Position numbers and translations under genes: made by a program
NCBI GenBank assembly: GCA_002839645.1
Contig: PGYL01000022.1
Location: 1 to 55,606, forward strand
DNA from: Methanomicrobiales archaeon HGW-Methanomicrobiales-2
GTDB lineage: Archaea; Halobacteriota; Methanomicrobia; Methanomicrobiales; Methanoculleaceae
DNA: 55,606 nt
Reading direction: 5' to 3'
The notes under the pieces: model-generated
What the model was told of the DNA's origin: nothing
What the model saw: the letters and a program-made list of their open reading frames with translations, nothing else
The model's database searches: none
Shown here: positions 1 to 55,606 of the stretch, in pieces
Layout: each line of letters starts with the position of its first letter
How positions within the stretch are numbered: the first letter of the stretch is position 1

Positions 1-153
1 TCATATCCCGACGCGGCATAACAACTATATTATCCTCCCGGGAGTATATGCCGACCGGAACACCACTCAAACGGAGGAATCACCACGAAGATCAGGGTCG
101 CCCGCTGTTTTGCAGAAGAGAGCGCCGATACGCCGGCGGTCCTGGAAGTCGAG

Positions 154-426
154 GTGAGTCAGGGAGACGTCCCTTCCGCAGACGAGATCCTGACGTTCGC
201 CTCCATTCACGGGGAATTCACCTGTATCTCCGACCGCATCTTCCGCCGGTTCGAGATCATCCTCCCCCTGGAGAGCCGCCTCGAGGTCCTCAAAGACGCG
301 CTCCTCCAGATCGTGCACCTCGAGCGTGAAGGCTCCGGGGGCGGGGAGCTCCATCCCTACGAGGTCGAAGACTTCATCGATGCGCTCGAGCGGACGCGGC
401 AGAAGTTACTGGGCGACGCCCCCTGA
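154..426 (+). CDS. Small conserved-looking protein of unknown function
   Basis: I do not recognise this family. The GTG at 154 is the first ordinary start codon and gives 90 residues, mixed alpha/beta, ending in an acidic/basic helical tail with no membrane segment or signal peptide. The frame stays open upstream to a TAA at 19-21, and the stretch from about 85 encodes a sensible beta-strand-like segment beginning TKIRVARCFAEE. A strong GGAGG at 73-77 lies 7 nt before an ACG codon at 85, so translation may begin at this non-standard codon, or a start codon was changed. It is followed after about 130 bp by the DNA methyltransferase gene. Real gene: fairly likely. Start: uncertain. Function: none proposed. 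Confidence 0.5.
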   Translation: MSQGDVPSADEILTFASIHGEFTCISDRIFRRFEIILPLESRLEVLKDALLQIVHLEREGSGGGELHPYEVEDFIDALERTRQKLLGDAP

Positions 427-558
427 TACCCCGCTCCGCAGGGCGCGGCCTGACCGGAGGGTCGTCGCCGGCACCCCGGGCATGCCGTGCAGCACCGGTG
501 CCGTCCACCCTCACCGTTCGTTCACCTTTTTGCCCGGGACCGCGAACCTGTAGATCGA

Positions 559-1422
559 GTGGCAGAAGAAACGAGAGCGGCGCCCGGACCCGGCGGGCTT
601 GCCGTCAACACCATCCATACCATGGACTGCATCCGGGGCATGCAGCGCCTCCCGGAGGGCTCGGTCGACGTCATCGTCACGTCGCCGCCGTACAATATCG
701 GGAAGGATTACAACTCCTACAACGACCGGCAGCCCCGGGAAGACTACCTTGACTGGATCGGGGAGGTCGCCGCCGGAGCGGCGCGTGTTCTCGCCGATGA
801 CGGCTCATTCTTCCTCAATATCGGCGGCAAACCCCGGGACCCCTGGATACCCTTCGACGTTCTCCAGCGGTTCCGCCCTCACTTCGAGCTGCAGAATGTC
901 ATCCACTGGGTCAAATCGATCGCGATCGAAAAGGAGGACGTGGGCAGTTATGAGAATATCGCCGGTGACATCGCCGTCGGCCACTACCAGCCGGTGAACA
1001 GTTCCCGTTACCTGAGCCAGTGCCACGAGCATATCTTCCACTTCACAAAGAAAGGGGAGGTGGCGCTCGACAAGCTGGGTGTCGGCGTGCCCTATCAGGA
1101 CAAGAGCAACATCGGGCGGTGGAAGGCGGCGGGGCGCGACCTCAGGGACCGGGGGAACACCTGGTTCATTCCCTACCGGACCATACGCTCCTCCCGGCCC
1201 CATCCAACCAGTTTCCCGGAGAAGCTTCCCGAGATGTGCATCCGGCTCCACGGCTGTCGGCCCGGGACGCTGGTTCTCGACCCCTTCATGGGCATCGGGA
1301 GCACGGCGCTTGCGGCCCTCGCCCTCGGCGCGGACTACATCGGCTTTGAGATCGACCCGGACTACCGGGCAATTGCAGAGGCCCGGCTCGCCGAAGCCCG
1401 CGGGCAAGAAGGGCAGGACTGA
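559..1422 (+). CDS. DNA methyltransferase, N4-cytosine/N6-adenine type
   Basis: S-adenosylmethionine-dependent site-specific DNA amino-methyltransferase. The catalytic motif IV appears early as TSPPYN, and the SAM-binding motif I comes late as [14 protein letters not shown], followed by a region ending GFEIDPDY. This order is that of the beta class. TSPPY fits either N4-cytosine or N6-adenine modification. The central region is presumably the target-recognition part. A GTG at 559 gives about 287 residues; an ATG at 487 in the same frame adds an Arg/Pro-rich extension that looks unlike protein, and the family-like sequence begins near NTIHTMDC. No restriction endonuclease gene is visible on either side, so it is probably an orphan (epigenetic) methylase. 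Family assignment is firm; base specificity is not known. Confidence 0.88.
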
Positions 1423-1567
1423 CGCGGACTGTTGTTATCCGGGCTCGTCACTTTCTCGGAGAATGGCTCCCCTCCATGACCGGCGCCGGTGAACGAGGCA
1501 GGGTATGAGATGGATTGCTCGACCATGCCCCCGATATTCATCAAAAATCCGCCCAGGACCATGCCTA

Positions 1568-1576
1568 TTATATAAT
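1568..1576 (+). promoter_or_regulatory. TATA box of the fdhAB operon
   Basis: TTATATAAT is a near-ideal archaeal TATA box, 33-41 nt upstream of the fdhA ATG at 1609. A start of transcription about 25 nt downstream would leave a leader of roughly 10-15 nt that contains the ribosome binding site GAGGGAGA just before the start codon. Confidence 0.7.
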
Positions 1577-1608
1577 TCGGGCGGTATGTAGTCCCTGCCA
1601 GAGGGAGA

Positions 1609-3672
1609 ATGATGGATATTAAGTACGTATCGACGACATGCCCGTACTGCGGCACCGGGTGCGGGTTCAACCTTGTTGTCCGGGACGGCAAGGTCTTTGA
1701 CGTGGCGCACTGGCAGCGCGCCCCCGTCAACGGTGGCAAACTCTGCCCCAAAGGGCGCTATGCCCATGAATTCATCAACAGCCCCGATCGCCTCACAAAA
1801 CCGCTGGTCAAGAAGGACGGCAACTTTGTCGAGGCGACCTGGGACGAGGCCTACGACCTGATCGCGGAGAAGTTCGGGTCCTACAAACCCGACGAGATAG
1901 CCTGCCTCTCCTCCGCCAGGACCTCAAACGAGGAGAACTACCTGATGCAGAAGTTTGCTCGTGTGGCGCTCAAGACCCCGCACGTCGATCACTGCGCCCG
2001 GCTCTGCCACTCATCCACCGTCGCCGGCCTTGCGGCGGTCTTCGGGTCCGGCGCGATGACCAACTCGATCAAGGACATTGCCGACTCCAGATGTATCTTT
2101 GTCCTCGGTTCCAACACCTTCGAGCAGCACCCGCTGATCGCGCGGAGTTTTGTCCGTGCCAGACAGAGCGGCGCAAAGGTGATCGTGGCCGACCCGCGCA
2201 ACACCCCGACCGCAAAGCAGGCTGACCTTTACATGCCGTTCGTCTCCGGGACCGACGTCGCTATCTTAAACGGCCTGATGCAGGAGATCATCAAAAACGG
2301 CTGGGAGGATAAGGAGTTCATTGCCAACCGGACGAAGGACTTCGAGAAACTCAAGGAAGTTGTCATGAAGGATACCTACAGCCTTGAAAACGTCTCGAAG
2401 ACATCCGGCATCCCGGCCGAGAGCCTCAAGACCGCCGCCGAGTGGATCGCAAAGGCCGATGTTGCCGCGCTCATCTACTCGATGGGCATCACCCAGCACA
2501 CCGTCGGCGTCGACAACGTCAAATCGACCGCCAACCTGATGATGCTCACCGGCAACCTGGGCAAGCCCGGCAGCGGCGTGAACCCGCTCCGTGGCCAGAA
2601 CAACGTGCAGGGCGCCTGCGATATGGGAGCCCTCCCGAACGTCTACTCCGGTTACCAGAAGGTCACCGACGAGGCGGCCCAGAAGAAGATGAAGGAGATG
2701 TGGGGCGTCGACGAGATCGCGGAGGGCAGGGTCGGTTACACCGTCACCGAGATGGTCAACCTTCTTGCCGACAAGCCCGGCGAGCTCAAGTGCATGTTCA
2801 TCATGGGTGAGAACCCGATGCTCTCCGACCCGGATCTCAACCACGTCGAGGAAGGGCTTCGGAACCTGGAGTTCCTGGTCGTGCAGGACATCTTCATGAC
2901 CGAGACCTCCCGGCTTGCCGACGTTGTCCTCCCCGCCGCCTGCTATGCAGAGAAGGACGGCACCCAGACGAACACCGAGCGGCGCGTCCAGCGCTGGAGG
3001 AAGGCGCAGGACCCACCGGGCGAGGCGAAGCCCGACTGGCAGATCCTCTGCGAGCTCGGGAGCCGGATGGGCTACCCGGAGCAGTTCGCATTCAACAGCC
3101 CAGAAGAAGTCTTCAACGAAGTCGCCGCCGTCACCCCGTCCTACCACGGTATATCCTACGGCCGCCTCGACCCGGACGGCCTGCACTGGCCCTGCCCGAC
3201 CGAGGAGCATCCGGGAACACCGATTCTCCACAGGGAGAAGTTCGCCATGCCCGACGGGCTCGGTGTCTTCTCCCCGATCGAGTGGAAACCGCCCGCCGAA
3301 GTGCCGGACGCCGAGTACCCTTACGTGCTCACGACGGGCAGGACGCTATGGCAGTGGCACACCGGCACCATGACCCGCCGGTCGTGGAGCCTTGAGAAAG
3401 AGGCGCCCACGGGCTGGATCGAGATCAACACCGAGGATGCGAAAGAACTCGGGATCGAAGACGAAGAGATCATCCGGGCGAGCACCCGCCGCGGGTCCAT
3501 CGATATTCCCGCACGGGTTACTCCGGAAATCATCAGGGGCGTCATGTTCGTTCCGTTCCATTACAAGGAGTGCGCGGCGAACCTCCTGACGCACAACGCA
3601 CTCGACCCGATCGCGAAAATTCCCGAGTACAAGGCATGTGCTGTAAAAGTCGAGAAGATTGCGGAGGTGTGA
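1609..3672 (+). CDS. fdhA: Formate dehydrogenase, catalytic alpha subunit (F420-type)
   Basis: Oxidises formate to CO2 at a molybdenum or tungsten bis-pterin site and passes electrons through an iron-sulfur cluster to FdhB. The N-terminus carries the 4Fe-4S ligands C11, C14, C18 and C46 (CPYCGTGC and KLCPKG). The active-site loop HCARLCHSS places Cys133 where bacterial enzymes often have selenocysteine, so this is the cysteine form and needs no SECIS. The rest follows the molybdopterin oxidoreductase fold, with the dinucleotide-binding domain at the C-terminus (about residues 560-680). At 687 residues the length is normal. A second ATG follows immediately at 1612. It is separated from fdhB by 3 nt and is clearly cotranscribed with it. 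Confidence 0.97.
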   Translation: MMDIKYVSTTCPYCGTGCGFNLVVRDGKVFDVAHWQRAPVNGGKLCPKGRYAHEFINSPDRLTKPLVKKDGNFVEATWDEAYDLIAEKFGSYKPDEIACLSSARTSNEENYLMQKFARVALKTPHVDHCARLCHSSTVAGLAAVFGSGAMTNSIKDIADSRCIFVLGSNTFEQHPLIARSFVRARQSGAKVIVADPRNTPTAKQADLYMPFVSGTDVAILNGLMQEIIKNGWEDKEFIANRTKDFEKLKEVVMKDTYSLENVSKTSGIPAESLKTAAEWIAKADVAALIYSMGITQHTVGVDNVKSTANLMMLTGNLGKPGSGVNPLRGQNNVQGACDMGALPNVYSGYQKVTDEAAQKKMKEMWGVDEIAEGRVGYTVTEMVNLLADKPGELKCMFIMGENPMLSDPDLNHVEEGLRNLEFLVVQDIFMTETSRLADVVLPAACYAEKDGTQTNTERRVQRWRKAQDPPGEAKPDWQILCELGSRMGYPEQFAFNSPEEVFNEVAAVTPSYHGISYGRLDPDGLHWPCPTEEHPGTPILHREKFAMPDGLGVFSPIEWKPPAEVPDAEYPYVLTTGRTLWQWHTGTMTRRSWSLEKEAPTGWIEINTEDAKELGIEDEEIIRASTRRGSIDIPARVTPEIIRGVMFVPFHYKECAANLLTHNALDPIAKIPEYKACAVKVEKIAEV

Positions 3673-3675
3673 GAT

Positions 3676-4941
3676 ATGTCAGCAAAAGGCGATTTACTCT
3701 ATGCGTGGACGACGGACGACAACCTCCGGGAGAAGGCGGAGACCGGCGGTGCGGTCACCGCGCTGCTGCGCCACGCTCTTGAGAGCGGTATGGTCGACGG
3801 GGTCTTTGCGGTCCGGAAGGGTGCGGACGTCTATGATGCGGTGCCGGCCCTGATCACCGACCCTGCCGAGATCGGGGGCATCGCGGGGTCGCTCCACTGC
3901 GGCACCCTGTTGCTCCCCAAACAGATGCGGCGGTGCCTCCTCGCCACCGAGCCGAATATGCGGATCGCCACCGTCCTGAAAGGTTGCGACGTCAAGGCGA
4001 TGTACGAGATGGCCAAGCGCAACCAGGTCAATCTGGACAACATCATCATCATCGGCCTGAACTGCGGCGGCACCATCCGGCCGGAGGTAGCACGGATCAC
4101 CGTCCGGGAGAAACTCGGTCTTGACCCCGACGATGTCGTCAAGGAAGAGATCGACAAAGGAAAGTTCATCGTCCAGACAAAAGACGGCCAGCATGCCTCC
4201 ATTTCGATCGACGAACTTGAAGAGGGATCGGAAGACCTCCTCGGGAACGAGGGGCTCGGCCGTCGGTCCAACTGCCGCCGGTGCAAGATCAAGATTCCGC
4301 GCCAGGCCGACCTCGCCTGCGGCAACTGGGGAGTCATCGGTGAGAAGGCCGGAAACGCCACGTTCGTCGAGGTCTGCTCCGAAAAGGGCGCTAACCTCCT
4401 CGATGCGGCCTTAAAGGCCGGGGCGGTCGCCACCGAACCCGCGAACCAAAAAGGTGTCGAGATCCGCGGCAAGGTCGAGAACGCGATGCTGAAACTCGGC
4501 GACAAATGGCGGGCACGCTACTTCGGAGCGCTCGGTGAGGGCACGGAGCGCCTGAACAAGATCCGTGAGCAGACCTCCCGGTGCATCAAGTGTTACTCCT
4601 GCATCGAGAACTGCCCTATCTGCTACTGCATCGACTGCAGCGCAAAGAAGGATTATCTGGTTGAACCGGGCGTGATCCCGCCGCCCTTCATGTTCCACCT
4701 GATCCGGTTCGCACACATCTCCGACTCCTGCGTCAACTGCGGCCAGTGTGAAGAGCTCTGTCCGGTGGAGATATCAAACTCGGTCTTCCTCCATGCAATC
4801 CAGACCGATCTCGAGAGACTCTTCGGGTTCCACCCGGGCGAGGATATGACCCCGCCGGTGCTCGCGCTCGTCGAGGAGAGCTCGGAACGCGACCGGCTCA
4901 TCGCCACCGGAAGCGACCAGATATTTAACATCTTCAAGTAA
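3676..4941 (+). CDS. fdhB: Formate dehydrogenase, beta subunit (F420-reducing)
   Basis: Flavin and iron-sulfur subunit that takes electrons from FdhA and reduces coenzyme F420, the hydride donor for methanogenesis. It belongs to the FrhB/FdhB family: N-terminal F420-binding domain, then a central FAD-type domain with Cys residues around SNCRRCKIK, then two ferredoxin-like motifs, C303/C306/C309/C313 in CIKCYSCIENCP and C352/C355/C358/C362 in CVNCGQCEELCP. The 421 residues are typical. The gene begins 4 nt after fdhA. Immediately downstream of its stop codon lie two tandem hairpins. In many methanogens fdhC is part of the same operon; here it is about 1 kb further on with its own promoter. Confidence 0.96.
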   Translation: MSAKGDLLYAWTTDDNLREKAETGGAVTALLRHALESGMVDGVFAVRKGADVYDAVPALITDPAEIGGIAGSLHCGTLLLPKQMRRCLLATEPNMRIATVLKGCDVKAMYEMAKRNQVNLDNIIIIGLNCGGTIRPEVARITVREKLGLDPDDVVKEEIDKGKFIVQTKDGQHASISIDELEEGSEDLLGNEGLGRRSNCRRCKIKIPRQADLACGNWGVIGEKAGNATFVEVCSEKGANLLDAALKAGAVATEPANQKGVEIRGKVENAMLKLGDKWRARYFGALGEGTERLNKIREQTSRCIKCYSCIENCPICYCIDCSAKKDYLVEPGVIPPPFMFHLIRFAHISDSCVNCGQCEELCPVEISNSVFLHAIQTDLERLFGFHPGEDMTPPVLALVEESSERDRLIATGSDQIFNIFK

Positions 4942-5017
4942 CGACTGACCGGAAGGTCAGGAGTTCGAGCACCCGGGGGTGGGAGTAGCGACTGACCGAA
5001 AAGTCAGGAGTTCGAGC
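4942..5017 (+). repeat. Two tandem 29-bp repeats, each forming a hairpin
   Basis: The units 4942-4970 and 4989-5017 are 27/29 identical and spaced 47 bp start to start. Each contains an inverted repeat: CTGACC-GGAA-GGTCAG in the first and CTGAC-CGAAAA-GTCAG in the second, followed by the common AGGAGTTCGAGC. The first unit starts right after the fdhB stop. The arrangement suggests an RNA processing or termination signal, or a duplicated small element; no tRNA can be folded from it. Confidence 0.6.
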
Positions 5018-5831
5018 CCCGGAGGGTTTCGAAAGATCGGGGGCCCCCCCACCCCACATTCTGGACTCTTTTTCCGGAGCCTGCCGCATGACTCCCCGGA
5101 GATGCCTGACAACGCCCATGTAACCCCCGGTATCCAGGGATCGGGTTTCCCTCCTGGAGCGGGATCGCAGCCGTCAGAGGTTGAGCATATGCGTCTCATC
5201 AAGGTTGCAGCACCGGCGGGGGTTCGTGATGGGACTATACCAAAGACCGTCTTCCAGTATAAAAGGTGCGCCCGGTCGCCGCTTGCCGCGGCACCATGAC
5301 AGGCCCCGGTGATCGTGGCCGAACTGCAGCAGGACTCCTTTACCGGCAACGCCGCCTGCCGCGCCGGGTTCCGGGTGCGGCCGATCCCCGGAGAGACCGG
5401 GCGCGAAGACCGGCAGGGACCGCAGAGGGGATATCTCAGGCATCCATAGGCCGTTCGATGGGAATTTGACCTGGAACCGGAGACGACCCTCAAAAATGGA
5501 AACGAGTGCGTAGCGTCTCCCTAAAAGTACCCGTCTTCCCGTAAGAAAGCCTGTTTTTGGGACACGTCCCGACGCGCAGACCTCTACGGTGATATTACCG
5601 GTTATTTGCCGTCCCGGCGCAAATATCGTCGGAGGCCGGATGATCGGCGCGGCAGCTTCCATAGACCTGAAGAAATATCTTTCCAAAACCACCCATATTC
5701 CGCGTGGCCCCAAAAGCATTTTTAACAGCATCGTTTACCTATTTGTGAAGTTTAATTCCAGGAATGAACTTACAGCGGCGATAAACGCCTCAATCCCGGT
5801 TATATTCCCCGCGCACAGCGATCATTTCGAA
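5018..5831. other. Noncoding gap between fdhB and fdhC
   Basis: About 0.8 kb in which I see no credible protein. The open frames on both strands are short or have arginine/proline/serine-rich compositions typical of antisense or noncoding GC-rich DNA. A TATA-like AGTATAAAAGG occurs at about 5257-5267 without a recognisable gene behind it, so an unannotated small RNA is possible. Composition falls to AT-rich from about 5680 towards fdhC. Confidence 0.45.
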
Positions 5832-5901
5832 ACTTATTAATAGCACTCTCAAATTACTGATTAATTAGACCTATACATTCGGATTACCTGATGGTATAGG
5901 T
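5832..5901 (+). promoter_or_regulatory. fdhC promoter and leader with 8-bp inverted repeat
   Basis: An AT-rich segment with ACTTATTAATA (5832-5842) can serve as TATA box. The inferred transcript would begin near 5865, just before a perfect inverted repeat, ACCTATAC (5869-5876) and GTATAGGT (5894-5901), with a 17-nt loop. The repeat lies about 26 nt before the fdhC start and could be an operator or a leader stem-loop. The ribosome binding site is GAGAGGTG at about 5911-5918. Confidence 0.5.
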
Positions 5902-5927
5902 AGGACGTTTAGAGAGGTGTATGAAAA

Positions 5928-6800
5928 ATGGTATTCCATCCTCCAGTTGCTATTGTAGCAAAAGCAGGTGATGCCGGGAAGTACAAGGTCGGTCTGCCGG
6001 CCTGGAACATGCTTCTGCGTGGTGTCCTGTCCGGAGCGTTCATCGCAATGGGCGCAGCCCTGGCGACGATCTGTTCGACCGGTATCCAGGCAACCGACGT
6101 TGCGATGCGGTTCGGTGCGGCAAGCCCCGGTATCTCCCAGCTCATTCTGGGTGCTGTCTTCCCTGTCGGACTTATCATCACAATCATGACCGGTGCCGAA
6201 CTCTTCACCGGCGACGCGATGCTCGCCCCCATGGCAGCGTTCGTCCACAAGGTCAGCTGGGCAAGCGTGCTCAACCTCTGGCTCTGGGTATACATCGGCA
6301 ACCTGATCGGATCGGTCCTCTTCGCGTATATCGTGGCATACGGTCCGTACGCCAGTTTCGATGCCGCCGGAACCGCAACGCTCACTGCGTTCGGTGTAAG
6401 AGCAGTAGGCATAGCGACCGCAAAGACGAGTTATGTCGGCGCCATGGCAATATGGTCGCTCTTCCTCAAGGCAATCGCCTGTAACTGGCTCGTCAACCTT
6501 GCTGTCCTGCTCGGCATATGCGCCGACGATGCGATCGGCAAGATTGTCGGTATCTGGTTCCCGATCTTCGCCTTCGTTGCCAGCGGGTTCGAGCACAGCA
6601 TTGCGAACATGTACTTCATCCCGGCAGGCATCTTCTGCACGGGCATCGACCCCACGAAGGCGGTCGCGACACTCAACTGGGTGACCATGTGGACCAACAA
6701 CGTGATTGTGGTCACGCTCGGCAACATCGTCGGCGGTCTGTTCTTCGTTGGTGTCCTCTACTGGGTCGCGTTCAGAAAGGAAATTGCAGCCCTTAAGTAG
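5928..6800 (+). CDS. fdhC: Formate transporter, FNT family
   Basis: Membrane channel of the formate/nitrite transporter family that brings formate into the cell for FdhAB. The 290-residue product has six clear hydrophobic segments and the family landmarks: the glycine-rich first helix (RGVLSGAFIAMGAAL), the segment with MTGAELFTGD, and the conserved CNWLVNLAV motif with GFEHSIANMYFIP. The start at 5928 is supported by GAGAGGTG 9 nt upstream; an out-of-frame ATG at 5920 is not used. It is followed after 22 nt by the OB-fold membrane protein and probably shares a transcript with it. Confidence 0.95.
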   Translation: MVFHPPVAIVAKAGDAGKYKVGLPAWNMLLRGVLSGAFIAMGAALATICSTGIQATDVAMRFGAASPGISQLILGAVFPVGLIITIMTGAELFTGDAMLAPMAAFVHKVSWASVLNLWLWVYIGNLIGSVLFAYIVAYGPYASFDAAGTATLTAFGVRAVGIATAKTSYVGAMAIWSLFLKAIACNWLVNLAVLLGICADDAIGKIVGIWFPIFAFVASGFEHSIANMYFIPAGIFCTGIDPTKAVATLNWVTMWTNNVIVVTLGNIVGGLFFVGVLYWVAFRKEIAALK

Positions 6801-6822
6801 TCCTAAGTAGACTTGATTAACG

Positions 6823-7326
6823 ATGCAGATCGGAAATATCAAAGTGAGGATGACGGTCATTACAGTGGCCGTCTTCCTCTTTTTTGTTGTCTTGATGGCA
6901 GCGTATGTCCTCACTACAGGGGATGTATACCTGCTGACCTGGGGCGTACCTGTGGCTCTCATGCTGGTTCTCATACCGCTAGCGCTCAACTACATGAGTC
7001 AGTCACAGTATGCGTCACTGGTGCCTATGTACGAAGCAGAAGCGAAAACCGTCCGGATACGGGAGATCAACTTAAACCTGCTCGGCGAACCGGTGCGTGT
7101 GAAGGGTGTCGTCGAACGGGCGTATTTCCAGTTCCTCAACCGGCCGCAGTATCTTGTCGCCGACCGGACCGGTGAAGTATCGGTCAAGATGTTCACCTCC
7201 CCCCTTGAAGATGTGCAGAAAGGGGATGTGGTCGAGGTGCTCGGCGTCGTCGTCAAACGCTACATCATGTCCGGTGATGCGGTCGTCAACTGCGTCTCGA
7301 TACGAAAAATCGAGAAAGCTCAGTAA
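6823..7326 (+). CDS. Membrane-anchored OB-fold protein
   Basis: Function unknown. Residues about 10-30 and 38-56 form two hydrophobic helices, after which a soluble domain of about 100 residues shows an OB-fold nucleic-acid-binding pattern: VRVKGVVER, YLVADRTGEVSVKMF, and GDVVEVLGVVVKR. The domain is predicted to face the cytoplasm. It sits 22 nt behind fdhC, so cotranscription is likely, but I see no mechanistic link to formate uptake. Related proteins in methanogens are usually labelled only as nucleotide-binding. The 86-bp gap that follows separates it from the converging herA gene. Confidence 0.75.
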   Translation: MQIGNIKVRMTVITVAVFLFFVVLMAAYVLTTGDVYLLTWGVPVALMLVLIPLALNYMSQSQYASLVPMYEAEAKTVRIREINLNLLGEPVRVKGVVERAYFQFLNRPQYLVADRTGEVSVKMFTSPLEDVQKGDVVEVLGVVVKRYIMSGDAVVNCVSIRKIEKAQ

Positions 7327-7412
7327 TTCTGACGCCCACGGGGCGCCAAGCAATTCAGTGAAGGGACGGTTGACACGGGATAATATCCTGCCATCCACCA
7401 CCTTCGTTGCAC

Positions 7413-9011
7413 TTAAAATGTCGTATCGAGCCCGTCATCTATCGGCCTCGCCCCCGGCTTTCTGTTGAGGTCTAAGACATACTCCTCAAAGAGATGGATC
7501 CGGGTGCTCACGGGAAACGGGATCCCGATGGTGCTGATGACTGCTTCTCCCGCCTCAAGCGTCTGAATCTCGGTGTCCAGTCGCGAGAGATCCTGTTTTG
7601 CGCTGCTTGCGATGATCTCGCGATCGCCCCGGTCGGAGAGCCCCATCACCACGAAGGTGTTCAACTGGGCAAGGACCCGGGCATCGATGTTCTTCGGCTG
7701 CTGGGTAACCACACAGAGCCCCACACCGAACTTTCTCCCCTCCATTGCGGCTTCCCGGAATACCCGGGTGCTCCCGAGCCCTGACCCCAGCACCCGCTGG
7801 GCCTCCTCGATGGTGATCAGCACCTGTTTTGGCTCCTCCTCGCCTCCGGCATCCTCGCCCTGGTGGCTGCGCATGATCATGCGGGTTATGATCGAGAGGA
7901 CGAAGAGTTCGCTCTGCTCGCTCATCCCCGGGATATCGATCAGGACGACCTTGTTCTGGTGGAGCGCTTTTAAGATATCGGGGATCGAGGAGCCCTTTGG
8001 CCGGAGGAAACCCCGGTTCCGGTTCATCATGCCCGCAATGCGCCGCTGCATCACAGAGAGCGTGCTCGGCGAGAAATTCTTTAAGTCGCGGGCAATCCGT
8101 GGGTGCCGGCCGTTGTAGGTTTCGGCATCGAAGGTTGCGAAATCGGTGTTCTGGAAGAAGTCGATAACCTCAGACCCGGGCGTGCTCTCAAGCATCTCCA
8201 CGACCTCGCGCTGGGGCGGGGAGTGCTCGTAGAGCAGGAGGAGGTCGGGCGCCCTGAAGTCGTCGTAGTCCAGGTGGAGCTGGTCCAGGCGGTACTTATT
8301 CCTGAACTGCTCCTGCCGGATGGAGAAGACGGAGAGCCCGTCGCGGCCAGCCTGGTAGTGCAGGAGCCCCTGGGTGTCCTTGCCGATCGAGGACCGCCCT
8401 CCCGCCACGTACTCGCCGTGCGGGTCAACGATGAGGAGCCCGAACTCCCGGGCCTGCATGCAGGAGGCGCAGAAGACCTTCATGAAGTTGCTCTTCCCCA
8501 TGCCCGTCGTGGCAAAGACCCCCATATGCTGCCGCATCACCGCCGCGTGGAGCGCCACCTTCACGTCCTTCAAGACGCCCTGCCCGGTCTTCATCACGCC
8601 CACCTCGATCTCGCCCATCACCTGCGCGAGGAACGCAAAGTCATGGGACCCGGGCCGCTCCACACGGGAGAACTTTGCAGGGATCGTCCGGGGCTTCCGG
8701 AAGGCGCCGTCTTCGGTCACGTACCCGAGCGGCATCGCCTCCACGAGGATGAAGACGTCCTCCCCCATCCCGTAGAAGTGCTCGGTATGGGGGCGGGTAT
8801 CCCAGTTCGGGTCGGAGAAGTTACAGTCATGGAGAAGGTCGCTCACCTTGGCAAAGAACGTCAGCCCTTTGACCTGATCGGTGATCTTTAAGATGTCCCC
8901 GAGGAAGAGTTCTTCGTCATGGGGGACGGCGAACCGGTAACTGAGCACCCGGTCCCCGATAAGGCGATACTTCGAGGCGTCGTCGCCGTCAATATCGATC
9001 AAACTCGTCAT
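7413..9011 (-). CDS. herA: HerA bipolar DNA helicase/translocase
   Basis: Hexameric ATP-driven DNA translocase that works with NurA to resect DNA ends opened by Mre11-Rad50. An N-terminal HAS-barrel (about residues 1-110) is followed by the RecA-like motor: Walker A TTGMGKS at 168-174, the IVDPHGEY segment, Walker B in VLITIEEAQ, and a C-terminal arginine-finger region (VVMGLSDRGDREII). The chosen ATG at 9011 gives MTSLIDIDGDD and overlaps the nurA end by 23 bp; the longer frame upstream is nurA antisense-like sequence. About 532 residues, normal for HerA. Last gene of the mre11-rad50-nurA-herA operon. Confidence 0.95.
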   Translation of the reverse strand: MTSLIDIDGDDASKYRLIGDRVLSYRFAVPHDEELFLGDILKITDQVKGLTFFAKVSDLLHDCNFSDPNWDTRPHTEHFYGMGEDVFILVEAMPLGYVTEDGAFRKPRTIPAKFSRVERPGSHDFAFLAQVMGEIEVGVMKTGQGVLKDVKVALHAAVMRQHMGVFATTGMGKSNFMKVFCASCMQAREFGLLIVDPHGEYVAGGRSSIGKDTQGLLHYQAGRDGLSVFSIRQEQFRNKYRLDQLHLDYDDFRAPDLLLLYEHSPPQREVVEMLESTPGSEVIDFFQNTDFATFDAETYNGRHPRIARDLKNFSPSTLSVMQRRIAGMMNRNRGFLRPKGSSIPDILKALHQNKVVLIDIPGMSEQSELFVLSIITRMIMRSHQGEDAGGEEEPKQVLITIEEAQRVLGSGLGSTRVFREAAMEGRKFGVGLCVVTQQPKNIDARVLAQLNTFVVMGLSDRGDREIIASSAKQDLSRLDTEIQTLEAGEAVISTIGIPFPVSTRIHLFEEYVLDLNRKPGARPIDDGLDTTF

Positions 9012-10026
9012 GGTAATCTCCAAAGATGCCGGTGTAGTCGGCAAGGTGCATACCGAGCAGGTCCATACCCCGGATGATGTCGTGGCGGACCTGGTCGACC
9101 GCATCCCTCCCTATCCTGGTGGTGAGGTGGGCGTCGAGGAGCGGGTAGGGGTAGCCCGTGACCCTCCCGTCGTCGGCGTAGGCAGCGAGTGCAGAGAAGA
9201 CCTGGTCGACCAGGTCCTGGCTGTAGTATTTTGGGATCTCCACTTTGAACGCCCGCTGCGCTCGCGGGTGCAGCCGCGCCACGTACTGCTCGCCCCGCTG
9301 CTTCCAGAGGTATGTCTCCCGGCGGTCGATCAGGCCTTCGGCTGCGGAGACGCAGAGGTACCAGGGCTCAGGGATCCCGAGGTCCCGGGCAAGTCCCTCT
9401 GCCGCCGGGACGATCGGGTGCCCCCCATCCCAGGTGAGCGCCGTCCGTTTCGTCACCGCAGCGATGAGCACACCCCTGAGGTTGCAGAGGTTTAAGAGAT
9501 TCTCGACGACCTCGTCGTGGCTTGCATGGCGGACCTGGAGCGTGCCGTCGAGGACGATGAGGTCCCCGGTATCGAGTTCCGCGGCCATCTCCATCGCCGC
9601 CCAGAACTCGAGGGTATCCCGTATGACGGCGGTGTTCCGGACCGGGTCGTCGTGGTCGAGGTGCGCCTTCGGCGGGCAGTGGAAGCAGTCGGAGAAGAGC
9701 GTGTCGAAGTCCTCGTTGCCGACCCCGGGGTTGACGGTGACGATCTGCAGGGGCGTCGTCCGGTGGCAGAGACGCGTGCCGCCAGCGTACGCGCTGACCG
9801 ATGCCCGGACGGCGGCAATGGCGAAACTGCCCGCATCGAGAACGATGGTGTTGCTCCCGTCCACCGCGCAGACGGCCCCGTCGAACTCCGGCCGGCAGCG
9901 GCGATACGATGCCGCGTCAAACCCGCTGCACGCCGAGAACCGCCCGGCAAGGTCTTCCGGGGCGGCCTCCCGGATCCTCCCCGTGACCCGCCGGATCGCG
10001 TCCCGGTAGAGGTCTTTCTGGTCCAT
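8989..10026 (-). CDS. nurA: NurA 5'-3' nuclease
   Basis: Single-strand endo- and 5'-3' exonuclease, Mn-dependent, that forms a complex with HerA for end resection. The RNase H-like nuclease core begins at AVDGSNTIVLDAG, in which the first Asp is the expected metal ligand, and a further acidic position follows in LIVLDGTL. The C-terminal half carries conserved FKVEIPKYYS and YPYPLLDAH segments. It has 345 residues. Its ATG overlaps the rad50 stop (TAATG), and its end overlaps herA. Confidence 0.92.
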   Translation of the reverse strand: MDQKDLYRDAIRRVTGRIREAAPEDLAGRFSACSGFDAASYRRCRPEFDGAVCAVDGSNTIVLDAGSFAIAAVRASVSAYAGGTRLCHRTTPLQIVTVNPGVGNEDFDTLFSDCFHCPPKAHLDHDDPVRNTAVIRDTLEFWAAMEMAAELDTGDLIVLDGTLQVRHASHDEVVENLLNLCNLRGVLIAAVTKRTALTWDGGHPIVPAAEGLARDLGIPEPWYLCVSAAEGLIDRRETYLWKQRGEQYVARLHPRAQRAFKVEIPKYYSQDLVDQVFSALAAYADDGRVTGYPYPLLDAHLTTRIGRDAVDQVRHDIIRGMDLLGMHLADYTGIFGDYHDEFDRY

Positions 10027-13000
10027 TACTCGAACTCCCGGACTTTGCTCGCCTGGTCCGCCCCCATCTCGACCATGAGCGTCGTCGAGAACTCGTCCTG
10101 GACCTCGGTGATGTGGGATATGAGGAGGATCTGGGGGAAATGAGCCTCCTGGGTCCGAAGGGCCCGCAGAAGGTTGTTCCGCCGGCCTTCATCCTGGCTC
10201 CCGAAGATCTCATCAAAGATCAGGAACGTGGAGTCGTGCACCTCGTTCACCTCGGCAAGGAACCGGGAGAGGGCTACCCTGAGAGCGATGGCGATGTCGT
10301 CCTGTTCTCCCCCGCTGAACCGGTCTGCCGGGTAGTCGTCTCCCATATCGTGGACGAGGACGGTGAAGTCGTCGTCCAGCATCACGGTACCGTACCGTCC
10401 GTCGGTGATCTCGGCAAGCACTCTCCCCGCCTCCTCCTCGATCCTGTCCCTGACTACCTGCAGGAGGTAATCCGTGTAATCCTTGATGAGCGAGCGGGTC
10501 AGTTTCAGGCGCCCGACGTCCTCGAGGAGCGCCTCCTGCTGCCGGAGGAGGCCCTCCGCCCGGGCGAGTTTCCCGGCCTCATCCGCGAGATCCGCCTGCA
10601 GGCTGGTTATACGGGCGACGATGGCGTACCTCTGCTCCCGTGCCGCGGCAAGGTCCCTCTCGCAACCGGCGAGCGCCTCCTGTGCTGCCGCGACCTGCTG
10701 CTCGTCAAAGCCGATATCTCCGATCGCCGCCCTGACCCGCAGCAGTTCAGCCTCCGTGTTCGCGAGGATGCTCTGCTTCGCCTCCAGCGCCTGGAGGAGA
10801 CGTGGGACTTCTTCGAGGCGGATGCGCAGTTCAAGCGCTTTCTGGTGCGTTGCTTCGGCACGGCTGCACTCCTCGCCGAGGCATGCGAACCGTTCCGGAT
10901 CAAACGAGAGGCGGGCGAGTTCGCCCCTGGCAATATCTCCCCTCTCCCGGAGTCCGTCAATCCTGGCGACGACGGCTCTCCGTTCCTCTTCCAGTGCCGG
11001 TCGCCGCAGAAGTCGGGCCTGCGCCTCAGCGTATGCGCGGTACGACGCCTCAAGCACCTGTGCCTCCGCTTCCAGGCGCTGCCGGATCTCCGGGTCGAAC
11101 CCGAGCCTGGCGATCTCTGCCTCGGTCTCCTCTTTCCGGGCGAGATAGCCCTCGACATCGTCGATGAGCCGCTGCCTCTCCTCCTGGAGGGCCGGGAGGC
11201 GGCTGCACTCGCCCCGGAGGGTATCGGCCGTCGCCCGCTTCTCCGCGAGAGATCGGATCCGCTCCTTGAGGGCGGCGTGCGCCGCCGGGTCATACGCTTC
11301 CACGCCGAGCGCCCGTATTGCGGCACGGTGCTTCCCGGCCTCGGCCTGCCACCGCTGCACGACACCCGCACTCTGCTCGTAACGGGAAGAATAAAGCGCA
11401 CACTGCTCTTTTAAGCGCTGGAAGGCGATGCGCTGCCGGTGAAGATCCTGCAACCCGGCGGTGAGGCCCTGATGGTCGGCGGTCGCCCTCGTATATTCGT
11501 GCTCGAGGCCTGCAAGTGTAGCCTGCATCGATGCGCTGGTGGCTGCAAGGTCGCCGACCAGTTCCTCGTAATGTTCGCCGAGGCCCTGGTGGCATGTCGG
11601 ACAGGACCCTGCCGGACCCGCGGTGAGGATCTCCGCCCGGTGTTCGGCCAGCCTCCGGATCTCTTCACGGATCGTCTCCTGGCGTTCGGCACAGGCGCTG
11701 ATCCGTGAGGTCAGGTACTCCTTCCGGCTCTCCGCCGACTCGATCTCCTCGTCAATGGAGCCCATCCCGGCGAGCTGCCGGGCAAGGCCGGCGATCTCGC
11801 TATCGAGCAGGCTCATCTCTTCGGAGCCGGCATCAACCTCCCGCAGGCACCGCTCTTCCTGCCGGGCGTAATCCGCAGCCAGAAGGAGCACCTCTTCACG
11901 GGCCCGGAGGCTATCGAGTTCCCCGGCCTCCGCTTCGAGCGTCGCAAGGTGTCGTGCCTTCTCCTCGACCCCCTCGATCTCAAGCCGGTTCTCCCGGACG
12001 CGTCGCTCTGTCTGGGAGAAACGCTCGTCCATGCGGGCGAGTTCTTCACGGAGGGCGTCGTAATCCGGTTGGAGCGCCTTCATCGCCGTGATGCGGTCGC
12101 GGAGGGCCTGCCAATCCCCGACCTCGCGGGCAAGGCCGGCAACGGCCAGCTCATCCTCTGCAAGTGCGGCGAGTTCGGCTTCAAGCTTCACGCGGCGTTC
12201 GCCGTACTCCCGGATCTGCTCGTCCACGGCGTTCGCTTCGAGACCCAGGCGGTCGACAAGAGCTTTCTCCTCCGCCATCGCGGCAACCTCTGCTTTCAGG
12301 GGCTCGTAGCGGTCGGCGAGGAGAGCAAGGCCTTCGAGTTCGTCCCGCAGTCGCTGCCGCTCTGCGATCTCTTCCTCCCCCTCCCGGCACTCGCTACGAA
12401 GCCGCGTGATCTCACCCGCAAGCGCCTCTTCTTCCCGTGCGAGGTGCAGGTGCCGGTCGCGCACGGAGAGCAGCCGGTCGCGCTCCCCCCGGGCATGTTC
12501 GAGCAACCCGGCGGCACCCTTCTCGGTGGCGCCGGCCTTCGCGGAATCTTCTTCTGCACCGGCAAGCCCGGCGCGGAGCACCGCGAGGCGGTCGCGAACC
12601 CCGTCGGCATCCAGTTCCTGGAGTCGGCCGGAGAGTTCCCGGAAGACCCCTTCCCGGGCATCGATGGTCGACTTGAGGTCTTCCATACTGTCCTTCTTGA
12701 GGTAATCGATGCCCAGCACCTGCATGAACCAGTCCTTCCGGGACCCGGCGCGGGTCTCGATCAGGGCGAGGAGCTCCTTCTGCCCGGCGTAGATGGTGTT
12801 CCGGAAGTCGCCCGGGGCCATGCCGACGATCCGCTGCACTTCCTGGCCCACCTTCTGCACGCTGCTTGCGAGGAGTTTCTGGTTCAGGTAGAGGTTTGCT
12901 TCGTGGAGGGTCGATGAGGGGCGGCGCCTGAACTTGCGGACGATGGCATACTCGTTGCCGCCGACCAGGAAGTCCAGGCGGACCTCACAGACGTCCTGTG

Positions 13001-13199
13001 GGCCCGCAAAGGAACTGACGATGTAGTTCCCGTCAAGCCCCGTCCCCTGGAGGCCGTAGAGGGCGAAGAGGATGGCGGCGACGATGCTGCTCTTGCCGGT
13101 TCCGTTGTTCCCGACGATACCCGTGATGCCGTCCTGGAAGGCGATCTCCTGGTCGCGGAAGCGCTTGAAGTTGCGCATCCGGAGTTTATTCAGCAGCAC
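10026..13199 (-). CDS. rad50: Rad50 double-strand break repair ATPase
   Basis: SMC-like ATPase partner of Mre11. Walker A GNNGTGKS lies at residues 30-37; two long heptad-rich coiled coils flank a zinc hook with the CPTC motif near residue 530; the ABC signature FSGGEQDDIAIALR is near residue 963 and Walker B with LIFDEIFGSQDEG follows. The start is a GTG at 13199 embedded in the end of mre11 (14-bp overlap), giving 1057 residues. Because the coiled coil is rich in Glu, Arg, Ala and Leu in GC-rich DNA, several long antisense frames appear opposite it; they are not genes. Confidence 0.97.
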   Translation of the reverse strand: MLLNKLRMRNFKRFRDQEIAFQDGITGIVGNNGTGKSSIVAAILFALYGLQGTGLDGNYIVSSFAGPQDVCEVRLDFLVGGNEYAIVRKFRRRPSSTLHEANLYLNQKLLASSVQKVGQEVQRIVGMAPGDFRNTIYAGQKELLALIETRAGSRKDWFMQVLGIDYLKKDSMEDLKSTIDAREGVFRELSGRLQELDADGVRDRLAVLRAGLAGAEEDSAKAGATEKGAAGLLEHARGERDRLLSVRDRHLHLAREEEALAGEITRLRSECREGEEEIAERQRLRDELEGLALLADRYEPLKAEVAAMAEEKALVDRLGLEANAVDEQIREYGERRVKLEAELAALAEDELAVAGLAREVGDWQALRDRITAMKALQPDYDALREELARMDERFSQTERRVRENRLEIEGVEEKARHLATLEAEAGELDSLRAREEVLLLAADYARQEERCLREVDAGSEEMSLLDSEIAGLARQLAGMGSIDEEIESAESRKEYLTSRISACAERQETIREEIRRLAEHRAEILTAGPAGSCPTCHQGLGEHYEELVGDLAATSASMQATLAGLEHEYTRATADHQGLTAGLQDLHRQRIAFQRLKEQCALYSSRYEQSAGVVQRWQAEAGKHRAAIRALGVEAYDPAAHAALKERIRSLAEKRATADTLRGECSRLPALQEERQRLIDDVEGYLARKEETEAEIARLGFDPEIRQRLEAEAQVLEASYRAYAEAQARLLRRPALEEERRAVVARIDGLRERGDIARGELARLSFDPERFACLGEECSRAEATHQKALELRIRLEEVPRLLQALEAKQSILANTEAELLRVRAAIGDIGFDEQQVAAAQEALAGCERDLAAAREQRYAIVARITSLQADLADEAGKLARAEGLLRQQEALLEDVGRLKLTRSLIKDYTDYLLQVVRDRIEEEAGRVLAEITDGRYGTVMLDDDFTVLVHDMGDDYPADRFSGGEQDDIAIALRVALSRFLAEVNEVHDSTFLIFDEIFGSQDEGRRNNLLRALRTQEAHFPQILLISHITEVQDEFSTTLMVEMGADQASKVREFE

Positions 13200-14346
13200 T
13201 CTCTCCCTCTTTGTGGCGTGCGATGACCGAACGGAGGACCGCAGTCCCGGTCCTCTTCACGTACTCCTCCTCGCCGGGGGCAAGGTGCTCCCTCTCCACG
13301 AAGCGCTCGAACTCACTGATATAGTCCAGACCGACGAGTGAGTCCCCATAAAAGATCCGGGACGGGTCGTCGGTGGCTATCACCTGCAGTTTGAGGTCCA
13401 GCATCCGGTTCCGGATCTCCACAAGAGCCTTCTGGTCGAGTGAGCGGAGCGTCTCGCGGCGTATTCCGTCGAGCGTGATCTGGCAGATCGCCTGGTAGGT
13501 CTTCTTCCCGGTCGCATCGGCCGCTTCAAGGATGCCGTCCACGACCTCCCGGGCCGACAGACCGTCGCAGTTGATCCGGCCGAGGCCGATCATGGGGGTG
13601 TGCGGGAGGTCGATATGCCCGACTTCCCCCGTCTCCAGGTCCACGGCGAGGCCGCCCTTGACCTCCGTGATCTCCCCGTAGTTGCAGTGTTCAAGCGACC
13701 CGCTGTACCAGGCGTTGTCGGCGACCTGCACCTGGCCGTGGAAGTGGCCGAGCGCGATGTAGTCGAACCGGTCGGAGAGGATCGTCGCATCCAGTTCGTG
13801 CTCGGCAACGGTGTGGAGCCTTCTATCCTTCAGGATGCTTGCAAGGCCGTGGGTGACGAGCACGTTTGTACCGGGGGAGAACTCGATCCCTTCGAATGCC
13901 GTCCGGTACCCCTCAGAGAGGAGCATATTCGGTATGAGATGAAAGACGGCATCGTCGAGTTCGACCCGCCGGTAGCGGTTATTGTGAGCGACGTAGAGGT
14001 CGCTTGCGCGGGAGCCTCCCCGCTCGAGCACCTCGAACGGCGATGCCGTATACCGGGTCTTGGCCATGCTGTGGTTGCCCGCGACCATGAGCACCGGGAT
14101 CCCCGCATCCTGCAGGCGGGCGAGGGCGTCGAGCGCCGTCGTGTAGGCGCGGGTCTTCGGCTTGACCTGGTGGAAGAGGTCCCCTGCATGGACGACCGCA
14201 TCAGGCCGTAAGGCAATGATCCGGTCGATGGCGGCAAGGAAGTTGTCGTAGATGAGTTGTTCGCGCAGGTTCATCCCGGTCTCCGGATCTACCCGGTTAA
14301 AAGCCGATAATCCGAGATGCGTGTCTGCTAAATGAACGATCTTCAT
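13186..14346 (-). CDS. mre11: Mre11 double-strand break repair nuclease
   Basis: Mn-dependent phosphoesterase that, with Rad50, recognises and trims DNA ends. The calcineurin-like motifs are present in order: HLADTHLG near the N-terminus, VHAGDLFH, VMVAGNHS, and the HGLAS and GHFHGQVQ histidines. The ATG at 14346 (MKIVHLADTHLG) matches the family; a TTG two codons earlier is unlikely. 386 residues, with the usual capping domain behind the nuclease. First gene of the four-gene resection operon, with a TATA box about 30 nt upstream. Confidence 0.96.
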   Translation of the reverse strand: MKIVHLADTHLGLSAFNRVDPETGMNLREQLIYDNFLAAIDRIIALRPDAVVHAGDLFHQVKPKTRAYTTALDALARLQDAGIPVLMVAGNHSMAKTRYTASPFEVLERGGSRASDLYVAHNNRYRRVELDDAVFHLIPNMLLSEGYRTAFEGIEFSPGTNVLVTHGLASILKDRRLHTVAEHELDATILSDRFDYIALGHFHGQVQVADNAWYSGSLEHCNYGEITEVKGGLAVDLETGEVGHIDLPHTPMIGLGRINCDGLSAREVVDGILEAADATGKKTYQAICQITLDGIRRETLRSLDQKALVEIRNRMLDLKLQVIATDDPSRIFYGDSLVGLDYISEFERFVEREHLAPGEEEYVKRTGTAVLRSVIARHKEGESAAE

Positions 14347-14371
14347 GCCCAATTAGTCTCCATGTCCCTTG

Positions 14372-14381
14372 AGTATAAATG
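14372..14381 (-). promoter_or_regulatory. TATA box of the mre11 operon
   Basis: On the minus strand CATTTATACT lies 26-35 nt before the mre11 ATG, implying a very short or absent leader. A GGAG 11 nt before the ATG could serve as ribosome binding site. Confidence 0.55.
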
Positions 14382-14440
14382 CCTGCTCTCTGCGGTGCGA
14401 ATGTGTCCGGCACCGGGCCGGTGTCTCGAACACGCTTAAC

Positions 14441-14450
14441 CTAATATATC
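14441..14450 (+). promoter_or_regulatory. TATA box of the SepCysS operon
   Basis: CTAATATATC lies 27-36 nt upstream of the GTG at 14477. Together with the mre11 TATA box it makes this 130-bp gap a divergent promoter region. Confidence 0.55.
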
Positions 14451-14476
14451 CTCACTGATATTTGTATGGTGATCAC

Positions 14477-14659
14477 GTGTCAAAAAGAGCCGTTGATGCA
14501 GTTTTTCAGGCGCTCTTCATCCTCTCCGACCTCCGGTTCCTGCTCCGGGAGACAGCTCCGGAGCATGACCTTGATGATGCACAGAGGGAGCGCGCTAAAA
14601 CCTCCCTTGAGAAGGTGAAGCGGCAGATCGCAATCATCGAAGAGGAGCTGGTACGATGA
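14477..14659 (+). CDS. Small helical protein encoded before SepCysS
   Basis: Sixty residues, almost entirely predicted helix with heptad character (TSLEKVKRQIAIIEEELVR). The GTG at 14477 is preceded by GGTGATC, complementary to the archaeal 16S 3' end but rather close; a TTG at 14462 is an alternative. The stop overlaps the SepCysS ATG (ATGA), so translation is coupled. I do not recognise the family. In class I methanogens the helical protein SepCysE bridges SepRS and SepCysS; this gene is much shorter, and any such role is only suggested by position. Confidence 0.6.
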   Translation: MSKRAVDAVFQALFILSDLRFLLRETAPEHDLDDAQRERAKTSLEKVKRQIAIIEEELVR

Positions 14660-15831
14660 AGTGCGCAGTCGATATCGAAGCCCGCGACGTCGAGGAGATG
14701 TACATCAACATCGACCCTATCCAGGCGGGGGGGAGGCTCACCGCCGATGCCATGAAGGCGGCAATATCCTTCGGCGACGGCTACTCGGTCTGCGACAACT
14801 GCCGAAACCCCCCCAGGCTCGACTACATCAAGAATCCCCCCATCGCGCAGTTTCACGCGGACCTCGCTGGGTGGCTGAATATGGACACCGCGCGGGTGGT
14901 CCCGGGAGCGCGCCGTGGGTTCCAGGCGGTCGCAAGCACGTACGTGGAGAAAGGCGACCCGGTCATCGTCACGGCGCTCGCCCACTACACTGAGTTCATG
15001 GCGGTCGAGGCGGCGGGCGGGATCCCGCTTGAGATCCCGAAGGACACAGCGAACCATATCACCCCCGATGCCGCGGCAGAGAAGATCGAGGCGGTGATCC
15101 GGGAGTTCTCGCGTGCCCCGCCCCTGCTCTTCATCGACCACGTCGACTACCAGTTCGGGAACGTCCACGACGTCGCGGGCATCGCAAAAGTCGCCCACCA
15201 GTATGACATCCCGGTCCTCGTCGGTGCCTACACGGTCGGGATCATGCCTGTCGACGGCAAAGCGCTCGGTGCCGACTTCGTGGTCGGGTCGGGCCACAAG
15301 AGCATGGCAGCCCCGGCACCCTCAGGCGTCCTCGCGACGACGGCGGAGCACGCAGGGCGGGTTTTCCGGACGACGCAGGCGAAAGGGGACGTGACCGGCC
15401 GGACGTTCGGTCTCAAAGAAGTGGAGATGATGGGGTGCACCCTCATGGGCGTCACCGTCGTCGGCATGATGGCCTCGTTCCCCCACGTCAGGGAGCGGGT
15501 GCAGCACTGGGAGACCGAGGTGGCGCATTCGCAGGCGGTCGTGGATGCCCTCCTCTCCATCGAGGGAACGAAGGTGCTCTCCGACTCCCCGAGACAACAC
15601 ACCCTGACCCGGATCGACACCCGCGAGTCCTTCGATGCGGTGGCACAGCAGCACAAGAAACGCGGTTTCTTCCTCTCGGGCGAATTAAAGAAGCGCGGGA
15701 TCACCGGCGTCATCCCCGGCTCCACCAGGGTCTGGAAGTTCAACACCTTCGGGCTGACGGAGAAGCAGATCCGGCATGTGGGGGAGGCTTTCGTCGGGGT
15801 TGCCCGGGATAACGGGCTAAATATCATCTGA
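14656..15831 (+). CDS. pscS: Sep-tRNA:Cys-tRNA synthase (SepCysS)
   Basis: PLP enzyme that converts O-phosphoseryl-tRNA(Cys) to cysteinyl-tRNA(Cys) with a sulfur donor; with SepRS it replaces cysteinyl-tRNA synthetase and often supplies free cysteine in methanogens. The aminotransferase-V fold is evident: the N-terminal substrate loop with CDNC, the HYTEFMAVEAAGG segment, the cofactor Asp in FIDHVDYQFGNVHD, and the Schiff-base Lys215 in GSGHKSMAAPAPSGV. The 391 residues are typical. The gene starts inside the stop of the small helical protein. A T-tract follows the stop. Confidence 0.95.
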   Translation: MKCAVDIEARDVEEMYINIDPIQAGGRLTADAMKAAISFGDGYSVCDNCRNPPRLDYIKNPPIAQFHADLAGWLNMDTARVVPGARRGFQAVASTYVEKGDPVIVTALAHYTEFMAVEAAGGIPLEIPKDTANHITPDAAAEKIEAVIREFSRAPPLLFIDHVDYQFGNVHDVAGIAKVAHQYDIPVLVGAYTVGIMPVDGKALGADFVVGSGHKSMAAPAPSGVLATTAEHAGRVFRTTQAKGDVTGRTFGLKEVEMMGCTLMGVTVVGMMASFPHVRERVQHWETEVAHSQAVVDALLSIEGTKVLSDSPRQHTLTRIDTRESFDAVAQQHKKRGFFLSGELKKRGITGVIPGSTRVWKFNTFGLTEKQIRHVGEAFVGVARDNGLNII

Positions 15832-15844
15832 GGGATCCTCGGAC

Positions 15845-15853
15845 TTCTTTTTT
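15845..15853 (+). terminator. T-rich terminator after SepCysS
   Basis: TTCTTTTTT begins 14 nt after the stop codon. Pyrimidine/T tracts of this kind end transcription in archaea without needing a hairpin. Confidence 0.5.
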
Positions 15854-15984
15854 AGGGCGAGTGCGTGCGGGCCGGAGTGCTATCCGGTCTATCATGTACC
15901 TGAACTCTTTTAGGGATTTTGCAAGCACCCTTCGCTTGCGTACACCTGTTATAGGCAAGAACAGTGCAAAACCCGGTACAGTGG

Positions 15985-16145
15985 ACCGTGAGGATATCGC
16001 CACGCACTGCCCCCGCCCCGAGGGGCGGGGGAGGAGGCCGGAGGCCGGGCGGGGTGGGGGTTACATGCCTCCTTAAGGGATGGAGACAGGGGAGGGGGAT
16101 GCTCCCCCCTCCCCGTCAGCCCCACCCACATGGCGATATCCCTCG
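15985..16145. repeat. GC-rich structured spacer bounded by an inverted repeat
   Basis: The gap 15832-16235 holds no credible gene. Its centre is bounded by GAGGATATCGCCA (15990-16002) and TGGCGATATCCCTC (16131-16144), which pair over about 13 bp with one bulge. Inside are a hairpin CCCCGCCCC-GA-GGGGCGGGG near 16011-16030, a GGGTGGGG/CCCCACCC pair, and a very stable GGGGAGGGGG-ATGCT-CCCCCCTCCCC hairpin at 16089-16114. The nested layout fits a structured RNA or a short palindromic mobile element. Flanking DNA is of more ordinary composition. Confidence 0.55.
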
Positions 16146-16235
16146 AAAATCGTGCAATGAGCATAAACGAGCAAAGGATGTGTGAGAGCCCTGGGGTTAA
16201 GGTGTTTGACAGGGCCGGAGTTGCAACAGGTCCCC

Positions 16236-17402
16236 TCACCACCCCTCCTCAATCTCCCCGTTCTTTGCGCGGCGCCGCCGCACCGTCCCCGCCGCCCGGG
16301 CCGCGAGGCTCTCCATGTCGATCTCCTCCTCGATCTTGGCGATCGTCTCTGCGGGTGCCGCTGTCGAGGGGTAGCGGGGGGCGACCGTGCACCCGACACT
16401 CCCGGGATGGGCCTCGAACGTCCCGATGGCGCGGGCGCGGTCGACGACCTCTTCCTTGTCGAACCCGATCAGGGGCCGGAGCACCGGAACGGACGCCGCG
16501 GGGGCGATCACCGTCATGTTCGCGAGTGTCTGGGACGCCACCTGCCCCAGGTTGTCGCCGTTGACGAGCGCATAGGCGCCGCGCTCTCCCGCAAGGATGC
16601 TTGCCACCCGGAGCATGAACCGCTTGCAGAGGATGCACCGGTAGCGGGGTTCCTTCATGGCCGTGATCACCTCAAAGAACGGCTCCATATCCACCATAAG
16701 AAGATCGAGAGGGTGCCCAGGGACCCAGCGGGAGAGCCGGGCGTGGTTCTGTAAAACGTTCTTTTCTGAGTCCGCCCCGCCGAACCGCCCGCTCTGCATG
16801 TGGATGTGCACCATCAGGCATCCCCGGCGCATCATCAGCCACGACGCAACGGGCGAGTCGATGCCCTCTGAGAGCAGGGCCATCACCTCTCCCTGCGTCC
16901 CGTAGGGGAGCCCGCCCGGTCCGCCGATCAACTCATCGTAGACGAGGCCGCCGAACTCCCGGGCTTCCACAAAGATCTCGTAGTCGGGCGCCGTCAGGTC
17001 CACCCTGGCCTCCGGCACCCGGTCGAGGACGGCCGACCCGACCGCCGCCCCGAGTTCCTGGCTGTTGAACCCCTCGACACCCGAACGCCGCGCCCTTATC
17101 GCAAACGACATCCCCGGCCGGAGGTGCCGCTCTGCGTGCTCGACGGCTGCGGCTGCGATCCCGTCGATATCGGGGGTGGTCATCGTGCAGACGCTGGCAC
17201 TCACCACCCCGAAGGTCTTCGCGGCAATTGCGGCGATGCGCCGGGGCTCGTCGCCGAAGATCAGGATCCTTCCCCGGGGGGTCTCGATGCGGTGGGAGAG
17301 CCCTTCGGCCTCCAGCGCGAGGCTGATGTTCCCGGTCATTATCGATATGAACCGCCGTTTCACCGGCTCGCTCTTCAGAAAGATCTCGCCGTACCTGATC
17401 AT
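16236..17402 (-). CDS. thiI: ThiI-type tRNA 4-thiouridine / sulfur transfer enzyme
   Basis: Adenylates U8 of tRNA and inserts sulfur; the family also serves thiazole synthesis. In order: N-terminal ferredoxin-like domain, THUMP domain (about residues 60-165), and a PP-loop ATPase with SEGIDSPVAS near residue 176. A CxxC (RCILC) follows, and there is no C-terminal rhodanese domain, so sulfur must come from elsewhere, as in other methanogen ThiI proteins. The ATG at 17402 overlaps the larE stop (TGATG); TTG and GTG codons slightly upstream would add a few residues. Last gene of the larE-thiI pair. Confidence 0.92.
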   Translation of the reverse strand: MIRYGEIFLKSEPVKRRFISIMTGNISLALEAEGLSHRIETPRGRILIFGDEPRRIAAIAAKTFGVVSASVCTMTTPDIDGIAAAAVEHAERHLRPGMSFAIRARRSGVEGFNSQELGAAVGSAVLDRVPEARVDLTAPDYEIFVEAREFGGLVYDELIGGPGGLPYGTQGEVMALLSEGIDSPVASWLMMRRGCLMVHIHMQSGRFGGADSEKNVLQNHARLSRWVPGHPLDLLMVDMEPFFEVITAMKEPRYRCILCKRFMLRVASILAGERGAYALVNGDNLGQVASQTLANMTVIAPAASVPVLRPLIGFDKEEVVDRARAIGTFEAHPGSVGCTVAPRYPSTAAPAETIAKIEEEIDMESLAARAAGTVRRRRAKNGEIEEGW

Positions 17403-18175
17403 CACTGCTTCCAAGAATCCGCACCTCCCTCCCTGTACCCTTCCGGGGCGACTACCACATCGCTAAACCCGAGTTCCTTAACTGCACCGAGCAGTTCCTC
17501 CAGCCTCCGGCGGTGTGCCGGGTCGGCCTCGATGGAGGCCCGGCGGTCACCGGTGCACCGGACCCGTACGGTCCCCGGGATCTCCTGCGCGAGGAGGGCT
17601 TCGGCGGCCGCGACGAGCGCGAGACACTCCCGGGTGACCGTATCGCCGGGGAGGATGCGTGTCGCAAGGCATGCGGACGGCGGACGAACAGAGACCCCGA
17701 GTTCACCTGCAAGGCCCTCGATATCCTCTTTCCCCATACCGCACTCGGAGAACGGGCTCCTGATACCGAGTTCGGACAACGCCCGCATCCCGGGCCGGCT
17801 ATCTGCCCGGTCATCGGCATGGGTCCCGTCGACCACCGTCCGGCATGCCCGCCGCTCTGCCTCGCGGACGACCGCCTCCATCATCGCCCGCTTGCAGGCA
17901 TAGCACCGGTCCGGCCGGTTCTCCCGGACCGCAGGGATGTCGAGCATATCGAGCGGTATCACGACATGCGGGACACCCAGGCAATCCGAGAGTTCCCGGG
18001 CCGCTGCGAGTTCCCCCGGGGGGGTAAGGCCGGTATCGACGCTGATCCCGATTGCCCGGATCCCATGCCGTCGGGCGGTGGCCAGCAGGACCGAACTATC
18101 GGTCCCCCCGGAGAGCGCGACCGCAATGGGCTCATAAGATTTCAGGAGCGTTTCAAGCCCGCAAACTCTCGCCAT
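17402..18175 (-). CDS. larE: LarE-type sacrificial sulfur transferase (PP-loop)
   Basis: ATP pyrophosphatase that adenylates the carboxylates of pyridinium biscarboxylate mononucleotide and inserts sulfur during synthesis of the nickel-pincer nucleotide cofactor. The PP-loop SGGTDSS is at residues 22-28. Further on are RCYACK and the conserved PPSACLATRI, whose Cys matches the position of the sulfur-donating cysteine of LarE. 257 residues, normal. LarB, an earlier enzyme of the same pathway, is encoded far away at 51925-52698; LarC is not in the window. Close coupling to thiI suggests shared sulfur metabolism. Confidence 0.88.
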   Translation of the reverse strand: MARVCGLETLLKSYEPIAVALSGGTDSSVLLATARRHGIRAIGISVDTGLTPPGELAAARELSDCLGVPHVVIPLDMLDIPAVRENRPDRCYACKRAMMEAVVREAERRACRTVVDGTHADDRADSRPGMRALSELGIRSPFSECGMGKEDIEGLAGELGVSVRPPSACLATRILPGDTVTRECLALVAAAEALLAQEIPGTVRVRCTGDRRASIEADPAHRRRLEELLGAVKELGFSDVVVAPEGYREGGADSWKQ

Positions 18176-18277
18176 CTGCTCATCTTATGCTCGCTTGACC
18201 TTGATGAATGTTCGTGAATTGGGACATTTCCCACTCTCTACACGAAGAGCAAATGATTTTTAACAGAGGCACTCCGA

Positions 18278-18916
18278 ATGTGTACTGATATGGCGAAGAA
18301 AGCGAGTGCCAAACAGGCAGAACCCATGAAACTCTTCTATATTTTTTACAATCAGGAGCGCTGGGACAACTGGATCAAAACACTGGAGGGCGCTAACTTC
18401 GAGCCCGCGGAGGGTGAAGAGGTCTCGGAAGGCGAACAGATGCTCTACGGTTTCGCCGAGGACATCACCCTCTCGGTCTTGAAGATCGTCCGCCTCTACC
18501 AGAACGGCCGGTTCACGAAGGATGAGGCCGCCGAGAAGCTCGACGACGTAGAGCTGATCGTCATGACCGGGCTTCCCGATGGAGAACTCGAGGATATCAT
18601 CGGGTCGATCCAGCTCTCGCTGCTGGTGCTCTTCACCGCCTGCCGCAAGTACCTCGATGGCGAGTTTGAGAAGGATATCAAGACGCTCGTGAAGAAAGGG
18701 CGGGGTATCGACGAGGAGAACCTCGAGGAGGCGCTCGAGGTTGCGGCGAATATCGGGGCCGCCGTGGTCGACGGCGCCACCTGCTGTGCGAAGTACATCA
18801 AGGACGACGCCGAGAACCCCTGCCTCTTCGACGAGTGGCTCATCGAGATCGAGACCATGAGCAACGCTATGAAGTCGCTTGCAAAGTTCGACGAGGAGCC
18901 CGGAGAAACGTCGTGA
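18278..18916 (+). CDS. DUF2150-family archaeal protein
   Basis: Soluble, acidic, mostly helical protein of 212 residues, with an N-terminal segment LFYIFYNQERWDNW followed by a helical body including TACRKYLDGEFEKDI and ATCCAKYIKDDAE. I place it in the DUF2150 family of methanogens by these patterns; its function is unknown. ATG codons at 18278 and 18290 are both possible; ATTTTTAACA at 18251-18260 is a likely TATA box and would give a nearly leaderless transcript starting at the first. The stop overlaps the GTG of the next gene. Confidence 0.75.
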   Translation: MCTDMAKKASAKQAEPMKLFYIFYNQERWDNWIKTLEGANFEPAEGEEVSEGEQMLYGFAEDITLSVLKIVRLYQNGRFTKDEAAEKLDDVELIVMTGLPDGELEDIIGSIQLSLLVLFTACRKYLDGEFEKDIKTLVKKGRGIDEENLEEALEVAANIGAAVVDGATCCAKYIKDDAENPCLFDEWLIEIETMSNAMKSLAKFDEEPGETS

Positions 18917-19365
18917 TTGCGAATAAGGCCCGGTTCCGGGCGGCACGGAAGCTGGAACGGGCTGCAGGGTTCCGGCTCCCGGACCATGTCTTCTCGGGCG
19001 CGTTTCTTGAATCTCTCGGGAAGGCGATCAACTTCGAGAACCTCGATCGCCGGATGCATGAGCAGCTCCTTGCTTTTTTCCGCGACTTCATGGACTGCAA
19101 GTGCAAGAACGCCCCCTTCTGCGGGTGCCCGGAGCGGAAGTTCACCCTCACCATCATCGAGTTTCGGGAGATGGGGCTCGATCACCGCCAGATCAGCGCC
19201 CACCTCCTCGACGAATACGGGCTCGACCTCTACCCCGCCGATATCCTGAGTTTTCTTGAAGACTCCGTCCACATGCTCGAAGCGATACGGGATGTCGCCG
19301 AACTGCAGGGGCGGGAGAGACTGGCGGAGAACGCCATCGAGCACATCAAGAAGATCGAGCATTAG
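18913..19365 (+). CDS. Conserved archaeal protein with a Cys-rich motif (DUF5814-like)
   Basis: 150 residues starting at a GTG that overlaps the previous stop (GTGA). It begins ARFRAARKLERAAGFRLPDHVF and contains CKCKNAPFCGCPERK, a C-x-C-x6-C-x-C cluster that probably binds a metal, then a helical tail. The pattern resembles DUF5814 domains, which in some archaea are fused to helicases; that resemblance is from memory and not tested. Translational coupling to the DUF2150 gene suggests that they act together. A T-tract follows. Confidence 0.7.
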   Translation: MIANKARFRAARKLERAAGFRLPDHVFSGAFLESLGKAINFENLDRRMHEQLLAFFRDFMDCKCKNAPFCGCPERKFTLTIIEFREMGLDHRQISAHLLDEYGLDLYPADILSFLEDSVHMLEAIRDVAELQGRERLAENAIEHIKKIEH

Positions 19366-19372
19366 GCGCTGC

Positions 19373-19382
19373 TTTCGTTTTT
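19373..19382 (+). terminator. T-rich terminator after the DUF2150 pair
   Basis: TTTCGTTTTT starts 8 nt after the stop codon at 19365. The converging acetyltransferase gene ends at 19399. Confidence 0.45.
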
Positions 19383-19398
19383 CCGGTAATACCGGTGC

Positions 19399-19833
19399 TC
19401 AAGCTCCGGGGCTCCGCATCATAGGAGCGACGTTGCACCCCGCCATCTCCCCGAAGCAGAAGAGGAACCGCTCCCGGATACTCGTCGGCAGTCTCGCCTC
19501 GGGGATAGGTTCAAACCCGAGTTTTCCGTAGAACCCGATCAGGGGGAGGGTTGAGTGGATGTAGATCGTCTCGGAGCCGCATTCTTCGAGGAGTCCCTGC
19601 ACAGCCTCCTTTGCATACCCGCTTCCACGGTACTCATCCAGGGTGAAGACGCAGTCCATCTCGAGGCCCCCCGGGTGGCGCGTGCAGCGTGCCGTCGCTG
19701 CAAGAACGCCGTCGACAAAGACGCCGAAGATCCTCTCCCGCGCCGGATCGGCCTTCTGGCCGCGGTACTGCGTCCAGACCTTCTCTGCAAGCGGGAACTC
19801 TTCCAGTTTCAGTTCGCGGACTTCTTTCTTCAT
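19399..19833 (-). CDS. GNAT-family N-acetyltransferase
   Basis: Acetyl-CoA-dependent acetyltransferase of unknown substrate. The GNAT core is visible: a strand with GVFVDGVLAATARC, the central strand with the acidic MDCVFTLDEYRGSGYAKEAV acetyl-CoA loop, and the C-terminal STLPLIGFYGKLGFEPI segment. The ATG at 19833 is chosen for its GAGG 7 nt upstream; the longer frame would add eight residues. About 144 residues. Confidence 0.85.
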   Translation of the reverse strand: MKKEVRELKLEEFPLAEKVWTQYRGQKADPARERIFGVFVDGVLAATARCTRHPGGLEMDCVFTLDEYRGSGYAKEAVQGLLEECGSETIYIHSTLPLIGFYGKLGFEPIPEARLPTSIRERFLFCFGEMAGCNVAPMMRSPGA

Positions 19834-19950
19834 TGTCTTCCTCGTGTATAACCACAAATTGCAGCATCAACTATTTCAACCGGTCGGAAAGGGGACACTC
19901 ATCATTCACGGCAGAGAAGGTGGTCCTGAAGCCGGCGCGCCTGCCTGAGA

Positions 19951-21435
19951 TCAGAGCGGGCCGGGCCAGGGGAAGCCAAATTTTCCGGCCAGTTCTTTTA
20001 ATTCGTCGTGGATGCCCTTATCGATCCTGAGGAGCAGCAGGAGATAGACCACCCCCCCGAGCGCGACCGCCCCGAGAACGACGAAGATGTTCGTGAGCGG
20101 GATGACAAGTGAGTAGACCACGACAACAACACCCATAACGAATGCGGCAAGGACGATGTTGCCCACGGGCCGTGGCTCTATACGGACCCGGATGCTCCGG
20201 GAGAGGGCCCGGTGGGCGAGCGTTGCGTTCAGCACCATGGTGACGAGCGTGGCCGCCGACGCCCCGACGATGCCGTATGCCGGGATGAGGTAGAGGTTTA
20301 GCCCGACGTTCGCGGCGACCGCGATTGCCGTGACCCGGAACGAGTCTTTCGGCCGATCAAGGGCGTTCAAGCACATCGTCTGGAGGAACACGAAGACGTG
20401 GGCCACCTGGACGAGCAGGAGTATCGCGAGAGCCGGTGCACCGGTAGAGAACGACGCCCCGTAGAAGAAGTAGAGGAGGCGTTCGCCGAGGATCCAGCCC
20501 CCGGCAAGGACAGGGGCCGCGAGCAGGAGCGAGTAGGTGAAGGCACGGGCAAGTGCGTTCTCCACTGAAGCAAGGTCATCCTGCTTCCCCCAGTAACTGA
20601 CCTTCGGGTAGAGGGTGGCGTGGAGCGCTATGGTGACGAACGTCGCAATCGAGGTGAGCTGGAGCGCCACGCGGTAGATGCCAATATCGGCCTCGGTCAT
20701 GAAGTGACCGATCATGATGGTGTCGGCGTACGAGAAGACGAGGTAGCCGCTCGCGCTGAGGAACGTCCAGAACGAGAAGGCAAAGAGGCTCTGGACGTGG
20801 GAGCGGCGGAACGGTGCCGGCGAGAGGTCGAGGAAGCGGAAATTGAAGAGCCCTGAAACAAGGATGCCGGCAACAAACCCCCCGGCGAGCCCCGCAACGC
20901 CGTAGCCGAGGACGACCGCGATGACCTGGATAACTACCCTGGTCAGGTTATCGACCAGGCTGCTGATCTGGTTGACACCAACCTTCCCGGTACCGTAGAC
21001 GCTGTTTGAGGCAATGTTCGTGAAGGTGCTGACGACCAGCGCGAGGATCAGCCAGGGGAGCATCCCCGATATAGTGAGTTTGACGAGGTAGGGCTGTGCG
21101 ATGAGGAGGAAGCCCACCGAGATGACCGTCAGCACTACCCGGAGAAGGACAAACGCGGTGAAGAATGCATTCTGGTCCTCGCCCTCACTGATCCGCTTCA
21201 CCGCGGCGCCCCCGAATCCGCCGTCCCCTATCAGGTTGAATATGCTGAAGTAGGCCACGAAGAGGAAGTAGGCGCCCAGTATCGACGGACCGACGGTATG
21301 GGCGAAGAACATCGTGGAGAGGAACCCGATTGCGGTGAGGGCCAGCGTCGAGGCGAGGCTTATGAGGCTCTGGCGCTGGACGGGCTCGATGCGCATGACA
21401 CGGGCAAGATACCCGGAGGGCTGGAACACAGGCAT
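19951..21435 (-). CDS. Polysaccharide flippase, MOP superfamily
   Basis: Integral membrane protein of 12-14 helices that moves lipid-linked sugar units across the membrane (Wzx/RfbX type, MOP exporters). The N-terminus with LISLASTLALTAIGFLS and AHTVGPSILGAYFLF, and the hydrophobic periodicity over 480 residues, are typical. It opens the glycan locus, on the opposite strand from the sugar genes. ATG 21435 is the longest start; MRIEPVQRQS at 21396 matches the usual family N-terminus and may be correct. Confidence 0.87.
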   Translation of the reverse strand: MPVFQPSGYLARVMRIEPVQRQSLISLASTLALTAIGFLSTMFFAHTVGPSILGAYFLFVAYFSIFNLIGDGGFGGAAVKRISEGEDQNAFFTAFVLLRVVLTVISVGFLLIAQPYLVKLTISGMLPWLILALVVSTFTNIASNSVYGTGKVGVNQISSLVDNLTRVVIQVIAVVLGYGVAGLAGGFVAGILVSGLFNFRFLDLSPAPFRRSHVQSLFAFSFWTFLSASGYLVFSYADTIMIGHFMTEADIGIYRVALQLTSIATFVTIALHATLYPKVSYWGKQDDLASVENALARAFTYSLLLAAPVLAGGWILGERLLYFFYGASFSTGAPALAILLLVQVAHVFVFLQTMCLNALDRPKDSFRVTAIAVAANVGLNLYLIPAYGIVGASAATLVTMVLNATLAHRALSRSIRVRIEPRPVGNIVLAAFVMGVVVVVYSLVIPLTNIFVVLGAVALGGVVYLLLLLRIDKGIHDELKELAGKFGFPWPGPL

Positions 21436-21597
21436 TGGTTTCGCCGTGAAAAACCTTATTGGTTTTGAACCGAAGCAGGGGAGGCGGCCATGATCCGGCA
21501 GGAAGGATGTGCCTCCCCTGGAATGAGGGCCGCGATAATGTCATAGCGGAGCGGTGCTAATGTATAGTATTACTATTCAGTGCTCGCCAAAGAGAGC

Positions 21598-22536
21598 ATG
21601 TACCATATCGGCGGTGAAATCTTGGACGTAGGGGTAATCGGTGTCGGAGTGATGGGCAGGAACCATGCCCGCGTGTATTCGGAATTAAAAGCGGTGGACT
21701 CGCTCTACCTGTACGACCTCAATGGGAAGGCGGCAGGCGATCTTGCCGCAACCTTCGGGGCGACGGCCTCCCCGACTGTTGAGAGCCTGCTTGGAAGCGT
21801 GGACGCGGTGAGTGTCTGCGTCCCGACACCCTATCACTTCGGTGTTGCGGAGACGGTCCTCGATGCCGGGGTGCCGTTGCTCATCGAGAAGCCCATCTGC
21901 GCGACGGCGGAAGAGAGCAGGAGGCTTATCGGGAAGATCCCCGACGGCCTCGTCGCCGGTGTCGGGCACATCGAGCGGTTCAACCCGATTGTCCCCGAGA
22001 TTAAAAAGATCGTCAGGAATCCTCTCTATATCGAGATGAAACGCCATAACCCGGCCTCTGCCCGGGTGAGCGGCTCTTCGGTCGTCGAGGACCTGATGAT
22101 TCACGACGTGGACATCATGCGAAACGTCCTCCTCCCGGAAGGGGCCTATCACCTCGCCGGCAGCGGCAACCAGGACGTCTGCAGCGCCCTCTTCTCCTTC
22201 GGAGGAACTCCGGTCTACCTCTCGGCGAGCAGGAAGTCCTCAAAGAAGATCCGGATGATCTACATCGAGGAGGAGGAGTTCACCGTCGAAGGAGACTTTA
22301 TGGCCCAGGAGATCTACATCCACCGGAAACCCGGGCAATATGCGGTCGAGGACGAGCGGTACGTGCAGGAGAACATTATCGAGAAGGTGCTCGTGAACAA
22401 GCAGGAGCCGCTGAAACTCGAGCTCTCGACGTTCCTCGACTGCGCGGCCAAAGGAAGGGAGTTCCCGGTCAGCCCCGCACAGGCGCTGCTGAACATGGAG
22501 ATCTGCGAGGATGTCGCGCGGTGTTTCTCGACGTAA
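21598..22536 (+). CDS. Gfo/Idh/MocA oxidoreductase, probable UDP-GlcNAc 3-dehydrogenase
   Basis: NAD(P)-dependent sugar dehydrogenase. A Rossmann motif GVIGVGVMGRNHA is near the N-terminus, followed by EKPICAT and HIERFNPIV, a pattern I associate with UDP-N-acetylglucosamine 3-dehydrogenases (WbpB/GnnA type), and DLMIHDVDI. The C-terminal alpha/beta domain is complete. Starts: ATG 21598, or TTG 21622 with GGTGA just before it; a TATA-like ATGTATAGTA is at about 21558-21567. It leads a run with a WecC/WbpA-like dehydrogenase and a WecB/WbpI-like epimerase, so a 3-amino-sugar or ManNAcA-type product is likely. Confidence 0.82.
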   Translation: MYHIGGEILDVGVIGVGVMGRNHARVYSELKAVDSLYLYDLNGKAAGDLAATFGATASPTVESLLGSVDAVSVCVPTPYHFGVAETVLDAGVPLLIEKPICATAEESRRLIGKIPDGLVAGVGHIERFNPIVPEIKKIVRNPLYIEMKRHNPASARVSGSSVVEDLMIHDVDIMRNVLLPEGAYHLAGSGNQDVCSALFSFGGTPVYLSASRKSSKKIRMIYIEEEEFTVEGDFMAQEIYIHRKPGQYAVEDERYVQENIIEKVLVNKQEPLKLELSTFLDCAAKGREFPVSPAQALLNMEICEDVARCFST

Positions 22537-22548
22537 GGATGGTTTTTC

Positions 22549-23985
22549 ATGAGTAGCAGGTTACAGTCTATCATCAACGACAAAGGCCCGATCAAGAATA
22601 TAGGTGTGATCGGGATGGGCTACGTCGGCATCCCCGCCGCGGTGCTCTTTGCGAACGCTCCCGGGTTCGAGTCGGTCCGGGGATTCCAGCGGGACTCTCC
22701 GTCCTCCGGCTACAAGGTTGCTATGCTCAACCGGGGGGAGTCCCCGCTCAAGGGTGAGGAGCCGGGTCTCGATGACCTCCTCGGCAGGGTCGTCGGCGCG
22801 GGGAAGTTCCGGTGCACCTCGGATTTTTCACAGATTGCAGAGTGCGATGCGGTGACCCTTGCCATCCAGACACCGTTTAAAGACCCAAAAGACCTGATCC
22901 CCGACTTCTCGGCCCTGACCGAGGGGCTCCGGCAGGTGGGGAGGCACCTCTCGGAGGGGACGCTCGTGGTGCTGGAGTCGACTGTCACCCCCGGCACGAC
23001 CACCGGAATGGCCCGGGAGATCCTTGAGGAAGAGTCGGGACTCGTCGCCGGCGAGGGGTTCGCGCTCGCCCACGCCCCCGAGCGGGTGATGGTCGGGCGG
23101 CTGCTCAAAAACATCCAGGAGCACGACCGGATCGTCGGCGGGATCGATGAGGTCTCGACCCGGCGGGCGGTGGAACTCTACTCGCCCGTCCTCACTACCG
23201 GCAGGATCATCCCGATGACTGCGCCCGCTGCCGAGGTGACGAAGACCGCCGAGAACGCCTTCCGCGATCTCCAGATCGCCGCTGCAAACCAGCTTGCCCT
23301 CCATTGCGAGGCGATGGGCGTCAACGTCTACGACGTCCGCGCCGGGATCGACTCCCTCAAGGGCGAGGGGATCACCCGGGCGATCCTCTGGCCGGGCGCC
23401 GGGGTCGGCGGCCACTGTCTCACGAAGGACTCGTGGCACCTCGAGCGGGGTGCACAGGTCCTCGGGCGTGGGAGCCTCTGGTACCCGCACGGGGCGGAGT
23501 CGATCTTTGGGGTCGCACGGAAGATCAACGAGTTTATGCCCCGGCACATGGTCCACCTGACCCTCGAGGGGCTCAAGCGGGCGGGTAAGTCCCCGGAGGG
23601 CGCGAGGATCGCGCTCCTCGGGTGGGCGTTCATTCAGAACTCGGATGATACCAGGAACACGCCGGCGGAGCCCTATCTCGCGGCTATGGAGGACGCAGGT
23701 GCCATGGTCAGGGTCCACGACCCGTTCGTGGACGAATACCCGGGGATAGAGGTCTCGCACGACCTCGAGGGGACCCTTGCGGGGGCGGATGTCGTCACCA
23801 TCTTCACCGGCCACCACCACTATGTTTTCCTCGACCCGGCCCGGGTAAAGGAACTCTCGGGCCGGGAGCACCCGATCATCGTCGACGGCAGGAACGTCGT
23901 CGATCCGGATGCGTTCATCCGCGCGGGCTTCATCTACAAGGGCATCGGGCGTGGCGACAAAAACAGTCACCCGGTCCGGCGGTAG
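22549..23985 (+). CDS. UDP-sugar 6-dehydrogenase (WecC/WbpA-like)
   Basis: Oxidises C6 of a UDP-N-acetylhexosamine to the uronic acid with two NAD. The N-terminal Rossmann motif is GVIGMGYVGIPAA; the catalytic Cys290 lies in GAGVGGHCLTKDSWHL; the central EVTKTAENAFRD helix and the C-terminal domain with HDPFVDEYPGIEV are present. 478 residues is slightly long. The catalytic loop differs from the common GPGIGGHCIPVDP form, so the exact substrate (UDP-ManNAc or UDP-GlcNAc) is open. It is 12 nt after the oxidoreductase and 2 nt before the epimerase. Confidence 0.9.
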   Translation: MSSRLQSIINDKGPIKNIGVIGMGYVGIPAAVLFANAPGFESVRGFQRDSPSSGYKVAMLNRGESPLKGEEPGLDDLLGRVVGAGKFRCTSDFSQIAECDAVTLAIQTPFKDPKDLIPDFSALTEGLRQVGRHLSEGTLVVLESTVTPGTTTGMAREILEEESGLVAGEGFALAHAPERVMVGRLLKNIQEHDRIVGGIDEVSTRRAVELYSPVLTTGRIIPMTAPAAEVTKTAENAFRDLQIAAANQLALHCEAMGVNVYDVRAGIDSLKGEGITRAILWPGAGVGGHCLTKDSWHLERGAQVLGRGSLWYPHGAESIFGVARKINEFMPRHMVHLTLEGLKRAGKSPEGARIALLGWAFIQNSDDTRNTPAEPYLAAMEDAGAMVRVHDPFVDEYPGIEVSHDLEGTLAGADVVTIFTGHHHYVFLDPARVKELSGREHPIIVDGRNVVDPDAFIRAGFIYKGIGRGDKNSHPVRR

Positions 23986-23987
23986 CC

Positions 23988-25058
23988 ATGAAGATCGTAT
24001 CGATCGTCGGCGCGCGGCCGCAGTTCATCAAGTGCGCTCCTGTCTCCCGGGAATTCAGGAAGGAGCACGAGGAGATCCTCGTCCATACCGGTCAGCACTA
24101 TGACCACGGCATGTCGGAGGTCTTCTTCGAGGAACTCGCTATCCCGAAGCCCGACTACAACCTCGGCATCGGCTCCGGCACCCACGGCCGCCAGACCGGA
24201 GCGATGCTCGGGGCGATCGAGGACGTCCTCGAAAAGGAGAACCCCGACGCCGTTTTAGTCTACGGCGACACGAACTCCACCCTCGCAGGCGCGCTTGCGG
24301 CGGCAAAACTTCACATCCCCGTCGCCCACGTCGAGGCGGGGCTCCGGAGTTTTGACCGCCGGATGCCCGAGGAGGTGAACCGGGTGCTCACCGACCACTG
24401 CTCGGACATGCTCTTCTGCCCCACGGAGACGGCCGCTAGAAACCTCGCGTCCGAAGGAGTCACAGAGGGCGTCTTCCTCGTCGGGGACGTGATGTGCGAC
24501 GCGATGGAGTACAACCGCGCGGTTGCAGAAGAGCGTTCCCGGATCCTTGAGGATATCGGAGTTGAACCGGGGAATTACCTCGTCGTCACCGTCCACCGGC
24601 CCTCGAATACCGACAGCAGGGAGAAGATTACCGCCATCCTCGGGGCCCTCGGGGAGGCCGGGAGACCGGTCGTCTTCCCGGTCCACCCCCGGACGCGGAA
24701 GTACCTCAGCGGTTACGGCCTCCTTGTGGAGATGCCGGAGAACATCCGGGTCATCGAGCCGCTCGGCTACCTCGACATGCTCCACCTGATGGCGCATGCG
24801 GAGAAGATCCTTACCGACTCCGGCGGCGTCCAGAAAGAGGCGTACATGCTCGGCGTCCCCTGCATCACCCTCCGGGAGAATACCGAGTGGGTCGAAACGG
24901 TGGAGGCAGGGTGGAACGTGCTTGTGGGAGCGGGAAGAGAGAAGATCCTTGAGGCGATCCGAAGTTTCACTCCGGAGCGGAGACCGAAGTCCTGTTTTGG
25001 GAATGGTAAAGCCGGTTCTGAGATTGCACGGATCCTCTCGAGACGCGTGCGAGACTGA
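23988..25058 (+). CDS. wecB: UDP-N-acetylglucosamine 2-epimerase (non-hydrolysing)
   Basis: Interconverts UDP-GlcNAc and UDP-ManNAc, or acts on a related uronate (WbpI type). The GT-B-like fold shows GARPQFIKCAP, TGQHYDHGMSEVFF, YGDTNSTLAGALAAAK, VEAGLRSFDRRMPEEVNR, VTVHRPSNTD and LTDSGGVQKEAY in the usual order. 356 residues, complete. Together with the preceding dehydrogenase it can yield UDP-ManNAc-uronate. It ends at the point where base composition starts to drop. Confidence 0.93.
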   Translation: MKIVSIVGARPQFIKCAPVSREFRKEHEEILVHTGQHYDHGMSEVFFEELAIPKPDYNLGIGSGTHGRQTGAMLGAIEDVLEKENPDAVLVYGDTNSTLAGALAAAKLHIPVAHVEAGLRSFDRRMPEEVNRVLTDHCSDMLFCPTETAARNLASEGVTEGVFLVGDVMCDAMEYNRAVAEERSRILEDIGVEPGNYLVVTVHRPSNTDSREKITAILGALGEAGRPVVFPVHPRTRKYLSGYGLLVEMPENIRVIEPLGYLDMLHLMAHAEKILTDSGGVQKEAYMLGVPCITLRENTEWVETVEAGWNVLVGAGREKILEAIRSFTPERRPKSCFGNGKAGSEIARILSRRVRD

Positions 25059-25155
25059 GTGACCCTGTACTGACATCAAACCGTCTTAGATTACGATCAG
25101 AACGGACGCAGTTTCCCTGCTACTCAGGACGAGGTAGGCCTGTTCCTCACTGCAC

Positions 25156-25165
25156 AGTATATAAT
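25156..25165 (+). promoter_or_regulatory. TATA box before the first amidotransferase
   Basis: AGTATATAAT lies 63-72 nt before the ATG at 25228, implying a leader of about 40 nt. It marks a new transcription unit after wecB. Confidence 0.55.
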
Positions 25166-25227
25166 CTCACTGCAACTGTAGCACCTGTGCAAGTAATTTT
25201 ATCGTAGTAAAGACAGATTTTTATCGC

Positions 25228-26319
25228 ATGGAAAAGACCTGCTCCCGCTGTATCCTAGGAGATTCATTCCCAAACATTTACTTTGACAAAGATGGTGTGT
25301 GCAATAACTGCCATCAGTATGATGCGAGATGCGGCAAGTATTCCATCACCCCGGAAAACCAGAATAAGCTCCGGTCATTGGTTGAAAAGGTGAAGTCGCG
25401 AGGGAGGGGGCAGGAATACGATTGCATCCAGGGTGTAAGCGGAGGCCGGGACAGCACATATACCTTATATCTTCTCAAGCAGTGGGGCCTTAACCCGCTT
25501 GCCGTTCATGTCGACAACAGGATGGACTCTTCTATTGCTGTGAAGAACATGGAGAACGTCTGCCGGAAACTTGACGTCGATCTGTACAATCATACTGTCG
25601 CGTGGGAAGAGTTCAAGGATCTGCAGAGAGCCTTCCTGTTTGCATCGGTGCCCTCCGTTGATATCCCCACCGACCACGCGTTCGTCACGGTTTTATACGA
25701 CCTGGCGGAGAAGAAGAACATCAAGTACGTCTTCAGCGGTTCGTCGTTCCGGACGGAAGGTCGGGGGTCGATAGAGTGGTCGCTCCATGATGACGAACGC
25801 TTCATCCTAGATATCCAGAGTCAGTACGGCAGGATGAACCTGAAGAACTACCCTCTGAGAACCATCCATGACGTCTTCAGGTGGTACCGAAAAGGAATCC
25901 GGGAGATCCGACCGCTATACTGGATGGACTACCGCTACAGTGATGTTGATCCGCTTCTTGAGCGGGAACTCGGCTGGAAGTACTACGGAGGACATCACTT
26001 CGAATCGGTATTCACCCGCTGGGTTTCTGCGTTCCTGTTACCCAGAAAGTTCGGGATCGACAAGAGGCTCACTGACTATGCCACACTTGTTCTGTCTCAC
26101 CAGATGACAAGGGAAGAAGCATTCAGTAAGATAAGAGAATGTATATACTCCGATGAGCAGGAAGTGAAAGATAGGAGGTTCATTGCCGATACGCTTGAAC
26201 TGAACGAGAAGGAAATGGATTCGATTCTCCGCGCGGCTCCTAAGAGGAACTTCGACTACGATCATCACTCAAAGTTTTACCGTATGCTCCTGTATCTGGT
26301 ATCTCCATGGAGATACTAG
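25228..26319 (+). CDS. N-acetyl sugar amidotransferase (WbpG/PseA-like)
   Basis: PP-loop ATPase that activates an N-acyl group or carboxylate of a nucleotide sugar for amidation, producing acetamidino or amide sugars. The N-terminal zinc-finger-like CSRC and CNNC pairs are followed by the PP-loop SGGRDSTY near residue 72, HVDNRMDSS and SGSSFRTEG. 363 residues, family-sized. WbpG normally takes ammonia from HisH/HisF-like partners; none is seen in this window. It follows the ManNAcA-type genes, so amidation of that sugar is one possibility and of the legionaminic acid another. Confidence 0.85.
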   Translation: MEKTCSRCILGDSFPNIYFDKDGVCNNCHQYDARCGKYSITPENQNKLRSLVEKVKSRGRGQEYDCIQGVSGGRDSTYTLYLLKQWGLNPLAVHVDNRMDSSIAVKNMENVCRKLDVDLYNHTVAWEEFKDLQRAFLFASVPSVDIPTDHAFVTVLYDLAEKKNIKYVFSGSSFRTEGRGSIEWSLHDDERFILDIQSQYGRMNLKNYPLRTIHDVFRWYRKGIREIRPLYWMDYRYSDVDPLLERELGWKYYGGHHFESVFTRWVSAFLLPRKFGIDKRLTDYATLVLSHQMTREEAFSKIRECIYSDEQEVKDRRFIADTLELNEKEMDSILRAAPKRNFDYDHHSKFYRMLLYLVSPWRY

Positions 26320-26401
26320 TGTGGTACATTATTTACGTTCTCGTGGGCGGGGATAAATTATAGGTGAATATGGGATTGAGACCGTGTGATGGAAGGCCTA
26401 A

Positions 26402-27303
26402 TTAGATCCGTTCGCGATGGTATGTCACCGGATCAACACAACCCCGGCATACTGCTGGGAAGATCCCTTTTCTGTGCATTTCGCGGAGTTTCCACATCCT
26501 CTTGGAATGCCAGGCCTGACTTAACCCGTCCTCGATCCGTCCAATGGTTAGCTCGAAGTTAACATCAGCACAGCAGATTGTAATATCGCCGTCCCAAGAT
26601 ACTGCGAGCATCTGATAGGGAGAGTGACAGGACACGTCCCGGGTATAAGGGTACTTCTGTACTCGATGGTCCTCGGTGTTGATGTGGGGGTTATATCCAC
26701 AATGGGTAATGGAATGGTGAACCGCTCCAGAAAATAATGAATGTACCCGATTAAAATTTTGGATATTCGCGTCCATTTTTGCCGACTGCACCACGATTGC
26801 CGGTGCAGATGCTTCAAGATCATTTTGAATCTTTAAGATGGTATTAATGTTATTGATCACAAGTTCAAAAGCGTCTTGCTTGTGGACTGCTCTGTAATCA
26901 TCCCGGGTCATGCCATGAACACTAATTACTAGCTCATCTAGGCCGCTTTCGATGATTTTTTTACAAATGGACTCTGTTAAAAGATATCCATTTGTGTCGA
27001 AATCAACCCTTAATTCATTCTCCTTCGCGTATTGGATCATGTCGAAGAGGCGAGGGTGCATGAGAGGTTCGCCATAAAATTGGAGTCGGATACTGGGGAT
27101 TTTGAGATCGTGCATTTCATCAACAATGTGGCAGTACATCGCAAAGTCCATAAATCCCTTCTTACGGCTGAAGGGTATTTCGCGCGCACATAGCACACTG
27201 ATAGTTGCAGTGATTGGTAGGCTCGACATGGATGCACTCTGGATTTTTCGGAGAGTGTCAGTATTTCCATTCGTTGCGAAGCATATACACAGTTTTGCTG
27301 CAC
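26402..27303 (-). pseudogene. Radical SAM/SPASM-type gene, broken by frameshifts
   Basis: The open part (27229 to 26402) encodes a radical SAM barrel with FYGEPLMHP and DTNGYLL, and a C-terminal Cys cluster (SWDGDITICCADVN and CRGC), but lacks the cluster-binding CxxxCxxC. That motif, HCNYQCAMCAR, is encoded just upstream in another frame. Two bases appear lost in the GCGCGC run near 27184. A second shift, one extra A in the A5 run near 27247, would connect it to an ATG at 27270 or GTG at 27303. The repaired product would be a normal 290-300 residue protein. It follows the acyltransferase gene by 9 nt. Genuine decay or sequence errors cannot be separated here; as written it cannot make an active enzyme. 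Confidence 0.8.
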
Positions 27304-27312
27304 GTGAGGAGG

Positions 27313-27732
27313 TTAGTGAGCATCTGCATGGGAGGTTACCTCGGTTATGCGTTTGGAGATGTAAGTCGCATTGGGTGGGACATCGGTGAGAACGATTGAA
27401 CCTGCAGCGATGATGGCGTTATCACCTATGCGAACAGGCCCAAGGATGATCGCACCGGCGCCGAACTGGACGTTGTTGCCTATGACAGCCCGTTCTTCTT
27501 CTATCGTTTTCTGCCCGATGGTGACATTCGACGCGAAGGTGCAGTTCTCCCCGATCCTGGTGCCGTCCCGGATTGTAAGCCCGTAAGGGTGCCCAAACCA
27601 GGTAGAGCCTGGAATCTCCCGGCAATTCACATCGCAGAGGAGAAGACGAAGTGGAAAGCGTTTGACGATGCACCAGTACGCGTTTACCGTGGAATCTATG
27701 ATATGGTATTGAATAAAATCCAGACCAGTCAC
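27313..27732 (-). CDS. Left-handed beta-helix acyltransferase (CysE/serine acetyltransferase-like)
   Basis: Hexapeptide-repeat transferase of 139 residues. The repeats run from GLTIRDGTRIGENC through VTIGQKT, VIGNNVQFGAGAIILGPVRIGDNAIIAAGSIVLTDVPPNAT, with the active-site-like histidine in FGHPYG. The fold is that of serine O-acetyltransferase and sugar O/N-acetyltransferases; in a glycan locus a sugar substrate is more likely than serine. An AT-rich TTTAATAAATA upstream (near 27765) is a probable TATA box. It precedes the broken radical SAM gene on the same strand. Confidence 0.83.
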   Translation of the reverse strand: MTGLDFIQYHIIDSTVNAYWCIVKRFPLRLLLCDVNCREIPGSTWFGHPYGLTIRDGTRIGENCTFASNVTIGQKTIEEERAVIGNNVQFGAGAIILGPVRIGDNAIIAAGSIVLTDVPPNATYISKRITEVTSHADAH

Positions 27733-28309
27733 GGAGCGTCAACCCCACATATCATATTTATTAAATTGGATGGTATTAAACTCCCCGATCGGTTCCCCAT
27801 GTCCTCAAGAACGGTATAAATGTTGATTTTTTATGTCGTCCCGCATATTTTCTGCCGTTGGGCGGGGCCATCCCGAACCCCTCTGTCAGGAGGGCTCTGG
27901 TCCCTCTACGAGTATCTCCGTTGCGATGCCCTCGGGGCTCATTGTATAATTTCGGCGGTCTCAACGCTTCCCCTGATTGCACTGAAGCATAATGGCCTAT
28001 TACACTTTTTGTCCTTTGAGCAATTGTGGTTCACACCTTTGAGCCTCGTGTTCAGACTGTCAGCCGAGCACAAGTTGACGGTCCCGACCTGTCGAGCCCA
28101 TCGTTGTTCTGAGTTACCTGTTCTGGTATCTAAAGGGAGGCATCAATGGTGTTACTGAGAGCGGATCAGGTCGTTTCAATAGGGGACAGACCATAAATGA
28201 TCTACGATCTTTCCCTGATGCTGTCTTGCAGTTTCTAGAATTTGCCCGGAAAACAGACTGTATGCAGGTGTGTGCAGAGAAGGGCGTATGATCCTGTATC
28301 GGAGGTATT
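27733..28309. other. Gene-poor gap in the glycan locus
   Basis: About 580 bp without a convincing gene. The open frames present (for example 27820-28158 on the plus strand) have no recognisable motif and unlikely composition. It contains the promoter of the acyltransferase at its left end and, at its right end, the ribosome binding site GGAGG of the next gene. The remainder may be remnants of lost genes. Confidence 0.4.
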
Positions 28310-30040
28310 ATGCAGCCAGAATCAGTTATGGCCTATGTTAACCGGCTTAAAAATACTAATTTGGCCTGTGGGAAGACCCTGTTGGAACTAACCACTTACA
28401 GGGAGGTTGCGCTCTGGTGGTTTGTCGATGTGATGTTTTATTATTATCTGTTCAACCGGGAGTATGCGGGTTCGGGCAGGAAAACTGGACTCATTCATAA
28501 GATCCAGACAAGCAGACTCTTCAGGGCACTTGTCCGTAAGGTATACTACATCGGCGATTATCCTCTTGCGCTCATCGCATATCTGATACTCTTGCGATTT
28601 AACAGAATAAAACAGGTTACATCGTTGGGGCAGGAAAAGACAATTCTCATCACGGGGGAGGACATCGAATGGAGAACGTTCTATGCCGGTGACCAGAGCG
28701 AGCCAATTCTTTCAGATCAGTTTTTCCACGCGATCATCCAGGAACTCAACGAGAAAGGGGCGTACAGGATTGTCTCGACATTTCCCCTGAAGTGCCCCTA
28801 CATCCCATCGATACGAACCGTCATCAGCAAGTGTAAACACTGGGGTGTACTCCATGTCCCGTTAAATCTCTTCTTCCGGTGCCGAATTGGAAGAGAGAGA
28901 AGCGAAGCAAAACTCCATTTCAGAAAGATATGGGATATGATGAAGGATGATCGGGGACTTGCTGAACTATTAGAACTTCCTGAGGACCCAGACGGAGAGA
29001 TCCGAAGAAAGATCAAGAACTATTTTGCGTATGATAGACCCGAATATGTCTTCGCTGAGTTTGTAAAATTCATCTCTATGGCCGAGACCATGCTCGATAG
29101 CATTAAACCTGCAGTCATTGTCATAGAGGATGAATACAGCGTGTTCGAGCGGGCTCTTATCGTGGCCGCGGGCAAGAAAAACATCCCCTGTATTGCAATA
29201 CAGCACGGTGTTATCGATGAATCGCATAAAGGATATCTCTATCAGGCAGACGAGATCTCACTCGATCACTCCATTAAATCACCGTTCGTGCCCATTGCCG
29301 ATGTTACTGCAGTGTACGGTCAGTACCATAAGGATTTGTTAACTCGGGCAGGTGGATACCCTGAAAATGTTGTCGTCGTTACCGGTCAGCCGCGATACGA
29401 TCGGCTGACCGATTTGGATCGGCAGCCGGTTCGTTCAAGGTTGATCGAAGAGTGGCACCTTGACCCGACAAAAAAGATCGTGCTGTGGACGACACAGTGT
29501 CATGGCATCTCTGATGCGGAAAACGAACTGAACTTTCATACCGTCTTTGATAGTATCTCATCAATCAAGGACGTACAACTCATAATTAAGCAGCATCCCG
29601 GAGAGCCTGGGCGATACGATACCATGATTCAGGAGCACCTGAGGGGATATTCGATTGATGCTCATATTGTTGCCAAAGATGCGGATACGTTGGGGCTGCT
29701 CGCCTTGAGCGACCTTGTCCTGTTACTCAACTCCACAACAGGGCTTGAAGCGGTTGCGCTCCAGAAGCCATTGATCGTACTGAATCTTGGTGGCCAGCCG
29801 GATATCGGGAATTACGTCCTGGAAGGTGTTGCCTGCGGGGTCTACAGGCCCGGAGACCTTAAGACGACCATAGAGCGTCTCCTGCATGATGATGCCTGCC
29901 TGGCACAGAACCGAGAAGGGTTTATCCGAAGATATCTCTACAGGATTGATGGAAAGGCAGCAGAGCGTGTTGTTGCTCTGATTGAGGAATGTGCAGAAAC
30001 CAGAGGTGTGGGGGCAGTCCGCCAAGAGGGCACAAAATAG
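28310..30040 (+). CDS. GT-B-like glycosyltransferase, candidate nonulosonic acid transferase
   Basis: 576 residues. The N-terminal third is divergent, with a hydrophobic stretch near residues 80-95. The C-terminal half has a GT-B look: AIQHGVIDESHKGY, VTGQPRYDRL, LIIKQHPGEPGRYD, and SDLVLLLNSTTGLEAVALQKPLIVLN, which is the nucleotide-sugar-binding helix of epimerase-like and capsule transferases. No signal peptide. It heads a tight run that ends with legB, and the sugar made there is CMP-linked, so transfer of that sugar is a reasonable but untested role. The ATG has GGAGG just upstream. Confidence 0.65.
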   Translation: MQPESVMAYVNRLKNTNLACGKTLLELTTYREVALWWFVDVMFYYYLFNREYAGSGRKTGLIHKIQTSRLFRALVRKVYYIGDYPLALIAYLILLRFNRIKQVTSLGQEKTILITGEDIEWRTFYAGDQSEPILSDQFFHAIIQELNEKGAYRIVSTFPLKCPYIPSIRTVISKCKHWGVLHVPLNLFFRCRIGRERSEAKLHFRKIWDMMKDDRGLAELLELPEDPDGEIRRKIKNYFAYDRPEYVFAEFVKFISMAETMLDSIKPAVIVIEDEYSVFERALIVAAGKKNIPCIAIQHGVIDESHKGYLYQADEISLDHSIKSPFVPIADVTAVYGQYHKDLLTRAGGYPENVVVVTGQPRYDRLTDLDRQPVRSRLIEEWHLDPTKKIVLWTTQCHGISDAENELNFHTVFDSISSIKDVQLIIKQHPGEPGRYDTMIQEHLRGYSIDAHIVAKDADTLGLLALSDLVLLLNSTTGLEAVALQKPLIVLNLGGQPDIGNYVLEGVACGVYRPGDLKTTIERLLHDDACLAQNREGFIRRYLYRIDGKAAERVVALIEECAETRGVGAVRQEGTK

Positions 30041-30163
30041 TAACTTGTGTCTCTTGTATGTCTTCAGGTACTCCGGGGATCAGAAGCTCGGTGCGCATGC
30101 TGTTGCGCATGTCTTCTCGAAACATCACGGATACTTTTTCATATTCTGACGAATATTCTATTT

Positions 30164-30859
30164 ATGGTCAGATCAATTATTGCAATAATCCCTGCCCGCG
30201 GGGGGAGTAAAGGGATACCCCAAAAAAACATAAAGAACCTGTGGGGAAAACCACTAATAGCGTATACTATAGAAGAAGCCTTAAAATCAGAATATCTGGA
30301 TCATGTTTTTGTATCTACAGAAGACCCTGATATCGCTGAGATCTCAACAGAATATGGCGCACAGGTGATAGACCGCCCATCCGATCTCGCCGAAGATGCT
30401 TCAAAGACAATAGATGTAATACTCCATGCCGCAGAATACTTAGAAAATGCAGGTATTCATCCCTGTGTTGTTGTACTTCTACAACCCACTTCTCCGTTGC
30501 GAAATACAGAGGATATCAATGCGGCAATAAGATTGTTTCTGGACGGCGAGTGTGAATCAGTCGTTAGTGTCTGTGAACCGGATCACTCTCCCTTTTGGTG
30601 CTTTACGCTCAGTGGAAGATATCTGCAACCTCTTTTTGATGAGAAGTACGATAAAATACGACGGCAAGATCTGCCAAAGGTTGTTATGCCGAACGGCGCG
30701 ATATACATCTCCAGTCCTGAATCAATCCGAAAATATGAGGGGTTTTACAACGAGCATGTTATTCCATATCATATGCCCCCTGAAAGGAGCGTCGATATCG
30801 ACACCCCGCTGGATTTTGCTATCGCAGATGTGTTAATTGGTAACAATATTCAGAAATGA
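30164..30859 (+). CDS. legF: CMP-nonulosonic acid synthetase (NeuA/LegF-like)
   Basis: Activates the nine-carbon acid with CTP to form its CMP derivative. The nucleotidyltransferase signature ARGGSKGIPQKN spans residues 11-22, followed by LQPTSPLR and RSVDIDTPLDFAIAD near the end. 231 residues from ATG 30164, the usual length; the frame is open 39 codons further up but that extension is Cys/Leu-rich and unlike the family. Sequence alone does not separate sialic, legionaminic and pseudaminic acid enzymes; the neighbours favour legionaminic acid. Confidence 0.88.
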   Translation: MVRSIIAIIPARGGSKGIPQKNIKNLWGKPLIAYTIEEALKSEYLDHVFVSTEDPDIAEISTEYGAQVIDRPSDLAEDASKTIDVILHAAEYLENAGIHPCVVVLLQPTSPLRNTEDINAAIRLFLDGECESVVSVCEPDHSPFWCFTLSGRYLQPLFDEKYDKIRRQDLPKVVMPNGAIYISSPESIRKYEGFYNEHVIPYHMPPERSVDIDTPLDFAIADVLIGNNIQK

Positions 30860-30896
30860 AGTGTTTTGATCGTTCTCATTGTTTGGGAGGGTGGCT

Positions 30897-31949
30897 GTGA
30901 CAAATCAGATAAATGTCGGGAAAAAGAAGATCGGGTTGCAAAATCCCTGTTTTATTATCGCTGAAGCGGGTGTCAATCATAACGGAGATGTCGATCTGGC
31001 AGAAAAACTCATCGATGCCGCAGTTGCAGCTGGTGCGGATGCAGTGAAATTTCAAACGTTTAAGGCTGAAAAAACAGTTACTCTTACTGCTGAAAAGGCT
31101 GAATACCAGAAGAGCATGACCGGTACGAATGAATCCCAATATGAGATGATAAAAAAACTCGAACTTTCCGATGCCGATTATTGGGTCCTCTCAAAGCATG
31201 CCCAAAAAGCAGGGATATTCTTTCTGTCAACTCCGTTTGATGAAGAGAGCGTCGATCTCCTTGACCAGATAGGGGTACCGGTTTTCAAGATACCTTCGGG
31301 TGAGATTACCAACCTCCCTCTCCTGAAAAAAATCGCACAGAAATCCAAACCCATTATTCTATCGACAGGGATGGCCACGCTGGGGGAGATAGAGGAGGCC
31401 CTAAACTATCTTAAGCAACATGGAGCCGAAGACATCATTCTTCTCCATTGCACCACAAATTATCCTGCTCCTGTCGCATCTGTCAACCTGTGCGCAATGG
31501 AAACACTACGGTGCGCCTTCCAGGTTCCGGTTGGGTACTCTGATCACACAGAGGGAATCACCATTCCCATTGCGGCGGTTGCAATGGGTGCGTGTGTTAT
31601 TGAGAAGCACTTTACTCTTGATAGGACACTCCCCGGTCCTGACCACAGAGCCTCTCTTGAACCTCAAGAACTTGCTATGATGGTGAAGGTGGTGCGAGAT
31701 GTGGAACTGGCCCGTGGCAATGGGATCAAAAGTCCTACTGAAGAGGAAGAGGCGATCAAAAGGGTTGCCAGGAGAAGTATCGTTGCAACGCGTGATATTC
31801 GTGTAGGAGATGTTCTGACGGAGGGAGATGTAGCAATTAAAAGGCCCGGAACCGGCATTGAACCGAGATATCTTGGTGCAGTCATGCGGATGAAAGCAAA
31901 AGTTCCAATCCAGAGAGATCAGGTCATTCAGTGGGATATGATCGAATGA
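30897..31949 (+). CDS. legI: Nonulosonic acid synthase (NeuB/LegI-like)
   Basis: Condenses phosphoenolpyruvate with a six-carbon N-acyl mannosamine-type sugar. A TIM barrel begins with FIIAEAGVNHNGD (about residues 19-31), contains VKFQTFKAE, FLSTPFDEESVDLL, FKIPSGEITN, LSTGMAT and GYSDHTEG, and is followed by a C-terminal SAF antifreeze-like domain (about 285-350) with RSIVATRDIRVGD. GTG 30897 has GGGAGG 6 nt before it. The stop overlaps the start of the next gene (ATG at 31946). Confidence 0.93.
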   Translation: MTNQINVGKKKIGLQNPCFIIAEAGVNHNGDVDLAEKLIDAAVAAGADAVKFQTFKAEKTVTLTAEKAEYQKSMTGTNESQYEMIKKLELSDADYWVLSKHAQKAGIFFLSTPFDEESVDLLDQIGVPVFKIPSGEITNLPLLKKIAQKSKPIILSTGMATLGEIEEALNYLKQHGAEDIILLHCTTNYPAPVASVNLCAMETLRCAFQVPVGYSDHTEGITIPIAAVAMGACVIEKHFTLDRTLPGPDHRASLEPQELAMMVKVVRDVELARGNGIKSPTEEEEAIKRVARRSIVATRDIRVGDVLTEGDVAIKRPGTGIEPRYLGAVMRMKAKVPIQRDQVIQWDMIE

Positions 31950-33082
31950 AACGCAAAATTGCTTATATTACCGGGACACGGGCGGATTATGGCCTGATGC
32001 GATCGGTATTGCACCAGATTCATGATAGCAGGTCTCTATCTCTTGATATAATCGTCACTGGCATGCATCTCATGGATGAATTTGGGATGACTATTGAGGA
32101 AATACAAAATGATGGGTTCAATTGTCACATCATTGATGTTCAACATGTTAATGATGCTAAAGAATCGGTGGCCCTGTTTATCGGAGAATTCATTCAACGC
32201 CTTACGCCGCTTATTCGAATAATTAACCCCGATATTATTCTCATCCTTGGAGATCGTGGGGAAATGCTTGCTGGGGCAATCGTTGGAGCCTATCTGAGTG
32301 TTCCTGTTGCCCATATTCATGGCGGAGAGGTCACCTCCACAGTCGATGACCTTGCACGACACGCAATAACAAAGTTGTCTCATATCCATTTCCCTGCTAC
32401 GGAAAAAAGTGCAGAGCGGATTATCCGGATGGGGGAGGATCCCTCACGGGTTTTTGTTGTCGGTGCTCCCGGTCTGGATCAAATCCTCCATGAACCGCTA
32501 CTGGAGCCTGAAGACCTTGAAAAAAGATACTGTTTGAATTTTTCTGACAGAGTGTTACTTGTCGTTCAACATCCTGTAACGCTCGAAGTCAATCAAGCAT
32601 CGGAACAGATGAGAGAGACACTAGAAGCGGTATCCTTATTGCAATACCAGACAGTCGTTGTATATCCCAACGCTGATGCGGGAGGAAGAGCGATGATCGA
32701 GGTGATAAAAGAATATGAGCATCTTCCCTACATCCGGACATACAAGAACATCCCACACAAAGATTACCTGAGTTTAATGCGATATTCATCAGTCTTAATC
32801 GGAAACTCAAGCAGCGGCATCATCGAAGCCCCATCATTTGGAATCCCAACAATCAACATTGGATCTCGGCAAAAGGGAAGGCAGAGAGGGGATAACGTTG
32901 TTGATGTCGATTATAATCGAGAGGCAATTGCATCGACAATTAATTACGTTTTGAACGATGAAAACTATATCAATAAGATAAACCTCAAAAAAAATCCCTA
33001 CGGCGACGGTAATGCAGGGAAAAGGATTACTACTATCCTGAGTGGGATATCGGTAAACAGTCAATTGCTGCAGAAGGAGTGA
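31946..33082 (+). CDS. legG: Hydrolysing UDP-sugar 2-epimerase (NeuC/LegG-like)
   Basis: Removes UDP and epimerises C2 of a UDP-N-acyl amino sugar to give the free mannosamine-type substrate for NeuB. GTRADYGL at residues 10-17 and VTGMHL, ILGDRGEMLAGA, HIHGGEVTSTVDD, and GNSSSGIIEAPSFGIPTINIG are hallmark segments of NeuC. 378 residues. The presence of NeuC-type rather than PseG-type chemistry argues for the legionaminic (or sialic) and against the pseudaminic route. It overlaps legI by 4 bp. Confidence 0.92.
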   Translation: MKRKIAYITGTRADYGLMRSVLHQIHDSRSLSLDIIVTGMHLMDEFGMTIEEIQNDGFNCHIIDVQHVNDAKESVALFIGEFIQRLTPLIRIINPDIILILGDRGEMLAGAIVGAYLSVPVAHIHGGEVTSTVDDLARHAITKLSHIHFPATEKSAERIIRMGEDPSRVFVVGAPGLDQILHEPLLEPEDLEKRYCLNFSDRVLLVVQHPVTLEVNQASEQMRETLEAVSLLQYQTVVVYPNADAGGRAMIEVIKEYEHLPYIRTYKNIPHKDYLSLMRYSSVLIGNSSSGIIEAPSFGIPTINIGSRQKGRQRGDNVVDVDYNREAIASTINYVLNDENYINKINLKKNPYGDGNAGKRITTILSGISVNSQLLQKE

Positions 33083-33089
33083 CAAGTTA

Positions 33090-33515
33090 ATGCGGTTTGA
33101 GAACTGGGTATTTCCAGACATCAAAGACGGCGAAATGACCAAATATAATTGGTTGGTCCAACATCCCCAAAAATTATCATTGGGATATAAAACTGATATT
33201 GGTGCATTCTCATATATCAATGCAGAGTATGAGGTTCAGATTGAAGACGATGTACAGATAGGATCACATTGCTCTATCTATTCTGTCTCAACAATTGATA
33301 ATAAACAGGGCAGAGTTGTACTAAAGAAAAATTGCAGAATCGGTACACATTCTGTGGTAATGCCGGGTGTCACCATTGGAGCAAATTCAATTATCGGAGC
33401 CTTTAGTTTTGTAAATAAGGATATTCCAGATAATGTAATCGCGTATGGTGTGCCCGTCCGAGTAGTGAAAGCAATCGACCCTGATAGCAAAAATCCTGAC
33501 TCTATTGGTGACTAA
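33090..33515 (+). CDS. Hexapeptide acyltransferase (LegH/NeuD-type candidate)
   Basis: 141-residue left-handed beta-helix protein: TDIGAFSYINAEYEVQIEDD, VQIGSHCSIYS, CRIGTHSVVMPGVTIGANSIIGAFSFVNKDIPDNVIAYGVPVRVV. The order of genes suggests that it N-acetylates the 4-amino group made by the aminotransferase encoded next, as LegH does, though an O-acetyltransferase role is possible. Spaced 7 nt from legG and 3 nt from legC. Confidence 0.8.
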   Translation: MRFENWVFPDIKDGEMTKYNWLVQHPQKLSLGYKTDIGAFSYINAEYEVQIEDDVQIGSHCSIYSVSTIDNKQGRVVLKKNCRIGTHSVVMPGVTIGANSIIGAFSFVNKDIPDNVIAYGVPVRVVKAIDPDSKNPDSIGD

Positions 33516-33518
33516 GTT

Positions 33519-34646
33519 ATGACCTGGAAAATTCCCCTGTTTAAGATGTACTGGGATGAAGATGACATCAGTGCCGTCAGCGAAGCAATTCGCTCAGGGA
33601 TGAACTGGGCCGTCGGATCAAACGTTTCTAGATTTGAAGAAGGGATCGCGAATTACATCGGGGCGAAATACTGTCTCACATTTAATTCCGGAACCTCCGC
33701 ACTCCATGCGGTCCTCCTTGCCCATGGGGTCGCTCCTGGCGATGAGGTCATTGTACCTTCCTTTACCTTCATCGCAACTGCAAACGCTTCCCAATTCGTA
33801 GGAGCAAAACCGGTCTTTGCAGATATCGAAGAAACCACCTTTGGGCTGGACCCTGAAGATGTGGTCGAACGAATTACCCCTAGGACCCGAGCAATCATGC
33901 CTGTCCACTATGGAGGGTGTCCCTGCAGGATACAGGAACTGCGCGAGATTGCTGATGACCATGATCTGCTCCTGATCGAAGATGCTGCGGAGGCCTTTGG
34001 AGCATCTATCCGCGGCAGGAGCGTTGGGACGTTCGGCGACTCGGCGATGATGAGTTTTTGTCAGAATAAAATAATCACAACCGGAGAGGGCGGCGCAATC
34101 TTGACTGATTCCCGGGAGGTATATGAAAAGATGAAACTCATCCGTTCGCATGGCCGTCTCGAAACCGCTGATTACTTCTCGACCACTGCGGTGATGGATT
34201 ATGTCTCTCTCGGCTATAACTTCAGGATGTCGAATATTACAGCAGCATTGGGTATTGCGCAGCTGAACAAGGTCGAGGAGATCATCAGGATGAGGCGGGC
34301 CGATGCCGCTTATTATATCCAGCGGCTAAAGGCCGAAGTGCCGGATTGTGTTATCCCGGAAATTCCGGAGGACTATTTCCACGTTTATCAGTTGTTCTCT
34401 CTCCGGGTCAAGGATCGTGATGGGTTAATACAGTATCTCGAAACCAAGGGCATCATGACGAAAATATACTTCTCACCGGTTCACTATACGCATTTCTACC
34501 GTTCCCAGATGAACGGTTCATACAACCTGCCAATAACCGAAAAAGTTTCAGAAGATACTCTCAGCCTCCCTTTCTATCCCGGGATTTCACGGGACGATAT
34601 CGATTATGTGATAGACTCCATGAAAGAATTCTATGGAGTGGCCTGA
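33519..34646 (+). CDS. legC: PLP sugar aminotransferase, DegT/DnrJ/EryC1 family (LegC-like)
   Basis: Transfers an amino group to a keto nucleotide sugar, here probably UDP-4-keto-6-deoxy-GlcNAc. The fold-type I motifs are FNSGTSALHAVLLA, VPSFTFIATANA, IEDAAEAFGA and the Schiff-base Lys184 in CQNKIITTGEGG. 375 residues, complete. Sits between the acyltransferase and the 4,6-dehydratase, with 0-3 nt gaps, in the order expected of a pathway operon. Confidence 0.9.
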   Translation: MTWKIPLFKMYWDEDDISAVSEAIRSGMNWAVGSNVSRFEEGIANYIGAKYCLTFNSGTSALHAVLLAHGVAPGDEVIVPSFTFIATANASQFVGAKPVFADIEETTFGLDPEDVVERITPRTRAIMPVHYGGCPCRIQELREIADDHDLLLIEDAAEAFGASIRGRSVGTFGDSAMMSFCQNKIITTGEGGAILTDSREVYEKMKLIRSHGRLETADYFSTTAVMDYVSLGYNFRMSNITAALGIAQLNKVEEIIRMRRADAAYYIQRLKAEVPDCVIPEIPEDYFHVYQLFSLRVKDRDGLIQYLETKGIMTKIYFSPVHYTHFYRSQMNGSYNLPITEKVSEDTLSLPFYPGISRDDIDYVIDSMKEFYGVA

Positions 34647-35675
34647 ATGGATGAAGCTGAGTACTATCGCGGTAAATCGATCCTCGTGACGGGGGGCGTA
34701 GGATCTATAGGCAAAGAACTCGTGAAAAATATCCTGAAAATGGATGTGGGTGCCGTCAGGGTTCTGGATAATAATGAGACCGGACTCTTTGATCTGGGGC
34801 AGGAGTTAGGATCGGATAAAATTCGGTTGTTGGTCGGTGATGTCCGGGATAAAGAGCGATTACAGCGTGCTATGGAAGGTGCTGACATCGTTTTTCATGC
34901 TGCAGCCCTGAAGCATGTCCCTCTCTGTGAATTTAATCCATTCGACGCAGTTAAAACTAATATTCTTGGAACTCAGAATGTCCTCAATGTTGCCCTTGAC
35001 GAAGAGGTTGAAAAGGTAATCGTCATCAGCACCGACAAGGCAGCGAACCCGGTAAATGTTATGGGTGCAACGAAACTTCTTGCAGAGAGACTGACTCTCT
35101 CTGCGAACTCATACAGGGGGAATAGGAGAACTGTATTTTCCTGTGTAAGGTTTGGGAATGTGATTGCATCTCGGGGATCGGTCATCCCTTTATTTATGGA
35201 GCAGATCCGAATGGGTGGCCCTGTTACTGTCACCGATCCAGAAATGACCCGATTTATCATGGATATACCCAAGGCAACAGCTCTTATCTTAAAAGCAGGG
35301 ATTATGGCGTGTTATGGTGAGATCTTCATTCTCAAGATGCCGGTTATCAAAATTGGTAGCCTTGCAGAAACTATGATCTCCATTTATGCCGGAAATAACG
35401 GCCGAAACGCTAAGGATATAAATATTAAGATTATCGGCACACGCCCCGGGGAAAAGAAATATGAGGAATTGATGACCGAATCTGAGGCAGAGTATGCATA
35501 TGAAAATGGAAACATGCTCATTGTCGTGCAACCACACGCACTGGATAACATGCAGAGCATCGTTCTGCCTGAGGGCTTTCAGAGATCTCTGAAAACCCGA
35601 TATTCCTCATCTGATGAAGTGGTACTAACCAACGAAGAACTCTCTGATCTTTTAAGTCGGTTAGCTCCCTCTTAA
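34647..35675 (+). CDS. legB: UDP-GlcNAc 4,6-dehydratase, CapD/FlaA1-like (LegB-like)
   Basis: First committed step: UDP-GlcNAc to a UDP-4-keto-6-deoxy sugar. The NAD-binding TGGVGSIGKELV is at residues 15-26; FHAAALKHVPLCE and STDKAANPVNVMGATK follow, with Met replacing the usual Tyr of the YxxxK triad as in other CapD/FlaA1 enzymes. RFGNVIASRGSVIPLF completes the active site. 342 residues. LegB and PseB cannot be told apart by eye; the LegG partner favours the C5-retaining LegB reaction. It begins directly after the legC stop. Confidence 0.88.
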   Translation: MDEAEYYRGKSILVTGGVGSIGKELVKNILKMDVGAVRVLDNNETGLFDLGQELGSDKIRLLVGDVRDKERLQRAMEGADIVFHAAALKHVPLCEFNPFDAVKTNILGTQNVLNVALDEEVEKVIVISTDKAANPVNVMGATKLLAERLTLSANSYRGNRRTVFSCVRFGNVIASRGSVIPLFMEQIRMGGPVTVTDPEMTRFIMDIPKATALILKAGIMACYGEIFILKMPVIKIGSLAETMISIYAGNNGRNAKDINIKIIGTRPGEKKYEELMTESEAEYAYENGNMLIVVQPHALDNMQSIVLPEGFQRSLKTRYSSSDEVVLTNEELSDLLSRLAPS

Positions 35676-35748
35676 TAATCACCCCTATTCATTTCAAATC
35701 AGTTCGTTCTCATAACCCTCAATCCCGGGTATGTGAACTCCGTCTTCA

Positions 35749-35821
35749 TTTATATATCAACTACCTTTTAAGTATGCGGGCGCTGAGTGTCTCCGAGCAG
35801 GGTGCCGCTTTCGGGTTGTAA
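35749..35821 (+). other. Strong TATA box before a 15-codon open frame (possible gene remnant)
   Basis: In the 225-bp gap between legB and the converging amidotransferase, TTTATATATCA (35749-35759) is followed 15 nt later by ATG 35774 and the short frame MRALSVSEQGAAFGL, which resembles the N-terminus of a glycosyltransferase. The DNA from 35775 to 35840 is GC-rich, unlike its surroundings. It may be the stump of a lost gene or a small RNA. Confidence 0.3.
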
Positions 35822-35885
35822 TCGCGCTGTGCGCTCTGATAGATAGTAATATGAGCACATTTACAATTCCTCGAAGGCAAAGTCG

Positions 35886-35892
35886 AAAAAAA
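35886..35892 (-). terminator. T7 terminator of the second amidotransferase
   Basis: On the minus strand seven Ts begin 9 nt beyond the stop codon of the gene ending at 35901. Confidence 0.5.
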
Positions 35893-35900
35893 GTGTTTTC

Positions 35901-37022
35901 TCAGGATTCTTGCCATACTGGATTTTTTAATTCCCATTTTCCGGTCGAATCCTTTTCAAAAAGATCTTCATTATAAAAATTATCCACAATTTCCCAAAAT
36001 TCTCTAATTGTATACCCTAAAAATTCGCAAAAATCTTGTATTGTAAGGCTATCAAGTTTAGAATCGTGTTCTTTCACCAATTGTACGGCTTCTTCTCTGG
36101 ATATGAGTCCATACCGTGTAAACCTTGACGCATAATCCGTAGCCGTAGCATGACCAAATTTGGGATATTTCATCCAGGGGTGAACCAGGTATGCTCTGCT
36201 GTCAATTTGATCAAAATATTCAATATGATGTTCCCGTTTCCATTCATGGTTTAGATCCCGGAAACCTCTTTTTTTGGCAAACAAGTAGTTATCAACTGAA
36301 TTCCAGTTGACAAAGTAACTTAAATAGATAGAGTCAAGCCCTAACTCTTCAAGTGCGTTTTCATCAGGGAAAACACATAGTGACAGATCCTTCATCGAGA
36401 TGTCCTTATCAATCAACTCATCCCAGGAAATATCCGATGCAACACCATTGAATACCTGTTGGTTTGCAGAGTAGGTTTCAATTGCGTTTGGTCCTCCATA
36501 TTCATAGCTAATATTTTCACCGTAAACTACGAGGGGTATTCCGAACTTTATTGCCATATGTATTGGGTATGTATAGATCAAGCGGTCGATGTACCATGTT
36601 GGTTTCCCATATTTTTCAAATGTCTTTCTCATAATTCTCTTTTGGACTTTTCGATTTGGCTTAAGGCTTATAATATCGCACCCGAACTCTTCGGATATAT
36701 TTTTTATATTATGCTTGCCTGCTTCGGTCATGGGGAAATTATCCTCAACTGTTACCAATAATGGATTCATCCCCATTTGTTCCTTCATAACATATGTTTG
36801 ATAGTGGCTGTCCTTTCCACCACTTACTGCAATAATGCAGTCGTAATTATTCCCAAATTTCCCCCGGTATTTGTCACATAGTTGATTTAATTCACTAAAC
36901 CGTATGTTCCAATCAATATTTTTTCTCTTCTCGTAAGCTCGGCAAGCAGAGCACACCCCTTCCTCGTCAAAAGTGATTCCAGGTCTGGTTTCTGGCATTA
37001 CACATTTCGTGCAATATCTCAT
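35901..37022 (-). CDS. N-acetyl sugar amidotransferase (PseA/WbpG-like), second copy
   Basis: PP-loop amidating enzyme: paired cysteines YCTKCVMPETRPG and CSACRAYE at the N-terminus, PP-loop SGGKDSHYQ near residue 68, TVEDNFPMTEAG, and YGENISYEYGG. About 373 residues from ATG 37022. It differs clearly from the copy at 25228, so it is not a recent duplication. On the opposite strand to the leg operon but next to it, it may add an acetamidino group to a nonulosonic acid as PseA and PtmG do. AT-rich and lower in GC than the core genes. ATACATAAATC before the start is a probable TATA box. Confidence 0.87.
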   Translation of the reverse strand: MRYCTKCVMPETRPGITFDEEGVCSACRAYEKRKNIDWNIRFSELNQLCDKYRGKFGNNYDCIIAVSGGKDSHYQTYVMKEQMGMNPLLVTVEDNFPMTEAGKHNIKNISEEFGCDIISLKPNRKVQKRIMRKTFEKYGKPTWYIDRLIYTYPIHMAIKFGIPLVVYGENISYEYGGPNAIETYSANQQVFNGVASDISWDELIDKDISMKDLSLCVFPDENALEELGLDSIYLSYFVNWNSVDNYLFAKKRGFRDLNHEWKREHHIEYFDQIDSRAYLVHPWMKYPKFGHATATDYASRFTRYGLISREEAVQLVKEHDSKLDSLTIQDFCEFLGYTIREFWEIVDNFYNEDLFEKDSTGKWELKNPVWQES

Positions 37023-37201
37023 AACAAGCACGTTTCTACTTAGCGAGATTTATGTATTACCCTCGTTGAGTAATCCCTTATCGGGTCCTCGCACAGAATC
37101 GCAATTCTTGATTTCTTTATGATAGTTATATAACTGTCCACACAGATACAGCCCCATCACATGGCTCTGGAGCCAGTCCAGCAGAGTCCGGGGGAACTCA
37201 A

Positions 37202-38227
37202 GTGGGACTGCACGGAAACGAGCAGCAAAAGAAGATATTCCTGATATCTCCTTCCCCATCCACGTTCACACAGCGCGATTGGGAGGCACTCAGGCAGGAG
37301 TACCTGGTCCGGGAGACCATCATCAGCAACTACCAGAGGAAAAACGGTCTGAAGCGGTCCCTCCTGATTACATTTGAAATTCTTCGGGGAGTCCTCTGGG
37401 CTGATCTCACCTATTCCTGGTTCGCCCACAACCATTCGTATCTTGCCGTAATGCTGGCAAACCTCCTCGGGAAGAGAACCATCGTCGTCATCGGCGGATA
37501 CGAGGTCGCGAGAGAGCCGGAGATCGGGTACGGTGCCCTACTGGATCCAAAACTCGCAAAGAGGGTGAACTACATCATCCAGAACGCCGACCACATTCTC
37601 GCGGTCTCGGAGTTCAACAGGCGGGAGATCCTCAACCTGAGCGAGCGCCGCCATGTTGCGGTCGTCTATAACGGGATCGACTGTGCGCAGTTCAACCCGG
37701 GAGAGGAGAAAGAGGCTCTCATCATCACGGTATGCCAGATTAACCGAAATAACATCACGCTCAAGGGCCTTGATACGTTCATCCGCGCCGCAAGACGCCT
37801 CCCGGACCTCAGGTTTGCCATCATCGGCCGCGTTCTTGACGGAAGCATCGAGGACCTGAGACGGAGTGCCCCACAGAACGTCACGTTTGTCCCGTCCCCG
37901 TCCCAGGACGAGCTCCTGCGCTGGTATCGTCGGGCAAAGGTCTACTGCCAGCTCTCTTACCGGGAATCGTTCGGTGTCGCCCTCGCCGAAGCGATGTCCT
38001 GCGAGTGTGTTCCCGTGGTGACGGACAGGGGCGCCCTCCTGGAGGTGGTGGGAGATACGGGATTCGTGGTGCCGTACGGCGATGCGGACGCGACGGCAGC
38101 AGCGATAGTAAAGGCACTGCAATCTGACGCCCGGGGCAGGGCGGCGAGGACCAGGGTTCAGAGGGAGTTCTCTCTCGAAGAGCGGAGACAGAAGATCCAG
38201 GGGATCATCGAGGAAAAACCTGTATGA
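37202..38227 (+). CDS. Glycosyltransferase, GT4-like family
   Basis: GT-B transferase of 341 residues starting at GTG 37202. N-terminal domain: LISPSPSTFTQRDW, ADLTYSWFAHNHSYLAVMLANLLG, VIGGYEVA. C-terminal domain: VYNGIDCAQFNP, NITLKGLDTFIRAARRL, FVPSPSQDELLRWYRRAKVYCQLS and the E-x7-E type donor site YRESFGVALAEAMSCECVPVVT. GC content is back to the level of the core genes. Its end overlaps the next, broken, transferase by 4 bp (ATGA). Confidence 0.87.
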   Translation: MGLHGNEQQKKIFLISPSPSTFTQRDWEALRQEYLVRETIISNYQRKNGLKRSLLITFEILRGVLWADLTYSWFAHNHSYLAVMLANLLGKRTIVVIGGYEVAREPEIGYGALLDPKLAKRVNYIIQNADHILAVSEFNRREILNLSERRHVAVVYNGIDCAQFNPGEEKEALIITVCQINRNNITLKGLDTFIRAARRLPDLRFAIIGRVLDGSIEDLRRSAPQNVTFVPSPSQDELLRWYRRAKVYCQLSYRESFGVALAEAMSCECVPVVTDRGALLEVVGDTGFVVPYGDADATAAAIVKALQSDARGRAARTRVQREFSLEERRQKIQGIIEEKPV

Positions 38228-39401
38228 TCCGGATCTTTGCGGTGCTCAACGGGGCCATTCTCAATGACGATCAGAACTGGTCCCCTACCTATACAAGGAT
38301 CCGGTTTCTGCTCTCGGAACTTGCCGGGTATGAAGACGTCACAGTCGACTCAATCTCATTTGGACTTCGCCCTAATCCGGAACGGCAGGGTGCTGCGCAG
38401 TCTGCAGCCCGGCAGGGCCGGGGGTTCTGCTCGGATGTCGCGGGCAGACTCTCCAATAACGTTGTCAAGACCGTTATCGCTCTTCGTTCCGCGTATCGCC
38501 TCTTAAAAGAGAGACCTCTGGCTTTTTTGCATATCCGCATTCGTTGACGACGTTCCAGAACAGGCTTCTATTCCTGCTCTGCACCGTCTGTAAAATCCCG
38601 ACCCTCGTAGATATTCATGATACCCGGGAACAGGCTGCAACGGTCGGCAACGGGCATTTTAGTGTGCCTCCGGGGACGGAAAAGTACTGCTTCATCAGGG
38701 CAACACTCCTCGTTGCATTGAACCCGATTATGTAGGAGCACATCAAACAGACATACCATCTCGATGAGAAACCTGTAGTGTTTGTCCCGAACGGGGTTGA
38801 GGAAGAGTTTTTCGCGCAGCATCCTGCGCCGTACTCCCCGGTTGAAGGGCGGTTCAACATCTGCTACATCGGGGCACTGACGAGAAAGAGGGGTATCGAT
38901 CTCCTGGTCGATTCGTGCAGTATTCTGTGGGAGATCTACCCGCGGATTCGCTTATATCTCATCGGTCCGTATGGTCCCGGGATAACAGACGATCTGAAGA
39001 GGGTTATCGAAACCAGTGATTTTATCGTGAGGAACGAACTGCCGAGGAGCGCGATCCCCGCTGCACTTGTCCCGATGGATCTTCTCGTGCTGCCGTATGA
39101 TCCAAGGGAGCGGTACCTGAACCTGGCGTCCCCTACGAAGATTTTTGAATACATAGGGGCAGCAAAGCCGATACTCTGCACCAGGTGCGAGTCCCTCATG
39201 GGTATCGGTGATAGAGGCGGTTTCATGTATGTGGATTATTCTCCACCGGAGATGGCAAAGGCTATCGGGCACCTGATCGAGCACCCGGAAGTGCGCATGG
39301 AGATGGGCCGGATGTTATACTCCATACGTGAAGACCACACCTGGGCGGAGAGGGCAAGCAGGATATACCATGGAATCAGATCGGTATACAGGACGAACTG
39401 A
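38224..39401 (+). pseudogene. GT4-type glycosyltransferase, disrupted by a frameshift and an amber stop
   Basis: Three open segments together make one transferase of about 392 residues. The first (38224-38547) runs to RPLAF; the frame then moves at the T6 tract 38523-38528, where a seventh T would restore it and give YPHSLTTFQNRLL. The second segment ends with TAG at 38733-38735 between NPIM and EHIKQTYHLDEKPVVFVPNG, and the third continues in the same frame to 39401 with YIGALTRKRGIDLLVDS and SPTKIFEYIGAAKPILCT. Two independent lesions, one a base substitution, argue for a true pseudogene. It lies between two intact GT4-like genes. Confidence 0.85.
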
Positions 39402-39453
39402 ATCTCCTGCACTCACGAGATGAGTAGAAAACCTCAATTCGGTCGGTACGATT

Positions 39454-40590
39454 ATGAAGATCTGCATGCTCACATCCACCCACGGACCCGGTGACGGCAG
39501 GATATTCCAGAAGGAGGCAAAGAGCCTTGCGAAGGAGCACGAGGTTACGATCATCACTCCTTCGGGGGGGGGCGGCAGCAGCGTCGTTGACGGTATCCGT
39601 ATTGTAACCGTAAAGAGACCAGATTCCATCGCTCTGCATCCCATCACGCTTCTCCGGCTCTTCCGAGCATGCCTAACCCAGGATGCCGACGTCTATCACT
39701 GCCATGAGCCTGATGCCCTCCTCATCGGGGTCCTTGCAAAGTATCTCAAAGGGAAGCAAGTTGTCTATGACATCCACGAGCACTGGCCTTCGGAGATCCC
39801 GTTCGATCTCGGGATCCGGAACGGCACGCTGGTGCAGAGGGCGCTGTCCGCACTCGTCTCAAGCGTGGAGATTGTGCTGGCTCGCCGGGCGGAGAGCACG
39901 TTTGCCGTAAGTAAGAGCGTTGCCGCGCGGTTCAGAGAGAAGGGGATCGAGCCGGCAATCATCTCGAATCACTCAATCGCCGACCTTGACATTCCCTATA
40001 ACCCGAACCGGAGCGGCCGGAAACTCATGTTCGTGGCGGGAAATATCCATGCGTTCCACGGCGTTGGTGAGTGCATCCGGGCAGTTTCCCGGGTCAGAGA
40101 ACATTATCCCGACGTTTCGCTCACGCTCGTCGGGAACGTCCGGGAAGACCTCGAAGAACGTATCAACGAATCCGACCATAACGAGTTCATCACCTCCACC
40201 GGCTTCCTCCCCTACAGGGAGATGTACGAGAAATTGAACGAAGGTACGGTCGCTCTTCTCGTCTTCCAGCCGACGTACCACAACATCTCTATCGGTCTGC
40301 CGAACAAGCTCTTCGACTACATGCTCCTCGGGCTCCCCGTCGTTGCGAGCGACCTGCCGGAGATCCGGAGCGTCGTCACCGAGGCGGACTGCGGCATTCT
40401 CGTCGACCCGGCGAGCGTGGACGATATCGCCGACGCGATCTCCTATCTCTTCGAACACCCAAAAGAGGCGCGGAGAATGGGGGCGAACGGGAGGGAGGCA
40501 GTTCTTGAGAAGTACAACTGGTCCGCGATGGAGGCAGACCTCCTGCAGACATACCGGAATCTCGATGGCGCGCACGCTAAACCAACGTGA
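39454..40590 (+). CDS. Glycosyltransferase, GT4-like family
   Basis: 378 residues, complete. N-terminal domain: MLTSTHGPGDGRIFQKEAKSL, DADVYHCHEPDALLIGVLAK, VVYDIHEHWPSEIPF. C-terminal domain: LMFVAGNIHAFHGVGECIRAV, SLTLVGNVREDLEE, and the donor-binding FQPTYHNISIGLPNKLFDYMLLGLPVVAS. The donor sugar and acceptor are unknown. It is the last gene of the glycan locus. Confidence 0.88.
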   Translation: MKICMLTSTHGPGDGRIFQKEAKSLAKEHEVTIITPSGGGGSSVVDGIRIVTVKRPDSIALHPITLLRLFRACLTQDADVYHCHEPDALLIGVLAKYLKGKQVVYDIHEHWPSEIPFDLGIRNGTLVQRALSALVSSVEIVLARRAESTFAVSKSVAARFREKGIEPAIISNHSIADLDIPYNPNRSGRKLMFVAGNIHAFHGVGECIRAVSRVREHYPDVSLTLVGNVREDLEERINESDHNEFITSTGFLPYREMYEKLNEGTVALLVFQPTYHNISIGLPNKLFDYMLLGLPVVASDLPEIRSVVTEADCGILVDPASVDDIADAISYLFEHPKEARRMGANGREAVLEKYNWSAMEADLLQTYRNLDGAHAKPT

Positions 40591-40666
40591 CCGGCAGACA
40601 ACGAATTCCTGTTGGTTCCTCCCAGCCGTCAGGTACTAGTAGCCGGCAATCGATGAGATAACTACC

Positions 40667-41344
40667 ATGCTCACCACCCTCATCCTCGACTTCGACGGCG
40701 TCGTCGTCGAATCCATCCCCTTAAAGACCGTAGCGTTCCGAAAGGTCTTCTCCTTCGCGCCCCCCGAGCACCTCGACGAGATCATCGAGTTCCACCTGGA
40801 GAACGGCGGGATGTCCCGGTATGACAAGTTCCGCCATATCTACGCAAACATCCTCCACGAGGACCTCACCCCCGAGCAGGAGGAGCGGCTTGCGAGCGAG
40901 TACGTCGGGCTGATCTTCGATGCCATGCTCACCGTGCCATACGTCCGTGGCGCAGAAAAACTCCTAAGAGACTGCTCCCGGGTGCTCCCGCTCTACATCG
41001 TCTCCGCGACTCCCGAGGGCGAGATGCACGAGATCGCCCGCCACCGGGACCTTACGAAGTACTTCGTCCGGATCTACGGCTCGCCGAAGACGAAGGCGGA
41101 GTGCATCAGGGAGATTCTCGCTGAGACCGGCGCCTCGCCGGAGGAAGCCCTTTTCGTCGGCGACGCCCCGAACGACTGGGAAGCAGCCCACGAGACCGGC
41201 GTTCGGTTCGTGGCGAGGATCCGGCCCGGCGACCCGGACCGGTTCTCCGGCCGGCCGGGGGTGGAGAGGATCGTGGAGAACCTTCATCAACTCCGGGAGT
41301 ACCTACGGGGAAGCGTATGCTCATCCCGATCTCGTACCCCCTGA
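40667..41344 (+). CDS. HAD-superfamily phosphatase
   Basis: Haloacid dehalogenase-like hydrolase with the nucleophile motif DFDGVV (about residues 8-13), a helical cap, the motif II region IVSATPEG, motif III Lys in YGSPKTKAE and motif IV FVGDAPNDWEAA. Likely a small-molecule phosphatase of the phosphoglycolate phosphatase type; substrate unknown. Its last 28 bp overlap the cyclase-family gene, implying cotranscription. Confidence 0.87.
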   Translation: MLTTLILDFDGVVVESIPLKTVAFRKVFSFAPPEHLDEIIEFHLENGGMSRYDKFRHIYANILHEDLTPEQEERLASEYVGLIFDAMLTVPYVRGAEKLLRDCSRVLPLYIVSATPEGEMHEIARHRDLTKYFVRIYGSPKTKAECIREILAETGASPEEALFVGDAPNDWEAAHETGVRFVARIRPGDPDRFSGRPGVERIVENLHQLREYLRGSVCSSRSRTP

Positions 41345-41985
41345 ACCGGAGGACCCCACTCTACCCCGGAACGGAACCGCTCACGATCACCCGCACGAAA
41401 TCCTTTGAGAAGGGCGATGCGGAGGAAAAAAGCCTGGTCGCCCTCTCCAGCCACGCCGGGACGCACATCGACCTCCCCCGGCACTTCTGCCCTGGCGGGG
41501 GCTCGGTCCAGGGTCTCCTTGCCCCCGAAGCGGTCTTTGCGCCCGCGCGGTGCATCGCGATCCCGAAGACCGGGACGGAACCGATCCGGGTCTACGACCT
41601 CCTCGAACATATCGACGCGATCCGGACCTCGCGCGCGCTCTTCATCAGGACCGGGAGCGGCCGGGTCCGGGAGAGCGACCCGGATGCCTACGCGAGGGAG
41701 CACCCCTGGGTGCACCACGAAGTCCCGGGCTTCCTCCGCATGGAGAACCCGGCCCTCAGGCTGTTTGGGATCGACACGATATCCATCGCCGTCCCGAGAG
41801 AGCCGGAAGAGGGCGTGGAGGCCCACCGCGGGTTCCTCTGCGGATCGCCGCACATCTTCCTCCTCGAGGATGTGGACCTCTCCTACGGCCGGCTGCTCGA
41901 GGAGCCCTGGACCCTGCGGATCTACCCGGTGGTCTTTGACGACCTCGAAGGGGTGCCGGTGGTGGCGCTCGCGGAGTTTGGGTGA
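41317..41985 (+). CDS. Cyclase-family metal-dependent hydrolase (kynurenine formamidase-like)
   Basis: 222 residues. The family signature HxGTHxDxPxH is present as HAGTHIDLPRHF near residue 47, giving the divalent metal ligands. The remainder follows the swivelling beta/alpha fold, with GFLRMENPALRLFGIDTISI. Family members hydrolyse N-formyl or cyclic amide bonds; in an archaeon without an apparent tryptophan degradation context the substrate is unknown. Confidence 0.85.
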   Translation: MLIPISYPLNRRTPLYPGTEPLTITRTKSFEKGDAEEKSLVALSSHAGTHIDLPRHFCPGGGSVQGLLAPEAVFAPARCIAIPKTGTEPIRVYDLLEHIDAIRTSRALFIRTGSGRVRESDPDAYAREHPWVHHEVPGFLRMENPALRLFGIDTISIAVPREPEEGVEAHRGFLCGSPHIFLLEDVDLSYGRLLEEPWTLRIYPVVFDDLEGVPVVALAEFG

Positions 41986-42017
41986 TGGCTGCAGCCAAGG
42001 CTCTAAAGAGAATCTAC

Positions 42018-42443
42018 CTATAGATCGGTTGAACTGCCCTCTGCGATGTGCTCCTTCATAACGAGAGAGAACTCCCGGAGGATGGCGAGATCACGTTGCA
42101 GGATAGCGTACACCTGCTTGAGGTCCAGATTCCAGTAGATGTGGACGAGCACGTTCCGGAATCCCGCCAGGTTTGCGAGTTCTCCTGCCAGAGAGTCAGA
42201 GATAATCCCCTCACCTGCAAGGACCTCAAATGTCTCCCGGTAGGTGAAGGGCTTCCTCAATCTTCCTTCTGCAATCACATCGGTCGCTATGTCGATTGCC
42301 GACTGGATAGATAACAACATGGCATGATGAACCATATTTTGCGTATCCCGGTCTTGCAGGAACTGCCCCTCCGGGATGCGCTGGTACCGCTCCCAGTCCC
42401 TCAGAGCCTCCTCCAGTTCCCGCATGTGATGGAAGACCCTCAT
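42018..42443 (-). CDS. hepT: HepT-type toxin (HEPN RNase)
   Basis: 141-residue helical protein of the HEPN/DUF86 family. The RNase motif Rx4HxY is intact as RNVLVHIY. In characterised systems HepT cuts RNA and is silenced by MntA, which adds AMP to the motif tyrosine. The start overlaps the end of mntA by 4 bp (ATGA), the canonical arrangement of the pair. Confidence 0.88.
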   Translation of the reverse strand: MRVFHHMRELEEALRDWERYQRIPEGQFLQDRDTQNMVHHAMLLSIQSAIDIATDVIAEGRLRKPFTYRETFEVLAGEGIISDSLAGELANLAGFRNVLVHIYWNLDLKQVYAILQRDLAILREFSLVMKEHIAEGSSTDL

Positions 42444-42859
42444 TCTCCCACCCGGGCAAGGAGAGCCCTATCAGTCCTGTCATAGAGATATTTCAGGTCG
42501 AGGAACTGCGCTATCACGCTGGCCTCAAAGGCGATGCGCGTAGATTCATCCCGGGCGATAAGGAGGTGCCCGGTCCTCACCACCTCGTACTGGAACTCCA
42601 CGGGCGCATCGTTCAGCATGCGAAGATCGATCTCATACCTCGGCGTGATGCATCGCTCAAGGTCGGATGCGATCCCCATAGCATATTTGTAGGACTCGTA
42701 AGGCTCTCTCTCCCCTGAGACAAGCAGCCCGATATCGATATCGTGAAACCCGTCATGACGAAGGAATGAGCCGTAGAGATATCCGAGAAGCACATCCTCT
42801 CTGCCGGTGAGGCACCGGCGGAGCTGGTCGATGATCCGCTCTCTGTCAACATCATTCAC
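42440..42859 (-). CDS. mntA: MntA-type nucleotidyltransferase antitoxin
   Basis: 139-residue minimal nucleotidyltransferase. The active-site signature is GSFLRHDGFHDID followed by IGLLV; GS and DxD are separated by 8 residues, shorter than the 10 of the standard GSx10DxD, and a third carboxylate lies in YEIDLRML. Antitoxin that adenylylates HepT. First gene of the mntA-hepT pair. The 258 bp between it and hcp hold nothing I recognise except the hcp terminator. Confidence 0.88.
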   Translation of the reverse strand: MNDVDRERIIDQLRRCLTGREDVLLGYLYGSFLRHDGFHDIDIGLLVSGEREPYESYKYAMGIASDLERCITPRYEIDLRMLNDAPVEFQYEVVRTGHLLIARDESTRIAFEASVIAQFLDLKYLYDRTDRALLARVGE

Positions 42860-43102
42860 TTCTTCCCTCTCCCGTATCTACTGACCTTCGTAAGGGCCCG
42901 TTCCGCGCGCAATCGGGCCGACAGCAAAGAGGTTTGCTCTCTCCTTGCTCATTAACTCTTCCCTGCGGCAGAACCCCCTGTGGTGCCCCTGCCGGAGATG
43001 GGGAAAACCGTGCACTGGCCCTGCAATTACCCGGCTCCTGGAGATCGCCTGCACATGAGGGGCTGCTCCCGGCCCTCACGTCTGTAAAACCTGTCCGCTC
43101 CG

Positions 43103-43111
43103 AAAAAAAAA
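43103..43111 (-). terminator. T9 terminator of hcp
   Basis: On the minus strand nine consecutive Ts begin 6 nt beyond the hcp stop codon at 43118. This is the clearest T-tract terminator in the window. Confidence 0.65.
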
Positions 43112-43117
43112 GAATAT

Positions 43118-44734
43118 TCAGTTCCCCGGCACCATCCGGCCGAGGTCCTCCTCGACCGTCGTGATCCCTTTGATCCCGAAGTTCTCGACGAGAACCGCGA
43201 GAACGCCGGGCGAGACGAAGCCCGGGAGGCGGGGGCCGAGGGTGATCTCCTTAACACCGAGCGAGAGGAGGCTTAAGAGGACGAGGACCGCCTTCTGCTC
43301 GTACCAGGCGATGTTGTATGAGACCGGGAGTTCGTTGATCCCGACGCCGAACGCTTCCGCGAGGGCCTGGGCGATGACCACGAGCGAGTAACAGTCGTTG
43401 CACTGGCCGGCGTCGAGGACGCGGGGGATGCCGCCGATGTCCCCGAGACCGAGGCTGTTGTAGCGGTACTTCGCGCACCCGGCGGTGAGGATGATCGTGT
43501 CCGCGGGAAGGGCCTCTGCAAACCGGGTGTAGTAGTCCCGTTCGCCGTGCCGCCCGTCGCAGCCCGCCATCACGAGGAACCGCTTGACGGCGCCGGACTT
43601 CACCGCATCGATGACCGCATCCGCGATAGCAAGGACCGGGGCGTGGGCGCACCCCGTAACCAGGTCGCCGCGGGAGAGGTCCTCCGGGGACTCGCAGCGC
43701 TTCGCGTGCTCGATCAGGGCCGAGAAGTCCTTCTTTCCGTCCGGCGAGGCGTCGATGTGCTTTACCCCCGCAAACCCGACGAGCCCGGTGGTGTAGACCC
43801 GGTCGCGGTAGGAGTCCTTCGGGGGGACGAGGCAGTTCGTCGTGACCAGGACCGGGCCGTTGAACCGCTCGAACTCCTCCCGCTGGAACGGCCAGGAGCC
43901 GCCGTAGTTCCCGACGAGGTGGCCGTACTTCGCAAGGCCCGGGTAGGCGTGCGCCGGGAGCATCTCGCCGTGGGTGTAGACGTCGACGCCCGCTCCGCGG
44001 GTCTGTTCGAGGAGGTCGGCGAGGTCCTTGAGGTCGTGGCCGGTGACCAGGATGCCCGGCCGCGTGCCTGCGGCGGTACCGACCGTCGTGATCGCCGGCG
44101 TCCCGTAGACAGCGGTGTTCGCCGTATCGAGGAGGGCGAGGACCTTCACGCCGATCTCGCCGCACGCGAGCACGTAGCCGACCATCTCCTCGACGGTGAG
44201 GTCCTGCAGCGTGGCGGCGAGCCCCTCCTGCATGAAGGTCATGACCTCCTTGTCCTCGTAGCCGAGGACGGCGGCGTGATGCGAGTAGGCGCCGACCCCT
44301 TTGAGCCCGTAGACGAGGAGGTCGCGGAGCGACTGGAGGTCGACGTTCACGTTCTCCCGTGCGGCGACGATCTCCTCTGCCTTTGCCGCGATCGCTTCAG
44401 GGCTCGCCGGCGCCCAGGTGCAGGCCGCGGGCTCCGCACTCCCGGCGGGCGGGAGGGCGTCGCGGATACGGGCCGCCTCCTGGATCGCGCTCTCGAACCG
44501 CGCGGGGTCGAAGTTCACGTTGGTCAGGGTCGCAAAAAGGCTCTCCGCGACGAACTTCCCTGCCTCCGGGTTCCCGCCGCCCTTCTTCATCGCCGCGAGG
44601 TTCCGTACCGAGAGCCCCTTGAGGGTGTAGATCAGGACGTCCTGGAGCCCGGCGGTCTCCCCATCCTTGCCGCAGACACCACGCACGGTGCAGCCATAGC
44701 CCTTTGCCGTCTCTTCACACTGATTGCAGAACAT
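43118..44734 (-). CDS. hcp: Hybrid-cluster protein (hydroxylamine / NO reductase family)
   Basis: 538-residue hybrid-cluster protein that reduces hydroxylamine in vitro and, in bacteria, nitric oxide. The N-terminal cubane ligands are C3, C6, C15 and C21 ([19 protein letters not shown]). The hybrid-cluster ligands follow in segments such as [40 protein letters not shown] and [17 protein letters not shown]. The ATG at 44734 is preceded by GGAGTGA. The divergent HxlR regulator and the intervening operator point to control by nitrosative or oxidative stress. Confidence 0.95.
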
Positions 44735-44750
44735 TCACATTCACTCCGTG

Positions 44751-44783
44751 GTATCCTTTTGATACAAAGTATCAGTATGATAC
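44751..44783. promoter_or_regulatory. Double palindromic operator between hcp and hxlR
   Basis: Two copies of GTATC-N5-GATAC, at 44751-44765 (spacer CTTTT) and 44769-44783 (spacer AGTAT). Their centres are 18 bp apart, so two dimers could bind almost in phase. The second is part of the longer perfect palindrome AGTATCA-GTA-TGATACT (44768-44784). It lies directly upstream of the hxlR TATA box and about 17-50 nt before the hcp ATG, where bound protein would block both promoters. Confidence 0.75.
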
Positions 44784-44786
44784 TAA

Positions 44787-44794
44787 TGTATATG
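44787..44794 (+). promoter_or_regulatory. TATA box of hxlR
   Basis: TGTATATG, 27-34 nt before the hxlR ATG at 44821, abuts the double operator. No ribosome binding site is visible, so the transcript is probably leaderless. Confidence 0.55.
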
Positions 44795-44820
44795 TAGGAG
44801 AAGGTTTCTCTAATTATACC

Positions 44821-45180
44821 ATGCAGAGCGTCTGCACGGTCAATCAGACCGTCAAGTACCTCGGAAAGAAGTGGATGCTCCTGATCATCCTCGAACTCTA
44901 CAAAGGGGAGGGCTACACCCGGCGGTTCACCGAGATAAAGGAGCGGCTCCCGGGGATCACGGCGAAGGTCCTCTCGGCCCGACTGAAGGAACTGGAGGAG
45001 GAAGGCCTCGTCGAGAAGCACGTGGATGCCGGGACCGTCCCCGTCAGGAGCGAGTACACCCTCACGGCAAGCGGGCTTGGACTCGTCGAGGTGATCAAGG
45101 ATATCAAGCGGTGGGCGCTCGAGTGGAAGATCGAGAACCGGGCGTGCGGGGCGCAGGACTGTCACGACTGTGTGCTGTGA
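44821..45180 (+). CDS. HxlR-family transcriptional regulator with C-terminal Cys cluster
   Basis: 119-residue winged-helix DNA-binding protein of the HxlR type: LGKKWMLLIILELYKG, RFTEIKERLPGITAKVLSARLKELEEEGLVEKH (recognition helix and wing region), and YTLTASGLGLVEVIKDIKRWALEW. Its end, CGAQDCHDCVL, plus a Cys near the N-terminus, could sense redox state or bind metal or NO. Start ATG 44821 with a TATA box 27 nt upstream; the frame is open upstream but runs through the operator. Very likely it controls hcp and itself. Confidence 0.88.
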   Translation: MQSVCTVNQTVKYLGKKWMLLIILELYKGEGYTRRFTEIKERLPGITAKVLSARLKELEEEGLVEKHVDAGTVPVRSEYTLTASGLGLVEVIKDIKRWALEWKIENRACGAQDCHDCVL

Positions 45181-45349
45181 ATCGCCCTATAGGTGGGGCT
45201 TACGGCGGCCATTACGCGTCTCCTGAGCGGGCCGGGGAGAGGCGACTCTCCCCACCCGGCTGTGGTGCTCCGGCTTTGAGCTTCAATCGATCCGGGGCAG
45301 GACGGCGGCGCTGAAAACACTCCGCCCCGGCCGATAACTCTGCCGAAAA

Positions 45350-45378
45350 AAGGTATCAACCAGGAGAACCGATACCTT
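45350..45378 (+). repeat. 8-bp inverted repeat before ruvC
   Basis: AAGGTATC (45350-45357) and GATACCTT (45371-45378) are perfect complements with a 13-nt loop, ending 24 nt before the ruvC ATG. It can form a leader hairpin or serve as an operator. The half-sites GTATC/GATAC equal those of the hcp operator but with a different spacing. The rest of the 222-bp gap 45181-45402 shows nothing recognisable. Confidence 0.45.
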
Positions 45379-45402
45379 AGTGAACAGAAACCGGATTTAC
45401 CC

Positions 45403-45879
45403 ATGATCGTCATTGGTATCGACCCAGGGCTCGCAAGAACCGGCTACGGTGTCCTCAGCACCGGCGGCAGATCTCCGGTGCCGCTGACCTACGGCTGCAT
45501 AGAGACTGGCGCCGACCGCATCCACGAGGAGCGGTTGCTTGAGATCCACACGAGGATCTCCGATCTCTTCGACGAATACGATCCCGGGTGGGTCGCCGTG
45601 GAGCGGCTCTTCTTCTCCAGGAACACCACCTCGGCGATGCAGGTCAGCGAGGCACGCGGCGTCCTCCTCCTCGCCGCGGCACAGCACGGGGTCCCGATTG
45701 CCGAGTATACCCCCAATCAGGTCAAACAGGCGGTCACCGGGTCAGGGCGTGCCGATAAACATCAGATGCAGGAGATGATGCGCCGGCTCCTCAGGCTGGA
45801 GGAGGTGCCCCGGCCCGACGATGCCGCCGACGGCCTCGCCATCGCCCTCTGCCACATCAATATGGTGCAACTACGATGA
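45403..45879 (+). CDS. ruvC: Holliday junction resolvase RuvC
   Basis: Dimeric endonuclease that cuts four-way junctions. RNase H fold with the four catalytic carboxylates in place: D7 in IGIDPG, E67 in VAVERLFF, and D140 and D143 in RPDDAADGLAIALCH. 158 residues. Bacterial-type RuvC is uncommon in archaea, which normally use Hjc; here it starts a ruvC-ruvA-ruvB run with 4-bp overlaps. Confidence 0.94.
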   Translation: MIVIGIDPGLARTGYGVLSTGGRSPVPLTYGCIETGADRIHEERLLEIHTRISDLFDEYDPGWVAVERLFFSRNTTSAMQVSEARGVLLLAAAQHGVPIAEYTPNQVKQAVTGSGRADKHQMQEMMRRLLRLEEVPRPDDAADGLAIALCHINMVQLR

Positions 45880-46469
45880 TAGCCCAACTCTCGGGAGAAG
45901 TGATATCCACCGGCGACCGGTGGGTGGTGATCGATATCGGCGGCGTCGGCTACCGGGTGCAGGTGACCGGACCGGCGCTGGAGACCCTCGGGCAGGCGCA
46001 GGGCCGCGTTACGGTCCACACCCATATGGTGGTCCGCGATGACGATATCCGACTTTTCGGCTTTCTCCACCAGCGCGAACGGGAACTCTTCACGATCCTG
46101 ATCGGGGTCTCCGGCATCGGCCCCCAGATCGCCATGAACATCCTCTCCGGGATAGCGTTCGAGGACTTTGCCGTTGCAATCCTCGACGGCGACGAGAGGA
46201 CGCTCACCCGGATCCCCGGGATCGGGAAGAAGGGTGCCGGACGCCTGATCCTTGAGTTGAAGGAGAAGATGAAGAAGCATGCGGATACCCTCGCCGCCGG
46301 CAGGCGCCCGACCGAGGCCTCTGATGCCGCGAGCGCCCTCATATCGCTTGGGTTCTCACCCGGGGAAGCAGGGGAGGCGGTTGACGCCGTCCTCCCCCGT
46401 CACCCTGATGCGAACGTGCAGAACCTGATCCGCGCCGCTCTTGCACACCTCCGGGAGCGCCGGCCATGA
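45876..46469 (+). CDS. ruvA: Holliday junction branch migration protein RuvA
   Basis: Tetrameric junction-binding subunit that loads RuvB. N-terminal OB domain ([39 protein letters not shown]), tandem helix-hairpin-helix motifs in [16 protein letters not shown] and [22 protein letters not shown], then a flexible linker and the C-terminal RuvB-binding domain with [14 protein letters not shown]. 197 residues, normal. ATGA overlaps with both neighbours. Confidence 0.94.
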
Positions 46470-47458
46470 ACGAACGCATCCCATCGCCCTCCCCCCTCAG
46501 CGGTGAACCCGACGAAGCAGCCATCAGGCCGGCGCGCCTCGACGAGTTCGTGGGCCAGCCGCAGATCAAGGAGGCTCTCGCCATCTCCATCGCCGCCGCA
46601 AAAAAACGCGGCGAGTCTCTCGACCACGTCCTCTTCTCAGGCCCACCGGGCCTCGGGAAGACGACGCTCGCCCAGATCATCGCGCGCGAGATGGGAGCCG
46701 GGATCAGGAGCACCACCGGGCCGGTGCTGGAACGGCCCGGCGACCTCGCCGCCCAGCTGACCGCCCTTGCCCACGGCGACGTCCTCTTCATCGACGAGAT
46801 CCATCGCCTCAACCCGGTGGTCGAGGAGATCCTCTACCCGGCGATGGAGGACTCCTGCATCGACGTGATGATCGGCGAGGGACCGGGTGCACGATCGGTC
46901 CAGCTCCCGCTGGAGGAGTTCACCCTCATCGGCGCCACGACGAAGGTCGGGCTGCTCGGCTCCCCTCTCCGTGACCGGTTCGGGTTCATCTTCCGCCTCA
47001 ACCTCTACGAAGTTCCCGATCTCGCGAAGATTGTGGAGCGGAGCGCCGGGATCATGCAGATCCCGATCACCCCCGATGGAGCGGATGAGATAGCAAAACG
47101 GAGCCGCGGGACACCCAGGATCGCAAACCGGCTGCTCCGCCGGGTGCGGGACTTCGCCACGGTCAAGGGGGACGGGAGTATCGACGCCGAGACGGCCGAT
47201 CGCGCCCTGACCATGCTCGGCATCGACCGCCTGGGCCTCGACGACCTCGACCGGCGGATCCTCTCGGTCATCGCAGACGATTTCGGCGGCGGGCCGGTGG
47301 GCGTCAAAACGATCGCGATATCGGTCGGCGAGGAGGTGCGGACCATCGAAGAGGTCTACGAGCCCTACCTGATCCAGATCGGGTTCATAAAACGCACGCC
47401 CCAGGGCCGGGAGACGACCGGGGCGGCCCTGCGCCACCTCGGAAGCGGTCTCAGATAA
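46466..47458 (+). CDS. ruvB: Holliday junction branch migration helicase RuvB
   Basis: Hexameric AAA+ motor for branch migration. [18 protein letters not shown], Walker A GPPGLGKT at residues 59-66, Walker [12 protein letters not shown], sensor 1 [11 protein letters not shown], arginine finger in LRDRFG, and the C-terminal winged helix with [18 protein letters not shown]. 330 residues. Its last 8 bp overlap the end of the convergent top6A, so there is no room for a terminator between the units. Confidence 0.95.
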
Positions 47459-48539
47459 CCCCCATCTCCGACAACCTCGTCGGCAGGTACTCCTTCGTCA
47501 CAAAATCGAGTCCCCTGCTCGCGAACGCCTGCTGTTCCGACTTCACCTTCATATCGAGCTGCAGGTGGATCTGGTTATGCCAGTAATCGGTCGCAAACCT
47601 CGGATCCGTCAGCTCAGCCTTTAAGGCATTGATGTCCTGCTCTGTGAGGTGGTCGGAGGGGAGGTTGTAGTCGGATATGTCGGAGGGCTGCACGCCGATG
47701 AACTGCGCCTGGGGAGTCGCCAGAAGTTCCGACATGTGGGCGCTCTTGATCGAGCCGTAGGCGACGCTCGCGTAGATCCGGTAGGACCAGGGGTCGCCGT
47801 CGGTGAAGACGACCACCGGCAGGTTGAGCGAGTCGTTGAGTTTGCGCAGGACTCGGCGCGTGGAGCGTGCCGGCTGCCCTTTCAGGTGGACCAGGATCGC
47901 CCCGTACTCCTCGTCGAACCCGTTCTCCATCAGACGGGCATACATACCGCCGGTCTCGATGGCGATGACGAACTTTGCATCGTGGTCGATGAAGTCGAGG
48001 CTGTCGACGTTGTTCGGGATGGGGTAACCCGCCTCCCCGACATCCTCCTGGCAGTGCATCTCCCGCACGCCGCGCCGGGTGGTCTCCCGTATCTTCAGGG
48101 GCCCGAAGAGCGAGGCCCCGTCCTCCTCGGGCCGGAGGTGGAACGCCTCCCGCTGCACCTCCGTGATGATCTCGAGATCCTCGATTAAGAGGTTGCTCTC
48201 GTCCTGGGCGCCGAACTTCGCCTTCTTCCAGCCCTCGGAGATGTAGTAGAGTTCTCTTAATGTCGACGACCGGTTCTCCACGAGTTGCTTTTTTAAGAAC
48301 CAGACGAGGTAGGCCATCTTTAAGAGGTGGGCCGCGCCTTTTTCGGTCGTAGCCGCCCGGGTGCTCTCCCTATCGCCGTACTTCCAGACCTCGCTTTCGT
48401 CGTCGTACGCGATATTTAACTTCGTCCGCGTCGGCAGTCGGATGAACGGCACGATGCCGTCCCGTATCTGGTCGTACCAGGTGCGGGCGATACCGACGAG
48501 CCGTTCCTTTGCCAGCGCATCCATCTCTTCCCTAGACAT
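47451..48539 (-). CDS. top6A: DNA topoisomerase VI subunit A (Spo11-like)
   Basis: DNA-cleaving subunit of the type IIB topoisomerase that decatenates and relaxes DNA. The winged-helix CAP domain carries the nucleophilic tyrosine (Y98 or Y99) in [12 protein letters not shown]. The Toprim domain has the metal-binding Glu in [11 protein letters not shown] and the DxD in [11 protein letters not shown]. 362 residues, standard. ATG 48539 overlaps the top6B stop by 8 bp, so the two subunits are translationally coupled. Confidence 0.96.
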
Positions 48540-50334
48540 CGAGATCCACCACCACTTTCATGCCGTCCTCCACGCCGCGCAGATCGAGCGATCCGTCGCC
48601 CACCCCCGTGTAGGCGACCTGCCAGGCCGCGCCGGGGGCAAGTGTGCACCGCCAGACCTTGTTGTACTCCCCGTCGAGATTGTCCGTGAAGTCCGGCCGG
48701 GGCTCTGCATCCGCCGCCGCATCACGCGAGAGGTTGTAGAGGACGAACGTAACCTCCCGCGCGGTGTGGTTGTTCACGTCGATACGGACTTTCCCGTCGC
48801 TCGTCCGCTTCTTGGCGACGATCTTTCGCATGATCTTTCCCTCGATCGGCGAGGTGTCCACCAGGGGAAGCTCGACGATCTCGCTCACTTTCGCGGCGAT
48901 CTCGGGGATGATCGAGCATATCGCCCGGGCCCGGTCGTCCTGCTGCTTCTTTTTGTCCCGGTGGGAGAGGTAACTCTTGAGTTCCCGGCCGAGTTCCTGG
49001 AGCACGAGGACGACCTCCCGCTCGATCTCCGGGATGGACGCGACCGCGTCCTTGCTCTCGCTCGTGAAGGGGACGTTCGTGGACGCCACGTGGACCATGA
49101 TCAGCGCCGGGCCCATGGGGAGGCCCTGCTGCGAGAGGCCGTAACCCTTCCAGTTCACCTGGGAGACGCAGTTCGTGATCGCGCAGGCGCCCTGCTGGTA
49201 GAGGAGCGGGACGCGGTTTGCGAACCGGAAGAGTTGGGCGGTGCCTTCGGGTGGAACCTTGCCGCCGTAGCCGATCGCCGCCTCGATGATGAACGAGTGC
49301 CCGCCGTGGACCATGCTCGGGCGGGTGCGGGCTTTGATGAAGTCGAGCTGGATCTCCTTCTCAAGCCCCCTGCAGATCAGGTCTTCCCCGATGGGGGAGA
49401 GGCACTGCTGCGCCGGCGGGGCCGGGACCTTCACGGCCTGCATGGCGTCGAGGAGCCGCTTTAATTCGTCCGATTCGAGTTTGTTCACTTTCCGGGCGGG
49501 CTTGAGTTTTGCGAGCGCGATCATCTCGTCCGCGGTCTTCTTCCCGACCCGGGAGAAACTGCCGACGAGGAACTCCTCGACTGTCCCGGTGCTCGCGGCC
49601 GCGATCCTCTTCAAGGCCCCGAACTCGATCCCGTGCGGGTGGGGGAGGATGGGCTTTGGGCACGGGGGAACCTCGCTACTCACCCGCTCGAACGTCGTCA
49701 CCTCGCCGTCGATATCGGCCGTGATCCGGGCGTGTGGGTTGACGATTGCGGTGAGGCGGAGGTAGTCCACCAGCCGCTTCTTTGCGGCAAGGGAACTCTT
49801 GAACTGGATCTCGATCCTCGTCCCGTGCATCCGGTCCCAGTCGATCTCTTCATGGCTGACGATCTCGGGCTCGTTGGTCTCGGTCTTGATCATCAGCTCG
49901 AACCGGTGGGCCCTCGCCTTTGCCCCCGTCCGGGAGATGACCAGCGCCGGGGTGCCGGTGGTGAGCTGCGCATACAGCACCGCCGCCGATATCCCGATAC
50001 CCTGCTGCCCCCGGCTCTGCCGGATCTGGTGGAACCGCGACCCGTAGAGGAGCTTCCCGAAGACCAGGGGGACGTTCTCCGGCACGATCCCGGGACCGTT
50101 GTCCTCGACCGTTATCCGGTAGACCTCGGCATCGATCCTCTTTATGCCGACAAAGATGTCGGGGAGCACCTCCGCCTCCTCGCAGGCGTCGAGCGCGTTG
50201 TCCACCGCCTCCTTGATGGTGGTGATGATGCCGCGGGTCGGGGAGTCGAAGCCGAGCAGGTGCTTGTTCTTCTCGAAGAACTCCGCGACGCTGATGCTCC
50301 GCTGCTGTTTGGCGAGGTCTTCAGCAAGCACCAT
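48532..50334 (-). CDS. top6B: DNA topoisomerase VI subunit B
   Basis: ATPase subunit of topoisomerase VI. From ATG 50334 ([20 protein letters not shown]) the 600 residues show the GHKL ATPase: N-box [24 protein letters not shown], and the glycine-rich lid [17 protein letters not shown]; then the helix-two-turns-helix and transducer domains. A good ribosome binding site, GGAGAGGAG, ends 7 nt before this ATG although it lies inside the upstream synthetase reading frame, so independent initiation is likely. The C-terminal extension of about 80 residues has an Ig-like look. The stop overlaps top6A. Confidence 0.93.
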
Positions 50335-51528
50335 GCCGAGGCTCCTCTCCTGCTGCTCGCCGGAGTGGAGGTTCTTGAGGGTCACCGTGCCCGCCTCGAC
50401 CTCACGCTTCCCGAGGACCACGGCAAAGTCTGCGGTCTTGGCGGCGTGAGAGACCTGGGCACCCATCCCCCGCTGCATCAGGTCGGCTTCGGCCCGGATC
50501 CCCGCATTCCGGAAGGCCCGGGCAACCTCGAGCGCCCGCGCCCGTGCTTCGGGCATGCAGACGACGCCGACGACAGGTCTGCTCTCCAGCGCAAAGTCCC
50601 CGACTGAGACCATGACCCGGTCAAACCCTATGGCGAACCCCGAAGAGGCGACGTCGTCGCCGCCGAAGAGGTGGGCGAGCCGGTAGGTGCCGCCGCCGAG
50701 GATCTGGTTCTCCGCGCCGAGGTTCCTGGCGAACGCCTCAAAGACCATTCCCGTGTAGTAGTCAAGCCCCCGGGCGATCCCGAAGTCCGGCTGGTAGTTG
50801 ATATTCTGGGAGTCGAGGAGTGCGAACGTCTCTTCGATCCGCGCGCGTTCCGGGACGTCCCCCACGATCTCGAAGATCTCGGGGATGGTGCGGCACTCCG
50901 AGAGGGCGGCAAGGGGCTCGGTGAGGCGGGTGAGCCCCCGGCCGACGAGCGCCGCTTTGAGCCCTTCCTGGTCGTGCTTGTCGAGACAGGCCATGATCGC
51001 CCGCTGGTCGCCGGGGGCGAGGTCGGCGAGGAGATGCTTCATCGGCGCGAGGTGGCCGACATGGAGGTCGAACGTGACGTCGCTCGACCGGAGCGTCTCG
51101 TCGGCGAGCATGATCACCTCGGCGTCTGCGCTTGCCGTGTCCGCGCCGATCAGCTCGACGCCGAACTGCCAGAACTGCCGGTAACGGCCTTTCTGGGGGC
51201 GCTCGTAGCGGAAACAGTCGGCGAAGTAGCACCAGCGGATGGGTTTGGGGAGGACTTTGCCCTCGTTGACGTACATCCGCAACACCGCTGCCGTCACCTC
51301 GGGCCGGAGCGTCATCTGCCTGCCGCCCTTGTCTTCGAAGACGTACATCTCCTGCATGATCCCTTCGCCGGACTTCATCGTGAAGAGTTCAAGGTGTTCG
51401 AAGTCGGGCGTGCAGACCTCCCGGTATCCCCACCTGCGGGTCGCTTCCCGCATCCTCTGCTCGATCAGCCGCCGTCGTTCCATCTCGTCGGGTAAAAAAT
51501 CCCGCGTTCCCCGTGGTTTCTGAAGCAT
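48532..51528 (-). CDS. hisS: Continuous reading frame: histidyl-tRNA synthetase joined to topoisomerase VI subunit B
   Basis: From ATG 51528 ([20 protein letters not shown]) the first 398 codons encode histidyl-tRNA synthetase: class II motif 2 with [21 protein letters not shown], the histidine-binding [12 protein letters not shown], motif 3 with [11 protein letters not shown], and the anticodon-binding domain from [10 protein letters not shown] to [12 protein letters not shown]. No stop codon follows; the frame passes through ERSLG straight into the start of Top6B and ends at 48532, 998 codons in all. In one alternative frame a TGA lies at 50323-50321, just inside top6B, where a normal overlapping hisS stop would be expected. 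It is therefore either a true fusion or a single indel near the hisS end. The synthetase part is nearly full length. Confidence 0.8.
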
Positions 51529-51544
51529 TCGGTATTCTCCTGAA

Positions 51545-51877
51545 CTAAAGTCTCTTGCGTGAGCCCTTATCTTTTGTGCGCTCTGCCCTGCCGAAGAACC
51601 GCGCGCCGGTACCTTCACCGTGCCATACGTTCTCCCGGTCGACCCGGCCCTGAAGGTAGAGGGCTAAAAGGACCAGGCCGAGGCCGAGGTACTCCCATGC
51701 TTCGGCAAACGCGGTGACAAAGAAGCCAAGCAGCGCGAGAGCCGTATAGGGTACTCCCCGGTAGGCTGCCGTCCGGTAGCCGGGAAGGCCTGTTCTGGAA
51801 AAGATCCGCAGGTCGCGGAGCCACAGGAAAGCGGTGACGGCAAGGCCGAACCCTGCGACGTAGACAAGATAGGACAT
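51545..51877 (-). CDS. Small membrane protein of unknown function
   Basis: 110 residues with three probable transmembrane helices (about 3-20, 44-60 and 62-80) and a basic, soluble C-terminus (FFGRAERTKDKGSRKRL). No family recognised. It lies 16 nt upstream of the hisS start on the same strand and is probably the first gene of the hisS-top6B-top6A unit. Confidence 0.65.
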   Translation of the reverse strand: MSYLVYVAGFGLAVTAFLWLRDLRIFSRTGLPGYRTAAYRGVPYTALALLGFFVTAFAEAWEYLGLGLVLLALYLQGRVDRENVWHGEGTGARFFGRAERTKDKGSRKRL

Positions 51878-51886
51878 GAGATGAAG

Positions 51887-51898
51887 TAATATTATACT
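51887..51898. promoter_or_regulatory. Shared AT-rich promoter element between larB and the small membrane protein
   Basis: TAATATTATACT reads as a TATA-like element on both strands. It lies 27-38 nt before the larB ATG and 10-21 nt before the membrane-protein ATG; the fit is better for larB, which may be leaderless. Confidence 0.45.
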
Positions 51899-51924
51899 TA
51901 CACCCCTATTTTTGTTATCGAACT

Positions 51925-52698
51925 ATGCTGCCGAATGCCACCATCAGGGACATCCTCCGGATGTATTGTAACGGTGAGATATCTGAGGACGAGGCGACGG
52001 CCGCCATCGAAGGGCTCCGCATCGAGGTGATCGACGGCATGGCCCGGATCGATGCCGGGCGGAGCGTGCGCTGCGGGATGCCCGAGGTGGTGCTCGCCGA
52101 GGGGAAGGATCCTCTGGCCTTTGCAAACATCATGCTCGCGCAGGTGAAGGCATCGGGCCGGTGTGTCGCCACTCGTGTCTCGCCGGAGCATATTGAGGCT
52201 CTCCAGGCCCGGCTACCGCCGGAGGTCCGGATGGAGCACCGGGAGGCGGCACGGGCCATCGTCCTCTCGACGGGAGATGCGCCCGCCTCACGGGGGGGGA
52301 CCGTTGCCATCCTCACTGCAGGGACATCCGACATCCCTGTCGCCGAAGAAGCGAGGCTGATCGCTGAGGAGATGGGATGCGAGGTCAGGACCGCTTACGA
52401 CGTCGGCGTGGCGGGGATCCACCGCCTTTTCTCGGCGCTCAGGGACCTGATACCGGCAGATGTCTTCATCGTGATCGCCGGGCGGGAAGGGACACTCCCG
52501 GCGATCGTCGCGGGGCTGGTCGACCGCCCGGTGATCGGTGTCCCGGTGAGCACCGGCTACGGCTACATGGGGGCCGGCGAGGCGGCGCTTGCGAGCATGC
52601 TCCAGGCATGCTCCGTCCTCGCGGTCGTGAACATCGACGCCGGGTTCACGGCGGGCGCGTTTGCCGCGCAGATCGCACACGGGGGCAGGCGGGCATGA
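51925..52698 (+). CDS. larB: LarB, pyridinium-3,5-biscarboxylate mononucleotide synthase
   Basis: Carboxylates and hydrolyses nicotinic acid adenine dinucleotide, the first step to the nickel-pincer nucleotide cofactor. The C-terminal half resembles PurE-type AIR carboxylases: [53 protein letters not shown]. 257 residues with the usual helical N-terminus ([18 protein letters not shown]). Its stop overlaps the nadM start, a fitting pair because both handle nicotinate/nicotinamide nucleotides. LarE is encoded at 17402-18175. Confidence 0.92.
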
Positions 52699-53201
52699 GC
52701 CGGGGGTTCTACGTCGGGCGGTTCCAGCCCTACCATAACGGGCACCAGTCGGTGCTGGAGAGAATAGCCTGCTCTGCCGACGAAATCGTCATCGGGGTGG
52801 GGAGCGCCCAGCTCTCCCATACTGTGGCAAACCCGTTCACTGCAGGAGAACGGGTGCTGATGCTCACGCGGTCGCTTGCCGACCTCGAGTGTCCGTTCTA
52901 CGTCATCCCCCTCGAGGATGTCCAGCGCAATGCCCTCTGGGTTGCTCACGTCCGGGCGATGACACCGCCGTTCGATACGGTCTACTCGAGCAACCCCCTC
53001 GTCATGCAACTTTTCACCGAGGCGGGGGTGGACGTCCAGTCGCCCGACATGTACGAGCGGCTGACGCACTCCGGCACTGCCATCAGACAGCGGATGCTCG
53101 ACGGTGAACCCTGGGAGCACCTGGTCCCCACCGCCGTGGTGGACGTCATTCGGGAGATCCACGGCGTGGAGCGGCTGCAGCGGATTGCAGGGAGTGATTG
53201 A
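52695..53201 (+). CDS. nadM: Nicotinamide-nucleotide adenylyltransferase, archaeal type
   Basis: Makes NAD from NMN and ATP. The nucleotidyl transferase signature [13 protein letters not shown] near the N-terminus contains the HxGH-type histidines, and the C-terminal SGTAIRQRM is the ISSTxxR-like motif of the archaeal enzyme. 168 residues. ATG 52695 overlaps the larB stop (ATGA); the frame is open upstream only because it runs antisense-like through larB. Confidence 0.93.
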
Positions 53202-53213
53202 GGGGTGGACCAT

Positions 53214-54418
53214 GTTTAAGCAACTGCGAGACCTCTTTCGGCGGACCGAGGCCGCGGAAGAGAAGTTAGAACTCTCCTTTGACGACCTTCCGGGCTGGCT
53301 GGATGCCCGCGAGGAAGAGACCGGGAAAGAACTCTCCAGTGCGACGGGGCCTTCGCGGGAGGCGATCAGCGGCACCCTCGGCAGCCTCAGGGAGGCGATC
53401 GCCCGTATGGAGACGGCCGACGGTGATGAGGAGGTCCACCCCCGTCTCCGGGATATTTCACGAAAGGCCCTCCCGGGATTCACGAAGTCCATGGCCCAGA
53501 TCCTCTCCCGCGAGCCTTCCGGCGACCCGGAGACTTTCTACACCGCCGCCGCCGAGATTTTGAAGGGCGCGATCAAGGCGTTGAAAGGACAGGGGAAGTA
53601 CCTCGCCTCCCTCTACCCTGAGGAGATGAAGGAGGTGCGCACCGCCGTCAGGGATCTGGGGCGGGAGATCAACACCATGACCGAGGCGATCACCCGCGCC
53701 CGTGCTGGCCGGAAGCAGGTGACAGACGTCCGGGAGTCGTATGAATCCCTTGTTTTGACCCGCGAGGAGTATACCGCCGCTTCTGGCCAGGTGCGGGAGT
53801 TCGGGGCGGCGCTTGCGAAAGCGGAGAAGAAGATCCGGGAGGCCGAACAGGGCCTCGCTGACCTCAAGCAGCGCCCGGATTACGCCAGAGAGCAGGAGAT
53901 CGAGGAGAGGATCCGTGAACTCGATGCCGTGGACGAGGAGACCGGGCGAGAGATCGCAGCTCTCCGAACTCCTGCCGTCCATCTCTTCCGGAAGGCCGAA
54001 AAGGTGGCCGGAAAGGCAGGGGATAGTGCGGCGGCCGCGGCGATAGGCCGGGTCCTCGATGCCTACACGGGCAGCCTCGCGGGTGACGAGGAAGACCCGG
54101 CAGGCCTGACCGAAGCGGTGATGCCGGCTATTCTCGCCATGATCGGACGCCGAGACCTTGCCCTCAAGAACCAGGATGAGGTCCGTCTCTTCTCGGACCC
54201 CGATACCCTGCCCGCCGGAGGAGCAGCATCTTACGGCTACGCTCGCACGACTGCAGCGGGAGCGCGAGGCAAAGGCTGCAGCGCGGGCCCGGGCGGAGAA
54301 CCAGCAGGAGATGTCGCAGGCCTCGTATGCCACAGAATGCGAGAGGCTCCGGTCCCGCGCGGCTGCTCTTGCCGGCCGGGATGTGGAGGTCGACGTGCCC
54401 GACCTCCCGCCCGCCTGA
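53214..54418 (+). pseudogene. Coiled-coil protein gene with a frameshift near its 3' end
   Basis: From ATG 53214 (MFKQLRDLFRRTEAAEEKLEL) the product is acidic, highly helical and has coiled-coil heptads, especially about residues 140-260. No family recognised. Up to about 54220 (SDPDTLP) the sequence is plausible; beyond, the same frame turns into a Gly/Arg/Cys-rich nonsense run to a stop at 54480. The neighbouring frame continues naturally with EEQHLTATLARLQRERE and ends at a TGA at 54418. One extra base in CCCGCCGGAGG (54208-54218) explains this. It could be decay or a sequencing error. Twelve nt after nadM. Confidence 0.6.
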
Positions 54419-54596
54419 CCGGCCGGGAGTGGAAGCACCGCCAGGTGCGAAGTGCGGCGGACAAAAGATCCGGAGCATGAGCACTCGACGGGTGCAAAGT
54501 GCGACTTCTACACAGGGGGAAGGAGCATGGTCACCGTTAGGTGCGAAGGGAAACTCTGTTTATGCTCTGTGCACAAACTGTTCCTGAGAACAGGTG

Positions 54597-55430
54597 ATGA
54601 CGACAAACACCATTCCATTCGGGTCTACATTACGCCACTGGATAGCAGTTCCTGCAATCTCGTTCGGAGGAATCGGAATCGAGGTGCTGCTCGCCTTCGT
54701 CGGCTTCCCCTATGCTGTCTGGGCCGGCATTGCAGGGTGCGTGGTCGCCTCGTGCGTCCTCTGCTACCAGGCCTACCTCAAACCGCGGCGGGACCTCGTC
54801 TCGATCTTCACGCCACTCTTCGCGTTTCTCATCTTTATCATGCCTAACGATATCAGCTCGGGCGTGATTGTGCAGACGCTCTTTGCGGCGACGATCGTCT
54901 TCCTCGCGGTCCGGGTAGAGAAATTGTTTAATGCGACCACACCACAGGAGAGAACCATGAAAGATGTGTTAAATGAGTATATCGCCCGGATCGAGCCGCT
55001 CTTCGCCGCGATCGACGAGGAGACCGGGCACCTGATTGCTCAGTCCCTGCTGACGTATAAGTTCGGGCTTTATGGGAGCGCGGCCGAGAAGATGACGGCC
55101 GCACTTGCCCGGCTCGACACGATCACCCCGCAACCCGGCGCGCTGGAGCGTGCCCTGCTGATCCTCCGGGAGCGTACCGGCGACCTCGCCGACTCCCGGG
55201 TGACGGCAAACCCGGAGCATACCTTCACAGGGGCGGACTACGACGATCTTGCCATCCAACTCCGCCCGGAACAGATCGAAGACCCTGCGGCGCTCGACCT
55301 CGACAACGCGCTGGTCCTGCTCTACGCTGTCGGGATCGAGACCTCTCCCGAAGATGAGCAGGCACTGGAAGAGCACCAGCGCTTCGTCATCCAGATCCTG
55401 GAATCCTATACCGATAAATTGACTCCATGA
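54597..55430 (+). CDS. Membrane protein of unknown function with soluble C-terminal domain
   Basis: 277 residues. Four hydrophobic helices (about 14-34, 36-54, 64-79 and 82-98) are followed, after VRVEKLFNATTPQERTMKDV, by a helical soluble domain of about 165 residues with acidic character. No family recognised. GTG 54594 directly precedes the ATG; the AGGTGATG context is a ribosome binding site overlapping the start. The end overlaps the MATE gene (ATGA). Confidence 0.72.
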   Translation: MTTNTIPFGSTLRHWIAVPAISFGGIGIEVLLAFVGFPYAVWAGIAGCVVASCVLCYQAYLKPRRDLVSIFTPLFAFLIFIMPNDISSGVIVQTLFAATIVFLAVRVEKLFNATTPQERTMKDVLNEYIARIEPLFAAIDEETGHLIAQSLLTYKFGLYGSAAEKMTAALARLDTITPQPGALERALLILRERTGDLADSRVTANPEHTFTGADYDDLAIQLRPEQIEDPAALDLDNALVLLYAVGIETSPEDEQALEEHQRFVIQILESYTDKLTP

Positions 55431-55606
55431 CCAACCTGACCGAAGGCAACCTCTTCCGCGGCCTCATAGCGGTGGCAGCGCCGATCGTGGCAGGGAACCT
55501 GCTACAGAGCGGCCTTGAACTGGTCGGCAAGTCGGAGAAGAATGACAAATGGAGAGCAACTTACCGTCTTGTACCAACTCCTTCTGCAGAAATTAAACAG
55601 GAAGAA
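55427..55606 (+). CDS. MATE-family transporter, 5' part, apparently interrupted
   Basis: The first 33 residues, MTNLTEGNLFRGLIAVAAP and on through IVAGNLLQSGLELV, are the first helix of a MATE multidrug/toxin exporter. The expected continuation (a helix with a DxxFVGxxG-type segment) is absent: from about 55526 the DNA becomes AT-rich and the frame encodes GKSEKNDKWRATYR, which fits no MATE protein. A separate ATG at 55541, with GGAG upstream, opens another frame, MTNGEQLTVLYQLLLQKLNR. The gene seems broken by an insertion or a join; the window ends before this can be resolved. Confidence 0.55.
   Translation, partial: MTNLTEGNLFRGLIAVAAPIVAGNLLQSGLELVGKSEKNDKWRATYRLVPTPSAEIKQEE

Follow-up and report, generated by a model that had tools for sequence, protein, structure and literature searches.

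In Haloferax volcanii, translation of the downstream gene in four tested overlapping gene pairs was found to need ribosomes that reach the overlap, according to the available part of PMC6728339. Archaeal termination-reinitiation pairs of this kind are close to the gene pair described here in the form that it has in its relatives, as these share with the published pairs, as far as that part of the paper describes them, the co-directed neighbours, the short overlap and an internal Shine-Dalgarno site, and differ in that the Haloferax pairs overlap by 4 nt and the ancestral pair of hisS (histidyl-tRNA synthetase, HisRS) and top6B (topoisomerase VI subunit B) by 14 nt. By analogy, the ancestral hisS-top6B pair may work by termination-reinitiation like the Haloferax pairs. 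The second close system is the hisS/top6B/top6A cluster of Methanoculleus and its relatives itself. Gene neighbourhoods of topoisomerase VI are discussed in PMC2643942, in which the word "histidyl" is absent, and in the open PubMed Central papers we found neither a fusion or operon of hisS and top6B (HisRS and topoisomerase VI), nor a gene fusion of topoisomerase VI with any tRNA synthetase, nor an archaeal HisRS fusion protein with a C-terminal extension.

The stretch of DNA analysed here, the window, is a contig of 55,606 nt from Methanomicrobiales archaeon HGW-Methanomicrobiales-2 (contig C61 of an assembly of 69 contigs and 2.78 Mb that is 99.5% complete). On its minus strand, one open frame runs from the ATG at 51528 to a stop codon ending at 48532 and comprises 998 residues plus stop without any internal stop codon, and this translation of 48532-51528 bears out the earlier note, which had claimed that hisS and top6B lie in a single 998-codon frame. 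Mechanically the ORF is longer, as it extends upstream to a GTG at 51618 (1028 aa), but the matches of the relatives begin at the ATG 51528, which is preceded by a Shine-Dalgarno-like GGAGA at 51540-51536. The hisS portion (51528-50335, residues 1-398) is a histidyl-tRNA synthetase that lacks its native last helix; it is recognised by the NCBIfam model TIGR00442 (365.3 bits against a cut-off of 286.75, residues 3-395) and by the Pfam families tRNA-synt_His and HGTP_anticodon. The top6B portion (50334-48532, residues 399-998 plus stop) includes the own ATG of top6B and is recognised by NF003218 (707.5 bits, cut-off 274, residues 402-924) and TIGR01052 (528.4 bits, cut-off 380.7), and with HATPase_c, Topo-VIb_trans and Top6b_C it carries the ATPase, transducer and C-terminal domains, the score for Top6b_C lying exactly at the cut-off of 28.6. 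Behind top6B the cluster continues with its third gene, top6A (48539-47451, minus strand), which encodes subunit A of topoisomerase VI (Pfam TOP6A-Spo11_Toprim, Topo_VI_alpha and TP6A_N) and whose start overlaps the end of top6B by 8 nt. In the 69 contigs of this 99.5% complete genome the fused frame is the sole match to either half and no second copy of hisS or top6B was matched, which speaks against an extra copy that could relieve the chimera.

How the two genes came into one frame is seen when the junction is aligned with its counterparts in the genus. The genus search covered 35 genomes including this one, 33 of which had a match, and the junction was read in 29 of the 32 other matched genomes (L002-L030; omitted were G019, G020 (in pieces) and G023). 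All 29 same-genus loci share with the window the genes hisS and top6B, their order and strand, a TGA at 50323-50321 (minus strand) and the position of the top6B start, and all 29 contain a segment of exactly 25 nt directly upstream of the top6B ATG that the window lacks. The same 25-nt gap appears in blastn comparisons with two relatives (G010 and G007), and beside the window it is the sole difference from the 29 junctions. The deletion junction lies at 50339-50336 on the minus strand, its position being ambiguous by a microhomology of 2 nt (CG; the relatives have CCTCG before the segment). In every one of the 29 loci hisS is read in another frame than top6B and ends at the TGA, which sits 11 nt downstream of the first base of the top6B ATG, with an overlap of 14 nt and a tail such as ...QERSLEDAIAEVARHGAC, whereas in the window the TGA is out of frame and hisS reads on into top6B. 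As 25 nt are eight codons and one base (3x8+1), their loss moved hisS into the frame of top6B, and it also removed the last hisS helix and placed the sequence GGAGAGGAG 7 nt upstream of the top6B start codon. The comparison of hisS C-termini in related species, which the earlier note had proposed as a check, thus ended at the very out-of-frame TGA that it had named as the place of an ordinary overlapping hisS stop. Its reading of the fusion as the mark of an indel held in that respect; the indel is not the single extra or missing base envisaged, but a segment of 25 nt just upstream of the ATG.

The presence of the deletion in the chromosome is presumed. It is quite possible, if in our view somewhat short of probable, that the organism keeps the 14-nt overlap and that the 25 nt were lost only when the contig was built, for example by a wrong join in gap closing or because the consensus followed a minority or chimeric read. 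HisRS is presumably essential, and this, together with the presence of the segment in all 29 same-genus loci and an arrangement that is otherwise identical in them, speaks for such an artefact of assembly or library. The same holds for further frame-breaking indels on the contig of the window. The comparison drew on 400 kb from each of the two relatives G010 and G007 and, with the window included, on 1.72 of the 2.78 Mb of this genome; 94 ORFs had a counterpart in both relatives, and 82 of them were intact in both while three were disrupted in frame relative to both. All three lie on the contig of the window, from which 26 of the 94 ORFs come: hisS-top6B itself, a gene at 53.2-54.4 kb that has lost 88-89 nt at 54218, 4 kb from the junction, and an ORF whose frame is broken by a 10-nt insertion at 6805. 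In 16 of 17 near loci the gene broken at 54218 is matched without a break, and in the remaining one the match is truncated by the end of the locus; the insertion at 6805 is likewise not shared by G010 and G007, the only two genomes with which it was compared. Starting from the ORFs of the relatives, one further disruption was found elsewhere in this genome (L192) and one in G007 alone (with this genome unbroken); G010 alone had none, and four more were unassignable because more than one genome was broken or partial. The clustering of frame-breaking indels on this contig fits a locally poor assembly.

A general excess of indels in the assembly was considered and was not seen for those of at least 10 nt, of which the shared stretches hold 12 in this genome, 8 in G010 and 18 in G007, each compared with the other two; frame-disrupting ones are somewhat commoner here. 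These counts, which indicate that a loss of 25 nt is in itself not unusual in the genus, weigh against an artefact, as does the nature of the deletion: 25 nt with a microhomology of 2 nt is not what slippage in a homopolymer would give, nor does it correspond to a collapsed repeat of assembly-word length. Loss driven by hairpins was rejected as well, and with it a further point that an artefact could have rested on. Losses in this terminal part of the contig looked rich in hairpins by eye, but the deleted hisS segment is not unusually hairpin-prone (percentiles 0.11 and 0.24 against random segments), and the median percentiles of this genome (0.11, 8 losses), G010 (0.30, 3 losses) and G007 (0.26, 12 losses) make no case. 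The loss at 54218 is absent from both the hairpin comparison and the count of indels of at least 10 nt, owing to the alignment filters. We regard it as probable, if only slightly so, that the single frame goes back to a loss of 25 nt from the final codons of hisS, confined to this lineage or assembly, and that the chimera is tolerated and not selected.

Together with the own locus of the window, 109 loci were examined, of which the genus search supplied 29 and the GTDB collection 79, and as many genomes are shared between the sets, the 108 other loci represent 92 distinct junctions. In none of these is hisS fused to top6B. In the 79 GTDB loci, the two genes overlap by 14 nt in 58 cases, by 17 nt in eight, by 10 nt in four and by 4 nt in one; in seven the hisS stop is found upstream of the aligned position of the top6B start, and in one (L105) the start is unplaceable. 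Both genes are in one frame in four of the 79 (L031, L032, L044 and L050), with a stop codon between them. An order-wide search of 232 genomes gave matches in 206 at 1e-150, and among the matches listed eight span both halves, of which only that of this genome is free of stops. The other seven had been taken as possible fusions on account of large open-frame values in the order-wide tabulation, values that are unreliable where there is an internal stop (for L026, 602 in the DNA against 624 as tabulated), and they were ruled out by a real stop codon, one in each, between hisS and top6B. Six of them (G102, G113, G115, G118, G119 and G120) belong to a related family that resembles the window in having both genes in one frame, but in all six a TAA or TAG is kept, and a single further codon (three bases) separates it from a TTG at the position of the top6B start. 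In the seventh (G208), a TAA lies 30 nt before the aligned position of the top6B start, where there is no start codon. Relatives that are one point mutation away from a similar fusion thus stay unfused, and for the loci that were read an ancestral or recurrent fusion is ruled out by the 108 unfused loci and by the stop kept in the seven full-span genomes. In a search of the phylum, 92 of 392 genomes passed the threshold of 1e-200, all of the same order, so that the coverage is that of this order. The 24-mer spanning the junction had no match in the viral_contigs collection, which is uninformative for a chromosomal locus. In G114 (L238), no hisS match was found in the 5 kb read around its top6B; the neighbourhood of hisS and top6B is thus not universal in the order.

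In the HisRS half, 118 of the 119 columns that are invariant among 27 aligned relatives are kept, the single change being D for G at position 150. What is absent is the native C-terminal helix of the anticodon-binding domain, as the sequence is a different one from residue 398 onwards. For the HisRS of a relative (L049), an AlphaFold2 model places the last helix at residues 397-406, and the deletion starts at the beginning of this helix. A model of the fusion predicts a strand at 392-396 and then a helix at 399-407 that stems from the N-terminus of Top6B, with low confidence over 405-412; the overall quality of this model is poor (mean pLDDT 67.5, pTM 0.43), and it does not show how the two halves are arranged. 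On this prediction the terminal helix that HisRS has lost may be replaced by the first helix of Top6B. Scored against the HisRS tail columns, the replacement peptide reaches -1.29, the native tail 22.19 and random peptides -8.12 on average, and an equally good score is found for 2.8% of 1498 ORF N-termini with a leading G and for 9.2% of 4000 random 10-mers. The fit of the new tail is thus above that of most peptides and far below that of the native one. If the deletion is real, ribosomes might also shift back into the frame that ends at the TGA 50323-50321 and so still make a nearly normal HisRS, given that this stop codon persists behind the top6B ATG, but by eye there is no slippery run in the junction sequence and the 29 same-genus loci use the frame of the TGA directly, and we consider such a rescue very improbable.

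The Top6B half has kept all 256 columns that are invariant among 12 aligned relatives. With the conserved columns of both halves retained there is no sign of decay, and judged from the sequence both halves look functional, the HisRS tail apart. For separate Top6B, the earlier note had pointed to an internal ribosome binding site 7 nt before the ATG at 50334, and a Shine-Dalgarno-like sequence is indeed present there, GGAGAGGAG at 50350-50342 on the minus strand. It stands in for the GAGGT- or GGGT-type site of the relatives, which is located in the missing 25 nt. With what we take to be the tail of the 16S rRNA, its computed pairing energy is -9.3 kcal/mol, compared with a mean of -8.5 and a range from -6.4 to -12.2 in the 29 relatives, and 6.65% of 2000 random 20-mers from the window pair as well. 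GGAGAGGAG is a good candidate site, which is not proof of initiation, and some separate Top6B may still be made from it by internal initiation. According to the available part of PMC13040014, the extreme N-terminus of Top6B is a strap that is domain-swapped between the subunits in the dimer. Free Top6B therefore probably matters, and a large fusion to the N-terminus might impair the dimer, as far as this partial source goes; the strap is a free end only if the internal start is used.

From these data the following course of events can be proposed. In the ancestral state, hisS and top6B would have been separate genes in different frames with an overlap of 14 nt, and ribosomes ending hisS could have reinitiated on top6B. 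An upstream stop within or next to the downstream start, as expected of a translationally coupled pair, is found in all 29 same-genus relatives and is lost in the window. A small deletion that fuses neighbouring overlapping genes is an ordinary kind of event, and here it would have taken eight codons and one base, so that hisS misses its TGA and consequently reads through the whole of top6B. The fusion would thereby abolish termination at the overlap, and free Top6B would then depend on de novo initiation at GGAGAGGAG. Compared with the termination-reinitiation pairs of PMC6728339, in the available part of that paper, there is no termination at the joint, and what remains is de novo internal initiation or readthrough. 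If the deletion is chromosomal, the only HisRS gene found would yield a 998-residue HisRS-Top6B chimera, and only cleavage or frameshifting could supply HisRS as a separate protein; the chimera, if real, would then be a tolerated gene fusion rather than a selected one. That the deletion is both chromosomal and fixed, with the 998-residue protein as the only HisRS, built into or alongside topoisomerase VI so that the charging of tRNA-His would take place on the machinery of DNA topology, and an internally started Top6B keeping the topoisomerase working, is an outcome that we think unlikely.

If the fusion were real, the earlier note expected it to tie translation to DNA topology in an unprecedented way, and this expectation finds no support in the 108 unfused loci and the seven full-span genomes that keep their stop. 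A selected bifunctional protein that links tRNA charging or the supply of histidine to DNA topology would agree with the open frame and with the conserved residues in both halves, and hisS and top6B adjoin in all 109 loci (selected by a query that contained both genes), so that a link in expression may be old. Against this, the fusion occurs in one genome only among those searched, whereas a conserved multidomain fusion would be found in more than one lineage, and there is neither a second lineage nor a linker. The joint reuses the strap of Top6B, the same-frame genes of other genera keep one stop in all six close cases, and no hisS match lies in the 5 kb read around top6B in G114. We therefore give hardly any credence to such a protein, and none of the results points to a conserved coupling between translation and topology.

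The partner pair, not found in the open PubMed Central papers, would be new as a fusion if it is real. If it is not, the locus is a warning, as the annotation of the assembly would then list a non-existent HisRS-Top6B protein of 998 residues. Should the organism carry the deletion, it would be a natural experiment in which a synthetase has a topoisomerase subunit of 600 residues in place of its last helix and the N-terminal strap of the topoisomerase has lost its free end in the fused form. It would test how far HisRS tolerates a change of its tail and whether, at an archaeal gene overlap, termination-reinitiation can give way to internal initiation.

The junction of hisS and the topoisomerase VI subunit B gene, top6B, is not the only site at which the window departs from its relatives. 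A second frame-breaking loss lies less than 4 kb from it, at 54218, where about 88-89 nt that are present in both relatives' genomes used for comparison (G010 and G007) are absent from the window, and the reading frame of the gene at 53197-54412 on the forward strand is thereby broken. Of 17 near loci, 16 match this gene in one piece, with no break. Compared with the same two genomes, neither of which has it, the window also carries a 10-nt insertion at 6805, which shifts the frame of the ORF at 5871-6989. By eye, this insertion resembles an imperfect tandem copy (AAGTAG...). Directly adjoining top6A on its downstream side is a segment of about 5.5 kb (41986-47449) that has no match in the compared stretch of G010, where its flanks are about 50 nt apart, and the match of G007 is limited to the first kilobase of the segment.

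In six genomes of a related family (G102, G115, G120, G119, G113 and G118; loci L230-L235), hisS and top6B lie in a common frame, with just a stop, one codon and TTG between them, and one stop-codon change would lead to a fusion similar to that of the window. Possible readthrough of the hisS stop makes these loci of interest.

A 14-nt overlap of hisS and top6B is found in all 29 same-genus loci (L002-L030) and in 58 of the 79 loci from the GTDB collection (L031-L109), in several genera, and variants of 17, 10 and 4 nt occur. The overlap is an old arrangement, and it may couple the synthesis of a tRNA synthetase with that of topoisomerase VI.
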